Positions 1 to 33,617 of a stretch of DNA of 33,617 nucleotides are shown here, one piece after another (positions within the stretch are counted from its first letter, which is position 1; each line of letters opens with the position of its first letter). Source of the DNA: Candidatus Gastranaerophilales bacterium (GTDB lineage: Bacteria > Cyanobacteriota > Vampirovibrionia > Gastranaerophilales > Gastranaerophilaceae); NCBI GenBank assembly GCA_944323675.1, contig CALUTK010000018.1, positions 1 through 33,617 of the forward strand, written 5' to 3'. The notes below the pieces were generated by a model. That model made no database searches, had not been told where the DNA came from, and was given only the letters and a program-made list of their open reading frames with translations. A program made the position numbers and the translations under genes.

Positions 1-295
1 CTTCTCTCACTGTTCCGCCGTCGCCGCCGCCTATGACAAGTACGGATTTCGGACATTTGTGGTTCATCATCGGAATGTGCGCTATCATTTCGTGATAATG
101 ATATTCATCGCCTTCCGTGGTCATCATTAAGTCATCAAGCGTTAAGACTCGGCCGAGGCTGCTTTCGGTTTCAAAAATTTCGACTTTCTGAAAATCCGAT
201 TGCTCAGAAAATAAAACCTTTCCTGCCTTGATTGCAATCCCGAATCCTGACGGGGTAATTTCGTGATAATATCCGTTTTCTATTCCGTTTGTCAT
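1..295 (-). CDS. speE: Spermidine synthase, N-terminal part (runs off the window)
   Basis: Only the first 98 codons are present; the rest lies beyond the left edge. The protein opens with a beta-strand domain (residues about 8-60, GYYHEITPSGFGIAIK, then the segment ending GRVLTLDDLMMTTEGDEYHYHEM), the tetramerisation and substrate-binding start of polyamine aminopropyltransferases. It then reaches the Rossmann core with the nucleotide-binding glycine motif VIGGGDGGTVRE at the edge. The family transfers an aminopropyl group from decarboxylated S-adenosylmethionine to putrescine in the cytoplasm. The conserved H-Y/HHEM and GGGDGG motifs make the family clear; which polyamine it makes cannot be told from this fragment. 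The start is the ATG with AAGGAG 11 bases upstream. It sits 51 bases downstream of the HIT gene on the same strand, so the two may be co-transcribed. Confidence 0.93.
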   Translation of the reverse strand, partial: MTNGIENGYYHEITPSGFGIAIKAGKVLFSEQSDFQKVEIFETESSLGRVLTLDDLMMTTEGDEYHYHEMIAHIPMMNHKCPKSVLVIGGGDGGTVRE

Positions 296-346
296 TTTAT
301 TTAATTCTCCTTATTAAATTTAATTATCCGCCGGTATGCGGCATTT

Positions 347-661
347 CTAATTCTTTCCTAAAACATGGATATGCAGGTGAAAAACTTCCTGCCCTGCTTC
401 TTTTCCGGTATTAATCTGTGTTCTGTAGGATTTCAGTCCTGCTTTTTTTGCGGCTTCTTTTACGCCCATCAGAAGTTCACCCATAAGATTTTTGTCCTCA
501 AGTTCGTTCAAAGATGCAACGTGAACTCTTGGAACAACAAGCAGATGAACCGGCGCTTTTGGATTAATATCCTTAAATACAACCAGATGTTCGTTTTCGT
601 AAACAAATTCCGTCCCGAAATCGCCGTTTATAATCTTACAAAAAATACACTCGTCGTTCAT
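347..661 (-). CDS. HIT family nucleotide hydrolase (HinT-like)
   Basis: This 104-residue protein is a histidine-triad hydrolase. It starts MNDECIFCKI, the usual HinT opening, and carries the triad HLHIH at residues 95-99 followed by VLG, which is the active site of the family. HinT enzymes cleave adenosine 5'-phosphoramidates and similar nucleotides in the cytoplasm; the exact substrate here is unknown. A longer reading frame begins 19 codons upstream, but the ATG chosen has GAGGG seven bases before it and gives the standard N-terminus and length. A palindromic TATAAT-containing -10 lies around 676-685. It precedes spermidine synthase by 51 bases on the same strand. Confidence 0.93.
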   Translation of the reverse strand: MNDECIFCKIINGDFGTEFVYENEHLVVFKDINPKAPVHLLVVPRVHVASLNELEDKNLMGELLMGVKEAAKKAGLKSYRTQINTGKEAGQEVFHLHIHVLGKN

Positions 662-833
662 ATTTATCCCTCTCTTATTATAATAAGCAATTTTATAATG
701 CCCGTCTTCAAAAATCAAGGATTAAAAAATAAAAATTACCAAATACTCCTATATTAACATAGACCTAAAGGGGATTATTTGAACAGAAAAAACAATTACA
801 ATTTCAGTATAATAATTTTTTGGAGTATTTTGT

Positions 834-1142
834 ATGTTGACCGGAAATAATTATCACGATTGCAGCAGATACAATCGCTTGGAAATGAAAAATGTGAATA
901 AAGATATCGTCGGGTGGCTTGAAGATATCGTAGAAGAAAACAACAGCCGCATTGAACGTAAAGAATGGAAAAGCAAATATAACAGCTATGTTGTGTATGA
1001 TTATGAACCCTTCTGTACTGACGGGTTTGAAATCAACCTTGTTATAACGTCATATGATCAGGCCTATCTTAATTTCATAAAATATCTTTATGAAGAAAAA
1101 GTAAGTACAATAGAATACCTGAACAGCTGTATCGGACAGTAG
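834..1142 (+). CDS. Small acidic protein of unknown function
   Basis: A 102-residue soluble protein that I do not recognise. It is rich in Asn, Tyr and Glu, has no membrane segment or signal peptide, and has predicted amphipathic stretches around residues 15-45 (KNVNKDIVGWLEDIVEENN) and 75-100. Reality as a gene is supported by GGAG eight bases before the ATG, a TATAAT box at 808-813, and a strong terminator 45 bases after the stop. It stands alone between the HIT gene (divergent) and the small helix-turn-helix gene (convergent). Confidence 0.7.
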   Translation: MLTGNNYHDCSRYNRLEMKNVNKDIVGWLEDIVEENNSRIERKEWKSKYNSYVVYDYEPFCTDGFEINLVITSYDQAYLNFIKYLYEEKVSTIEYLNSCIGQ

Positions 1143-1186
1143 TTTGTAGTTTATCCGGCAGAAAACTTCGACACCGGAAAAAATGA

Positions 1187-1209
1187 GGCGGGGATTTACC
1201 CCGCCTTTT
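1187..1209. terminator. Bidirectional intrinsic terminator
   Basis: Perfect 7-bp GC stem GGCGGGG/CCCCGCC with a five-base loop, followed by TTTT on the plus strand and by TCATTTTTT on the minus strand. It sits between two convergent genes (ending 1142 and 1213) and can stop transcription of both. Confidence 0.9.
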
Positions 1210-1212
1210 AAA

Positions 1213-1419
1213 TCAAATAATGTTTAGCTGTGTCAGTCTAAACAAGGAACCTGCGAAATGTTTTTTCTCGCATTTTTTATTGATTGAATTTACAGTTTTA
1301 TTAACTTTATCTTCAGGAATTTTAAGGCATTCGGCTATTCCGGAAATGGAATAGCCGGTTATGCCCATAACAGCTACTCTTAATTCTATGTCTGTTAAAT
1401 CCTGTATTGATTCTATCAT
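1213..1419 (-). CDS. Small LuxR/sigma-region-4-like helix-turn-helix protein
   Basis: A 68-residue protein with a single helix-turn-helix: residues about 8-22 form the first helix (LTDIELRVAVMGITG), and YSISGIAECLKIPEDKVNKTVNSINKK resembles the scaffold-recognition helix pair of LuxR/GerE or sigma-70 region 4 domains. No sensor domain is present, so it would be a stand-alone DNA-binding protein. The ATG has AAGGAC seven bases upstream. It is driven by the best sigma-70 promoter in the window (1451-1479). It is divergent from an Xre-type regulator 80 bases away and shares the intergenic region with it. The targets cannot be told from sequence. Confidence 0.75.
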   Translation of the reverse strand: MIESIQDLTDIELRVAVMGITGYSISGIAECLKIPEDKVNKTVNSINKKCEKKHFAGSLFRLTQLNII

Positions 1420-1450
1420 GTCTAGTCCTTATAAATACCAACCTGTCATA

Positions 1451-1479
1451 ATTATAAGACTAAGGAGAAATTTTGTCAA
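1451..1479 (-). promoter_or_regulatory. Perfect sigma-70 consensus promoter for the small HTH gene
   Basis: On the minus strand TTGACA (1474-1479), a 17-base spacer, then TATAAT (1451-1456), with both hexamers matching consensus fully. The start site is expected near 1444, about 25 bases before the ATG of the gene ending at 1213. It overlaps the upstream region of the plus-strand Xre regulator, so either HTH protein could control it. Confidence 0.9.
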
Positions 1480-1498
1480 TAGTGTAATACTTATAACT

Positions 1499-1717
1499 AT
1501 GTATAAGTCAGATGAAATACTTAAACAATTTGGAAGGAATGTTAAAGCTGAACGAGTTAGAAAGGGTTATACTCAAGAAGTTTTAGCTGAAATGATGGAT
1601 ATCAATAGTGAATACATCAGCAAAATTGAACGCGGGCTCGAAAACATGTCTTTGAAGAAAATCGTTAACCTCGCGAACTTTCTTGAAGCTGATTTGAAAG
1701 ATATTTTGCGGTTTTAA
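1499..1717 (+). CDS. Xre/Cro-C1 family transcriptional regulator
   Basis: A 72-residue protein consisting of a lambda-repressor-like helix-turn-helix: residues about 8-65 cover GRNVKAERVRKGYTQEVLAEMMDINSEYISKIERG, with the TQEVLAEMMDI helix and the recognition helix SEYISKIERG, ending LEADLKDILRF. No second domain. The start ATG at 1499 gives the compact domain length; a longer frame upstream lies over the divergent promoter and is unlikely to be translated. No clear Shine-Dalgarno precedes this ATG. It ends ten bases before the triplicated antisense array begins, so a regulatory or co-inheritance link to that array is possible but not shown. Confidence 0.85.
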   Translation: MYKSDEILKQFGRNVKAERVRKGYTQEVLAEMMDINSEYISKIERGLENMSLKKIVNLANFLEADLKDILRF

Positions 1718-1727
1718 TCCGCAACAC

Positions 1728-1875
1728 TTGAAATTTTCTGAAAATATGTTAAAATAAATATATAGGGGGAAACCCTGAAGAAATGCAGCTTCCTTAGGAC
1801 TTCACTTCGTACCCTATAAGAAAAGATAAATTAAATTTAAAAGTGCTATCAGTACCTTGATGGCACTTTTAATTA
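1728..1875 (+). ncRNA. Antisense RNA of unit 1 with its promoter
   Basis: Promoter TTGAAA (1728-1733), 16-base spacer, TAAAAT (1750-1755); the RNA should start near 1762. The 5' TATAGGG pairs with CCCTATA around 1812-1818, enclosing a GGAA/TTCC-type inner pairing. The RNA ends in hairpin 1839-1870 (AAAAGTGCTATCA against TGATGGCACTTTT, one G-U pair). Expected length is about 110 nt. It is complementary to the stop-codon end and middle of the minus-strand ORF at 1814-1888. Inferred role: antitoxin RNA repressing that ORF. Confidence 0.75.
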
Positions 1876-1888
1876 TCCGTCTTTTCAT
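1814..1888 (-). CDS. 24-residue hydrophobic basic peptide, candidate type I toxin (unit 1)
   Basis: The ORF begins MKRRIIKSAIKV and ends with LIYLFL: a basic N-terminus followed by one hydrophobic helix, the usual make-up of membrane-acting type I toxins. It is preceded by GGAGGTG at an ideal distance and by its own promoter (TATAAT at 1965-1970 and TTGGAA at 1988-1993 on the minus strand, 17-base spacer). The leader can fold so that CACTTCC and CAGAC pair with GGAGGTG and GTCTG, hiding the ribosome-binding site. The stop codon lies inside the antisense RNA. Beyond the stop, the TATAGGG...CCCTATA stem followed by ATTTATTTT may terminate this mRNA. Confidence 0.7.
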   Translation of the reverse strand: MKRRIIKSAIKVLIALLNLIYLFL

Positions 1889-1964
1889 TTTCTCACCTCC
1901 TTTCAGACCGCTTTCTCCGTAATTTGCGTGTGTCTGCGGAAGTGTCGGGTACAACCCTGAAATA

Positions 1965-1993
1965 ATTATACCATAAATTAATAATAGTTCCAA
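1965..1993 (-). promoter_or_regulatory. Promoter of peptide mRNA, unit 1
   Basis: Minus strand TTGGAA, 17 bases, TATAAT; start site expected near 1958, about 70 bases before the peptide ATG. The long leader contains the ribosome-binding-site hairpin. Equivalent promoters with the same spacing lie at 2252-2280 and 2571-2599. Confidence 0.8.
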
Positions 1994-2014
1994 TTTATTA
2001 ATAATCGTGAGGGC

Positions 2015-2165
2015 TTGAAATATTTTGAAAAGTACGTTATAATAAAAGTATAGGGGGAAGCCCTGAAGAAGTTGAGGTTCTCCAGAGCTTCACTTAGTAC
2101 CCTATAAGAATAAAAGGACAATTTTAAGAGTCGCAATCACCGCTATGATTGCGGCTTTTATTATT
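2015..2165 (+). ncRNA. Antisense RNA of unit 2 with its promoter
   Basis: Promoter TTGAAA (2015-2020), 17-base spacer, TATAAT (2038-2043), nearly full consensus; the RNA should start near 2050. It opens TATAGGGGGAAGCCC and later has GCTTCACTTAGTACCCTATA, so the outer TATAGGG/CCCTATA and inner GAAGC/GCTTC stems both form. The terminator hairpin (about 2129-2158, GTCGCAATCA with TGATTGCGGC, then TTTTATTATTT) has a different sequence from unit 1 but keeps its pairing. Confidence 0.78.
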
Positions 2166-2179
2166 TGTCTAATTCTCAT
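2102..2179 (-). CDS. 25-residue hydrophobic basic peptide, candidate type I toxin (unit 2)
   Basis: The ORF begins MRIRQIIKAAII and ends KIVLLFL, closely like unit 1 in pattern (basic start, Ile/Val/Ala/Leu helix, LFL end) though many residues differ. GGAGGTGG lies five bases before the ATG. The promoter is TTGGAA (2275-2280), 17 bases, TATAGT (2252-2257) on the minus strand. The leader differs in sequence from units 1 and 3, yet CCACC and ACCTC can still pair with GGTGG and GAGGT over the ribosome-binding site. The last codons and stop overlap the antisense RNA. Confidence 0.7.
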   Translation of the reverse strand: MRIRQIIKAAIIAVIATLKIVLLFL

Positions 2180-2301
2180 ATTACCACCTCCTTCCACCGA
2201 TTTCCTAGTTAAATACGTGGGTGGGTGAGGTTGTGGTACTACCCTGTAAAAACTATACCATAAATTAATAATAATTCCAATTTATTAATAATCGTGAAGA
2301 C

Positions 2302-2445
2302 TTGAAAAATTTTGAAAAGTACGGTATAATAAAAATATAGGGGGAAGCCCCAACAACGGCAATTTGATTGAGGCTTCACTTCGTACCCTATAAGATTATG
2401 ACTTTAAGAAAAGTTCCAGTATCTCAAGTGCTGGAGCTTTTTCTT
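2302..2445 (+). ncRNA. Antisense RNA of unit 3 with its promoter
   Basis: Promoter TTGAAA (2302-2307), 17-base spacer, TATAAT (2325-2330); the RNA should start near 2337. The conserved ATATAGGGGGAAGCCCC start and GGCTTCACTTCGTACCCTATA segment again form nested stems. The terminator hairpin is about 2409-2441 (AAGTTCCAGTA with TGCTGGAGCTTTTT). Expected length is about 105 nt, antisense to the 3' half of the ORF at 2396-2494. Confidence 0.77.
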
Positions 2446-2494
2446 TATACCATTGAATTATAAAATCCAACAGCAATAAAACACATAATCTCAT
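2396..2494 (-). CDS. 32-residue peptide, divergent candidate toxin (unit 3)
   Basis: The ORF begins MRLCVLLLLDFIIQW and ends ELFLKS. It keeps the GGAGGTG site and an mRNA leader nearly identical to unit 1 (hairpin CACTTCC-G-CAGAC with GTCTG-AAA-GGAGGTG), but its hydrophobic part is at the N-terminus and the C-terminal half is charged. The expected shared ending is altered, so it may be a diverged or inactivated copy, or a different peptide class. Its promoter is TTGGAA (2594-2599), 17 bases, TATGAT (2571-2576). It lies just downstream of rnhC on the same strand, so read-through from rnhC could add to its transcription. Confidence 0.5.
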   Translation of the reverse strand: MRLCVLLLLDFIIQWYKEKAPALEILELFLKS

Positions 2495-2610
2495 CGCTTC
2501 ACCTCCTTTCAGACCGCTTTCTTCGTAATTTGCGTGTGTCTGCGGAAGTGTAGGGCACTACCCTGCAAAAATCATACCATAAATTAATAATATTTCCAAT
2601 TTACAGCAGA

Positions 2611-3243
2611 TTAAACTTCATTATATGTTTTAAAATGGGTTTTGCATACTTCTTTCAATCTGTCTTTTCCGTATTTTGAGATGAATTCGGCGGCACAGTC
2701 TTTCACCTGTGCGGCGCAGCCTTTCGGAAAAGCTATCCCGTATTTATTCTGCATATCTGAAATCTTATGCACAAACGCTGCCCGGGCAAGAATAGATGCC
2801 GCGGCAACCGCTATATCACTTTCACCTCTGACCATCTGATCTAATTTAATCTCCCGGCCTTTTTTCATCAAGGCGTCCTGTATAAAGTGGTCGTTGCCGA
2901 ATTTGTCGGAAATCGCGTATGTGCAGGAATTTTTTTCAAGAATATTTTCAATTGTTCTGGCATGTCCCCAGGCAAGAAGTTTATTAAGGTTTTTTATATT
3001 TCCGTATAACTCATTATATTTTCCGTTCGAAATTGCAATAACCGAATGGGGCGCGCGTTCTTTTATAATCGGTTCCAGCGTAAGGATTTTTTTATCGGTA
3101 ATTTTTTTGCTGTCCTTAATTCCGAGTTCCGCAAAAAACGCGGCGGACTCTTCGTCTACAAGAACCCCTGCAATAACAAGAGGCCCGAAAAAATCGCCCT
3201 TTCCTGATTCATCAACTCCTATGTGCGGTATAAATTTTTCCAT
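2611..3243 (-). CDS. rnhC: Ribonuclease HIII, catalytic domain only
   Basis: A 210-residue RNase H that cuts the RNA strand of RNA-DNA hybrids in the cytoplasm. GVDESGKGDFFGPLVIAG (residues 9-26) is the HIII signature, with catalytic D11 and E12; SDKFGND (112-118, D113) and GESD (140-143) supply the other acidic residues. The family normally has about 300 residues with a TBP-like substrate-binding domain before the catalytic part; here the catalytic motif starts at residue 9, so that domain is absent. The ATG overlaps the TAA of the upstream PBP1A gene by one base (TAATG), which indicates translational coupling and fixes the start. Type HII is the alternative, but GKGDFFGP favours HIII. Confidence 0.92.
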   Translation of the reverse strand: MEKFIPHIGVDESGKGDFFGPLVIAGVLVDEESAAFFAELGIKDSKKITDKKILTLEPIIKERAPHSVIAISNGKYNELYGNIKNLNKLLAWGHARTIENILEKNSCTYAISDKFGNDHFIQDALMKKGREIKLDQMVRGESDIAVAAASILARAAFVHKISDMQNKYGIAFPKGCAAQVKDCAAEFISKYGKDRLKEVCKTHFKTYNEV

Positions 3244-5426
3244 TAATTTAAACTCTCCGGTATTGCCATCGGTATCGGGGTAGGCGCCTTAGGGGCAGGA
3301 GGTTCCGCCGGCTGAACAATAGGCTGGGTCTGATTCTGTTCTTTGAAATTCTGGAGCACTTCTTTCGGTGTTTTTGCCTCATTCATCAAAGGTATCGGTG
3401 CATATTTGTTGATTTCATTAGAAATTTCCGTCGGATTTGACGGGGCTTCTTCTTTTGGTGCGGTTCCAGATTCTGCTTCGGCTTCTTCAGGCGTCTCTTC
3501 CTGATAAACTCTTATGCTGCCCGGTTTTAATTTGAACGGCATTAATGGGATTTCAGGATAATTGAAATCGACATTTCCGTAAGGTTTTGTCGCAACTTTC
3601 ATAACATCGCGCCAGATGAGTGCCGGCACAGTTCCACCTTGAATGGAGCGCATAACAGAGTTGTCATCGTTTCCGACCCACACTCCTGTTACAACATTCG
3701 GGGTGTAGCCCACAAAACTTGCGTCTTTATAATCATCTGTTGTACCGGTTTTACCTGCCGCAGGTTTCCCGATATTTGCGGCTGCCCCTGTTCCGTGTTC
3801 AATTACTGTACGCAGCATTGCAGTCATTTCGGCAGCTGTTTTAAGACTCAATTGTCTGGAAACTTTTGTTTTTGGTGCTCTATATACAACTTTTCCTCGG
3901 GAGGTTTCAATTCTTTCGATTGCGTAAGGCTGGACAACGTAGCCTCCGTTTGCAAATGCGCCGTATGCCCTTGCAAGTTCAAATAGTTTAACACCGTTGG
4001 AGCCGAGTGCGATTGTGTAATCGTATTCAAGCGGGGTCGTAATTCCGAGAACTCTTGCAACCTGAATTACCGCACGGATTCCGACTTCCTGAATTAATCT
4101 GACTGCACAAACGTTAGATGATACCATCAGGGCTGAATAGACAGGTATTTCACCTCTGTATTTGGAAGCATAGTTTCTCGGAGCCCAGTCACCGATTTTT
4201 ATTGGTGCATCTTCTATCATATCATTCGGTGATATGCCTTTTTCCATAGCTGCAGCATATACAAACGGTTTGAATGCCGAACCTGACGGTCTTATTGCCT
4301 GAACACGGTCGTACTGGGTTTGCGTATAATCTTTTCCGCCTGCGTAGGCAAGAATTTTTCCGTCAATAGGGGAGAATGAGAATACCGCCGCCTGATGATT
4401 AGGTCTTGTCAGACCGTATGCTCTCATGTTTTTTAAGATTGCTTCATTCACGGCAACCTGTGTTTTATAGTCAATTGTTGTGACAACTTTGTAGCCGCCC
4501 TGCGAAATATCAGTTTCGTCAAACCCTAGTTTTTCAAGTTCCTTTAATACATAATCACAGAAATAAGGGGCTTTGTTGGTTGTGTAAAACCGCGGAACTG
4601 ATGTAAGATTTACTTTTGCGTTTTTTGCTTTTTCATACTGGTCTTTTGTAATGTATTTCATCTTATACATACGTCCCAGAACCTGATTGCGGCGCTGGAC
4701 TGCAAGTTTCATATTATTAAACGGCGAATAAACGCTCGGTGCCTGAGGGAGCCCTGCAATAAGCGCAAGTTCCGGCAGTGTGCATTCTTTCAGATGTTTA
4801 TTAAAATAAATCTGCGCTGCGGCTTCAACGCCATAGGCGCCTGAGCCGAGGTAGACATTATTCATATACATTTCAAGAATTTGGTCTTTTGAAATGGTTT
4901 TTTCAATTCTTGCAGCAACAACCAGTTCTCTGATTTTTCTGTCAAAGGTTCTTTCGTTGGAGAGGAACAAAATCCTTGCGAGCTGCTGGGTAATTGTACT
5001 TGCACCCTGTACAACACGGCCTGCCAGAATGTTTTGCACAGTAGAACGCGCAAGACCTGTTATATCGTAACCTTTGTGCTTATAAAAATTTTTGTCTTCC
5101 GTCGCAATAAGTGCGTTAATAAAATCCTGAGGAACATCCTGTATTTCAATTTTTTTAAATGTGTATGCTGTAAAAGTTTTTATAATTTCACCGTCAGAAG
5201 AATAGAACTGGGTAACAATGTTAGGCTTAAAGCCTTCAAGATTCTTTATCGGCGAAAGCGAGGAAAGATAAAGGTTAAACGCAACACCTGCCGCCAGAAC
5301 ACATGCCGCGCCGAAAATCATAAGATTTCTTATATCAGCCATAATGCCTGAATCTCTTTTGGAAATATTTTTCTTTGCCAGATTTTTGGCAGACATTTTT
5401 TTGTCGGTTCTTTTAATCCTAACCAT
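3243..5426 (-). CDS. mrcA: Penicillin-binding protein 1A, bifunctional peptidoglycan synthase
   Basis: A 727-residue class A PBP that polymerises glycan strands and crosslinks peptides outside the inner membrane. A basic cytoplasmic start (KRTDKKMSAK) is followed by one membrane anchor (about 33-55). The GT51 transglycosylase covers about 70-250, with catalytic E110 in ATEDKNFY and GASTITQQLARILF at 141-154. The transpeptidase domain has SAFK (S383 nucleophile, K386), SSN at 436-438 and KTGT at 559-562. A long Pro/Glu-rich C-terminal tail (about 630-727) is low complexity and probably flexible. AAGGAG precedes the ATG. It is the first gene of a two-gene unit with rnhC, overlapping by one base. 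Confidence 0.96.
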   Translation of the reverse strand: MVRIKRTDKKMSAKNLAKKNISKRDSGIMADIRNLMIFGAACVLAAGVAFNLYLSSLSPIKNLEGFKPNIVTQFYSSDGEIIKTFTAYTFKKIEIQDVPQDFINALIATEDKNFYKHKGYDITGLARSTVQNILAGRVVQGASTITQQLARILFLSNERTFDRKIRELVVAARIEKTISKDQILEMYMNNVYLGSGAYGVEAAAQIYFNKHLKECTLPELALIAGLPQAPSVYSPFNNMKLAVQRRNQVLGRMYKMKYITKDQYEKAKNAKVNLTSVPRFYTTNKAPYFCDYVLKELEKLGFDETDISQGGYKVVTTIDYKTQVAVNEAILKNMRAYGLTRPNHQAAVFSFSPIDGKILAYAGGKDYTQTQYDRVQAIRPSGSAFKPFVYAAAMEKGISPNDMIEDAPIKIGDWAPRNYASKYRGEIPVYSALMVSSNVCAVRLIQEVGIRAVIQVARVLGITTPLEYDYTIALGSNGVKLFELARAYGAFANGGYVVQPYAIERIETSRGKVVYRAPKTKVSRQLSLKTAAEMTAMLRTVIEHGTGAAANIGKPAAGKTGTTDDYKDASFVGYTPNVVTGVWVGNDDNSVMRSIQGGTVPALIWRDVMKVATKPYGNVDFNYPEIPLMPFKLKPGSIRVYQEETPEEAEAESGTAPKEEAPSNPTEISNEINKYAPIPLMNEAKTPKEVLQNFKEQNQTQPIVQPAEPPAPKAPTPIPMAIPESLN

Positions 5427-5517
5427 TTGCTACTCCTTATTTCTGTCGCTTTAAACATTGCGAAAGAAGATTACCAGAACATTTTATTATAAATTTTTTA
5501 TATTAGCAAATTCTTTA

Positions 5518-5532
5518 TGATATCATAATATT
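5518..5532 (+). promoter_or_regulatory. Extended -10 box, leaderless start
   Basis: TGA-TATCAT-AATATT-ATG: the -10 hexamer ends six bases before the start codon at 5533, and no Shine-Dalgarno is present, so the mRNA should begin at or beside the ATG. Confidence 0.6.
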
Positions 5533-5925
5533 ATGTTTGATTTTTTATGTTCAATAGTGAACGAAATAAGGTCGTATTTTGTGCCGGAACAGGTCATTTA
5601 TGAAGTAACGGGAGAATGCAAAAAGTGCGGCAAGTGCTGTAATTATATGTACAGTGTTGATACATATACCGAAAAAGAATTTAAGATAATGCAGTTTCTT
5701 TTCCCGACGTACAGAAGATTTTACATAAAAGGAAAAGATGAAGAGGGGAATCTTATTTTTGCGTGTAAACTTGTGACGCCCGATGGATTGTGTTCCGATT
5801 ACAAACACCGCCCGCGGATGTGCAGGAATTATCCGGCAAGACGCGTCGCCTACAGGGCAGAACTCCACGAAGGCTGCGGCTATAAAGTGAATGTCAAAAC
5901 TTTTGAGGATTACTTAAAAAAGTAA
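5533..5925 (+). CDS. YkgJ-type CxxCxxCC zinc/iron-chelating domain protein
   Basis: A 130-residue cytoplasmic protein of the YkgJ (CxxCxxCC) family. The N-terminal cluster is CKKCGKCC (C29, C32, C35, C36), with further cysteines at C78, C87, C97 (HRPRMCRNYP) and C115 (GCGY), the spacing typical of the family. These residues are thought to bind Zn or an Fe-S cluster; the role in the cell is not known. It has no ribosome-binding site and instead an extended -10 exactly six bases upstream, so a leaderless mRNA is likely. Carbonic anhydrase follows 42 bases later on the same strand, preceded by its own ribosome-binding site. Confidence 0.9.
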   Translation: MFDFLCSIVNEIRSYFVPEQVIYEVTGECKKCGKCCNYMYSVDTYTEKEFKIMQFLFPTYRRFYIKGKDEEGNLIFACKLVTPDGLCSDYKHRPRMCRNYPARRVAYRAELHEGCGYKVNVKTFEDYLKK

Positions 5926-5967
5926 TGTGCTTATTTATGTTATAATTCTTTAAAAAGGAGGGCGGAT

Positions 5968-6546
5968 ATGATTGAAAAGGCAGAACTGGAACTTGAAAAA
6001 CTTTTAAATGGGAACGAGAATTTTGTGAATGGCGAGCCGAAAACTGTCACAAAAAGTCTTGAGACTTTACAGAAATTTGAAAAATATCAGGCGCCGTTTG
6101 CGGCTGTTTTAACCTGTTCGGATTCAAGGGTTGTACCTGAGATTATTTTCGATTGCGGCATCGGGGAACTTTTTGTTATTCGGGTTGCGGGTATGACAAC
6201 AGGCCCGAATGTGGTTGAGAGCCTTGAATATGCCGTTAAAAAACTTCACGTTCCGCTTTTAATGCTTCTCGGGCACGATGACTGCGGAGTTATGAAGTTT
6301 GCGGGGGAAAATTATCCGAATATCGGGGAGAATTTTAAAGCCTTTGCAAAGTGTGTTTATCCTGTGATTGAACACTACGGCCCTTCTGTCTGCACAACGA
6401 AATTTGCAAAAAAACACACCCTTTGGGTTGAAAAATTCCTTCTGGAAAATTCAAAAATTATCAAACAAGCCGTTGAAAATAACGAACTTTCCATTGCAAA
6501 ATGCCACTTTAACCACTCAACAGGCAGAGTGGAGATGATTGATTAA
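5968..6546 (+). CDS. Beta-class carbonic anhydrase
   Basis: A 192-residue zinc enzyme that interconverts CO2 and bicarbonate. The metal ligands and catalytic dyad are all visible: C50, D52 and R54 in LTCSDSRVVPE, then H103 and C106 in LGHDDCGVM. The length is normal for the family, and GRVEMID at the end is the usual closing strand. A strong ribosome-binding site (AAGGAGGGCGG) lies just before the ATG. There is no signal peptide, so it acts in the cytoplasm, likely supplying bicarbonate to carboxylases. Confidence 0.95.
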   Translation: MIEKAELELEKLLNGNENFVNGEPKTVTKSLETLQKFEKYQAPFAAVLTCSDSRVVPEIIFDCGIGELFVIRVAGMTTGPNVVESLEYAVKKLHVPLLMLLGHDDCGVMKFAGENYPNIGENFKAFAKCVYPVIEHYGPSVCTTKFAKKHTLWVEKFLLENSKIIKQAVENNELSIAKCHFNHSTGRVEMID

Positions 6547-6639
6547 AAATTTTCGCGTGCTAAACTAAAATTGTTGCAGGCGTCGAAGGCAGCCCTCCGG
6601 CGTCCATTAGATAAAATCAGTAGAAAGAGAGGATTTAAT

Positions 6640-7149
6640 ATGATTAGCGAAAAAATGGAAAAGGCTTTTAACGAACAAATTAATGCTGAATTTTATTCAG
6701 AATATCTTTACCTTTCAATGCAGTCATACTTTGAAGCATTGAATCTCAAAGGCTTTGTAAACTGGATGACCGTACAGGTTCAAGAAGAACACGCACATGC
6801 AATGGGTATGTTCAACTACGTACATGAACGCGGCGGGAAAGTTGAACTTGAAGCTATTGCAAAACCTGAAACAAAATGGGCTTCTCCTGTAGAAGTTTTT
6901 GAACATGTTTTAAGACACGAAGAACTTGTTACATCAAAAATTAATGCGTTAATGGATGTTGCGGAAGAAGTTAAAGATAGAGCTGCTTTATCCTTCCTTG
7001 ACTGGTATTTAAAAGAACAGGTTGAAGAAGAATCAACAGTCGGCGGAGTTCTTGCAACTTTAAAACTTATCGGCGACGACAAAAAAGCTTTGTTAATGCT
7101 TGACAAAGACCTTGCAGCAAGAACTTTTGTTGCACCTGTTATCGGTTAA
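6640..7149 (+). CDS. ftnA: Bacterial non-haem ferritin
   Basis: A 169-residue iron-storage protein with the four-helix ferritin fold. Ferroxidase-centre residues are E17 (NAEFYSEYLYLSM), Y24, E50 and H53 (QEEHAHAMG), E94 (RHEELVTSK), Q127 and E130 (KEQVEEE). Length and the short fifth helix at the C-terminus fit FtnA rather than bacterioferritin or Dps. The start at 6640 (MISEKMEK) is the family start and has AGAGGA six bases upstream; the frame stays open 23 codons further but that stretch is not ferritin-like. A terminator follows 25 bases after the stop. The upstream 90 bases contain two GGCGTC direct repeats of unknown meaning. Confidence 0.95.
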   Translation: MISEKMEKAFNEQINAEFYSEYLYLSMQSYFEALNLKGFVNWMTVQVQEEHAHAMGMFNYVHERGGKVELEAIAKPETKWASPVEVFEHVLRHEELVTSKINALMDVAEEVKDRAALSFLDWYLKEQVEEESTVGGVLATLKLIGDDKKALLMLDKDLAARTFVAPVIG

Positions 7150-7173
7150 TAATTTTAGCAGATAAAATTCACT

Positions 7174-7202
7174 AAAAGCTCCGTTAATACCGGAGCTTTT
7201 TT
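7174..7202 (+). terminator. Intrinsic terminator after ferritin
   Basis: Ten-base-pair stem AAAAGCTCCG/CGGAGCTTTT with a seven-base loop and a run of T residues. It can also serve the convergent TPR gene weakly from the other strand. Confidence 0.92.
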
Positions 7203-7241
7203 ATACGCCGCCAACTACTAAATAGATTCAGCCGAAATTTA

Positions 7242-9005
7242 CTATGAAAGTTCTCTTATCATCTCGTGCGCTTCTTCGTTATCAGGAAAGTTCTCCGTAA
7301 CTTTTTCAAGTGTATCAAGGGCGCCGTCTTTATCATTCAGCTTTACGTCGCATTTTGCGATATTTATCATTATATAAGGATTCAAAGGTTTTTTACTGAG
7401 AATGTTCTTAAATATATTCTTTGCCTGATTGTAGTCTCCGAGTTCAAAATAAGTTAAACCTAAAAGATTTTGGACTTCAGGATTCTGTTCAAGTTCAAAG
7501 GATTTAACCAGGAACATCTTTGCATCTTCGTAATTTTTCATCAGGTAACGGATTTTTCCTGCAATATGGAGTAAAAATGCACTCTGAACAGATTTTCCGA
7601 TTGCCGCATTGATTTGTTCAAGAGCTTTATCTAAATCGCCTGTGTGCATTTTATTCAGAGCTGAAAAGGCAAGAATATCCCCGTTATCAGGCAGTATTGC
7701 AAGTGCCTTTTGATAATATTCGTCAGCCTTTTGGAAATTCGTTGTTGCATGGAGATAATTCGCGTATTCATATAAAATATCCGCTTCTTCCGGTGCATAC
7801 TTAAGGGCTGTTTCAAATTCGTCTTTTGCGTAATCAAAGAGCCTTCTATTCAGGTAGATTACACCTAAATCCTTATGAGCTGCAGCAAATTCAGGATTTA
7901 ATTCGACGACTTTTTTCAGGATTTTTTCAGCTTTATCCGTATCATCAGTCAGGATACAGATATTTGCAAATTCGTAGTATGTCTCATAAGAAACCGTTCC
8001 CTGAACAATAATTCTTTCATAGATTTCTTTTGCCTGAACGGGTCTATTTACTTTCAGGAACAGATTTGCAAGCTTTTTAGACATTGAAACGGATTTCGGG
8101 TTCAAGGCTACGAGTTTTGCCAGAATCCCTATTGCAAAAGGGTAGTCGCCTTTTTCTTCAAAACAACAGGCAAGGTTATACTGATAAGTCTGTTTTTCAG
8201 GATGGTGAAGAATTAGGATTTTATAATGCTTAATAGCGTCAGACCATTTTTGAAGTTTAACCTCCGAAAGCGCAAGCGCGGTTAAGAAACTGTCATTTTC
8301 CTCCAGAGCATAAGCTTTTCCGAAAAATTCGCAGGCTTTTTCGTGGTCATTTTTCATCTGACAGATTGAACCGATATTAAAATAAGTAATTGCGTTATTC
8401 GGGTCAAGTTCTGTTGCTTTATGGAAGTTTTCGTAAGCCTTATCAAGATTTCCGATTGTTATGTAGGAGGTTCCGAGGTTGTTGTACAACTGCGCGTGAT
8501 CAGGCTTTAATTCAAGCGCTTTTTCAAGATAATAAACGCTTTCCTCAAAACGTTTTGTCGACATATAAGCGGTTCCTATAATATAGTAAATCGTATAATC
8601 GTCCTGAACTTTTTCCAAAACCTTTTTACCAATTTCGATGGCTTTATCTTCTTCGTGGGTTTTGACATAATTAACACAGAGGCATTTGTATGCTTCAATG
8701 TAATCTTCTCTCAGCTTAATAACTTCTTCATATGCAGCCTGCGCGTGTAGATAATCCTCAGCCGCATCGTAGCAGCACCCGAGGTAAAACCAGCTTGTGG
8801 CATCTTCAGGGAAATATTTCACAATGGTTTCGTAATTGCTTCTGGCTTCATCAAAATTTTCCAGATTAATATTGCATAACCCGAGAAGTTTTATTGCCTC
8901 AAGATTATTTTCATCATTATCAATTCCGGCAAGCTTCTCTTTTGCTTCTTCGTACTTTTTCTCCGCAACAAGGGCGGTAACTTCATTTAAATCTATCTTT
9001 TCCAT
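7242..9005 (-). CDS. Large tetratricopeptide-repeat protein
   Basis: A 587-residue protein made almost entirely of TPR units (about 16), for example ATSWFYLGCCYDAAEDYLHA, AQLYNNLGTSYITIGNLDKA and DILYEYANYLHATTNFQKA, each with the W/L-G-Y-A-P style pattern. There is no signal peptide or membrane segment and no enzyme domain, so it is a cytoplasmic scaffold or adaptor of unknown partner. I place the start at the ATG (MEKIDLNEV) because TATAAT lies exactly six bases before it and the frame upstream runs through promoter DNA. A divergent gene starts 125 bases away and the promoters lie within 50 bases of each other. Confidence 0.88.
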   Translation of the reverse strand: MEKIDLNEVTALVAEKKYEEAKEKLAGIDNDENNLEAIKLLGLCNINLENFDEARSNYETIVKYFPEDATSWFYLGCCYDAAEDYLHAQAAYEEVIKLREDYIEAYKCLCVNYVKTHEEDKAIEIGKKVLEKVQDDYTIYYIIGTAYMSTKRFEESVYYLEKALELKPDHAQLYNNLGTSYITIGNLDKAYENFHKATELDPNNAITYFNIGSICQMKNDHEKACEFFGKAYALEENDSFLTALALSEVKLQKWSDAIKHYKILILHHPEKQTYQYNLACCFEEKGDYPFAIGILAKLVALNPKSVSMSKKLANLFLKVNRPVQAKEIYERIIVQGTVSYETYYEFANICILTDDTDKAEKILKKVVELNPEFAAAHKDLGVIYLNRRLFDYAKDEFETALKYAPEEADILYEYANYLHATTNFQKADEYYQKALAILPDNGDILAFSALNKMHTGDLDKALEQINAAIGKSVQSAFLLHIAGKIRYLMKNYEDAKMFLVKSFELEQNPEVQNLLGLTYFELGDYNQAKNIFKNILSKKPLNPYIMINIAKCDVKLNDKDGALDTLEKVTENFPDNEEAHEMIRELS

Positions 9006-9020
9006 AAAACTATTATACCA
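9006..9020 (-). promoter_or_regulatory. Extended -10 box, leaderless start of the TPR gene
   Basis: Minus strand TGG-TATAAT-AGTTTT-ATG. The -10 is a full consensus with a TG extension, and no ribosome-binding site exists. This decides the TPR start at 9005. Confidence 0.75.
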
Positions 9021-9055
9021 CAAAAAGTTTGTAGACAGAAAAAGGTAGTCTATGA

Positions 9056-9061
9056 TATAAT
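9056..9061 (+). promoter_or_regulatory. -10 box of the gene at 9130
   Basis: TATAAT with TAGACA 18 bases upstream (9032-9037) and TG at 9053-9054. The start site would be near 9068, giving a leader of about 60 bases with a ribosome-binding site. It faces away from the TPR promoter at 9006-9020. Confidence 0.6.
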
Positions 9062-9129
9062 TAATGTATAAACGCGCCTTATTATTTCTCACTGAATATT
9101 GTTCCTTAATCAAAATGAAAGGAACAACT

Positions 9130-9789
9130 ATGGGAAAAAATTCAAAACCGAGTTATTCAACCGGAACCGTCCAGATTAACGGACAAACAAAAGCCACGAC
9201 ATCAAAAAACGGCAATAACGTTACGACGAATTACATAATGTCCGACAATGAAAAGAAAGCCTATGATTACGCCCAGCAGTCATTTGCGGATAGTCTGCCG
9301 AAATTGAATGTCTTAGACCTTGATACCAGAAAAGGGATAAACAGCCAGCTTGAAGCTTATGCACAGCAAGGAACTCAGGCAATTAACGACATTTACACCC
9401 CGATGATTGAAGATACAAAAAATGACATTGCCCGCCGTTTCGGGAACCTTGATAATTCGTCATTCCTGAACAGCCTGAATTCAATTGAAGCAAACCGTGC
9501 GGATGCAGTTAGTGCACTCGGACAGGATTTAGTGTTAATGAAAAACGATTTAATTAACGACGAACTTTCGAGAAGATATAATTACATGAGTTTTCTCGGG
9601 GATTATGTGAACGGAGTAAACGCAAACGCGCTTTCCTTCGGCAATATGTCGCAGGCAAACAGCACATCCGGCACGAACTACAACAGAGGAGTAACCTCCA
9701 GTTCATCAGGTACAGACTGGATTGGAACAGGCAGCAGCCTGCTTGCCTCAATTGGTTCACAATTACTGTCATATTATCTTTCAAAGTAA
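9130..9789 (+). CDS. Unknown Ser/Asn-rich protein with phage-structural flavour
   Basis: A 219-residue protein I cannot assign. Residues 1-35 are Ser/Thr/Asn-rich and likely disordered; about 38-150 are predicted alpha-helical (NEKKAYDYAQQSFADSLPKL, then DIYTPMIEDTKNDIARRFGN, then RRYNYMSFLGDYVNGVN); 160-200 is another Ser/Gly/Asn-rich linker, and the end (SLLASIGSQLLSYYLSK) is a short hydrophobic helix. The pattern resembles small phage virion or ejection proteins, but no phage genes are nearby, so that is only an impression. AAAGGAAC precedes the ATG at 9130; the open frame upstream covers the promoter. A good terminator follows. Confidence 0.75.
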   Translation: MGKNSKPSYSTGTVQINGQTKATTSKNGNNVTTNYIMSDNEKKAYDYAQQSFADSLPKLNVLDLDTRKGINSQLEAYAQQGTQAINDIYTPMIEDTKNDIARRFGNLDNSSFLNSLNSIEANRADAVSALGQDLVLMKNDLINDELSRRYNYMSFLGDYVNGVNANALSFGNMSQANSTSGTNYNRGVTSSSSGTDWIGTGSSLLASIGSQLLSYYLSK

Positions 9790-9805
9790 TTCAATCTTTT
9801 ACAAT

Positions 9806-9836
9806 AAAAACGGGTTTTTTGATAAACCCGTTTTTT
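9806..9836 (+). terminator. Intrinsic terminator
   Basis: AAAAACGGGTTT pairs with AAACCCGTTTTTT around a short loop, 17 bases after the stop of the unknown gene ending at 9789. Confidence 0.92.
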
Positions 9837-9884
9837 ATATATGTATACCAGCATGGCTAAAATTTTAAAAACATCTTTTTCCTA

Positions 9885-9899
9885 TGATATAATATCTTT
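9885..9899 (+). promoter_or_regulatory. Extended -10 box, leaderless start
   Basis: TGA-TATAAT-ATCTTT-ATG: full -10 consensus exactly six bases before the ATG at 9900, no ribosome-binding site. Confidence 0.75.
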
Positions 9900-10304
9900 A
9901 TGAAGAAGAAATTTTGGCTGTATCTGTTATTAATTTTTCAGCTGAGTGTGTTATTGTTGCTGGTAACTTTTGGTTTGCTTTTATATCTTGTTATAATAAA
10001 CGCAGTCCTTTGTTATATGGAGCCGCATGACTATTCTGCAATACTATTTTTATTTATATTAGGTGTTATTTATATTGCGGCTATAATATTTACTATCGTC
10101 TCTATATTTTCTACTAAAAAACTAATTAAAAATAGCCCACTGTCTATTTTTAATAAAATAAGTTTTATTGTATTTGCATTGACTGTAATTTTTATATGTT
10201 GGCTGCTGTATACTCCGAAACAAACATCAGTAGACAGGAGGTTTCTCAAAGTATATCATACCACTTCATATTTCTATTCAGGTGTAAATTTGAGAAGAGT
10301 ATGA
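9900..10304 (+). CDS. Small membrane protein of unknown function
   Basis: A 134-residue protein with three likely membrane helices (about 5-37, 45-70 and 87-104) rich in Leu/Ile/Phe, a basic start KKK, and a soluble C-terminal tail of about 30 residues (KQTSVDRRFLKVYHTTSYF). No known family is recognised. Leaderless expression is expected from the -10 box six bases upstream. The stop codon lies within a perfect 13-bp inverted repeat that may act as the transcript end. Higher AT content than its neighbours suggests a less constrained or acquired gene. Confidence 0.7.
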   Translation: MKKKFWLYLLLIFQLSVLLLLVTFGLLLYLVIINAVLCYMEPHDYSAILFLFILGVIYIAAIIFTIVSIFSTKKLIKNSPLSIFNKISFIVFALTVIFICWLLYTPKQTSVDRRFLKVYHTTSYFYSGVNLRRV

Positions 10305-10328
10305 GGTCTGTCTACGACCTCATACTCT
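10296..10328. terminator. Perfect 13-bp inverted repeat over a stop codon
   Basis: AGAGTATGAGGTC pairs with GACCTCATACTCT across a seven-base loop. There is no T run on the plus side (TCAAAAAG follows), so on the plus strand it is a transcript-end or stability hairpin rather than a classic terminator. Confidence 0.6.
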
Positions 10329-10336
10329 CAAAAAGT

Positions 10337-10590
10337 TTATAAATGTTCTAAATCTTGAAGGGTTATTATAATATCACATACTATAAAGTAATTTTTCAAC
10401 CTTCTTAAATCTTGTAGGTTATGTGCCCATTCAACCAGGAAAAAAGGATCATCTTTGTTAAAATCATAGGTATCTATAACTTTGAATATTCTTCCTGATT
10501 TTTTGCATTTGTAAGTTTCTCCAAATGCATTTTCTCAACGGTTTCCGAAAGTTTCAGAGTTTCCTTAAGTTTCTTTACTTCGTTTACCAT
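10337..10590 (-). pseudogene. Frameshifted remnant of a small unknown gene
   Basis: The minus strand starts ATG (10588-10590) and reads MVNEVKKLKETLKLSETVEK, then the frame shifts. In the next frame a sensible protein continues: NAFGETYKCKKSGRIFK, then VIDTYDFNKDDPFFLVEW, then AHNLQDLRRLKNYFIVCD, ending LEHL and TAA. The join falls at an A4 run (TTTT on the plus strand, 10530-10533); one extra A would restore a single frame of about 84 codons. No family is recognised. It is either a recently broken gene or a homopolymer sequencing error. No ribosome-binding site is evident, and the start is embedded in a dispersed repeat. Confidence 0.6.
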
Positions 10591-10841
10591 TTTCTACGCT
10601 TCCGGAATGACGGATTATGAATCCCCAAACTATCCTTACATGGAGATTACTTCTCCCCTCTCCCTCTGGGAGAGGGTGTCCGAAGGACGGGTGAGGGTAA
10701 AAAATGAAGATTCAAAAAAAATATTAAATTTTCACTGTACATAACTGGGTTATTTTGTAAAATATTTCGGCTATTCATACTATTATAACATTTACGCCAA
10801 GTTTTCATAGACCACATTTTCGTCCATGCTATAATGGGGGT
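10590..10841. repeat. Intergenic repeats before mnmE
   Basis: With the remnant above, this fills the gap before mnmE. Bases 10590-10612 are an exact inverted copy of 17103-17125 (core CTACGCTTCCGGAATGACG). Bases 10656-10676 form a perfect hairpin CCCTCTCCC-TCT-GGGAGAGGG, followed by GTGTCCGAAGGACGGGTGAGG, a palindromic element of a type commonly dispersed between genes. The remainder (10700-10826) is AT-rich and I see no gene in it. Confidence 0.6.
10827..10841 (+). promoter_or_regulatory. Extended -10 box, leaderless start of mnmE
   Basis: TGC-TATAAT-GGGGGT-ATG: full -10 consensus six bases before the ATG. The G run is too close to the ATG to act as a ribosome-binding site. Confidence 0.75.
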
Positions 10842-12176
10842 ATGAATATTACACAGGAATTTGAAACAATAGCGGCAATCGCAACCCCGCTCGGCACCGG
10901 AGGGGTCGGAGTTATTAGGATTTCAGGCGACACAGCGTTTGAGATTATCAATAAAATTTTCTCCAAACAAAATCTTGAAGCAGGAAAAATCGCACACGGA
11001 TGGATTCACGATAACGGAAAAAAAATCGACGAAGTTCTGATACTTCCTTTCCGTAACCCCCACAGCTATACGGGTGAGGATGTTATTGAAATCCACTGCC
11101 ACGGCGGGGTTAATGTGGTCAGGAACATCCTTGACTTAACTCTCAAAAACGGGGCACGACTCGCAGAACGCGGAGAATTCACCAAACGCGCATTCCTGAA
11201 TAAAAAACTCGACCTTTCGCAGGCAGAAGCCGTTGCGGATCTAATACACGCAAAAACCAGAAATTTTGCCGTGCAATCCGCCAAAAACCTTTCAGGTGTT
11301 CTCGGTGAAAAAATCAGCGAAATTAAAAAAGAAATTTTTGAAGTTTTATCTAAAATTATTGCCGGGATAGATTTTCCGGAAGATGTGGCTGAACCTGAAT
11401 ACTCTTACCTTATAGAAAGTTTTGAACATTCCCTTTCGGAAATCAACAAAATATTAGCCTGTGCAAAATCATCGGACATTCTGCGTCAGGGGGTAAAAAT
11501 TGCGATTGTCGGGAAGCCTAATGTCGGTAAATCCTCACTTTTCAATAAACTTTTGAATGTTGAACGTGCAATTGTAACCGATATTGCAGGCACCACCCGC
11601 GATGTGATTAAGGAAAATCTTGACTGGGATGTTGCGATTACCCTCATTGATACCGCAGGAATCCGCGATAACGACGAGGTCGGCAAGGTAGAAGAAATCG
11701 GGATTGAATACTCAAAACAATCTGCGGATGAGGCTGATTTAGTACTTTTTATCTATGACGCAAGCCGCGGTATGAATGATGAAGACAGAGCCATACTTGA
11801 ATTAATCAAAAATAAAAAACATCTTATCATTGCGAATAAATGCGATTTAACCGATAAACTTGCTGAAAATGCTATCAATATCTCCGTAGAAACAGGGGCG
11901 GGCATCGAGGAATTAAAAGAAAAAATAAAAGAAATAGTCTGCAATTTTTCATCAGAGGATACGGAATTTATCACAAACAAACGCCAGCAGGACTGCCTTT
12001 ATAAATGCCGCGAGAGCCTGACACAGGCGCTTGAAGCGGCAAAAGCCGGCGAATTACAGGACTTAATTTCAATTGATTTAAAATCTGCACTTCTGTTTTT
12101 AGATGAAATTACAGGTGAAGTTATCACTGACGAAATTTTAGAAAACATTTTCAGCCACTTTTGTATCGGGAAATAA
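10842..12176 (+). CDS. mnmE: tRNA modification GTPase MnmE
   Basis: A 444-residue GTPase that, with MnmG, modifies U34 in the wobble position of certain tRNAs. The N-terminal folate-binding domain (1-118) opens with the family motif TIAAIATPLGTGGVGVIRISG and has SYTGEDVIEIHCHGG at 75-89. The G domain lies inside a helical domain: P-loop GKPNVGKS (224-231), DIAGTTRD (247-254), DTAG (270-273) and NKCD. It ends in CIGK, the conserved catalytic cysteine tail. Full length. It is convergent with yihY, 15 bases apart. Its mRNA is probably leaderless. Confidence 0.97.
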   Translation: MNITQEFETIAAIATPLGTGGVGVIRISGDTAFEIINKIFSKQNLEAGKIAHGWIHDNGKKIDEVLILPFRNPHSYTGEDVIEIHCHGGVNVVRNILDLTLKNGARLAERGEFTKRAFLNKKLDLSQAEAVADLIHAKTRNFAVQSAKNLSGVLGEKISEIKKEIFEVLSKIIAGIDFPEDVAEPEYSYLIESFEHSLSEINKILACAKSSDILRQGVKIAIVGKPNVGKSSLFNKLLNVERAIVTDIAGTTRDVIKENLDWDVAITLIDTAGIRDNDEVGKVEEIGIEYSKQSADEADLVLFIYDASRGMNDEDRAILELIKNKKHLIIANKCDLTDKLAENAINISVETGAGIEELKEKIKEIVCNFSSEDTEFITNKRQQDCLYKCRESLTQALEAAKAGELQDLISIDLKSALLFLDEITGEVITDEILENIFSHFCIGK

Positions 12177-12191
12177 ATGTTTAAACAACTA

Positions 12192-13106
12192 CTATTCTTT
12201 TTTCATTTTAAGCGCGTCTAAATCAGCCTGAATTTCTTTTGCTTTTTCGTTTAATCTGTTATACACCTGAGAATTTATCTCCCCGCCGATGAGAATCAGA
12301 ACAGATGTATAATAAAGCCATACCATCAAAACCGCAAACGCACCGATTGTTCCGTAAACCATGTTGTATGTGCGCAAGTTGTTCACGTAAATTGAAAACC
12401 CCCACGACCCCACAAGCCAAAAAGTTGTAAAGAAAAATGTTCCCGGAATGGCGCTTTTTCTTTTGTACTGCTCGTTTCCGCGAAGATCCGGAAGAATATA
12501 ATAACTTAAAAACGCCATTAAAAACAATGCCGCAAACGCAATCGGCCAGCGTAATGTCAATAACGTTATTGCCACAACTTTCGACAAATGAAAATGAGTT
12601 ACAAGGAAATTAATTATTACTTTACCAAATATAATAAGGTTTATCGTAAGAAATAAAACCATTGTATCCACAAACACCATTAATAATGCCAAAGCCCTTG
12701 TATAAACGAAATTTCTTGTTTCTTCAACCTTATAGGCCCTGTTTAATCCTTTCAAAACAACAGCCATAGCATTTGTGGAAAGCACAAGAGTTACGCAAAT
12801 CCCGATAACCGCCATAAGCCTTCCGTGCGAAAAAATCATTGCCTCGGATAGTACCGTCACTATAAGTTCAATTGCCTGATCAGGCATAAATCTTGACAGA
12901 AAAATTAATATTGGATCCATTAAAGCCTTATTGCCCATCCAGCCGAATACTGCTGTTAAAAATAACATAAAAGGAAAAATCCCGATAACAGCCATAAACC
13001 CCATTTCAGACGCCATTCCGTAGAAATCGTTTTCAATAATTGAAATAACAAGCCTTTTTATAGCTTGATAAAAAGCTAAAAATTTTTCCTTAATTATTTC
13101 TGCCAT
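12192..13106 (-). CDS. YihY/BrkB-family inner membrane protein
   Basis: A 304-residue polytopic membrane protein of the YihY/virulence factor BrkB family, with about six membrane helices. Family marks are the N-terminal DFYGMASEMGFMAVIGIFPF (the A-x-x-L/F-x-x-x-x-IFP segment, about 27-46), ALNRAY-like GLNRAYKVEET in the middle and the late GGEINSQ motif after VWLYYTSVLILI. The function of the family is unsettled; it was once misnamed as RNase BN. A charged tail (KEIQADLDALKMKKE) ends the protein. Its start overlaps the end of nrnA by 13 bases, so both are in one operon with nrnA first. Confidence 0.9.
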   Translation of the reverse strand: MAEIIKEKFLAFYQAIKRLVISIIENDFYGMASEMGFMAVIGIFPFMLFLTAVFGWMGNKALMDPILIFLSRFMPDQAIELIVTVLSEAMIFSHGRLMAVIGICVTLVLSTNAMAVVLKGLNRAYKVEETRNFVYTRALALLMVFVDTMVLFLTINLIIFGKVIINFLVTHFHLSKVVAITLLTLRWPIAFAALFLMAFLSYYILPDLRGNEQYKRKSAIPGTFFFTTFWLVGSWGFSIYVNNLRTYNMVYGTIGAFAVLMVWLYYTSVLILIGGEINSQVYNRLNEKAKEIQADLDALKMKKE

Positions 13107-14068
13107 AACCCCTGTTTTCTGATTTCATCCAACACTTTTTTTACCGCAGCGGAAGGAGCAGACTTAATCACGCATCCAGCAGCCTGTTTATGCCCGCCGC
13201 CGCCGAATACCGAACAAATTTCCGCGACATCAACAACCTTGCTCCGCATAGAAATTTTTGACAGATTTGCACCGATTTCTTTAACTATAAACGCAATATC
13301 TGTCGTGACAATTGCACGGAGCTTTTCGGCAAGCCCTTCCGTACAATCCTCACCGGCATTAAATTTTTCGATATCTTTTTTATAAATTATTGTATAAGCA
13401 ATCCTGTCATCATCTTCAAAAATGGCCTTACTTATGCAATACGCCTGAAATTGCACCAGTTCTTTTGAATTGCTTTCATAGCAGTTTTTGAAAATTTCAG
13501 CCGGTTTGACGCCGAGACTGACGAGCTCCGAGGCATATTGAAACGCCTTAACTCCTGTATTATCAAACCTGAAAGACCCTGTATCAGTCAAAATTGCCGT
13601 ATATAAAGAAATAGCGGTTTCTCTGGAAATTTGCCAGCCCATTTCTTTCATCAATCCGTATATCACTTCCCCTGTCGAACTTGCTTCCGGATTTACAAAA
13701 TTCAATTTTGCAAATGAATTATTGGTTTTGTGGTGATCAATATTCACTGTGAATTTCGCTTTATCAAAAAGGACAGCAGCATCGCACATCCTGTCGTAGG
13801 CCGCAATATCAACATCTATCACTAAATCATATTCACGGGATTTATCGTATTCATCAAGGTGTTTTGCCTCATTTATGTAGGGCAAAAATTCATAGATAGA
13901 CGGAACTTTTGATAATAAAAGCATATCCGGATGCTTTTTAAAATTGTCTTTAATTGCCGAAAACATACCGCACATAGAGCCGAGAGTATCGCCGTCGGGG
14001 TTCAGGTGCGAGATTATTAGTATATTTTTAGACGATTTTATGATATCATTTAATTGGCTACAGTCCAT
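13094..14068 (-). CDS. nrnA: DHH/DHHA1 phosphoesterase, NrnA-like nanoRNase/pAp phosphatase
   Basis: A 324-residue member of the DHH superfamily that degrades very short RNAs and may dephosphorylate pAp. Metal-binding motifs are HLNPDGDTLGS (H21, D25, D27), DVD (85-87) and DHH (111-113); the C-terminal DHHA1 domain has GGGGHKQAAG at 289-298. Full length for NrnA. The start is fixed by an extended -10 box six bases upstream. It is divergent from the DUF721 gene with only 29 bases between starts, and it overlaps yihY downstream. Confidence 0.93.
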   Translation of the reverse strand: MDCSQLNDIIKSSKNILIISHLNPDGDTLGSMCGMFSAIKDNFKKHPDMLLLSKVPSIYEFLPYINEAKHLDEYDKSREYDLVIDVDIAAYDRMCDAAVLFDKAKFTVNIDHHKTNNSFAKLNFVNPEASSTGEVIYGLMKEMGWQISRETAISLYTAILTDTGSFRFDNTGVKAFQYASELVSLGVKPAEIFKNCYESNSKELVQFQAYCISKAIFEDDDRIAYTIIYKKDIEKFNAGEDCTEGLAEKLRAIVTTDIAFIVKEIGANLSKISMRSKVVDVAEICSVFGGGGHKQAAGCVIKSAPSAAVKKVLDEIRKQGLWQK

Positions 14069-14083
14069 TTTTTTATCTTAGCA
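14069..14083 (-). promoter_or_regulatory. Extended -10 box, leaderless start of nrnA
   Basis: Minus strand TGC-TAAGAT-AAAAAA-ATG, six-base spacing as in the other leaderless candidates. The box fills the short gap to the divergent gene at 14098. Confidence 0.6.
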
Positions 14084-14097
14084 CAGAATAATCGGGA

Positions 14098-14433
14098 GTG
14101 CAAAATTTGAAAAAAATCCTCTACACAGATTTTGTCGGAACCAGCGAAATTATTGCGGAAATGCTTGAGAATAAAGAGATTAAAAAAGCGATGACGCGGA
14201 GTAACCTCTACAAATTCTGGGGCAAAGTTGCGGGTGCAAAATTTGCTTCAAAGTCAAAACCATATTCTATGATTGGCGGCGGGGTTATGGTAATCGCCTG
14301 CGAAAATTCAATAGTTGCACAGGAACTAATGCTAAAGAAAACCCAGCTTCTTGTAAAATTCAAACCTTATCTTGATTCTTTGAAAATGAATGTGAAAGAT
14401 CTTAAATTTGACGCAAAAAAATGGACGACCTAG
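14098..14433 (+). CDS. DUF721/DciA-like protein
   Basis: A 111-residue protein of the DUF721 type. The pattern FWGKVAGAKFASKSKPYSM, then GGVMVIACENSIVAQELMLKK, then LLVKF, then VKDLKFDAKKW fits the W-x-x-VG, L-x-V-x-V, QEL and IxF signatures. DciA members help load the replicative helicase; shorter DUF721 proteins like this one are not proven to do so. The start is uncertain: GTG at 14098, or TTG at 14107, which has GGGAG eight bases upstream and is perhaps the better choice. It is divergent from nrnA and both would have overlapping promoter regions. Confidence 0.82.
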   Translation: MQNLKKILYTDFVGTSEIIAEMLENKEIKKAMTRSNLYKFWGKVAGAKFASKSKPYSMIGGGVMVIACENSIVAQELMLKKTQLLVKFKPYLDSLKMNVKDLKFDAKKWTT

Positions 14434-14460
14434 TTTAAAATTTAGATGAAGAGACATTTT

Positions 14461-15111
14461 TTATTCATCAAGTTTTAAAAGTTCAGCCATATCAACACTT
14501 CTTGTGCTATGGTGATGGGTTACTTTTGCATCCATGGAGTTTTCGAGAGATTTTACAGCTGATTTCATATTTTCGCACTCAATCATCATTTCATGCTCAC
14601 CCCGCGGCACTGAAAATTTCATATCTCTGTAAAACTTTTTTACACTTTCCGGCGATTTTTGTCTTGGAAGTATAAGTGCGAAATCCGAAAGTTTTTCAGT
14701 ATCTTTCATCGCAGTAATCATAAGCGCTTTTCTGGTAAGATTATCGTCATTCCATACTGCAAGTCCTCTCACGCGCTGGTCGCCTTTGCCGGCAACTTCC
14801 ATAATTCCCGTAATTTTTTTCCCGTTCTCAACAGCAAGAAACACTCTGTCATACGCCCATTGGGATAACTTTCTGGCTGTTTTCAAGGCACTATCGTAAA
14901 CAGCTCTCACACTTTCGCCAAGAAGTTTGGCGTCTTCCGGAAAAGACTGACTTTTTGCTATATTATACATCCTGTCTATAAATTCCCTGTCTCTGCAGTC
15001 AAGTGAATATATATTTATTTCTCTTATTCCTTCTTTAAGCTGTCGTTTTACATTCGTTACCTTCAATGCCTGAAAATTCGGCTGATTATTACCAATGCGT
15101 TGTACCTGCAT
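14461..15111 (-). CDS. Unknown protein with a lineage-type N-terminal motif, weakly GNAT-like
   Basis: A 216-residue protein opening MQVQRIGNNQPNFQALKV. The Asn-Phe-Gln-Ala-Leu segment resembles the start of the protein at 23222, and such short Asn-Phe starts are, from memory, common in Gastranaerophilales proteins. The body has a VFLAVENGKKITGIMEVAGKG strand pair, then ALILPRQKSPESVKKFYRDM and KFSVPRGEHEMMIECEN, which looks like a GNAT acetyltransferase fold (strand 4 to final helix) but lacks a clear acetyl-CoA P-loop. AAAGGAG lies five bases before the ATG. A TATAAT at 15264-15269 (minus strand) may give a long leader. Function unassigned. Confidence 0.75.
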   Translation of the reverse strand: MQVQRIGNNQPNFQALKVTNVKRQLKEGIREINIYSLDCRDREFIDRMYNIAKSQSFPEDAKLLGESVRAVYDSALKTARKLSQWAYDRVFLAVENGKKITGIMEVAGKGDQRVRGLAVWNDDNLTRKALMITAMKDTEKLSDFALILPRQKSPESVKKFYRDMKFSVPRGEHEMMIECENMKSAVKSLENSMDAKVTHHHSTRSVDMAELLKLDE

Positions 15112-15352
15112 TTTTTCTCCTTTAATATTTATTATTAACCGGCTGTAAATCTATTATAGAACTACCTCTTAATATAAATCCAAACAAAAAAAATTTTGCC
15201 AGTATTCTGAATTAATCCATATTTTTTACACTTATTCCGGAAAAACTCCGCTTTCCTTCAAAATTATACCCGATTGGGTTATTACGTTTATATATTCAGC
15301 TTTGTATAATGTTTGCAACAATACAATTAGTGTGAAAAGAGGGGCTAAGGTT

Positions 15353-16081
15353 ATGGTTTCAAACTTGATTAAAAATGTTAAACACAATATTAAAGAATTT
15401 TCTATTATTCCAAAATCCGTATTCGTAGAATTTGAAGAGATTTATAAAGACAAAATTGTTTACAGAAAAAATACGAACAAAATTGAATCCGTCACAAAAT
15501 TCAGCCAGAAAACCGGCGGAAAAATTAAGGTGATAAAGTATGACTATTTTGACGATTCAAAAATAAAATCAATTGATGAATTTGACGAAAATTCAGGCAA
15601 ACTCCTTAAAACAAGCAATTTTACCCTATTTAAATCAGTCACCGAATACGATATCCAGTCCGGCAAAAAACTACGAACCTTAAATTACCACTACCGCGAT
15701 GAAAGCAAACTTTCGTCCATCCATGAATATAACCTTCAATATGAAAAAGTTTCAAAAATTACTGTATTCAGAAGCGACGGAAAAAGTATCAGCATGATAA
15801 AAGAATTAAACCCTAAAACAGAAATGATTGAAAAGTGTATAAGTTTTAAACGGGATTCAAATACCATAAGTTCAATTTCAAAATACGACTTTGACGGCAA
15901 CAAAACCGTCAAAACAACCATGTACTACAGCGGTCTGCGGGCTGCTACAGACAAACGAACCGCTCCGAAAAAATATAATTTCAAGGACTTTAAACCGCTC
16001 AGTGCAGCAGAAAAAATCACAAAAGATAAACTTATAGATAATTTATTCAAAAACAGATTGTCCTTTTCTATGCTCTCATGA
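15353..16081 (+). CDS. Beta-rich internal-repeat protein
   Basis: A 242-residue protein with about six degenerate repeats of 20-35 residues, each carrying a S-[VI]-x-x-[FY]-[DN]-x-x-[ST]-G-K-x-x-K core: SVTKFSQKTGGKIK, SIDEFDENSGKLLK, SVTEYDIQSGKKLR, SIHEYNLQYEKVSK, MIKELNPKTEMIEK, SISKYDFDGNKTVK. It recalls YD/MORN-like or DUF2963-like beta-hairpin repeats but is not a clear member. There is no signal peptide. The tail (DKLIDNLFKNRLSFSML) is helical. AGAGGGG lies eight bases before the ATG; TATAAT at 15305-15310 is the likely -10. The 240-base gap upstream is AT-rich and appears to hold only promoters for both flanking genes. Confidence 0.78.
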   Translation: MVSNLIKNVKHNIKEFSIIPKSVFVEFEEIYKDKIVYRKNTNKIESVTKFSQKTGGKIKVIKYDYFDDSKIKSIDEFDENSGKLLKTSNFTLFKSVTEYDIQSGKKLRTLNYHYRDESKLSSIHEYNLQYEKVSKITVFRSDGKSISMIKELNPKTEMIEKCISFKRDSNTISSISKYDFDGNKTVKTTMYYSGLRAATDKRTAPKKYNFKDFKPLSAAEKITKDKLIDNLFKNRLSFSMLS

Positions 16082-16134
16082 TAAAATAACAAAAACAACT
16101 GTTCTATGTTATATTTGAAAGAGGAGGGTGAAAA

Positions 16135-16941
16135 TTGGCAGGAATATTGAATATTCAGTTTACGCCAAAAGCTGGCGATAAAGAGGCTAACCTGAATAGG
16201 GTTCAGGATTTTATTGAACAAAATTCAAAAAATAAACTTGATTTGGTAGTGATTCCGGAATTTTTTTCAACCTCTATTGACGATAATTCAATGCTTAATG
16301 AACCTGAAAATGAAGAGGGCGGGATTGTTACGGCATTTCTTTCAGATACGGCAAAGAAATATAATACAAATATCATATGCGGCTCTGTTATGGAAAAATC
16401 AGGGGAAAAGCTTTATAACACATCTTTTGTTCTGGATAGAAACGGCAGAATCGCAGGCAAATACAGAAAAATTCACCTTTATAATTACTTTGGCGGAAAT
16501 GAGGGCACCTACACAACCCCCGGGGACACTCCGCTTGTCGTTGAACTGGATTTTGCGTGTGTCGGTGTGACTTTGTGTTTTGATATAAAGTTTCCGATGT
16601 TGTATAGAGAACTAATTAAACAGGGTGTGGAAATTATTGTAGCGCCTTCTGCGTGGAGTATTCTGAAAAAAGCACCGGCAAAAGAAAAAGAAATCTTCCA
16701 AAACACATGGCAGGCAATGAACATCTGCCGTGCAGCAGAAAGTCTTGTTTATTTTGTTACCTCAAACCTTACAGGAGACACAAATCCTTTTGTCGAAAGT
16801 ATAGGAAATTCTATGGTTACAGGGCCAATGGGAGAAGTTATTTCTAATCTTGAAAAAGAACAGGCTGCTGCTTTTGTCGATTTGGATATGAAGATAGTAA
16901 GGGATTTTAAAGGCAAAGTGCCTGTCGCACTTATTGATTAA
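16135..16941 (+). CDS. Carbon-nitrogen hydrolase (nitrilase superfamily amidase)
   Basis: A 268-residue cytoplasmic amidase of the nitrilase/omega-amidase superfamily. The catalytic triad is E42 (VVIPEFF), K112 (KYRKIHLY) and C148 (GVTLCFDIKFP). The N-terminal GILNIQFTPKAGDKEANL and late GNSMVTGPMGEVI are family landmarks. Which amide or nitrile it hydrolyses is unclear; omega-amidase (alpha-keto acid amides) or a carbamoyl-type substrate are options. Translation begins at TTG, supported by GAGGAGG seven bases upstream. A TGT-TATATT -10 lies at 16107-16115, giving a short leader. Confidence 0.92.
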   Translation: MAGILNIQFTPKAGDKEANLNRVQDFIEQNSKNKLDLVVIPEFFSTSIDDNSMLNEPENEEGGIVTAFLSDTAKKYNTNIICGSVMEKSGEKLYNTSFVLDRNGRIAGKYRKIHLYNYFGGNEGTYTTPGDTPLVVELDFACVGVTLCFDIKFPMLYRELIKQGVEIIVAPSAWSILKKAPAKEKEIFQNTWQAMNICRAAESLVYFVTSNLTGDTNPFVESIGNSMVTGPMGEVISNLEKEQAAAFVDLDMKIVRDFKGKVPVALID

Positions 16942-17310
16942 GTGCTTAATATACCGGGGAAATGAGTTATATAAAAGACTCGACATTCCGCAATCGCAGT
17001 ACTGCCTGCAGCTGTGGCTGTGCGACTGCTGGTCTGGGGCGAAATGACTTTCAGCAATCCCACCTGCCACCACTTTTGCAAGGGAGGATTAATAAAATAA
17101 TACGTCATTCCGGAAGCGTAGAAAAACTGATTGAAGCGTCAGCTGAAATTTAGTTTTTCAAGCTATGCGGAATCGCATTACCGTTGTTTGTAACAGCGGT
17201 GCGATTGCGGGTTATAGCCCGCAATGACGCTAAAGACGCGGCATCTTTATAAGAGTAATCCCCTTTATTTGACATATACAGCCAAAGTAAAAACATGTAA
17301 CTAACATCAA
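16942..17310. repeat. Repeat-rich intergenic region
   Basis: I see no gene. Bases 16985-17070 and 17161-17228 carry GCAATCGC/GCGATTGC palindromic elements. The clearest structure is 17171-17225: AATCGCA...TGCGATT enclosing ACCGTTGTT-TGT-AACAGCGGT, next to ATTGCGGG-TTATAG-CCCGCAAT (17204-17225). Bases 17103-17125 are the inverted copy of 10590-10612. Open frames across this stretch follow the repeats and are not genes. Confidence 0.65.
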
Positions 17311-17931
17311 TTACCATTTACCGAGGTGCATTTTCTGTTTTGCGGTATATTCAACCTGTTCAACATCCGGCAGATTGTCTGCCGGATAGCCGAGTCCTAT
17401 ATAGCAAGGCAAAAGATAATCCTCAGGCGCCCCGACAGTTTTGGCAACATTTACCCCTTCTTCACCAACGGGAATCCTCATAGAGCACGCCAGACCTTCT
17501 GCAGTTGCCGCAAGAAATATATTTTCTATAACGCACCAGATAGAAGAAAGAGGATTCAAAGAACTTACGGAGGTTGGATTCAGTACTCCGGAATTCGATT
17601 TAAAAAACGGTAAAATAATATGGGAGGCATTGTATAACATTGAATACTGTCAGGGCATTGCAACCGCGTACATTTTTTGCTGCGGAGTTCCGTCAACGAG
17701 AATTTTTTTTAAGATTTTAAGCTGAGGTTTTACCCCGTTTTTAATAAATTGAAGAGCATTTTCTTTATCTTTACCACTTTGCAGTATAACGAATTCCCAG
17801 TTTCTCAAATGGTCATGTGTTGGAGCCTGCAAGCCGGCATTAATAATTTTTTCCAGAATATTATCCGGCACAATTTTATCACTAAAGTCTCTTACGATTC
17901 TTCTTTTATATATAGCGTCATACAATTCCAC
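17311..17931 (-). pseudogene. Nitroreductase-family gene interrupted by an in-frame TGA
   Basis: The frame starts at GTG (17931) with GGAGGG seven bases upstream and reads MELYDAIYKRRIVRDFSDKI, the FMN-binding start of nitroreductases (RRSVRxF-like), then APTHDHLRNWEFVIL. After AVAMP a TGA (17648-17650) stops translation. The same frame continues QYSMLYNASHIILPFFK, then ENIFLAATAEGLACSMRIP, then GAPEDYLLPCYIGLGYPAD, the FMN-binding C-terminal half. The two parts together (about 206 codons) equal one intact nitroreductase. A CGA to TGA change is the simplest explanation. TGA is the normal stop for other genes here, and no SECIS-like hairpin is obvious after it. Confidence 0.8.
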
Positions 17932-18002
17932 TATTATACCCTCCAGTATTTTTAAAATTCCACAACTATTATAATTGTGTGTCACAACAATATGCCGTGT
18001 TT

Positions 18003-19340
18003 TTATTTCTTTTCTTTATCGCTTCTTTCTCTGACAAAAATCCGTATCGGGGTTCCAAAAAATCCGAAGGCTTCACGCAGTTTATTTTCAATATATCGTT
18101 TGTAGTGGTCTTTCAGTAAATCCGCATTGTTTGCAAAAAGCACAAATGTCGGCGGCTGAATGTCTGATTGAGTCGAATATAGTATTTTTAAACGCTTTCC
18201 TTTTATCGTCGCAGGCGGGTTCAGGGCATATAGTTCTTTTACCACTTTGTTCAACAAGCCTGTAGAAACCCGTTTTGTTGATTGTTCATAAACCTCTGCC
18301 GCTTTATCAAAAATCTGGTTAAGGCGCTGTTTAGTTTTTGCACTTATATATATCTTCGGTGCAAATTCCAAAAACGGAATATCATTTGATAATTTTTTAT
18401 CAAACTGATTGATAGTATTGGATTTTTTGTCCTCTATCAAGTCCCACTTGTTAATCGCAATAATCAAGCCCTTACCGGCTTCTGTAATAATAGATGAAAT
18501 CTTTTTATCCTGATCTGAAATTCCTTCTGTTGCATCAATAACAAGAAGCGCCACATCACAATCTCTGATTGAACGGATTGCGCGGTCGACCGCAAATTTT
18601 TCGACACCGTAATCGACTTTGGATTTTTTTCTTATGCCTGCGGTATCAACTATAATAAATTCTCTGCCGTTATAAGTAATGTAACTATCAATACTATCAC
18701 GGGTTGTGCCGGAAACATCCGAGACGATGACTCTATCCTCATTCAAAAGCGCATTGACAATGGAAGACTTACCGGCATTAGGCCGCCCGACAATTGCGAT
18801 TTTAATCCTCTTTTCTTCCTCTCTCAATTCATCAACTGCTTCAAAGTCTTCGGTAATAATATCCAGCAAATCACCTACCCCGCCGCTTCCGTGAAGTGCC
18901 GAAATTCCTATAGGTTCGCCAACGGCAAGCGAATAAAAATCGTTCACCATTAGGTAAGATTCAGGGTTATCGAGTTTATTTACGGCAAGAAATACCGGTT
19001 TTCCCGACTGTCTCAGAATTTTTGCAATATCGTAATCCACAGGGTTAACGCCGTCTTTTCCGTCAACAAGAAAAACTATCTTGTCCGCTTCTTCACAGGC
19101 AATCTTTGCCTGATCAAAAATCGACACCATAATTTCATCCTCATCGTTAGGGATAATTCCGCCGGTGTCAATTACCGTAAAAACTTTATTCTGCCATTCA
19201 ACGTCAAAATAAATTCTGTCGCGCGTAACCCCCGGCAAATCGTCTACGATAGAATTTCTTGAACCTACTAGACGGTTCACAAGGGTCGATTTACCAACAT
19301 TCGGACGTCCTACTATTGCAACTACAGGTTTTCTTTCCAT
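18003..19340 (-). CDS. der: Ribosome-associated GTPase Der (EngA)
   Basis: A 445-residue double-Era GTPase needed for 50S ribosome assembly. The first G domain has GRPNVGKS (11-18), PGVTRD and DTGG; the second has GRPNAGKS (about 187), SGTTRDS, DTAGIRKKSKVDYGVE and NKWD. A KH-like domain with PPTFVLFANN, then HYKRYIENKLREAFGFFGTPI ends it. The start at 19340 (MERKPVVAIVG) is fixed by an extended -10 six bases upstream; the frame extends eight codons further through the promoter. The last residues (VRERSDKEKK) are basic. Confidence 0.97.
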   Translation of the reverse strand: MERKPVVAIVGRPNVGKSTLVNRLVGSRNSIVDDLPGVTRDRIYFDVEWQNKVFTVIDTGGIIPNDEDEIMVSIFDQAKIACEEADKIVFLVDGKDGVNPVDYDIAKILRQSGKPVFLAVNKLDNPESYLMVNDFYSLAVGEPIGISALHGSGGVGDLLDIITEDFEAVDELREEEKRIKIAIVGRPNAGKSSIVNALLNEDRVIVSDVSGTTRDSIDSYITYNGREFIIVDTAGIRKKSKVDYGVEKFAVDRAIRSIRDCDVALLVIDATEGISDQDKKISSIITEAGKGLIIAINKWDLIEDKKSNTINQFDKKLSNDIPFLEFAPKIYISAKTKQRLNQIFDKAAEVYEQSTKRVSTGLLNKVVKELYALNPPATIKGKRLKILYSTQSDIQPPTFVLFANNADLLKDHYKRYIENKLREAFGFFGTPIRIFVRERSDKEKK

Positions 19341-19355
19341 ACGACAACTATAACA
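19341..19355 (-). promoter_or_regulatory. Extended -10 box, leaderless start of der
   Basis: Minus strand TGT-TATAGT-TGTCGT-ATG, with TTGTAG 17 bases further upstream. No ribosome-binding site. Decides the der start. Confidence 0.72.
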
Positions 19356-19410
19356 TGAAAACACATTCTCTACAAATAAAATTATATATTGTAAGTGCTA
19401 AATTAAATCC

Positions 19411-20214
19411 TCACTTTACTTTAACATTTTTAATCCCGCCTTCAAGGTTCTTTAACGAATATCCCCACGGAATTTTTTCGTATAAATCAATATAATATTT
19501 TTTGATAAGTTCAAAATAAGGCTCCGCATTTCGCCCTAATTGAGAGAAGAGAAGTTCAGCCGGAGTATTTCCTGCCGCCCTGCCCATTCCGTATGCACTA
19601 ACATCAACAGAATATGCCCCGCAGTCTATCGCTGTCATTGTATTTATAAGAGCAAGCTGTTTATTATTATGAGCGTGAAATCCGATTTTTTCAAAACCTT
19701 TGTCTGACAAAAGATTAAAATATTTCTTTATATCCTCCGGCAAAAGCGCTCCGTAACTGTCTGCGAAATATACAACATTCATTTTATCATAAGCATTAAG
19801 TGCCCCTGACTGTTCCTCCGTAATATGTGCAACATCCATTAAATGCAAAAACACTTCATATCCTTTATCCTGTAAAATTTTACAATATTCAATACCCTGA
19901 AAAATTTCATCGGGATGACAGGCTACACGGACTATATCAGCATAATCGCCGGCAGTAAAAGATTCAGGCTTGAATTCTCTTGCATTCACCATAACTACAA
20001 GCTTTACACAACTCTTATCTTTTATAATTGCACGAATATCCTCATTCTTGCAGGCGGCAAATTTTTCTGCCCCGTGATTTCTGTAGCCGATTTCAAAAAA
20101 GTCAACCCCTGAAATCTTTGCTGCCTCAAAAGTTTCGCGGACACATTCATCCGAAAAATTCCACCCGGTAAGGTGCCCGCCGTCTCTGATTGTACAATCA
20201 AGTATCTTTGTCAT
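19411..20214 (-). CDS. DRE-TIM aldolase (HMGL-like, 4-hydroxy-2-oxovalerate aldolase type)
   Basis: A 267-residue TIM-barrel lyase of the HMGL/DRE-TIM superfamily. Metal and substrate residues are in LDCTIRDGGH (D6, R10, D11), FHAHNN (179-184) and AYGMGRAAGNTPAE (208-220), the late glycine motif of this family. It lacks the C-terminal dimerisation domain of full DmpG enzymes, so it is the short stand-alone form often found near sugar or surface-polymer genes. The exact substrate is unknown. It has its own leaderless promoter and lies 81 bases after the amidohydrolase gene. Confidence 0.88.
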   Translation of the reverse strand: MTKILDCTIRDGGHLTGWNFSDECVRETFEAAKISGVDFFEIGYRNHGAEKFAACKNEDIRAIIKDKSCVKLVVMVNAREFKPESFTAGDYADIVRVACHPDEIFQGIEYCKILQDKGYEVFLHLMDVAHITEEQSGALNAYDKMNVVYFADSYGALLPEDIKKYFNLLSDKGFEKIGFHAHNNKQLALINTMTAIDCGAYSVDVSAYGMGRAAGNTPAELLFSQLGRNAEPYFELIKKYYIDLYEKIPWGYSLKNLEGGIKNVKVK

Positions 20215-20229
20215 AAGTGAATTTTAACA
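20215..20229 (-). promoter_or_regulatory. Extended -10 box, leaderless start of the aldolase
   Basis: Minus strand TGT-TAAAAT-TCACTT-ATG, six-base spacing, no ribosome-binding site. Confidence 0.7.
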
Positions 20230-20295
20230 TAAAAAAGAGTGTTCCGGAAAATTCCGCAGCAAGAGATATAAGTTTCCGCTAAACATGTTTGAATT

Positions 20296-21273
20296 TCAAA
20301 TTTTTGAGAAAAACAATTGTTCTGCATTATCATAAAATAATTTATTTATAATTGAATGGCTTTGCTCTTTAAAGACATTTTCTATTGCTGTTTTTATCTG
20401 TTTTATATTTTCTCCGTAGTAATTCGGGTCATACATTCCGCGGGCACCAAACTTTCCGATGGGGGCATCAGTTCCGAAAAGCAGGCGCGAGGTCATATCG
20501 CCTTTTTTCGTGTTTTGTAATCTTCTGAGAGCGTCTGTAATATTTTTCTTCTCAGGAGAATTACAATCAACCCACGAAATATCAGCATAGAGTAGGGCTG
20601 TTCCATTATTAATGGAATCCAGAAGAACATTTTGCGCTCGCAAATGAGCCGGCTCGCCGCCGCCCAGATGAGCGAGAATTACCGGTACTTTCGGGTGCCG
20701 TTTTGCAAGTGTATAAATCTGTTCGGGAGAAGAATACGGGCAGCCGGCAGCATCACAGTGGAAAAGACACGGAAGGTTATTTTCTTCCGCAGCATTTAGA
20801 TAATCGTCATATTTTTCATTATCAGCCTCAAGTTTCATATGCAGAGGGTGGAATTTTAATCCGTAAAATTGGCCTTCTTTCAGAATTCGTCTTATATTGT
20901 CAGCATTTTCTGTTTTATCCGGCTGACACACGGCAAGAGGTTTCAAAATTGGATTTTCCTTTACTATATTCAAGATTTCCCTGTTCCCGTCAATTTCGTT
21001 AAGAAGAGTCCATTTCAGCCCTTTTTCTATAAGTTTTTCTTCCATTTCAGGGCTTACATTATCAATACAGTTAAGATTTGAAACGATAATTTTTTCAATT
21101 ATAACACCATCCGGCAGATGCGCAAGAATCCTTTGAAAATGCTGCATTTCAAATCTATCGCAGGTATTATTCATTCCGTCTGCAAATATTCCTAAATGAG
21201 CGTGTGCATCAATAATTTTTCCGCACGAACAATTTTCACGATTTAATTTAACTGAAACCGTTTCTAATTTCAT
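20296..21273 (-). CDS. Amidohydrolase-family protein (TIM-barrel)
   Basis: A 325-residue metal-dependent hydrolase of the amidohydrolase-2 type. Candidate ligands are HAH (H24, H26), FYGLKFHP (K140, H142), FHCDAAG (H172), LAHLGGG (H202) and LFGTDAP (D269), in the order expected for this fold. The substrate is not known; members include decarboxylases and lactonases. It follows the GNAT gene by only three bases and is the last gene of a three-gene unit with the thioesterase. It has a cysteine-rich start (NRENCSCGKI) that is unusual. Confidence 0.88.
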   Translation of the reverse strand: MKLETVSVKLNRENCSCGKIIDAHAHLGIFADGMNNTCDRFEMQHFQRILAHLPDGVIIEKIIVSNLNCIDNVSPEMEEKLIEKGLKWTLLNEIDGNREILNIVKENPILKPLAVCQPDKTENADNIRRILKEGQFYGLKFHPLHMKLEADNEKYDDYLNAAEENNLPCLFHCDAAGCPYSSPEQIYTLAKRHPKVPVILAHLGGGEPAHLRAQNVLLDSINNGTALLYADISWVDCNSPEKKNITDALRRLQNTKKGDMTSRLLFGTDAPIGKFGARGMYDPNYYGENIKQIKTAIENVFKEQSHSIINKLFYDNAEQLFFSKI

Positions 21274-21276
21274 AAT

Positions 21277-21774
21277 CTAACAGCCGTATTCCATAATATA
21301 ATCATCCATTACAAACCCGTTTCCGATATCCGTAACAACTGAATCTATTGTTGTAAAACCCCATTTTTCATAAGCGGCAATGGAATTAAGATTATGTTTA
21401 TTTACGGTGAGACGAATATTTTTACCGCTGGAAAGTCTTTTTATTTCTTCAAACGCTTTTGTCCCGATCCCTTTGTGACGGAAATTTCTGCTTATGTAGA
21501 GTTTTGAAAGAAACAGATATTCTCCCTTATCCGAAATCCCGAAATACCCAGCATTTTCTCTATTGTATTTTATAAAATAATAAGTATAATTTTCGTCTGC
21601 AATCTGAGTTTCAATAGCATTTTCCGATTGGAAATTTTCCACCATATAATCAATCTGTTCCTGCGACAAAAGCACCGGCCAGTATTCGTGCCAGATATTT
21701 GAGGCGAGATTTGCAAGTTCTTTTATGTTTTCTGCTTTTACAAATTCTACGTCCATTTGCATTGAATCAGACAT
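21277..21774 (-). CDS. GNAT-family N-acetyltransferase
   Basis: A 165-residue acetyltransferase. The acetyl-CoA loop is RNFRHKGIGTKAFEEIKRLS (the R/Q-x-x-G-x-G/A pattern, about residues 97-116), preceded by YLFLSKLYISR and followed by LTVNKHNLNSIAAYEKWGFTTI, the usual last strand and helix. The target is unknown. GGAGGAATT precedes the ATG, and this start lies 28 bases inside the end of the thioesterase gene, so the two are translationally linked. The amidohydrolase follows after three bases. Confidence 0.9.
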   Translation of the reverse strand: MSDSMQMDVEFVKAENIKELANLASNIWHEYWPVLLSQEQIDYMVENFQSENAIETQIADENYTYYFIKYNRENAGYFGISDKGEYLFLSKLYISRNFRHKGIGTKAFEEIKRLSSGKNIRLTVNKHNLNSIAAYEKWGFTTIDSVVTDIGNGFVMDDYIMEYGC

Positions 21775-22487
21775 AATTCCTCCCCGCTGCCGGCGTGTTT
21801 CAGAAGGTGAAGAGTAGTGTTATCCTCTTTTAACTCCACCTGAGAAATCAGTTTTTCTCCGAATTTAATCTCTTTTTTATAAACCATATCAAGTGTTTTA
21901 ATTTTATGCGCTGATTTAAAATCAAAATCCAGCGGCTCAAACGCCCATATAATATAATTGCCGTTATTTGCGTGTTTATTCACATCAAGGTCGTTATAGC
22001 GGACTTCAAATTCTTTTTCATAATCAATTTTTGCAAGCGGCCGGATTTTTTCAAAATTCAAATCGTCAGGCTGTTTTTGATACGGCGGCATCTTTGGATT
22101 GTCACATAGAACGTTATTTATCGGAATTAAGGCGCGCGTTGTAATATCAACAAGCGCCCATATACTTGCAACCCGTCCGAGTAGACTTGTTCCGTCAAAA
22201 AATTCAAAATCACGGTAAGCAAAAAGCTTGTTATATCCGCGCGGCTGCGTTTTCAGGGTCAAATCGCGCACTCCGGCAGGGTAATCTGAGAATTCCATAT
22301 GATATTTTAGAAGAAACCATGCAATATTTTTCGGAGTGATAAAAGAATATCCGAATCCTGAATCCTCCGCATTTTTACTTGCAATATCCTGAAGATAATT
22401 CAACATGGAAAAAGGCTTCAGCGCCTGATTGTAATCCATCTCCGAATATTTAACCTTTATATTTTCAACATAACCGTTTTCTATCAT
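21747..22487 (-). CDS. Acyl-ACP thioesterase (FatA-type)
   Basis: A 246-residue double-hotdog enzyme that releases fatty acids from acyl carrier protein. The first hotdog has VKYSEMDYNQALKPFSMLNY; the second VRYNDLDVNKHANNGNYIIW (163-181), with N170, H172 and E184 at the positions of the catalytic residues. The length and two-domain layout fit bacterial FatA-like enzymes. The start is the ATG at 22487, because an extended -10 box ends six bases before it; the open frame upstream (53 codons) is not thioesterase-like. Heads the operon with GNAT and amidohydrolase genes. It is separate from the APE-like operon, which has its own thioesterase. Confidence 0.9.
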   Translation of the reverse strand: MIENGYVENIKVKYSEMDYNQALKPFSMLNYLQDIASKNAEDSGFGYSFITPKNIAWFLLKYHMEFSDYPAGVRDLTLKTQPRGYNKLFAYRDFEFFDGTSLLGRVASIWALVDITTRALIPINNVLCDNPKMPPYQKQPDDLNFEKIRPLAKIDYEKEFEVRYNDLDVNKHANNGNYIIWAFEPLDFDFKSAHKIKTLDMVYKKEIKFGEKLISQVELKEDNTTLHLLKHAGSGEELCLIQCKWT

Positions 22488-22502
22488 AAGTCTATTGTAA
22501 CA
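22488..22502 (-). promoter_or_regulatory. Extended -10 box, leaderless start of the acyl-ACP thioesterase
   Basis: Minus strand TGT-TACAAT-AGACTT-ATG, six-base spacing, no ribosome-binding site. Decides the start. Confidence 0.7.
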
Positions 22503-22689
22503 TAACAACGCTGATAATGACGAAACATTTTGTGTTAACTGCGGTTTGTTCCAAAATATTTTCATATATTCCATATTATGAAATTCTCCGGAACAATGTA
22601 ACATCTGAATACTGCCGCAATTATGTCTTATCCTGCATTTTTCCATCTGCTGAAAAAATGGGACTTATATAGCAAATTCCACTAAAAAT

Positions 22690-22930
22690 GGCTAGAAATG
22701 TCACCCCTGAAATAAATTCAGGGCAGGCTCTGAACTGGCTGCAAAATCAGTTGAGCCGAATGGCGAAACGTGATTTTATGCCCCTACCTGGCGTTTCAGG
22801 GTCTCGTTGTTTTTAGATGCTGCACTTCGTAAGGACAGGCTCACTCAAAATTTTTAAGATCCTGAAACAAGTTCAGCATGACAAAAATTTTGGTTCGCTT
22901 TGTCAAACAAATTCAGCATGACTGTATTAC
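22690..22930. repeat. Dispersed-repeat region
   Basis: Intergenic DNA with no supported gene. AATTCAGCATGAC at 22909-22921 nearly repeats AGTTCAGCATGAC at 22870-22882, and related TGAAATAAATTCAGGGCAGG and CGTTTCAGGGTCTCG segments lie upstream, like the 'CCTGAAACAAGTTCAG' elements often scattered between genes in bacteria. The stretch 22931-23000 is AT-rich and featureless until the promoter at 23004. Confidence 0.5.
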
Positions 22931-23003
22931 GCATATTTAGTGGAAACTTGTATATTATTCCCTAAAAAATATACAAGATATACAAAATCAACCTGAATAA
23001 CTA

Positions 23004-23033
23004 TTGACAAATTTTTTCATTTAGGTTTATACT
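23004..23033 (+). promoter_or_regulatory. Strong sigma-70 promoter for a structured RNA
   Basis: TTGACA (23004-23009), 18-base spacer, TATACT (23028-23033); the start site should be near 23040. It drives the RNA below and possibly the gene at 23222. Confidence 0.82.
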
Positions 23034-23039
23034 ACAAAT

Positions 23040-23195
23040 ATAGAATTATGATAAATTTAGTTACTGTAAAATCTAACACATCCTCCTCCTGCAAGTACTC
23101 CGGGACTTGTATAGATTTTGGCGTTTAGATTTTTTAAACAGTAAAATTTATAAAAATATTTAAGTCCCGCTTAAGTTTTTAAAGCGGGATTTTTT
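23040..23195 (+). ncRNA. Candidate small RNA or leader with anti-Shine-Dalgarno stretch
   Basis: A transcript of about 155 nt bounded by a consensus promoter and an intrinsic terminator, with no ORF of note. A long interrupted helix pairs ATAAATT, TTACTGT and AAATCTAA (23051-23076) with TTAGATTT, ACAGTAA and AATTTAT (23125-23151). Its apical part has CATCCTCCTCCTG (23079-23091) next to a hairpin CAAGT/ACTTG. TAGATTTT at 23112-23119 competes for the same AAAATCTA strand, so two folds are possible. Either an sRNA that pairs with ribosome-binding sites or a regulatory leader of the gene at 23222. Confidence 0.6.
23161..23195 (+). terminator. Intrinsic terminator before the gene at 23222
   Basis: TCCCGCTT pairs with AAGCGGGA around a nine-base loop, followed by TTTTTT. 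It lies 26 bases before the next ATG, so it either ends the small RNA or attenuates that gene. Confidence 0.93.
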
Positions 23196-23221
23196 AATGC
23201 GAAAAAAGATAAGGGAAACAG

Positions 23222-24769
23222 ATGAATTTAACGGTAAACAGTTACGACACAAAAAACAGACAGCAAAATTTTAAAGGACTATTGGACGGGGCGGTTACGG
23301 GAACATTGCGGATGCTCGACACAAACGAAATGGCAAATGCCGTTTTGATAGATGTCGGTGCAATGGTGCTTCCGCGTACATATTATGACGCAAAAGCAAG
23401 AAACAAAGACGCCGGTGCTGAAACATTCTTCCGCGAACTCAGCGGAACCTTTATCAACTGTTTATCGGCAGGACTATTTGGCATCGCAATTGCCAAAATT
23501 GCAAACAAATACGTCATGCCTGAGACAAAAATTAACCCGAACACCTGGTTTTCTAAAGACAGTATAAACGTTCTAAAAGCCGCCTGGGATAATGCAGACG
23601 GAGATATTGAAAAATATGTCGGAAATGTCTTTGAAAATCTCGGCGGACGTGATTATAAAAATATTAAAAACTTTAAAGACATAAATTGGGAAAAAATACA
23701 GTGGAACAACCAGAAAAAATGGAAAACAATCTTCTGGGATAATGCCGGCTTTGTGGATGTGGATGAACGGATGAAAACAAAAGACGGCATTGTTAGCACA
23801 ATGACCCAGCTGATTAAAGATAAGACCATTACGAAAAAAGATAAAGAAAACACTCTAAAAATAATGCATGCGAGAATTACAAATGCTCTTGGCGCTGAAC
23901 GAGATATGCAGGTTAAAATAGGAAAACATACCCTTGGCGCAACGCTGGAAAATATTCTCCGCGACACGTATGATATGGGTAGAAAAGTTCTGAATGACAA
24001 TAACGTAAAGATTGAGACAGCCTTAAAAAAGATTTCTAAGGTAAATAACATCAAAATTTTCGGTGCTCTTGCATGTTCTGCTGCACTCGGGCTTACTAAC
24101 CAGTATCTGAACAGGAAAATCACGGAAAAGCGTACCGGCAAAAAAGGCTTTGTCGGCGATGTTGATTATGCCCAGAAAAAAGCAGGCGAAAACATTAAAA
24201 CGGCGCCGGAAAAAGAAAAAAATCTCTGGATTAAAAAGCTTGCAGCAAGTGCAGGTATGCTCGCCATGGTAATCGCCGTTATGAGAGTAAAAAATCCAAA
24301 AGATTTTGTAAAAAAACTGGAATTCACAGGTCCTGTCACCAGCGGCAACGCAATAAAAACGGTTTATGCATCAACAATTGTCGGAAGATTTCTTGCTGCC
24401 GACAACGGAACAGAACTAAGAGAATCTGTCACTCGCGACTATTTCGGATTCCTCAACTGGCTTGTATTCGGCGGCTTTGCAGCAAAAGGCGCTGCAAATC
24501 TTATGGATAAAGGCTGTAAAAATCTATTTAACATTAAAAAAGAAGGAAAAGGATTAAAACACTGGCTGAACGACCTGAGCCTGAAAACCCACGCAGAAAT
24601 TGCTGCCAAAGGTAAAGAGTTCGCTCACCAAAATCTCAAAAAACTCAATATCGCACACGCGGCAGGGCTTGCATATTCGGCCATAACCCTCGGAGTGCTT
24701 CTGCCTATGATTAACGACAAAATGACACGCTATAAAGCAAAAAAACAACAGCAAAATCCTACTGCCTAA
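23222..24769 (+). CDS. Large multi-pass membrane protein, lineage-type, unknown
   Basis: A 515-residue protein I cannot assign. It opens MNLTVNSYDTKNRQQNFKGL, with an Asn-Phe-Lys-Gly motif like that of the protein at 14461. About five hydrophobic segments are visible: near 78-94, 277-293, 339-356, 418-438 and 480-500, separated by long soluble parts, among them a Trp-rich stretch (DINWEKIQWNNQKKWKTIFW, about 158-178) and lysine-rich loops. No enzyme motif is seen. AAGGGAAACAG lies before the ATG. It is downstream of a terminator-ended RNA that may control it. The last residues are basic and Gln-rich. Confidence 0.8.
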   Translation: MNLTVNSYDTKNRQQNFKGLLDGAVTGTLRMLDTNEMANAVLIDVGAMVLPRTYYDAKARNKDAGAETFFRELSGTFINCLSAGLFGIAIAKIANKYVMPETKINPNTWFSKDSINVLKAAWDNADGDIEKYVGNVFENLGGRDYKNIKNFKDINWEKIQWNNQKKWKTIFWDNAGFVDVDERMKTKDGIVSTMTQLIKDKTITKKDKENTLKIMHARITNALGAERDMQVKIGKHTLGATLENILRDTYDMGRKVLNDNNVKIETALKKISKVNNIKIFGALACSAALGLTNQYLNRKITEKRTGKKGFVGDVDYAQKKAGENIKTAPEKEKNLWIKKLAASAGMLAMVIAVMRVKNPKDFVKKLEFTGPVTSGNAIKTVYASTIVGRFLAADNGTELRESVTRDYFGFLNWLVFGGFAAKGAANLMDKGCKNLFNIKKEGKGLKHWLNDLSLKTHAEIAAKGKEFAHQNLKKLNIAHAAGLAYSAITLGVLLPMINDKMTRYKAKKQQQNPTA

Positions 24770-24841
24770 GAAATAGTATTTGTTGCAATCATGCGCAGAC
24801 TAACGACTCATTTTTAACATCAATAAGCATTTATGGAAGCT

Positions 24842-26017
24842 TTACCTTGAAGCCTTTTCATTTTTTAATTCCCAATATTCAAAGATTTTTTCCATAACAC
24901 AGCGGAATATAACAATATCAATTATATAATTTGAGAACCTTCCGCTGTTTGGAATATTATGCATAAATCGTTCGCATATCATATGATAATCTATTCCAAG
25001 CAAATCAATAGTCGTTACCATACAAGGATTAACCCAGTAATGTCCGAAACATTCGACAAGCGTTGTACCTTCTTTTGAATACAAAATATTTGTTGCATTT
25101 GCACCATGAGGAGTGACAACAATATCTGCATTTGCAAAATATTTTACCTGTTCAAACAAAGAATGCTGTTCCGGTACCATTACGGCAAAACCCTTCGGCT
25201 TAAGATAATCTACGAGTTGTTTTTCATTTATAATACGTCTTGAACCTATTCTTGATACATACAAGTGTTTTGGGAATTTTTCATCATATAGGGACCCGTT
25301 TTTATCCTCTATAAGTCTCATCACATAATCGCGGGTATCTTGAAGCCACTTGCCGCCGAGTTCTATACCGTAGCATTCGTGGAACATATAGAGTTTTTTT
25401 GCTTTTATGACGTCGCTGTGTTTGCAGTAAACAAGACGCTCCTCCGGGAAACCAATCATTTCAAAAAACGGTCTTGAACAACCAGTCGGATTTACCAGAT
25501 ATTTCCCTTTATAGCCGAGTTTTTCCATTATAAGAAGTTTTGGCAATACATCAAACGTAAAATGCCAGTAATTATGTGCATTGAAAAAGCAAAGCATACA
25601 AATTTCATCTGCCTTAATCACATTCTTTTTAAGATTAAGCGGTTTTTCATACCTGATTTCATCTTCATCAATTCGTCTGTTAATTCCTGAAGACTCTTGA
25701 AGTGTATACATTTTTCCCCTACCAAATTGATGGACAAAAGCGTATTCACCGTAACATCCGATATAACCGTCCGCTACGTTATATAAATCTATTCCGTAAT
25801 CAAACGGATTTTTTGTAACTTCAATAAGGCCGAATTTTTCTATAAAATCCATTGTTTTTATAAAATTCAACTGTTTTTTATATCGGGTACGACGTTTTTT
25901 AGTAATATAAGCAGATATTTTCTTTGTCAATGAAAATTTTTTGGAGAAATATTTCACTTCAAACTTTGCCGATTTAATGGTATATTTTATTTTTTTACAA
26001 AACTGATAGTAATCCAT
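24842..26017 (-). CDS. Glycosyltransferase family 61 protein
   Basis: A 391-residue protein of the GT61 (DUF563) family, used in capsule or surface polysaccharide assembly. Family marks are FNAHNYWHFTFDVLPKL (about 145-161), PKHLYVSRIGSRRIINE, then VPEQHSLFEQVKYFANADIVVTPHGANATNILYSKEGTTLVE, where the HGAN-type segment forms the nucleotide-sugar site. A basic N-terminal 45 residues (KKISAYITKKRRTRYKKQ) could bind the membrane. It has its own leaderless promoter and lies just past the end of the APE-like operon on the same strand, so it may decorate the same product, but that is an inference. Confidence 0.88.
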   Translation of the reverse strand: MDYYQFCKKIKYTIKSAKFEVKYFSKKFSLTKKISAYITKKRRTRYKKQLNFIKTMDFIEKFGLIEVTKNPFDYGIDLYNVADGYIGCYGEYAFVHQFGRGKMYTLQESSGINRRIDEDEIRYEKPLNLKKNVIKADEICMLCFFNAHNYWHFTFDVLPKLLIMEKLGYKGKYLVNPTGCSRPFFEMIGFPEERLVYCKHSDVIKAKKLYMFHECYGIELGGKWLQDTRDYVMRLIEDKNGSLYDEKFPKHLYVSRIGSRRIINEKQLVDYLKPKGFAVMVPEQHSLFEQVKYFANADIVVTPHGANATNILYSKEGTTLVECFGHYWVNPCMVTTIDLLGIDYHMICERFMHNIPNSGRFSNYIIDIVIFRCVMEKIFEYWELKNEKASR

Positions 26018-26032
26018 ATTATTAAACTAGCA
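26018..26032 (-). promoter_or_regulatory. Extended -10 box, leaderless start of the GT61 gene
   Basis: Minus strand TGC-TAGTTT-AATAAT-ATG. The hexamer is the weakest of the nine, but spacing and TG are kept and there is no ribosome-binding site. Confidence 0.5.
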
Positions 26033-26064
26033 CACCTTTCGGGGGAAAAAATCAACTTATTAAA

Positions 26065-26940
26065 TTATTTATCAAACATATCATAAAAGTTAAAGAATTG
26101 GAAAGGGGATTTATAGGTGAGATTCTCTACAAATTTGATATATTCATTTTGCATTTGTTTAATTTTTTCTGATTTTTTCAGATTTGCTGGGAAGAATTTT
26201 TTCAGATAAAATCTGCAGCTTTCTCCATCTTTTAAAACACAGACAAAATACACAGGGCTTTCCATAAGATATGCAAAGGTAAATGTCCCGAGCGGGAACA
26301 TTACTTTATGATTAAATAACTCAACCTCAATATTTGTACTGTTTTTTGAGGTTCTGTCGCCAGCCATAAAAACTATCTCCCCGCGCGAAAGTTTATCTTT
26401 TATTTCGATCGAGGTATCTATATTGATTTTTTCGACCGGATAGGATGTTACAGGAACTTCAACAGATATTTTTTTTATAAATCCGTTAAAAACCCTGCAC
26501 TGTTCTTCTGCCATAAATGCATTCGCAGGTACGGAATATTTACCGAGAAATGAGCGCAAAATATTGATATTCCCGAGGTGCGAAAAAATTAAAAAGCCAC
26601 CGTGTGCGATAATTTCATCCCAGTATTTTTCATCTTCTTCACTTGCAAAAACTATTTTATTATAATCAAAATTCCCTGAAAAAACTTCCATATTATCAAC
26701 AAGTGAGTATGAGTATTCAAGAAAATGCTTAAATTGATTTTTCAAAGATGGTTTTATACCGATGATTTCAAGGAAACGTTTTGACGCTCTTCTTGCATCG
26801 ACCGCAGACAAAAAAGCAAAAAGTGTCACAAAAAAAGCAATAAATTTCACGGCTTTTTTGCCGAAAATTTTATAAATTTTCCAGGTTATAAGAAGTCTTT
26901 TTTCCCCTGCTGCCTGTTCTTTTGCCTGATACCATTTCAT
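26065..26940 (-). CDS. LpxL/HtrB-like acyltransferase of the APE-like cluster
   Basis: A 291-residue member of the lysophospholipid (lipid A-type) acyltransferase family: one N-terminal membrane helix (about 30-47), SHLGNINILRSFLG at 120-133, VFMAGDRTSKNS in the middle, and a C-terminal KFVENLTYKSPFQFFNFYD like the family's closing motif. The usual active-site pattern is H-x4-D/E; here it is H121-L-G-N-I-N126, so the acidic residue is replaced by Asn. It may still bind acyl-ACP. It overlaps the exporter gene by four bases (ATGA). In aryl polyene clusters a similar enzyme attaches the polyene to a lipid anchor. Confidence 0.85.
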   Translation of the reverse strand: MKWYQAKEQAAGEKRLLITWKIYKIFGKKAVKFIAFFVTLFAFLSAVDARRASKRFLEIIGIKPSLKNQFKHFLEYSYSLVDNMEVFSGNFDYNKIVFASEEDEKYWDEIIAHGGFLIFSHLGNINILRSFLGKYSVPANAFMAEEQCRVFNGFIKKISVEVPVTSYPVEKINIDTSIEIKDKLSRGEIVFMAGDRTSKNSTNIEVELFNHKVMFPLGTFTFAYLMESPVYFVCVLKDGESCRFYLKKFFPANLKKSEKIKQMQNEYIKFVENLTYKSPFQFFNFYDMFDK

Positions 26941-29054
26941 CTTTGCGGCTCCTTTACGTTCTTGTCGTAAATAAAAAGCATGCTTGTAAGGTATGAAACA
27001 GTTAATCCGACAGAGAGAATAAACCCGAGAGAACTTATTAGTTTAAAGCTTGTGAAGGCAAGGAGAAGGAAAGAAAATACGGTTGTTGCACAGGATAAGA
27101 GAACTGAATCCGATGAATCTTTTTTGCAACCTGCGCGAAATACGGAATAATCCAGCCCGAACCCGATAATTAAAAATAATGCAAGAATATGGAAAAGATT
27201 AATTTCCTGTCCCGTAAGCCCCAGAAGCCCGATTGAAAACCCGCACGCGAGAAGGGAAGGAGTCAAAATTTTTACAGCTGTTTTTGGTTTATAAATAATT
27301 GATAAAAGAATCCATACGATTACGAATACCGGAATCAGCATACGTGTACACATTCTGCGGCAGCCGCCGATTTTGTCTGATATATCTTTTCTTACATCCA
27401 CATATTTTCCGCCGTTCCGGTTTATAATTTCAGGACTGTTGAAATCATACAGAACCATAACTGATGTATTTTCCCCAATCAAAAAATCCGCAAACGGTGA
27501 ATTCTTATCAAATTTCAAAAAGTCATACGGGGGATTTTCATTCAAAAGTTTTTTCTTTTCCGCAGGAGATAAAAATACCGCATAACTTTCGAGGTAATTT
27601 TTATACAAATTTTTTCGGAGTTCAAAATTCTTTTTCTGCTGTTTTTCAGACGGAATAAATTTACTCAACGCCTGATAATTCACCTCCTGCAAATTCCTTG
27701 CAATCTGTTCTTCTTTTTGGAGAATTTCTTCAATATTTTTACCTTCCACAACTGCGAAAGAAGTTTTTTCGTTCCCGCCTGTGACAGAGGCGAAGAGTTT
27801 TTCTGCAGCGAGAAGTTTTTTGGAAGGCACATACATATTCCTGATATCGTCGTTGAATTTCACAAAAAACATGCCAGCAATTGAAACTAAAATTACGACA
27901 GCCGCGAGGATTTTTTTGAATTTTTCATCCATAACAAAATTAATTTTCCGCGGGGTATAATCAAATTTTAAAAGCGGATAAAACAGCACAACTATTGAAT
28001 AAACGCACAAAAGCCCCGTCATGGTAAAAACGGAAATCTGACGCAAAAGCTCGACTCCCGAACACAGCAAAACCGCAAACGCACTCACGGTTGTAAGCAT
28101 GCTGACCGTAAGGCTTTTAAAAATTTTCGACAAATCTTTTTCAATAAAATAATGGAGCGAATAATCAATACAAATTCCGATTAGAGTAGTCGAGAAAACA
28201 AACGTCAGAACATGGATAGACTTAAACACAATTGATGCAGCTAAAAATCCTGACATCATGCCGGCGCTGAGGCTTACGGCAATCGGGAGTAAAAGTTTAA
28301 GGTTTCTGAAATAAAAATACGCAATCGCGATTATAAAAAGGGATGAAAGAATACAAATAATATTAATCTCCGTCATCGAACGCGAACTTGCATAGTAGGA
28401 ATGAATAGGCGTTCCGGTGAGAAAAATTTTCGTATCATCTTTTGACAAATTTTCCTGCAAATCAACAAGTTTTCTTATTTTTCCGTTTAGAATATCAGGC
28501 GAAAGCGCGGTATCATTTTTGACTTCAAGAGAAATTATTTTGTAGAATTTATCATTGTAAGAAAATTCACTGCCTTTGCCCTCGCCGAAAGATTTCACAT
28601 AATCGCTGAAAAGAAGAAAAGGATCTTCATTCAGCGGCAAAAGCATAAACCCCAGAGGGTCATAAAGTCTTACAAAAGCCTCTCCCGTAACATTACCGTA
28701 ATCCCCCTTTTCAAGCAGCAACGCCGTATGTGTTGAGAGAAGATTTTTCTGATAAGTTTTAAAATTTTCAAGAGTTTTTATAACATCATAATCCTCAATA
28801 TCAAAGGTGGATTTATCAACATTATTATAAAATTCAGCGGCAGTATTTTCTGCATCTTCCGGTGCTGCGGCTTCCACAAGAACATTAATTTTTGCGGAAT
28901 ACCGCCCGCTTAATTTAACAAGCGTTTCATCCGCCGAATTATCGGAAAACACCGCGCGGAGAATATTCGTTTCCGTCTTTGCCGGATGAAAAAATACAAA
29001 AATTCCAGCAAAAATAAATACAAATATAAATAAAATTCTCAAAAATACTTTCAT
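26937..29054 (-). CDS. MMPL/RND-type lipid exporter of the APE-like cluster
   Basis: A 705-residue inner-membrane exporter of the MMPL/RND superfamily. One N-terminal helix (5-23) is followed by a large periplasmic domain (about 25-225), a block of helices (about 228-360), a second periplasmic domain (about 395-560) and a last block of helices (about 565-700). Features include GICIDYSLHYFIEKD, the family's GxxxDY(S/G)xHY motif, and its partner FGLDYSVFRAG. It likely moves the finished lipid toward the outer membrane with the LolA-like protein. AGGGAAGT precedes the ATG; the gene overlaps the acyltransferase by four bases. Confidence 0.92.
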   Translation of the reverse strand: MKVFLRILFIFVFIFAGIFVFFHPAKTETNILRAVFSDNSADETLVKLSGRYSAKINVLVEAAAPEDAENTAAEFYNNVDKSTFDIEDYDVIKTLENFKTYQKNLLSTHTALLLEKGDYGNVTGEAFVRLYDPLGFMLLPLNEDPFLLFSDYVKSFGEGKGSEFSYNDKFYKIISLEVKNDTALSPDILNGKIRKLVDLQENLSKDDTKIFLTGTPIHSYYASSRSMTEINIICILSSLFIIAIAYFYFRNLKLLLPIAVSLSAGMMSGFLAASIVFKSIHVLTFVFSTTLIGICIDYSLHYFIEKDLSKIFKSLTVSMLTTVSAFAVLLCSGVELLRQISVFTMTGLLCVYSIVVLFYPLLKFDYTPRKINFVMDEKFKKILAAVVILVSIAGMFFVKFNDDIRNMYVPSKKLLAAEKLFASVTGGNEKTSFAVVEGKNIEEILQKEEQIARNLQEVNYQALSKFIPSEKQQKKNFELRKNLYKNYLESYAVFLSPAEKKKLLNENPPYDFLKFDKNSPFADFLIGENTSVMVLYDFNSPEIINRNGGKYVDVRKDISDKIGGCRRMCTRMLIPVFVIVWILLSIIYKPKTAVKILTPSLLACGFSIGLLGLTGQEINLFHILALFLIIGFGLDYSVFRAGCKKDSSDSVLLSCATTVFSFLLLAFTSFKLISSLGFILSVGLTVSYLTSMLFIYDKNVKEPQR

Positions 29055-29073
29055 ACTTCCCTATAAATAATTT

Positions 29074-29598
29074 TTACGGAACGCGGCATTCCGTAAAGTT
29101 AATTTTAGTACTCCCGCTTTTTAATGTATTAATATCAATTTTGTTGATGTAACGACTGCCTGCGATTATCACGGAATCGAGCATACCGGAGGCTTTATTT
29201 GATTTTTTAGGTTTCAGCGCAAGCCGCCACGAAGCTCCGTTTTTCACATAATAAAGATCAAAATTTTTATTCAGCCAGCTGTAATCTTTTTTGGTCACGG
29301 AAATTATAATATCGCTTATGCGTTTATTCTCATCAGAGGTATAAGAGGTTGTTGTTTTAACCGGATAAAGGGTTTCAAAAGTTACGCCTTTTGCCGGATT
29401 AAATTGAAAATTTCCGCCGGATTTCAAACCTGACGTAGAATTCGGAATAGTTTTTTCCTGTGAAAATTTGCAATTAACCATACCGTATTCAGGGACAGCA
29501 ACCTTATCCGGAGTCACGGGATGTTGAAAAATTGCATCCTGCGCCCATACACAACCGCCGGATAAAGCCATAAAAATTATTAAAAAAATTTTCTTCAT
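29074..29598 (-). CDS. LolA-like periplasmic lipid carrier of the APE-like cluster
   Basis: A 174-residue secreted protein. The signal peptide is residues 1-20 (MKKIFLIIFMALSGGCVWAQ), with cleavage likely after VWA. The mature part has the LolA layout: CKFSQEKTIPN (the F-x-Q-x-K start of the hydrophobic barrel), LKSGGNFQFNPAKG (the S-G-x-F/L-x-F-x-P-x-G lip) and a long central strand set (VTKKDYSWLNKNFDLYYVKN, then WRLALKPKKS). The role would be to shuttle a lipid through the periplasm. It begins two bases after the stop of the thioesterase gene and precedes the exporter. Confidence 0.88.
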   Translation of the reverse strand: MKKIFLIIFMALSGGCVWAQDAIFQHPVTPDKVAVPEYGMVNCKFSQEKTIPNSTSGLKSGGNFQFNPAKGVTFETLYPVKTTTSYTSDENKRISDIIISVTKKDYSWLNKNFDLYYVKNGASWRLALKPKKSNKASGMLDSVIIAGSRYINKIDINTLKSGSTKINFTECRVP

Positions 29599-29600
29599 AA

Positions 29601-30014
29601 TTAAAGATTACAACAAGCAAGCTTTTCTTTCAAACGTTCCGGTGCTGAATAAATACTCTCATTTGTATTCACATCAACACAAATCTGCATTGTCTTTGCC
29701 TTGAAAAGTTTTTCGCCTGTATCAGCATCAAAAATATTATATTTAATTATAAGACACGGTTCAATTTCTTCCACCGATGAAACAACGCGTAAATTCTGGT
29801 TAAACACGCACGGTTTTATATATTTAACCTCCATAGTTGCAACGGGATATGCAACGCCGTCGGCCCTCATATCATCGTAATCATAGTCGATTTTAGATAG
29901 CAAATCGCATCTTGCGGTCTCCATATATTTGATATAATTCCCGTGCCAGACCACGTTCATCGGATCCAAATCGTAAAACTGAACTTTTATAAAACTTTCT
30001 GATTCAACAATCAT
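29601..30014 (-). CDS. 4-hydroxybenzoyl-CoA-type thioesterase (hotdog)
   Basis: A 137-residue single hotdog enzyme of the YbgC/4HBT type. The signature is FYDLDPMNVVWHGNYIKYMETAR: D17 is the catalytic acid, H24 sits in the V-x-H-x-x-Y core, and E32-A-R follows. MEVKYIKPCVFNQNLRV fits the second strand pair. It would hydrolyse acyl-CoA or acyl-ACP; aryl polyene clusters carry one such thioesterase. It is 55 bases after the ligase gene and two before the LolA-like gene. Confidence 0.9.
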   Translation of the reverse strand: MIVESESFIKVQFYDLDPMNVVWHGNYIKYMETARCDLLSKIDYDYDDMRADGVAYPVATMEVKYIKPCVFNQNLRVVSSVEEIEPCLIIKYNIFDADTGEKLFKAKTMQICVDVNTNESIYSAPERLKEKLACCNL

Positions 30015-30069
30015 TTTTAATACCTCTGATTTTTGCTGCTGCGCACCAGTTTTAAAATTTCAAGTGCGT

Positions 30070-31725
30070 TTATTTTACAAATATACCCGATGAATAAACT
30101 TTGTCATCCGCCATGTAGGTAAATTCAACAGATTTTTCTTTGTTTAAAAGTTTCAGCCTAAAACGCGTGTCCGGCTGCATTATGTTAGAAAATTTCACCC
30201 TTTTAAATTCGTTATTCTGCAACTGCAGCCCGAAAACATCTTCCGCGAAAAATTTTGCATAATAAAGCTGGACAACCCCCGGAAGAACAGGCATTCCGTC
30301 AAAATGCCCGTTAAAAAAGTTAGAATTTTTACGGAATAAAAGTTCCAAATCAGCCTGCGATGCATCCGTTTGTCTGGAAAAAATAAACGGATAAGAAAGG
30401 TTTACGCCGAAGAGTTTTCTTAATTTCATTGTATCAATTTTCCCGCTCATATTTCTTGGAATTTCATCCAGAATACGCCACTTTTTCGGAACAATTTCAC
30501 TGAATTGCAAAAGGAAATACCGCAAATCAGATGACTGAATTTCAACGTCATCAGTCACAACCGCACAGCAAAATTTGTCATCGTACACAAAACATCTGCA
30601 GTCTTTAACTGACTTATGTTTTTTCAGGTTGTTTTCCATCTCGTCAAGCGAAATTCTTTTCTCCTGAATTTTGACAATCCTATCAGAGCGTTTTTTAAGG
30701 ATAAATTTATTTTCAGAAAGTTTTTCAATTAGGTCATTCAAAACAATCTCTCCGGACGGGAAAAATTCTGATTTTACAATAATTCTGTTATCGTCTGCCG
30801 CATCAACTTCAACAGCAGCAAAAACATTAAAAATATCGCCGCCCCGTTTCCATCCTATATCGCCGGTTTCGGTGCTTCCGTAGATGTCGACAACTTCCGT
30901 AAATCTGCTGTAGTAATCATAAAGTTCCGGCTTCATTTTCGCACCCGCAAGAAAAATCTTCTCTGGTGAATATTCAAACTCAAAATCGTATTTTGCAAGC
31001 TTTTCCATAAATGAAGGGGTCGAAATAAGGATATACTTACCTTTAATATTCAAATGCTCTGGGAATTCGACTTTTTTACGGTTAATCTTGAACCCGCCTA
31101 AGAAAGGCACAATAAAATTAAAAGTCATCCCGAAACTATGTGCGGAAGATGTAGTCGAGGCAATAATATAATCATCATCAAGTTTAAATTCATCAATAAC
31201 TGACTGTGCTTCAGCCTCAGAATTATAAAGAGTTTTCATAATATTTTTCGGCACACCTGTAGAACCGGATGTAAAAAGATTCACCTGAATTTTCGCCGCG
31301 TCAAAATGACTTATAAAAGAATCCTTGTTCATTTTCGGTAAAGTTTCTCCCTCTACCTTTTGTCCTCCCCTTGCGGGAGGACCGAAATCTTTGATTTCGA
31401 GGAGGGGTTTGTTACCGGAAATATCCAAATTTTCTTCAACAATATCTTCCGGCGCCCCGGGCAGAATATATTCAAAATCCAATAGAGAAAGACGAGTTCT
31501 ATCTGTCAAAAGATGAATATTTTTCCGCGCAAAAACCGCCGCAAAAAAGTTCACTGCAAAATCAAAATAATTCTCGCACAGTAATACAACATTTTCTTTT
31601 TCGGATTTTTCAAACTCCTTTGTCTGCCCCGCAACGTATCTTTTAAATTCCCCAAACGTCATATCAGGGTTTACAAAAACCGTCCAATCGTCATATTTAT
31701 CAGTAAAAAATTTCTCAAGAATCAT
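30070..31725 (-). CDS. AMP-dependent acyl-ACP ligase fused to a hotdog dehydratase
   Basis: A 551-residue two-domain enzyme. The AMP-binding domain (about 1-450) has FTSGSTGVPK (151-160), VDIYGSTETGDIGW and PRNMSGKIDTMKL with the adenylation lysine. The C-terminal 85 residues have FNGHFDGMPVLPGVVQLYYA, the catalytic H-x-x-x-x-P-x-x-PG of FabZ/ApeI-type 3-hydroxyacyl-ACP dehydratases. It matches ApeH plus ApeI of aryl polyene clusters in one chain. Residues about 106-130 (KPLLEIKDFGPPARGGQKVE) are encoded by a palindromic repeat inserted in frame. The start overlaps the preceding gene by four bases. Confidence 0.92.
   Translation of the reverse strand: MILEKFFTDKYDDWTVFVNPDMTFGEFKRYVAGQTKEFEKSEKENVVLLCENYFDFAVNFFAAVFARKNIHLLTDRTRLSLLDFEYILPGAPEDIVEENLDISGNKPLLEIKDFGPPARGGQKVEGETLPKMNKDSFISHFDAAKIQVNLFTSGSTGVPKNIMKTLYNSEAEAQSVIDEFKLDDDYIIASTTSSAHSFGMTFNFIVPFLGGFKINRKKVEFPEHLNIKGKYILISTPSFMEKLAKYDFEFEYSPEKIFLAGAKMKPELYDYYSRFTEVVDIYGSTETGDIGWKRGGDIFNVFAAVEVDAADDNRIIVKSEFFPSGEIVLNDLIEKLSENKFILKKRSDRIVKIQEKRISLDEMENNLKKHKSVKDCRCFVYDDKFCCAVVTDDVEIQSSDLRYFLLQFSEIVPKKWRILDEIPRNMSGKIDTMKLRKLFGVNLSYPFIFSRQTDASQADLELLFRKNSNFFNGHFDGMPVLPGVVQLYYAKFFAEDVFGLQLQNNEFKRVKFSNIMQPDTRFRLKLLNKEKSVEFTYMADDKVYSSGIFVK
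31340..31410. repeat. Palindromic element inserted in frame within the ligase gene
   Basis: Two adjacent hairpins: GTCCTCCC (31362-31369) with GGGAGGAC (31375-31382), and CGAAATC (31383-31389) with GATTTCG (31393-31399), followed by AGGAGGGG. This is intergenic-repeat style DNA, yet it keeps the reading frame and lies between the N-terminal part and the P-loop of the ligase, so it adds about 25 residues. It resembles Rickettsia palindromic elements in behaviour. Confidence 0.75.
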
Positions 31726-32126
31726 TTTTGATACTTCTTCCTCAAAACTACTCTCACAATATATTCAACCGCAAACATAGTTCCTAATGCAAGATAAGAA
31801 ATAAATCCGTTATAAAGCGCCCACCATTTTTCCGCCATAAAGACCGTTGCGATTGAAATAGAAAGGTTCAAAAAACAAAAAACACACCACACATATGTTA
31901 ACCTGCGGGTATAGTTTCTCGTGAAATCATCCAGTGTGCCGCCTTCCAGCATTCTGGCAAATTTTTGAATAACGGTTTCTTCAGAAAATGAGGACACAAA
32001 AAACACCGCAAATGCCGTAAAATTAGCAATTACAGGGTAGAATTTCACCGCGAAAAACTGTGTATAATGGAATAACAAAATTACACAGAGCGTTAAGAAA
32101 AACGGAAGGATAAATCTCAATTTCAT
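31722..32126 (-). CDS. Small inner-membrane protein of the APE-like cluster (ApeG/COG4648-like)
   Basis: A 134-residue protein with about four membrane helices (near 5-20, 32-47, 74-95 and 104-126). The segment EETVIQKFARMLEGGTLDDFTRNYTRRLTYVWCVFCFLN matches the conserved soluble loop of the COG4648 family found in aryl polyene clusters. Its job there is unknown; it may anchor the assembly enzymes to the membrane. It overlaps both neighbours by four bases (ATGA), so translation is coupled. Confidence 0.85.
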   Translation of the reverse strand: MKLRFILPFFLTLCVILLFHYTQFFAVKFYPVIANFTAFAVFFVSSFSEETVIQKFARMLEGGTLDDFTRNYTRRLTYVWCVFCFLNLSISIATVFMAEKWWALYNGFISYLALGTMFAVEYIVRVVLRKKYQK

Positions 32127-32377
32127 TTCAACAATTCTTCAATTGCATTAACAACATCATTGACGGTACGGATTTTTTTGAAATTTTCCGGCGCAATTTT
32201 TTTATCGGTAAAATACTGAAGCTTAACCGCAAGATCAACAGCGTCAATACTGTCGAGTTCCAAATCGTCAAAAAGATTAGCCTCAGGATTAATCAAATCC
32301 GCGCTGATTTCAAAATCCTCAACAAGAATTTCCGTTAATTTATTCAAAATTTCTTCGTGTGTAAAAGTCTTACTCAA
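32123..32377 (-). CDS. Acyl carrier protein 2 of the APE-like cluster
   Basis: An 84-residue acyl carrier protein. The phosphopantetheine site is S43 in DLELDSIDAVDLAVKL. Length and the final helix (IRTVNDVVNAIEELLK) are standard. The start is a TTG that overlaps the last codons of the first carrier protein gene; AGGAG lies eight bases before it, and the N-terminus it gives (MSKTFTHEEIL) is normal. A longer open frame upstream is not ACP-like. Confidence 0.93.
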   Translation of the reverse strand: MSKTFTHEEILNKLTEILVEDFEISADLINPEANLFDDLELDSIDAVDLAVKLQYFTDKKIAPENFKKIRTVNDVVNAIEELLK

Positions 32378-32627
32378 CCTTATTACTCCTGATAAAGTCC
32401 GCAATTGTTTTTACGGAATAAAAATACTCGCTGTTTTCTTCTTTTTCGGAAGAAAGTGTTACATTATATTTTTTCTTCAAAGCCATGCCGAGTTCTAAAG
32501 CGTCGATGGAATCCAGCCCCAATCCGTCATTGAAAAGCGGCTCGTCGTCTTTAATATCGGAAGGCTTAATATCTTCAAGTTCCAGAGATTTTATTATTAA
32601 TTCTTTAATTTCGTTTTCCAGAGTCAT
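32370..32627 (-). CDS. Acyl carrier protein 1 of the APE-like cluster
   Basis: An 85-residue acyl carrier protein with the phosphopantetheine attachment S40 in DGLGLDSIDALELGMAL. The start ATG gives MTLENEIKEL and has AAAGGA a short distance upstream. It overlaps the second carrier protein by eight bases. Two tandem ACPs are a hallmark of aryl polyene and related clusters, where they carry different growing chains. Confidence 0.94.
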   Translation of the reverse strand: MTLENEIKELIIKSLELEDIKPSDIKDDEPLFNDGLGLDSIDALELGMALKKKYNVTLSSEKEENSEYFYSVKTIADFIRSNKVE

Positions 32628-32673
32628 CTGCTTAATTCCTTTAATAAATTTATACCCCAAGTGGAAATTAAAG

Positions 32674-33402
32674 TCAATTTATACATTCTTTTATGCGGGC
32701 GGTTATATGGTTGCGTAGTTTGATATCAGTGAGTTCCGGCGGAAAATCCGATAATTTTATCTCCGGCAGAACCGTTAATTTGTAATTCACGGGTTTTGTA
32801 CCGGCATCCAGCGGGGAATGGTTTTTAATAAGGAAAGGATAATCCGTTTCAATCCTCACTGGCACTATATCAACGCCCGCAGCAATCGCAATTTGTGCAG
32901 CACCTTTATGTAATTTCACATCCTCCCCGGGCAGGGTTCTTGTTCCTGTCGGGAAAATTACGATATTGTATCCGTCTTTTAGGGCTTCTGTTGCTGATTT
33001 TTCAAAGATTTCAGGCTCAACATCATTAATTATATAGAGTGATTTCACAATATTTCGCATAAAAGGATTTTTTAAAAGGCTTTTTTTTGCAAGACAAAGA
33101 GAAGGCGGCATATTCCCGATTAAAAGAATAATATCAATCAAACTCGGATGAGATGCCACAACAATTTTTCCTCTTATATCGGAGAGGTTCCCGTCGATAT
33201 GCACCTTGATTTCTCCTGAACCCTCCATCACTCCGATAAAAAATTTCCACGAATCATGGATAATTTTTGCAAATTTTCTTCTGCGCACACTCCCTTTATA
33301 AAAAATCCCGAGCAAAGGAAAAAGCACACAGCCGATAAACATGGCGCCGAGCGCAAAAAAAGTCATTTCAAGTATTACAAGAACAGCCCGCAAAATTCTC
33401 AT
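32674..33402 (-). CDS. PlsC-type 1-acylglycerol-3-phosphate acyltransferase of the APE-like cluster
   Basis: A 242-residue membrane acyltransferase. Two N-terminal hydrophobic stretches (about 5-35) anchor it. The active site is H85-x4-D90 in VVASHPSLIDIILL, and PTGTR at 151-155 is the glycerol-phosphate or acceptor motif (FPEGTR in most members; here Glu is Thr). It likely transfers an acyl group onto the product's lipid anchor. The ATG overlaps the TGA of the preceding gene (ATGA). Confidence 0.92.
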   Translation of the reverse strand: MRILRAVLVILEMTFFALGAMFIGCVLFPLLGIFYKGSVRRRKFAKIIHDSWKFFIGVMEGSGEIKVHIDGNLSDIRGKIVVASHPSLIDIILLIGNMPPSLCLAKKSLLKNPFMRNIVKSLYIINDVEPEIFEKSATEALKDGYNIVIFPTGTRTLPGEDVKLHKGAAQIAIAAGVDIVPVRIETDYPFLIKNHSPLDAGTKPVNYKLTVLPEIKLSDFPPELTDIKLRNHITARIKECIN

Positions 33403-33617
33403 CTTCGTTTAACCATATATAAACCGCTGACAAACCGGTCGGTCTTACCTTCCAAAAATGCCTTCAAATCCTCAAAACCGTCCTGCGTCGGGAAATTTTC
33501 AGAATTTTCGCACAATAAAAATTTACCCTCTTTATGAGGAGTTGTCAAAACAGAAATACTTTTTACCCCGCCGAGGCTTTCTGTGTAGCAAAACAGAGAT
33601 TCTCCGGAAATTATACT
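33399..33617 (-). CDS. C-terminal end of an operon gene, partial
   Basis: Only the last 72 residues are present (SIISGESLFCYTESLGGVKS to FLEGKTDRFVSGLYMVKRR). I cannot assign the family from this fragment. In aryl polyene clusters the gene just before the PlsC-type acyltransferase is usually a ketosynthase-like chain-length factor (ApeC), so that is the positional guess, but no ketosynthase motif is visible in the fragment. It overlaps the acyltransferase by four bases. Confidence 0.7.
   Translation of the reverse strand, partial: SIISGESLFCYTESLGGVKSISVLTTPHKEGKFLLCENSENFPTQDGFEDLKAFLEGKTDRFVSGLYMVKRR

Follow-up and report, generated by a model that had tools for sequence, protein, structure and literature searches.

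Does the short transcription unit that precedes a large membrane-protein gene in the Gastranaerophilales produce a free small RNA, or does it form a leader that controls the gene behind it? The question arises from a 33,617-nt contig of a Candidatus Gastranaerophilales bacterium (CALUTK010000018.1; the whole stretch is referred to below as the window), in which a sequence-only reading had noted a TTGACA-18-TATACT promoter and a strong terminator bounding a structured RNA. Its first suggestion was a small RNA that blocks ribosome-binding sites through a C-rich stretch, with an attenuating leader or a riboswitch-like switch as the alternative. The physical description holds up: the promoter is present with 11/12 matches, the RNA at 23040-23195 folds at -37.9 kcal/mol as compared with a mean of -22.8 for dinucleotide-shuffled sequences (z -4.5; 0/200 shuffles equal), and a hairpin with a U-tract ends 26 nt before the ATG of the membrane-protein gene. 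That terminator is missed by a simple terminator scanner and is supported by RNA folding and comparative data. The window RNA has no Rfam match at the gathering threshold, and the best hits at a relaxed threshold are weak, terminator-like chance matches. In the gap 5' of the promoter, at 22840-22930, lies a repeated motif around TTCAGCATGAC that resembles a dispersed intergenic repeat. As argued below, the element is very probably a ribosome-mediated transcription attenuator placed before the 515-aa membrane-protein gene.

Table. Features of the leader and the controlled gene in the window.
Feature	Position	Strand	Description and basis
Promoter	23004..23033	+	TTGACA 23004-23009, 18-nt spacer, TATACT ending 23033; 11/12 matches
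Leader ORF	23048..23128	+	26 codons plus stop, product MINLVTVKSNTSSSCKYSGTCIDFGV; absent from the supplied ORF list, read in frame from ATG 23048
Control codons	23081..23089	+	TCC TCC TCC (Ser12-14), DNA TCCTCCTCC, the CCUCCUCCU run of the sequence-only reading; in leader ORF
Segment 1 (protector)	23092..23096	+	CAAGT, partner ACTTG 23105-23109; in MFE fold; starts 2 nt past last control codon
Segment 2 (antiterminator strand)	23101..23109	+	CGGGACTTG; 8-nt perfect complement of 23162-23169
Segment 3	23162..23169	+	AAGTCCCG; terminator 5' arm and partner of segment 2; complementarity, covariation
Intrinsic terminator	23162..23195	+	Stem 23162-23172 with 23182-23192, U-tract 23190-23195; fold and comparison
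Controlled gene	23222..24769	+	515-aa predicted helical membrane protein, Gastranaerophilales family; AlphaFold model pLDDT 82

The C-rich run is present where it had been described (CCTCCTCCT, 23082-23090), but it is coding sequence: it supplies three serine codons, UCC UCC UCC, of a short leader ORF. Ninety orthologous loci from relatives, all of them metagenome-assembled genomes, were compared (80 named records and 10 same-genus loci, a few of which duplicate named-record assemblies). A homologous leader ORF of 12-40 codons is found in 89/90, with a serine run in 72 and a cysteine run in 17. ORFs in which at least four of five residues are Ser or Cys occur in 77/90 upstream regions, as compared with 0/90 reverse strands and 7/1800 dinucleotide shuffles. 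Within the runs, synonymous codons drift (TCC/TCA, TGT/TGC) and the amino acid is kept, and CCTCCTCCT itself is present in only 24/72 serine-type and 0/17 cysteine-type leaders. Because the amino acid is retained while the nucleotides vary, a conserved anti-Shine-Dalgarno pairing is excluded. The lone exception among the 90 loci, L079 (2320-2480 in CALVAL010000066.1), keeps the promoter and has lost both leader ORF and terminator; it is probably a natural escape from attenuation in which the gene is expressed constitutively. At L125 (320-560), the leader carries a CCCC run and no strong intrinsic terminator was found before the gene, and attenuation there may be degenerate or follow another mode.

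Linkage and copy number bear on the same choice. DNA homologs of the element were found in ten genus assemblies, the window's included, each directly 5' of the same gene. A covariance model, which was built from serine-type leaders and did not recover cysteine-type ones, gave one strong full-length match (E 1e-16 or better) in 11/13 same-genus genomes, each at the membrane-protein gene; it gave no strong match in G004 and G008, both of which are without the ortholog. Eight weak full-length matches inspected as possible further attenuator copies are gene ends and ordinary terminators. The covariance search that the sequence-only reading had proposed thus yields constant linkage to the downstream gene, the outcome expected of a leader and not of a small RNA. 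A free small RNA acting in trans, with its C-rich loop paired to the Shine-Dalgarno sequences of target mRNAs, would fit a terminated product that should be a discrete, structured RNA of ~155 nt with CCUCCUCCU partly unpaired. Against it stand the replacement of the run by TCA or cysteine codons in relatives, the single copy per genome that always lies beside the same gene, and the lack of room behind the terminator for a separate promoter of that gene. We consider this explanation very unlikely, and the terminated RNA may have a secondary role in trans.

The promoter is conserved together with the leader ORF. TTGAC occurs no more than 75 nt from the leader ATG in 86/89 loci (shuffle expectation 5.5%), and a -10-like hexamer follows it by 15-19 nt in 84/89. 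The TTGAC-to-ATG distance is frequently 35-36 or 44-51 nt, which predicts leaderless or near-leaderless initiation of the leader ORF; in the window, the promoter position predicts a 5' UTR of ~8 nt. Only 48/89 loci have a Shine-Dalgarno-like triplet in front of the leader ATG.

Two competing pairings for one strand had been pointed out, involving TAGATTTT (23112) or TTAGATTT (23125). Both sequences are present, but the competition that is conserved is that of antiterminator versus terminator: CGGGACTT (23101-23108) and AAGTCCCG are exactly complementary, and the segment 2:3 antiterminator and the terminator are mutually exclusive. An intrinsic terminator lies between leader ORF and gene in 87/89 loci, and in 79/87 the segment 2:3 complementarity exceeds that of shuffled segment 2 at p<0.05. 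Compensatory segment 2/3 variants include CGGAACTT/AAGTTCCG, CGAGACTT/AAGTCTCG, CAGGACT/AGTCCTG, and AGGAACTT/AAGTTCCT. By permutation and shuffle statistics that ignore shared ancestry, 40 distinct segment 2/3 combinations give 241/320 Watson-Crick pairs versus 213.5 expected on re-pairing (permutation p<=5e-5), and a 33-sequence alignment contains two-sided changes in 5/9 antiterminator pairs (reached by 0/500 shuffles) and in 7/8 terminator pairs, the latter with 98.5% of cells paired (matched by 0/500 shuffles). Sliding the partner abolishes both covariation signals. The segment 1:2 protector pairing is kept in 93.9% of cells; this hairpin exhibits no covariation and is too invariant to be informative. 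Among serine-type loci, segment 2 is read in phase 1 in 42, phase 2 in 19, and phase 0 in 4, and its occurrence in all three phases implies that it is conserved as RNA and not as peptide. The long interrupted helix of the sequence-only reading is strong in the window (25 expected pairs versus 11 in shuffles); elsewhere it exceeds shuffles only moderately, with a median across loci of 15.6 expected pairs versus 9.7 and all 20 shuffles beaten in only 13/87 loci; it was rejected as the main conserved structure.

Alternative terminator and antiterminator structures that exist and covary would also be present in a ligand-binding riboswitch to which the ORF was incidental. The RNAalifold consensus contains the terminator only, with no conserved aptamer outside the ORF; there is no Rfam match, and the run is conserved in its amino acid while its nucleotides change. 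A riboswitch therefore appears extremely improbable, and the riboswitch-like option gives way to a switch based on the ribosome and its codons. The other option, an attenuating leader, is borne out by the constant linkage and by the conserved promoter, leader ORF, and covarying antiterminator and terminator.

The arrangement is compatible with control by a stalled ribosome. When a ribosome was modeled as stalled in the run, with the RNA up to the ribosome masked and the terminator 3' arm absent, the median expected number of segment 2:3 pairs climbed from 1.0 to 9.6, and in the window alone the number rose from 0.1 to 8.9. The spacing between the end of the run and segment 2 is mostly 7-14 nt, which fits a ribosome footprint; like the masked-folding model, it indicates that a ribosome halted on the control codons can cover the protector. 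Once the full transcript is allowed to equilibrate, the terminator prevails even if segment 1 is masked. The choice must therefore be kinetic and fall while the RNA is still being transcribed, as it does in known attenuators.

Sequence and comparison show the promoter, the leader ORF, the competing pairings, their conservation, and the constant linkage to the gene; ribosome stalling, the serine signal, and induction are inferred, and the following course of events is proposed. RNA polymerase would start at the promoter and a ribosome would enter the leader ORF immediately. With ample charged tRNA-Ser, the ribosome would clear the UCC run, and either the 1:2 pairing or the ribosome itself would cover segment 2; segment 3 would then be free to form the terminator with its 3' arm, segment 4, and transcription would end at 23195. 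If UCN-reading tRNA-Ser were poorly charged, the ribosome would stall in the run with its leading edge covering segment 1, segment 2 would pair with segment 3 ahead of the synthesis of segment 4, the terminator would fail, and the membrane-protein gene would be transcribed. Serine shortage thus probably switches on this lineage-specific membrane protein.

Codon usage in the runs is strongly skewed. Serine codons in the runs of the 72 serine-type loci (n=394) comprise 222 UCC, 142 UCA, 14 UCG, 11 UCU, and 5 AGY. UCN codons therefore make up 389/394 (98.7%) and AGY 1.3%, versus 35% AGY in the downstream genes, and UCC accounts for 56% as compared with 5.5% in those genes. The cysteine runs contain 43 UGU and 22 UGC. 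The genome encodes tRNA-Ser with anticodons GGA, UGA, CGA, and GCU, and tRNA-Cys with GCA. UCU is scarce in the serine-type runs (11/394) yet reaches 25% in genes, and tRNA-Ser(GGA) should read UCC and UCU alike. Part of the UCC excess may stem from the protector helix, in which the final C of the run is often paired.

This bias also bears on an explanation that keeps the same RNA switch and replaces the tRNA signal by nascent-peptide arrest, with a small molecule, a metal, or redox state causing the Ser- or Cys-rich peptide itself to stall the ribosome. The conservation of a Ser or Cys run in the short peptide of 89/90 loci would suit such a mechanism, clusters of cysteines could bind metal or sense redox, and the RNA switch would respond to any stall in the run. 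However, run length and flanking residues vary widely, replacement of Cys by Ser would destroy metal or thiol chemistry, and the preference within the run for UCN, including the rare UCC, points to tRNA and not to the peptide. Peptide arrest is accordingly regarded as unlikely, and codon-dependent attenuation is retained as the preferred reading.

In a tree of the downstream protein (87 rows), one change suffices to divide the serine from the cysteine types (SH-aLRT 96). Midpoint rooting, which is a drawing convention only, places the serine clade inside a cysteine grade. Cysteine codons are probably ancestral, with one switch to serine. Ribosomes of Bacillus subtilis starved for serine slow down at all four UCN codons and at those for cysteine but not at AGC/AGU, and serine is the precursor of cysteine (Subramaniam et al., PMC3862929). 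The leader runs use precisely the UCN or the cysteine codon classes. Since serine is the precursor of cysteine and its starvation slows both classes, both versions of the leader could report falling serine. We favor serine depletion as the single signal, which either codon set would report.

The controlled gene does not belong to the known serine or cysteine genes; its product may act in transport, in envelope remodeling, or in stationary phase. Its 515-aa product has no Pfam or NCBIfam match, its PHROG matches are insignificant, and no convincing PDB relative was found by sequence or fold (best Foldseek E 0.12). The best VIA-align match, to membrane pyrophosphatase with a Z of 6.2, falls inside the tool's stated chance range. 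P0001 and many relatives carry at the N-terminus a conserved Q-x-NFKG / FRG motif after a variable Asn-rich stretch, which is shared by lineage paralogs and may serve in sorting or docking as a signal peculiar to the lineage. The family has several paralogs per genome; no Ser/Cys leader was found at tandem paralogs in seven sampled genomes or at a single distant paralog sampled in an eighth. At G000:C36:18312-21526 (L159) and its equivalents in relatives, a tandem pair of longer paralogs of about 570-590 aa has an unrelated upstream region of its own that is likewise free of a Ser/Cys leader.

Orthologs of the controlled gene are patchily distributed in the order, in ~87/286 genomes. Full-length serA is missing in several gene-carrying members of the genus and present in two without the gene; the full-length form (TIGR01327) is found in G004, G006, G008, and G010 and is below cut-off in G000, G001, G003, G005, G009, and G011. 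Serine auxotrophy as the underlying condition was set aside: over 286 genomes gene presence and serA have no significant association (Fisher p=0.08; counts 49/38/134/65). A broader interpretation, which we put forward tentatively and at slightly less than even weight, is a lineage-wide serine-depletion switch in which polyserine (UCN) and polycysteine leaders, interchangeable because falling serine would slow translation of either codon set, would gate a non-biosynthetic membrane protein specific to these gut bacteria.

Read in this manner, an apparent anti-Shine-Dalgarno small RNA becomes a readable nutrient switch, and a membrane-protein family widespread in the Gastranaerophilales gains a first functional clue, limitation for serine or cysteine. 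The attenuator would have exchanged the codon it senses once, from cysteine to serine, with the RNA switch retained; comparisons among natural leaders could then put the selective-charging theory of control-codon choice to the test. In the literature searched, an open-access subset, no serine-codon attenuators and no leader peptides in this lineage were found; if true, the element would be the first serine-codon transcription attenuator in that literature and a documented case of one attenuator changing its control amino acid.

Among described systems, the closest in layout to the four segments of the window are the trp-type attenuators. The trp, his, leu, and thr attenuators share a promoter, a short leader ORF with control codons, a protector, an antiterminator, and an intrinsic terminator, but they belong to biosynthetic operons, whereas the leaders here have serine codons, precede a lineage-specific membrane protein, and have undergone one Cys-to-Ser change. 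The codon bias within the runs resembles the rare-codon leu leader (PMC1183508). The 17 cysteine-type loci look like the mycobacterial polycysteine leaderless short ORFs, as far as these are portrayed where Canestrari 2020 is cited (PMC13236596, PMC9094748), and like the Actinobacteria cysteine leader peptides, in which clustered cysteine codons lie upstream of the controlled gene (PMC1262725). Those leaders act on cysteine genes; no terminator hairpin was found at the Actinobacteria leaders (PMC1262725) and regulation by the polycysteine ORFs is described as translational (PMC13236596), whereas the leader in the window has an intrinsic terminator and an antiterminator. In Rhodobacterales, the uORFC-8-2 motif that lies upstream of cysS (PMC8632094) is likewise predicted to be a ribosome-mediated attenuator and combines tandem cysteine codons with an intrinsic terminator; it differs in having two cysteine codons, in preceding a cysteinyl-tRNA synthetase gene in alphaproteobacteria, and in having no serine version. 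In B. subtilis sinR (PMC3862929), the UCN (not AGY) and cysteine codons that slow ribosomes on serine starvation are those used in the leaders here; in sinR they are part of the coding sequence itself and reduce the amount of its product, whereas here they lie in a leader that would control transcription termination. The principle of attenuation is ordinary, and it is the control amino acid, the codon switch, and the target that are new as far as the literature searched shows.
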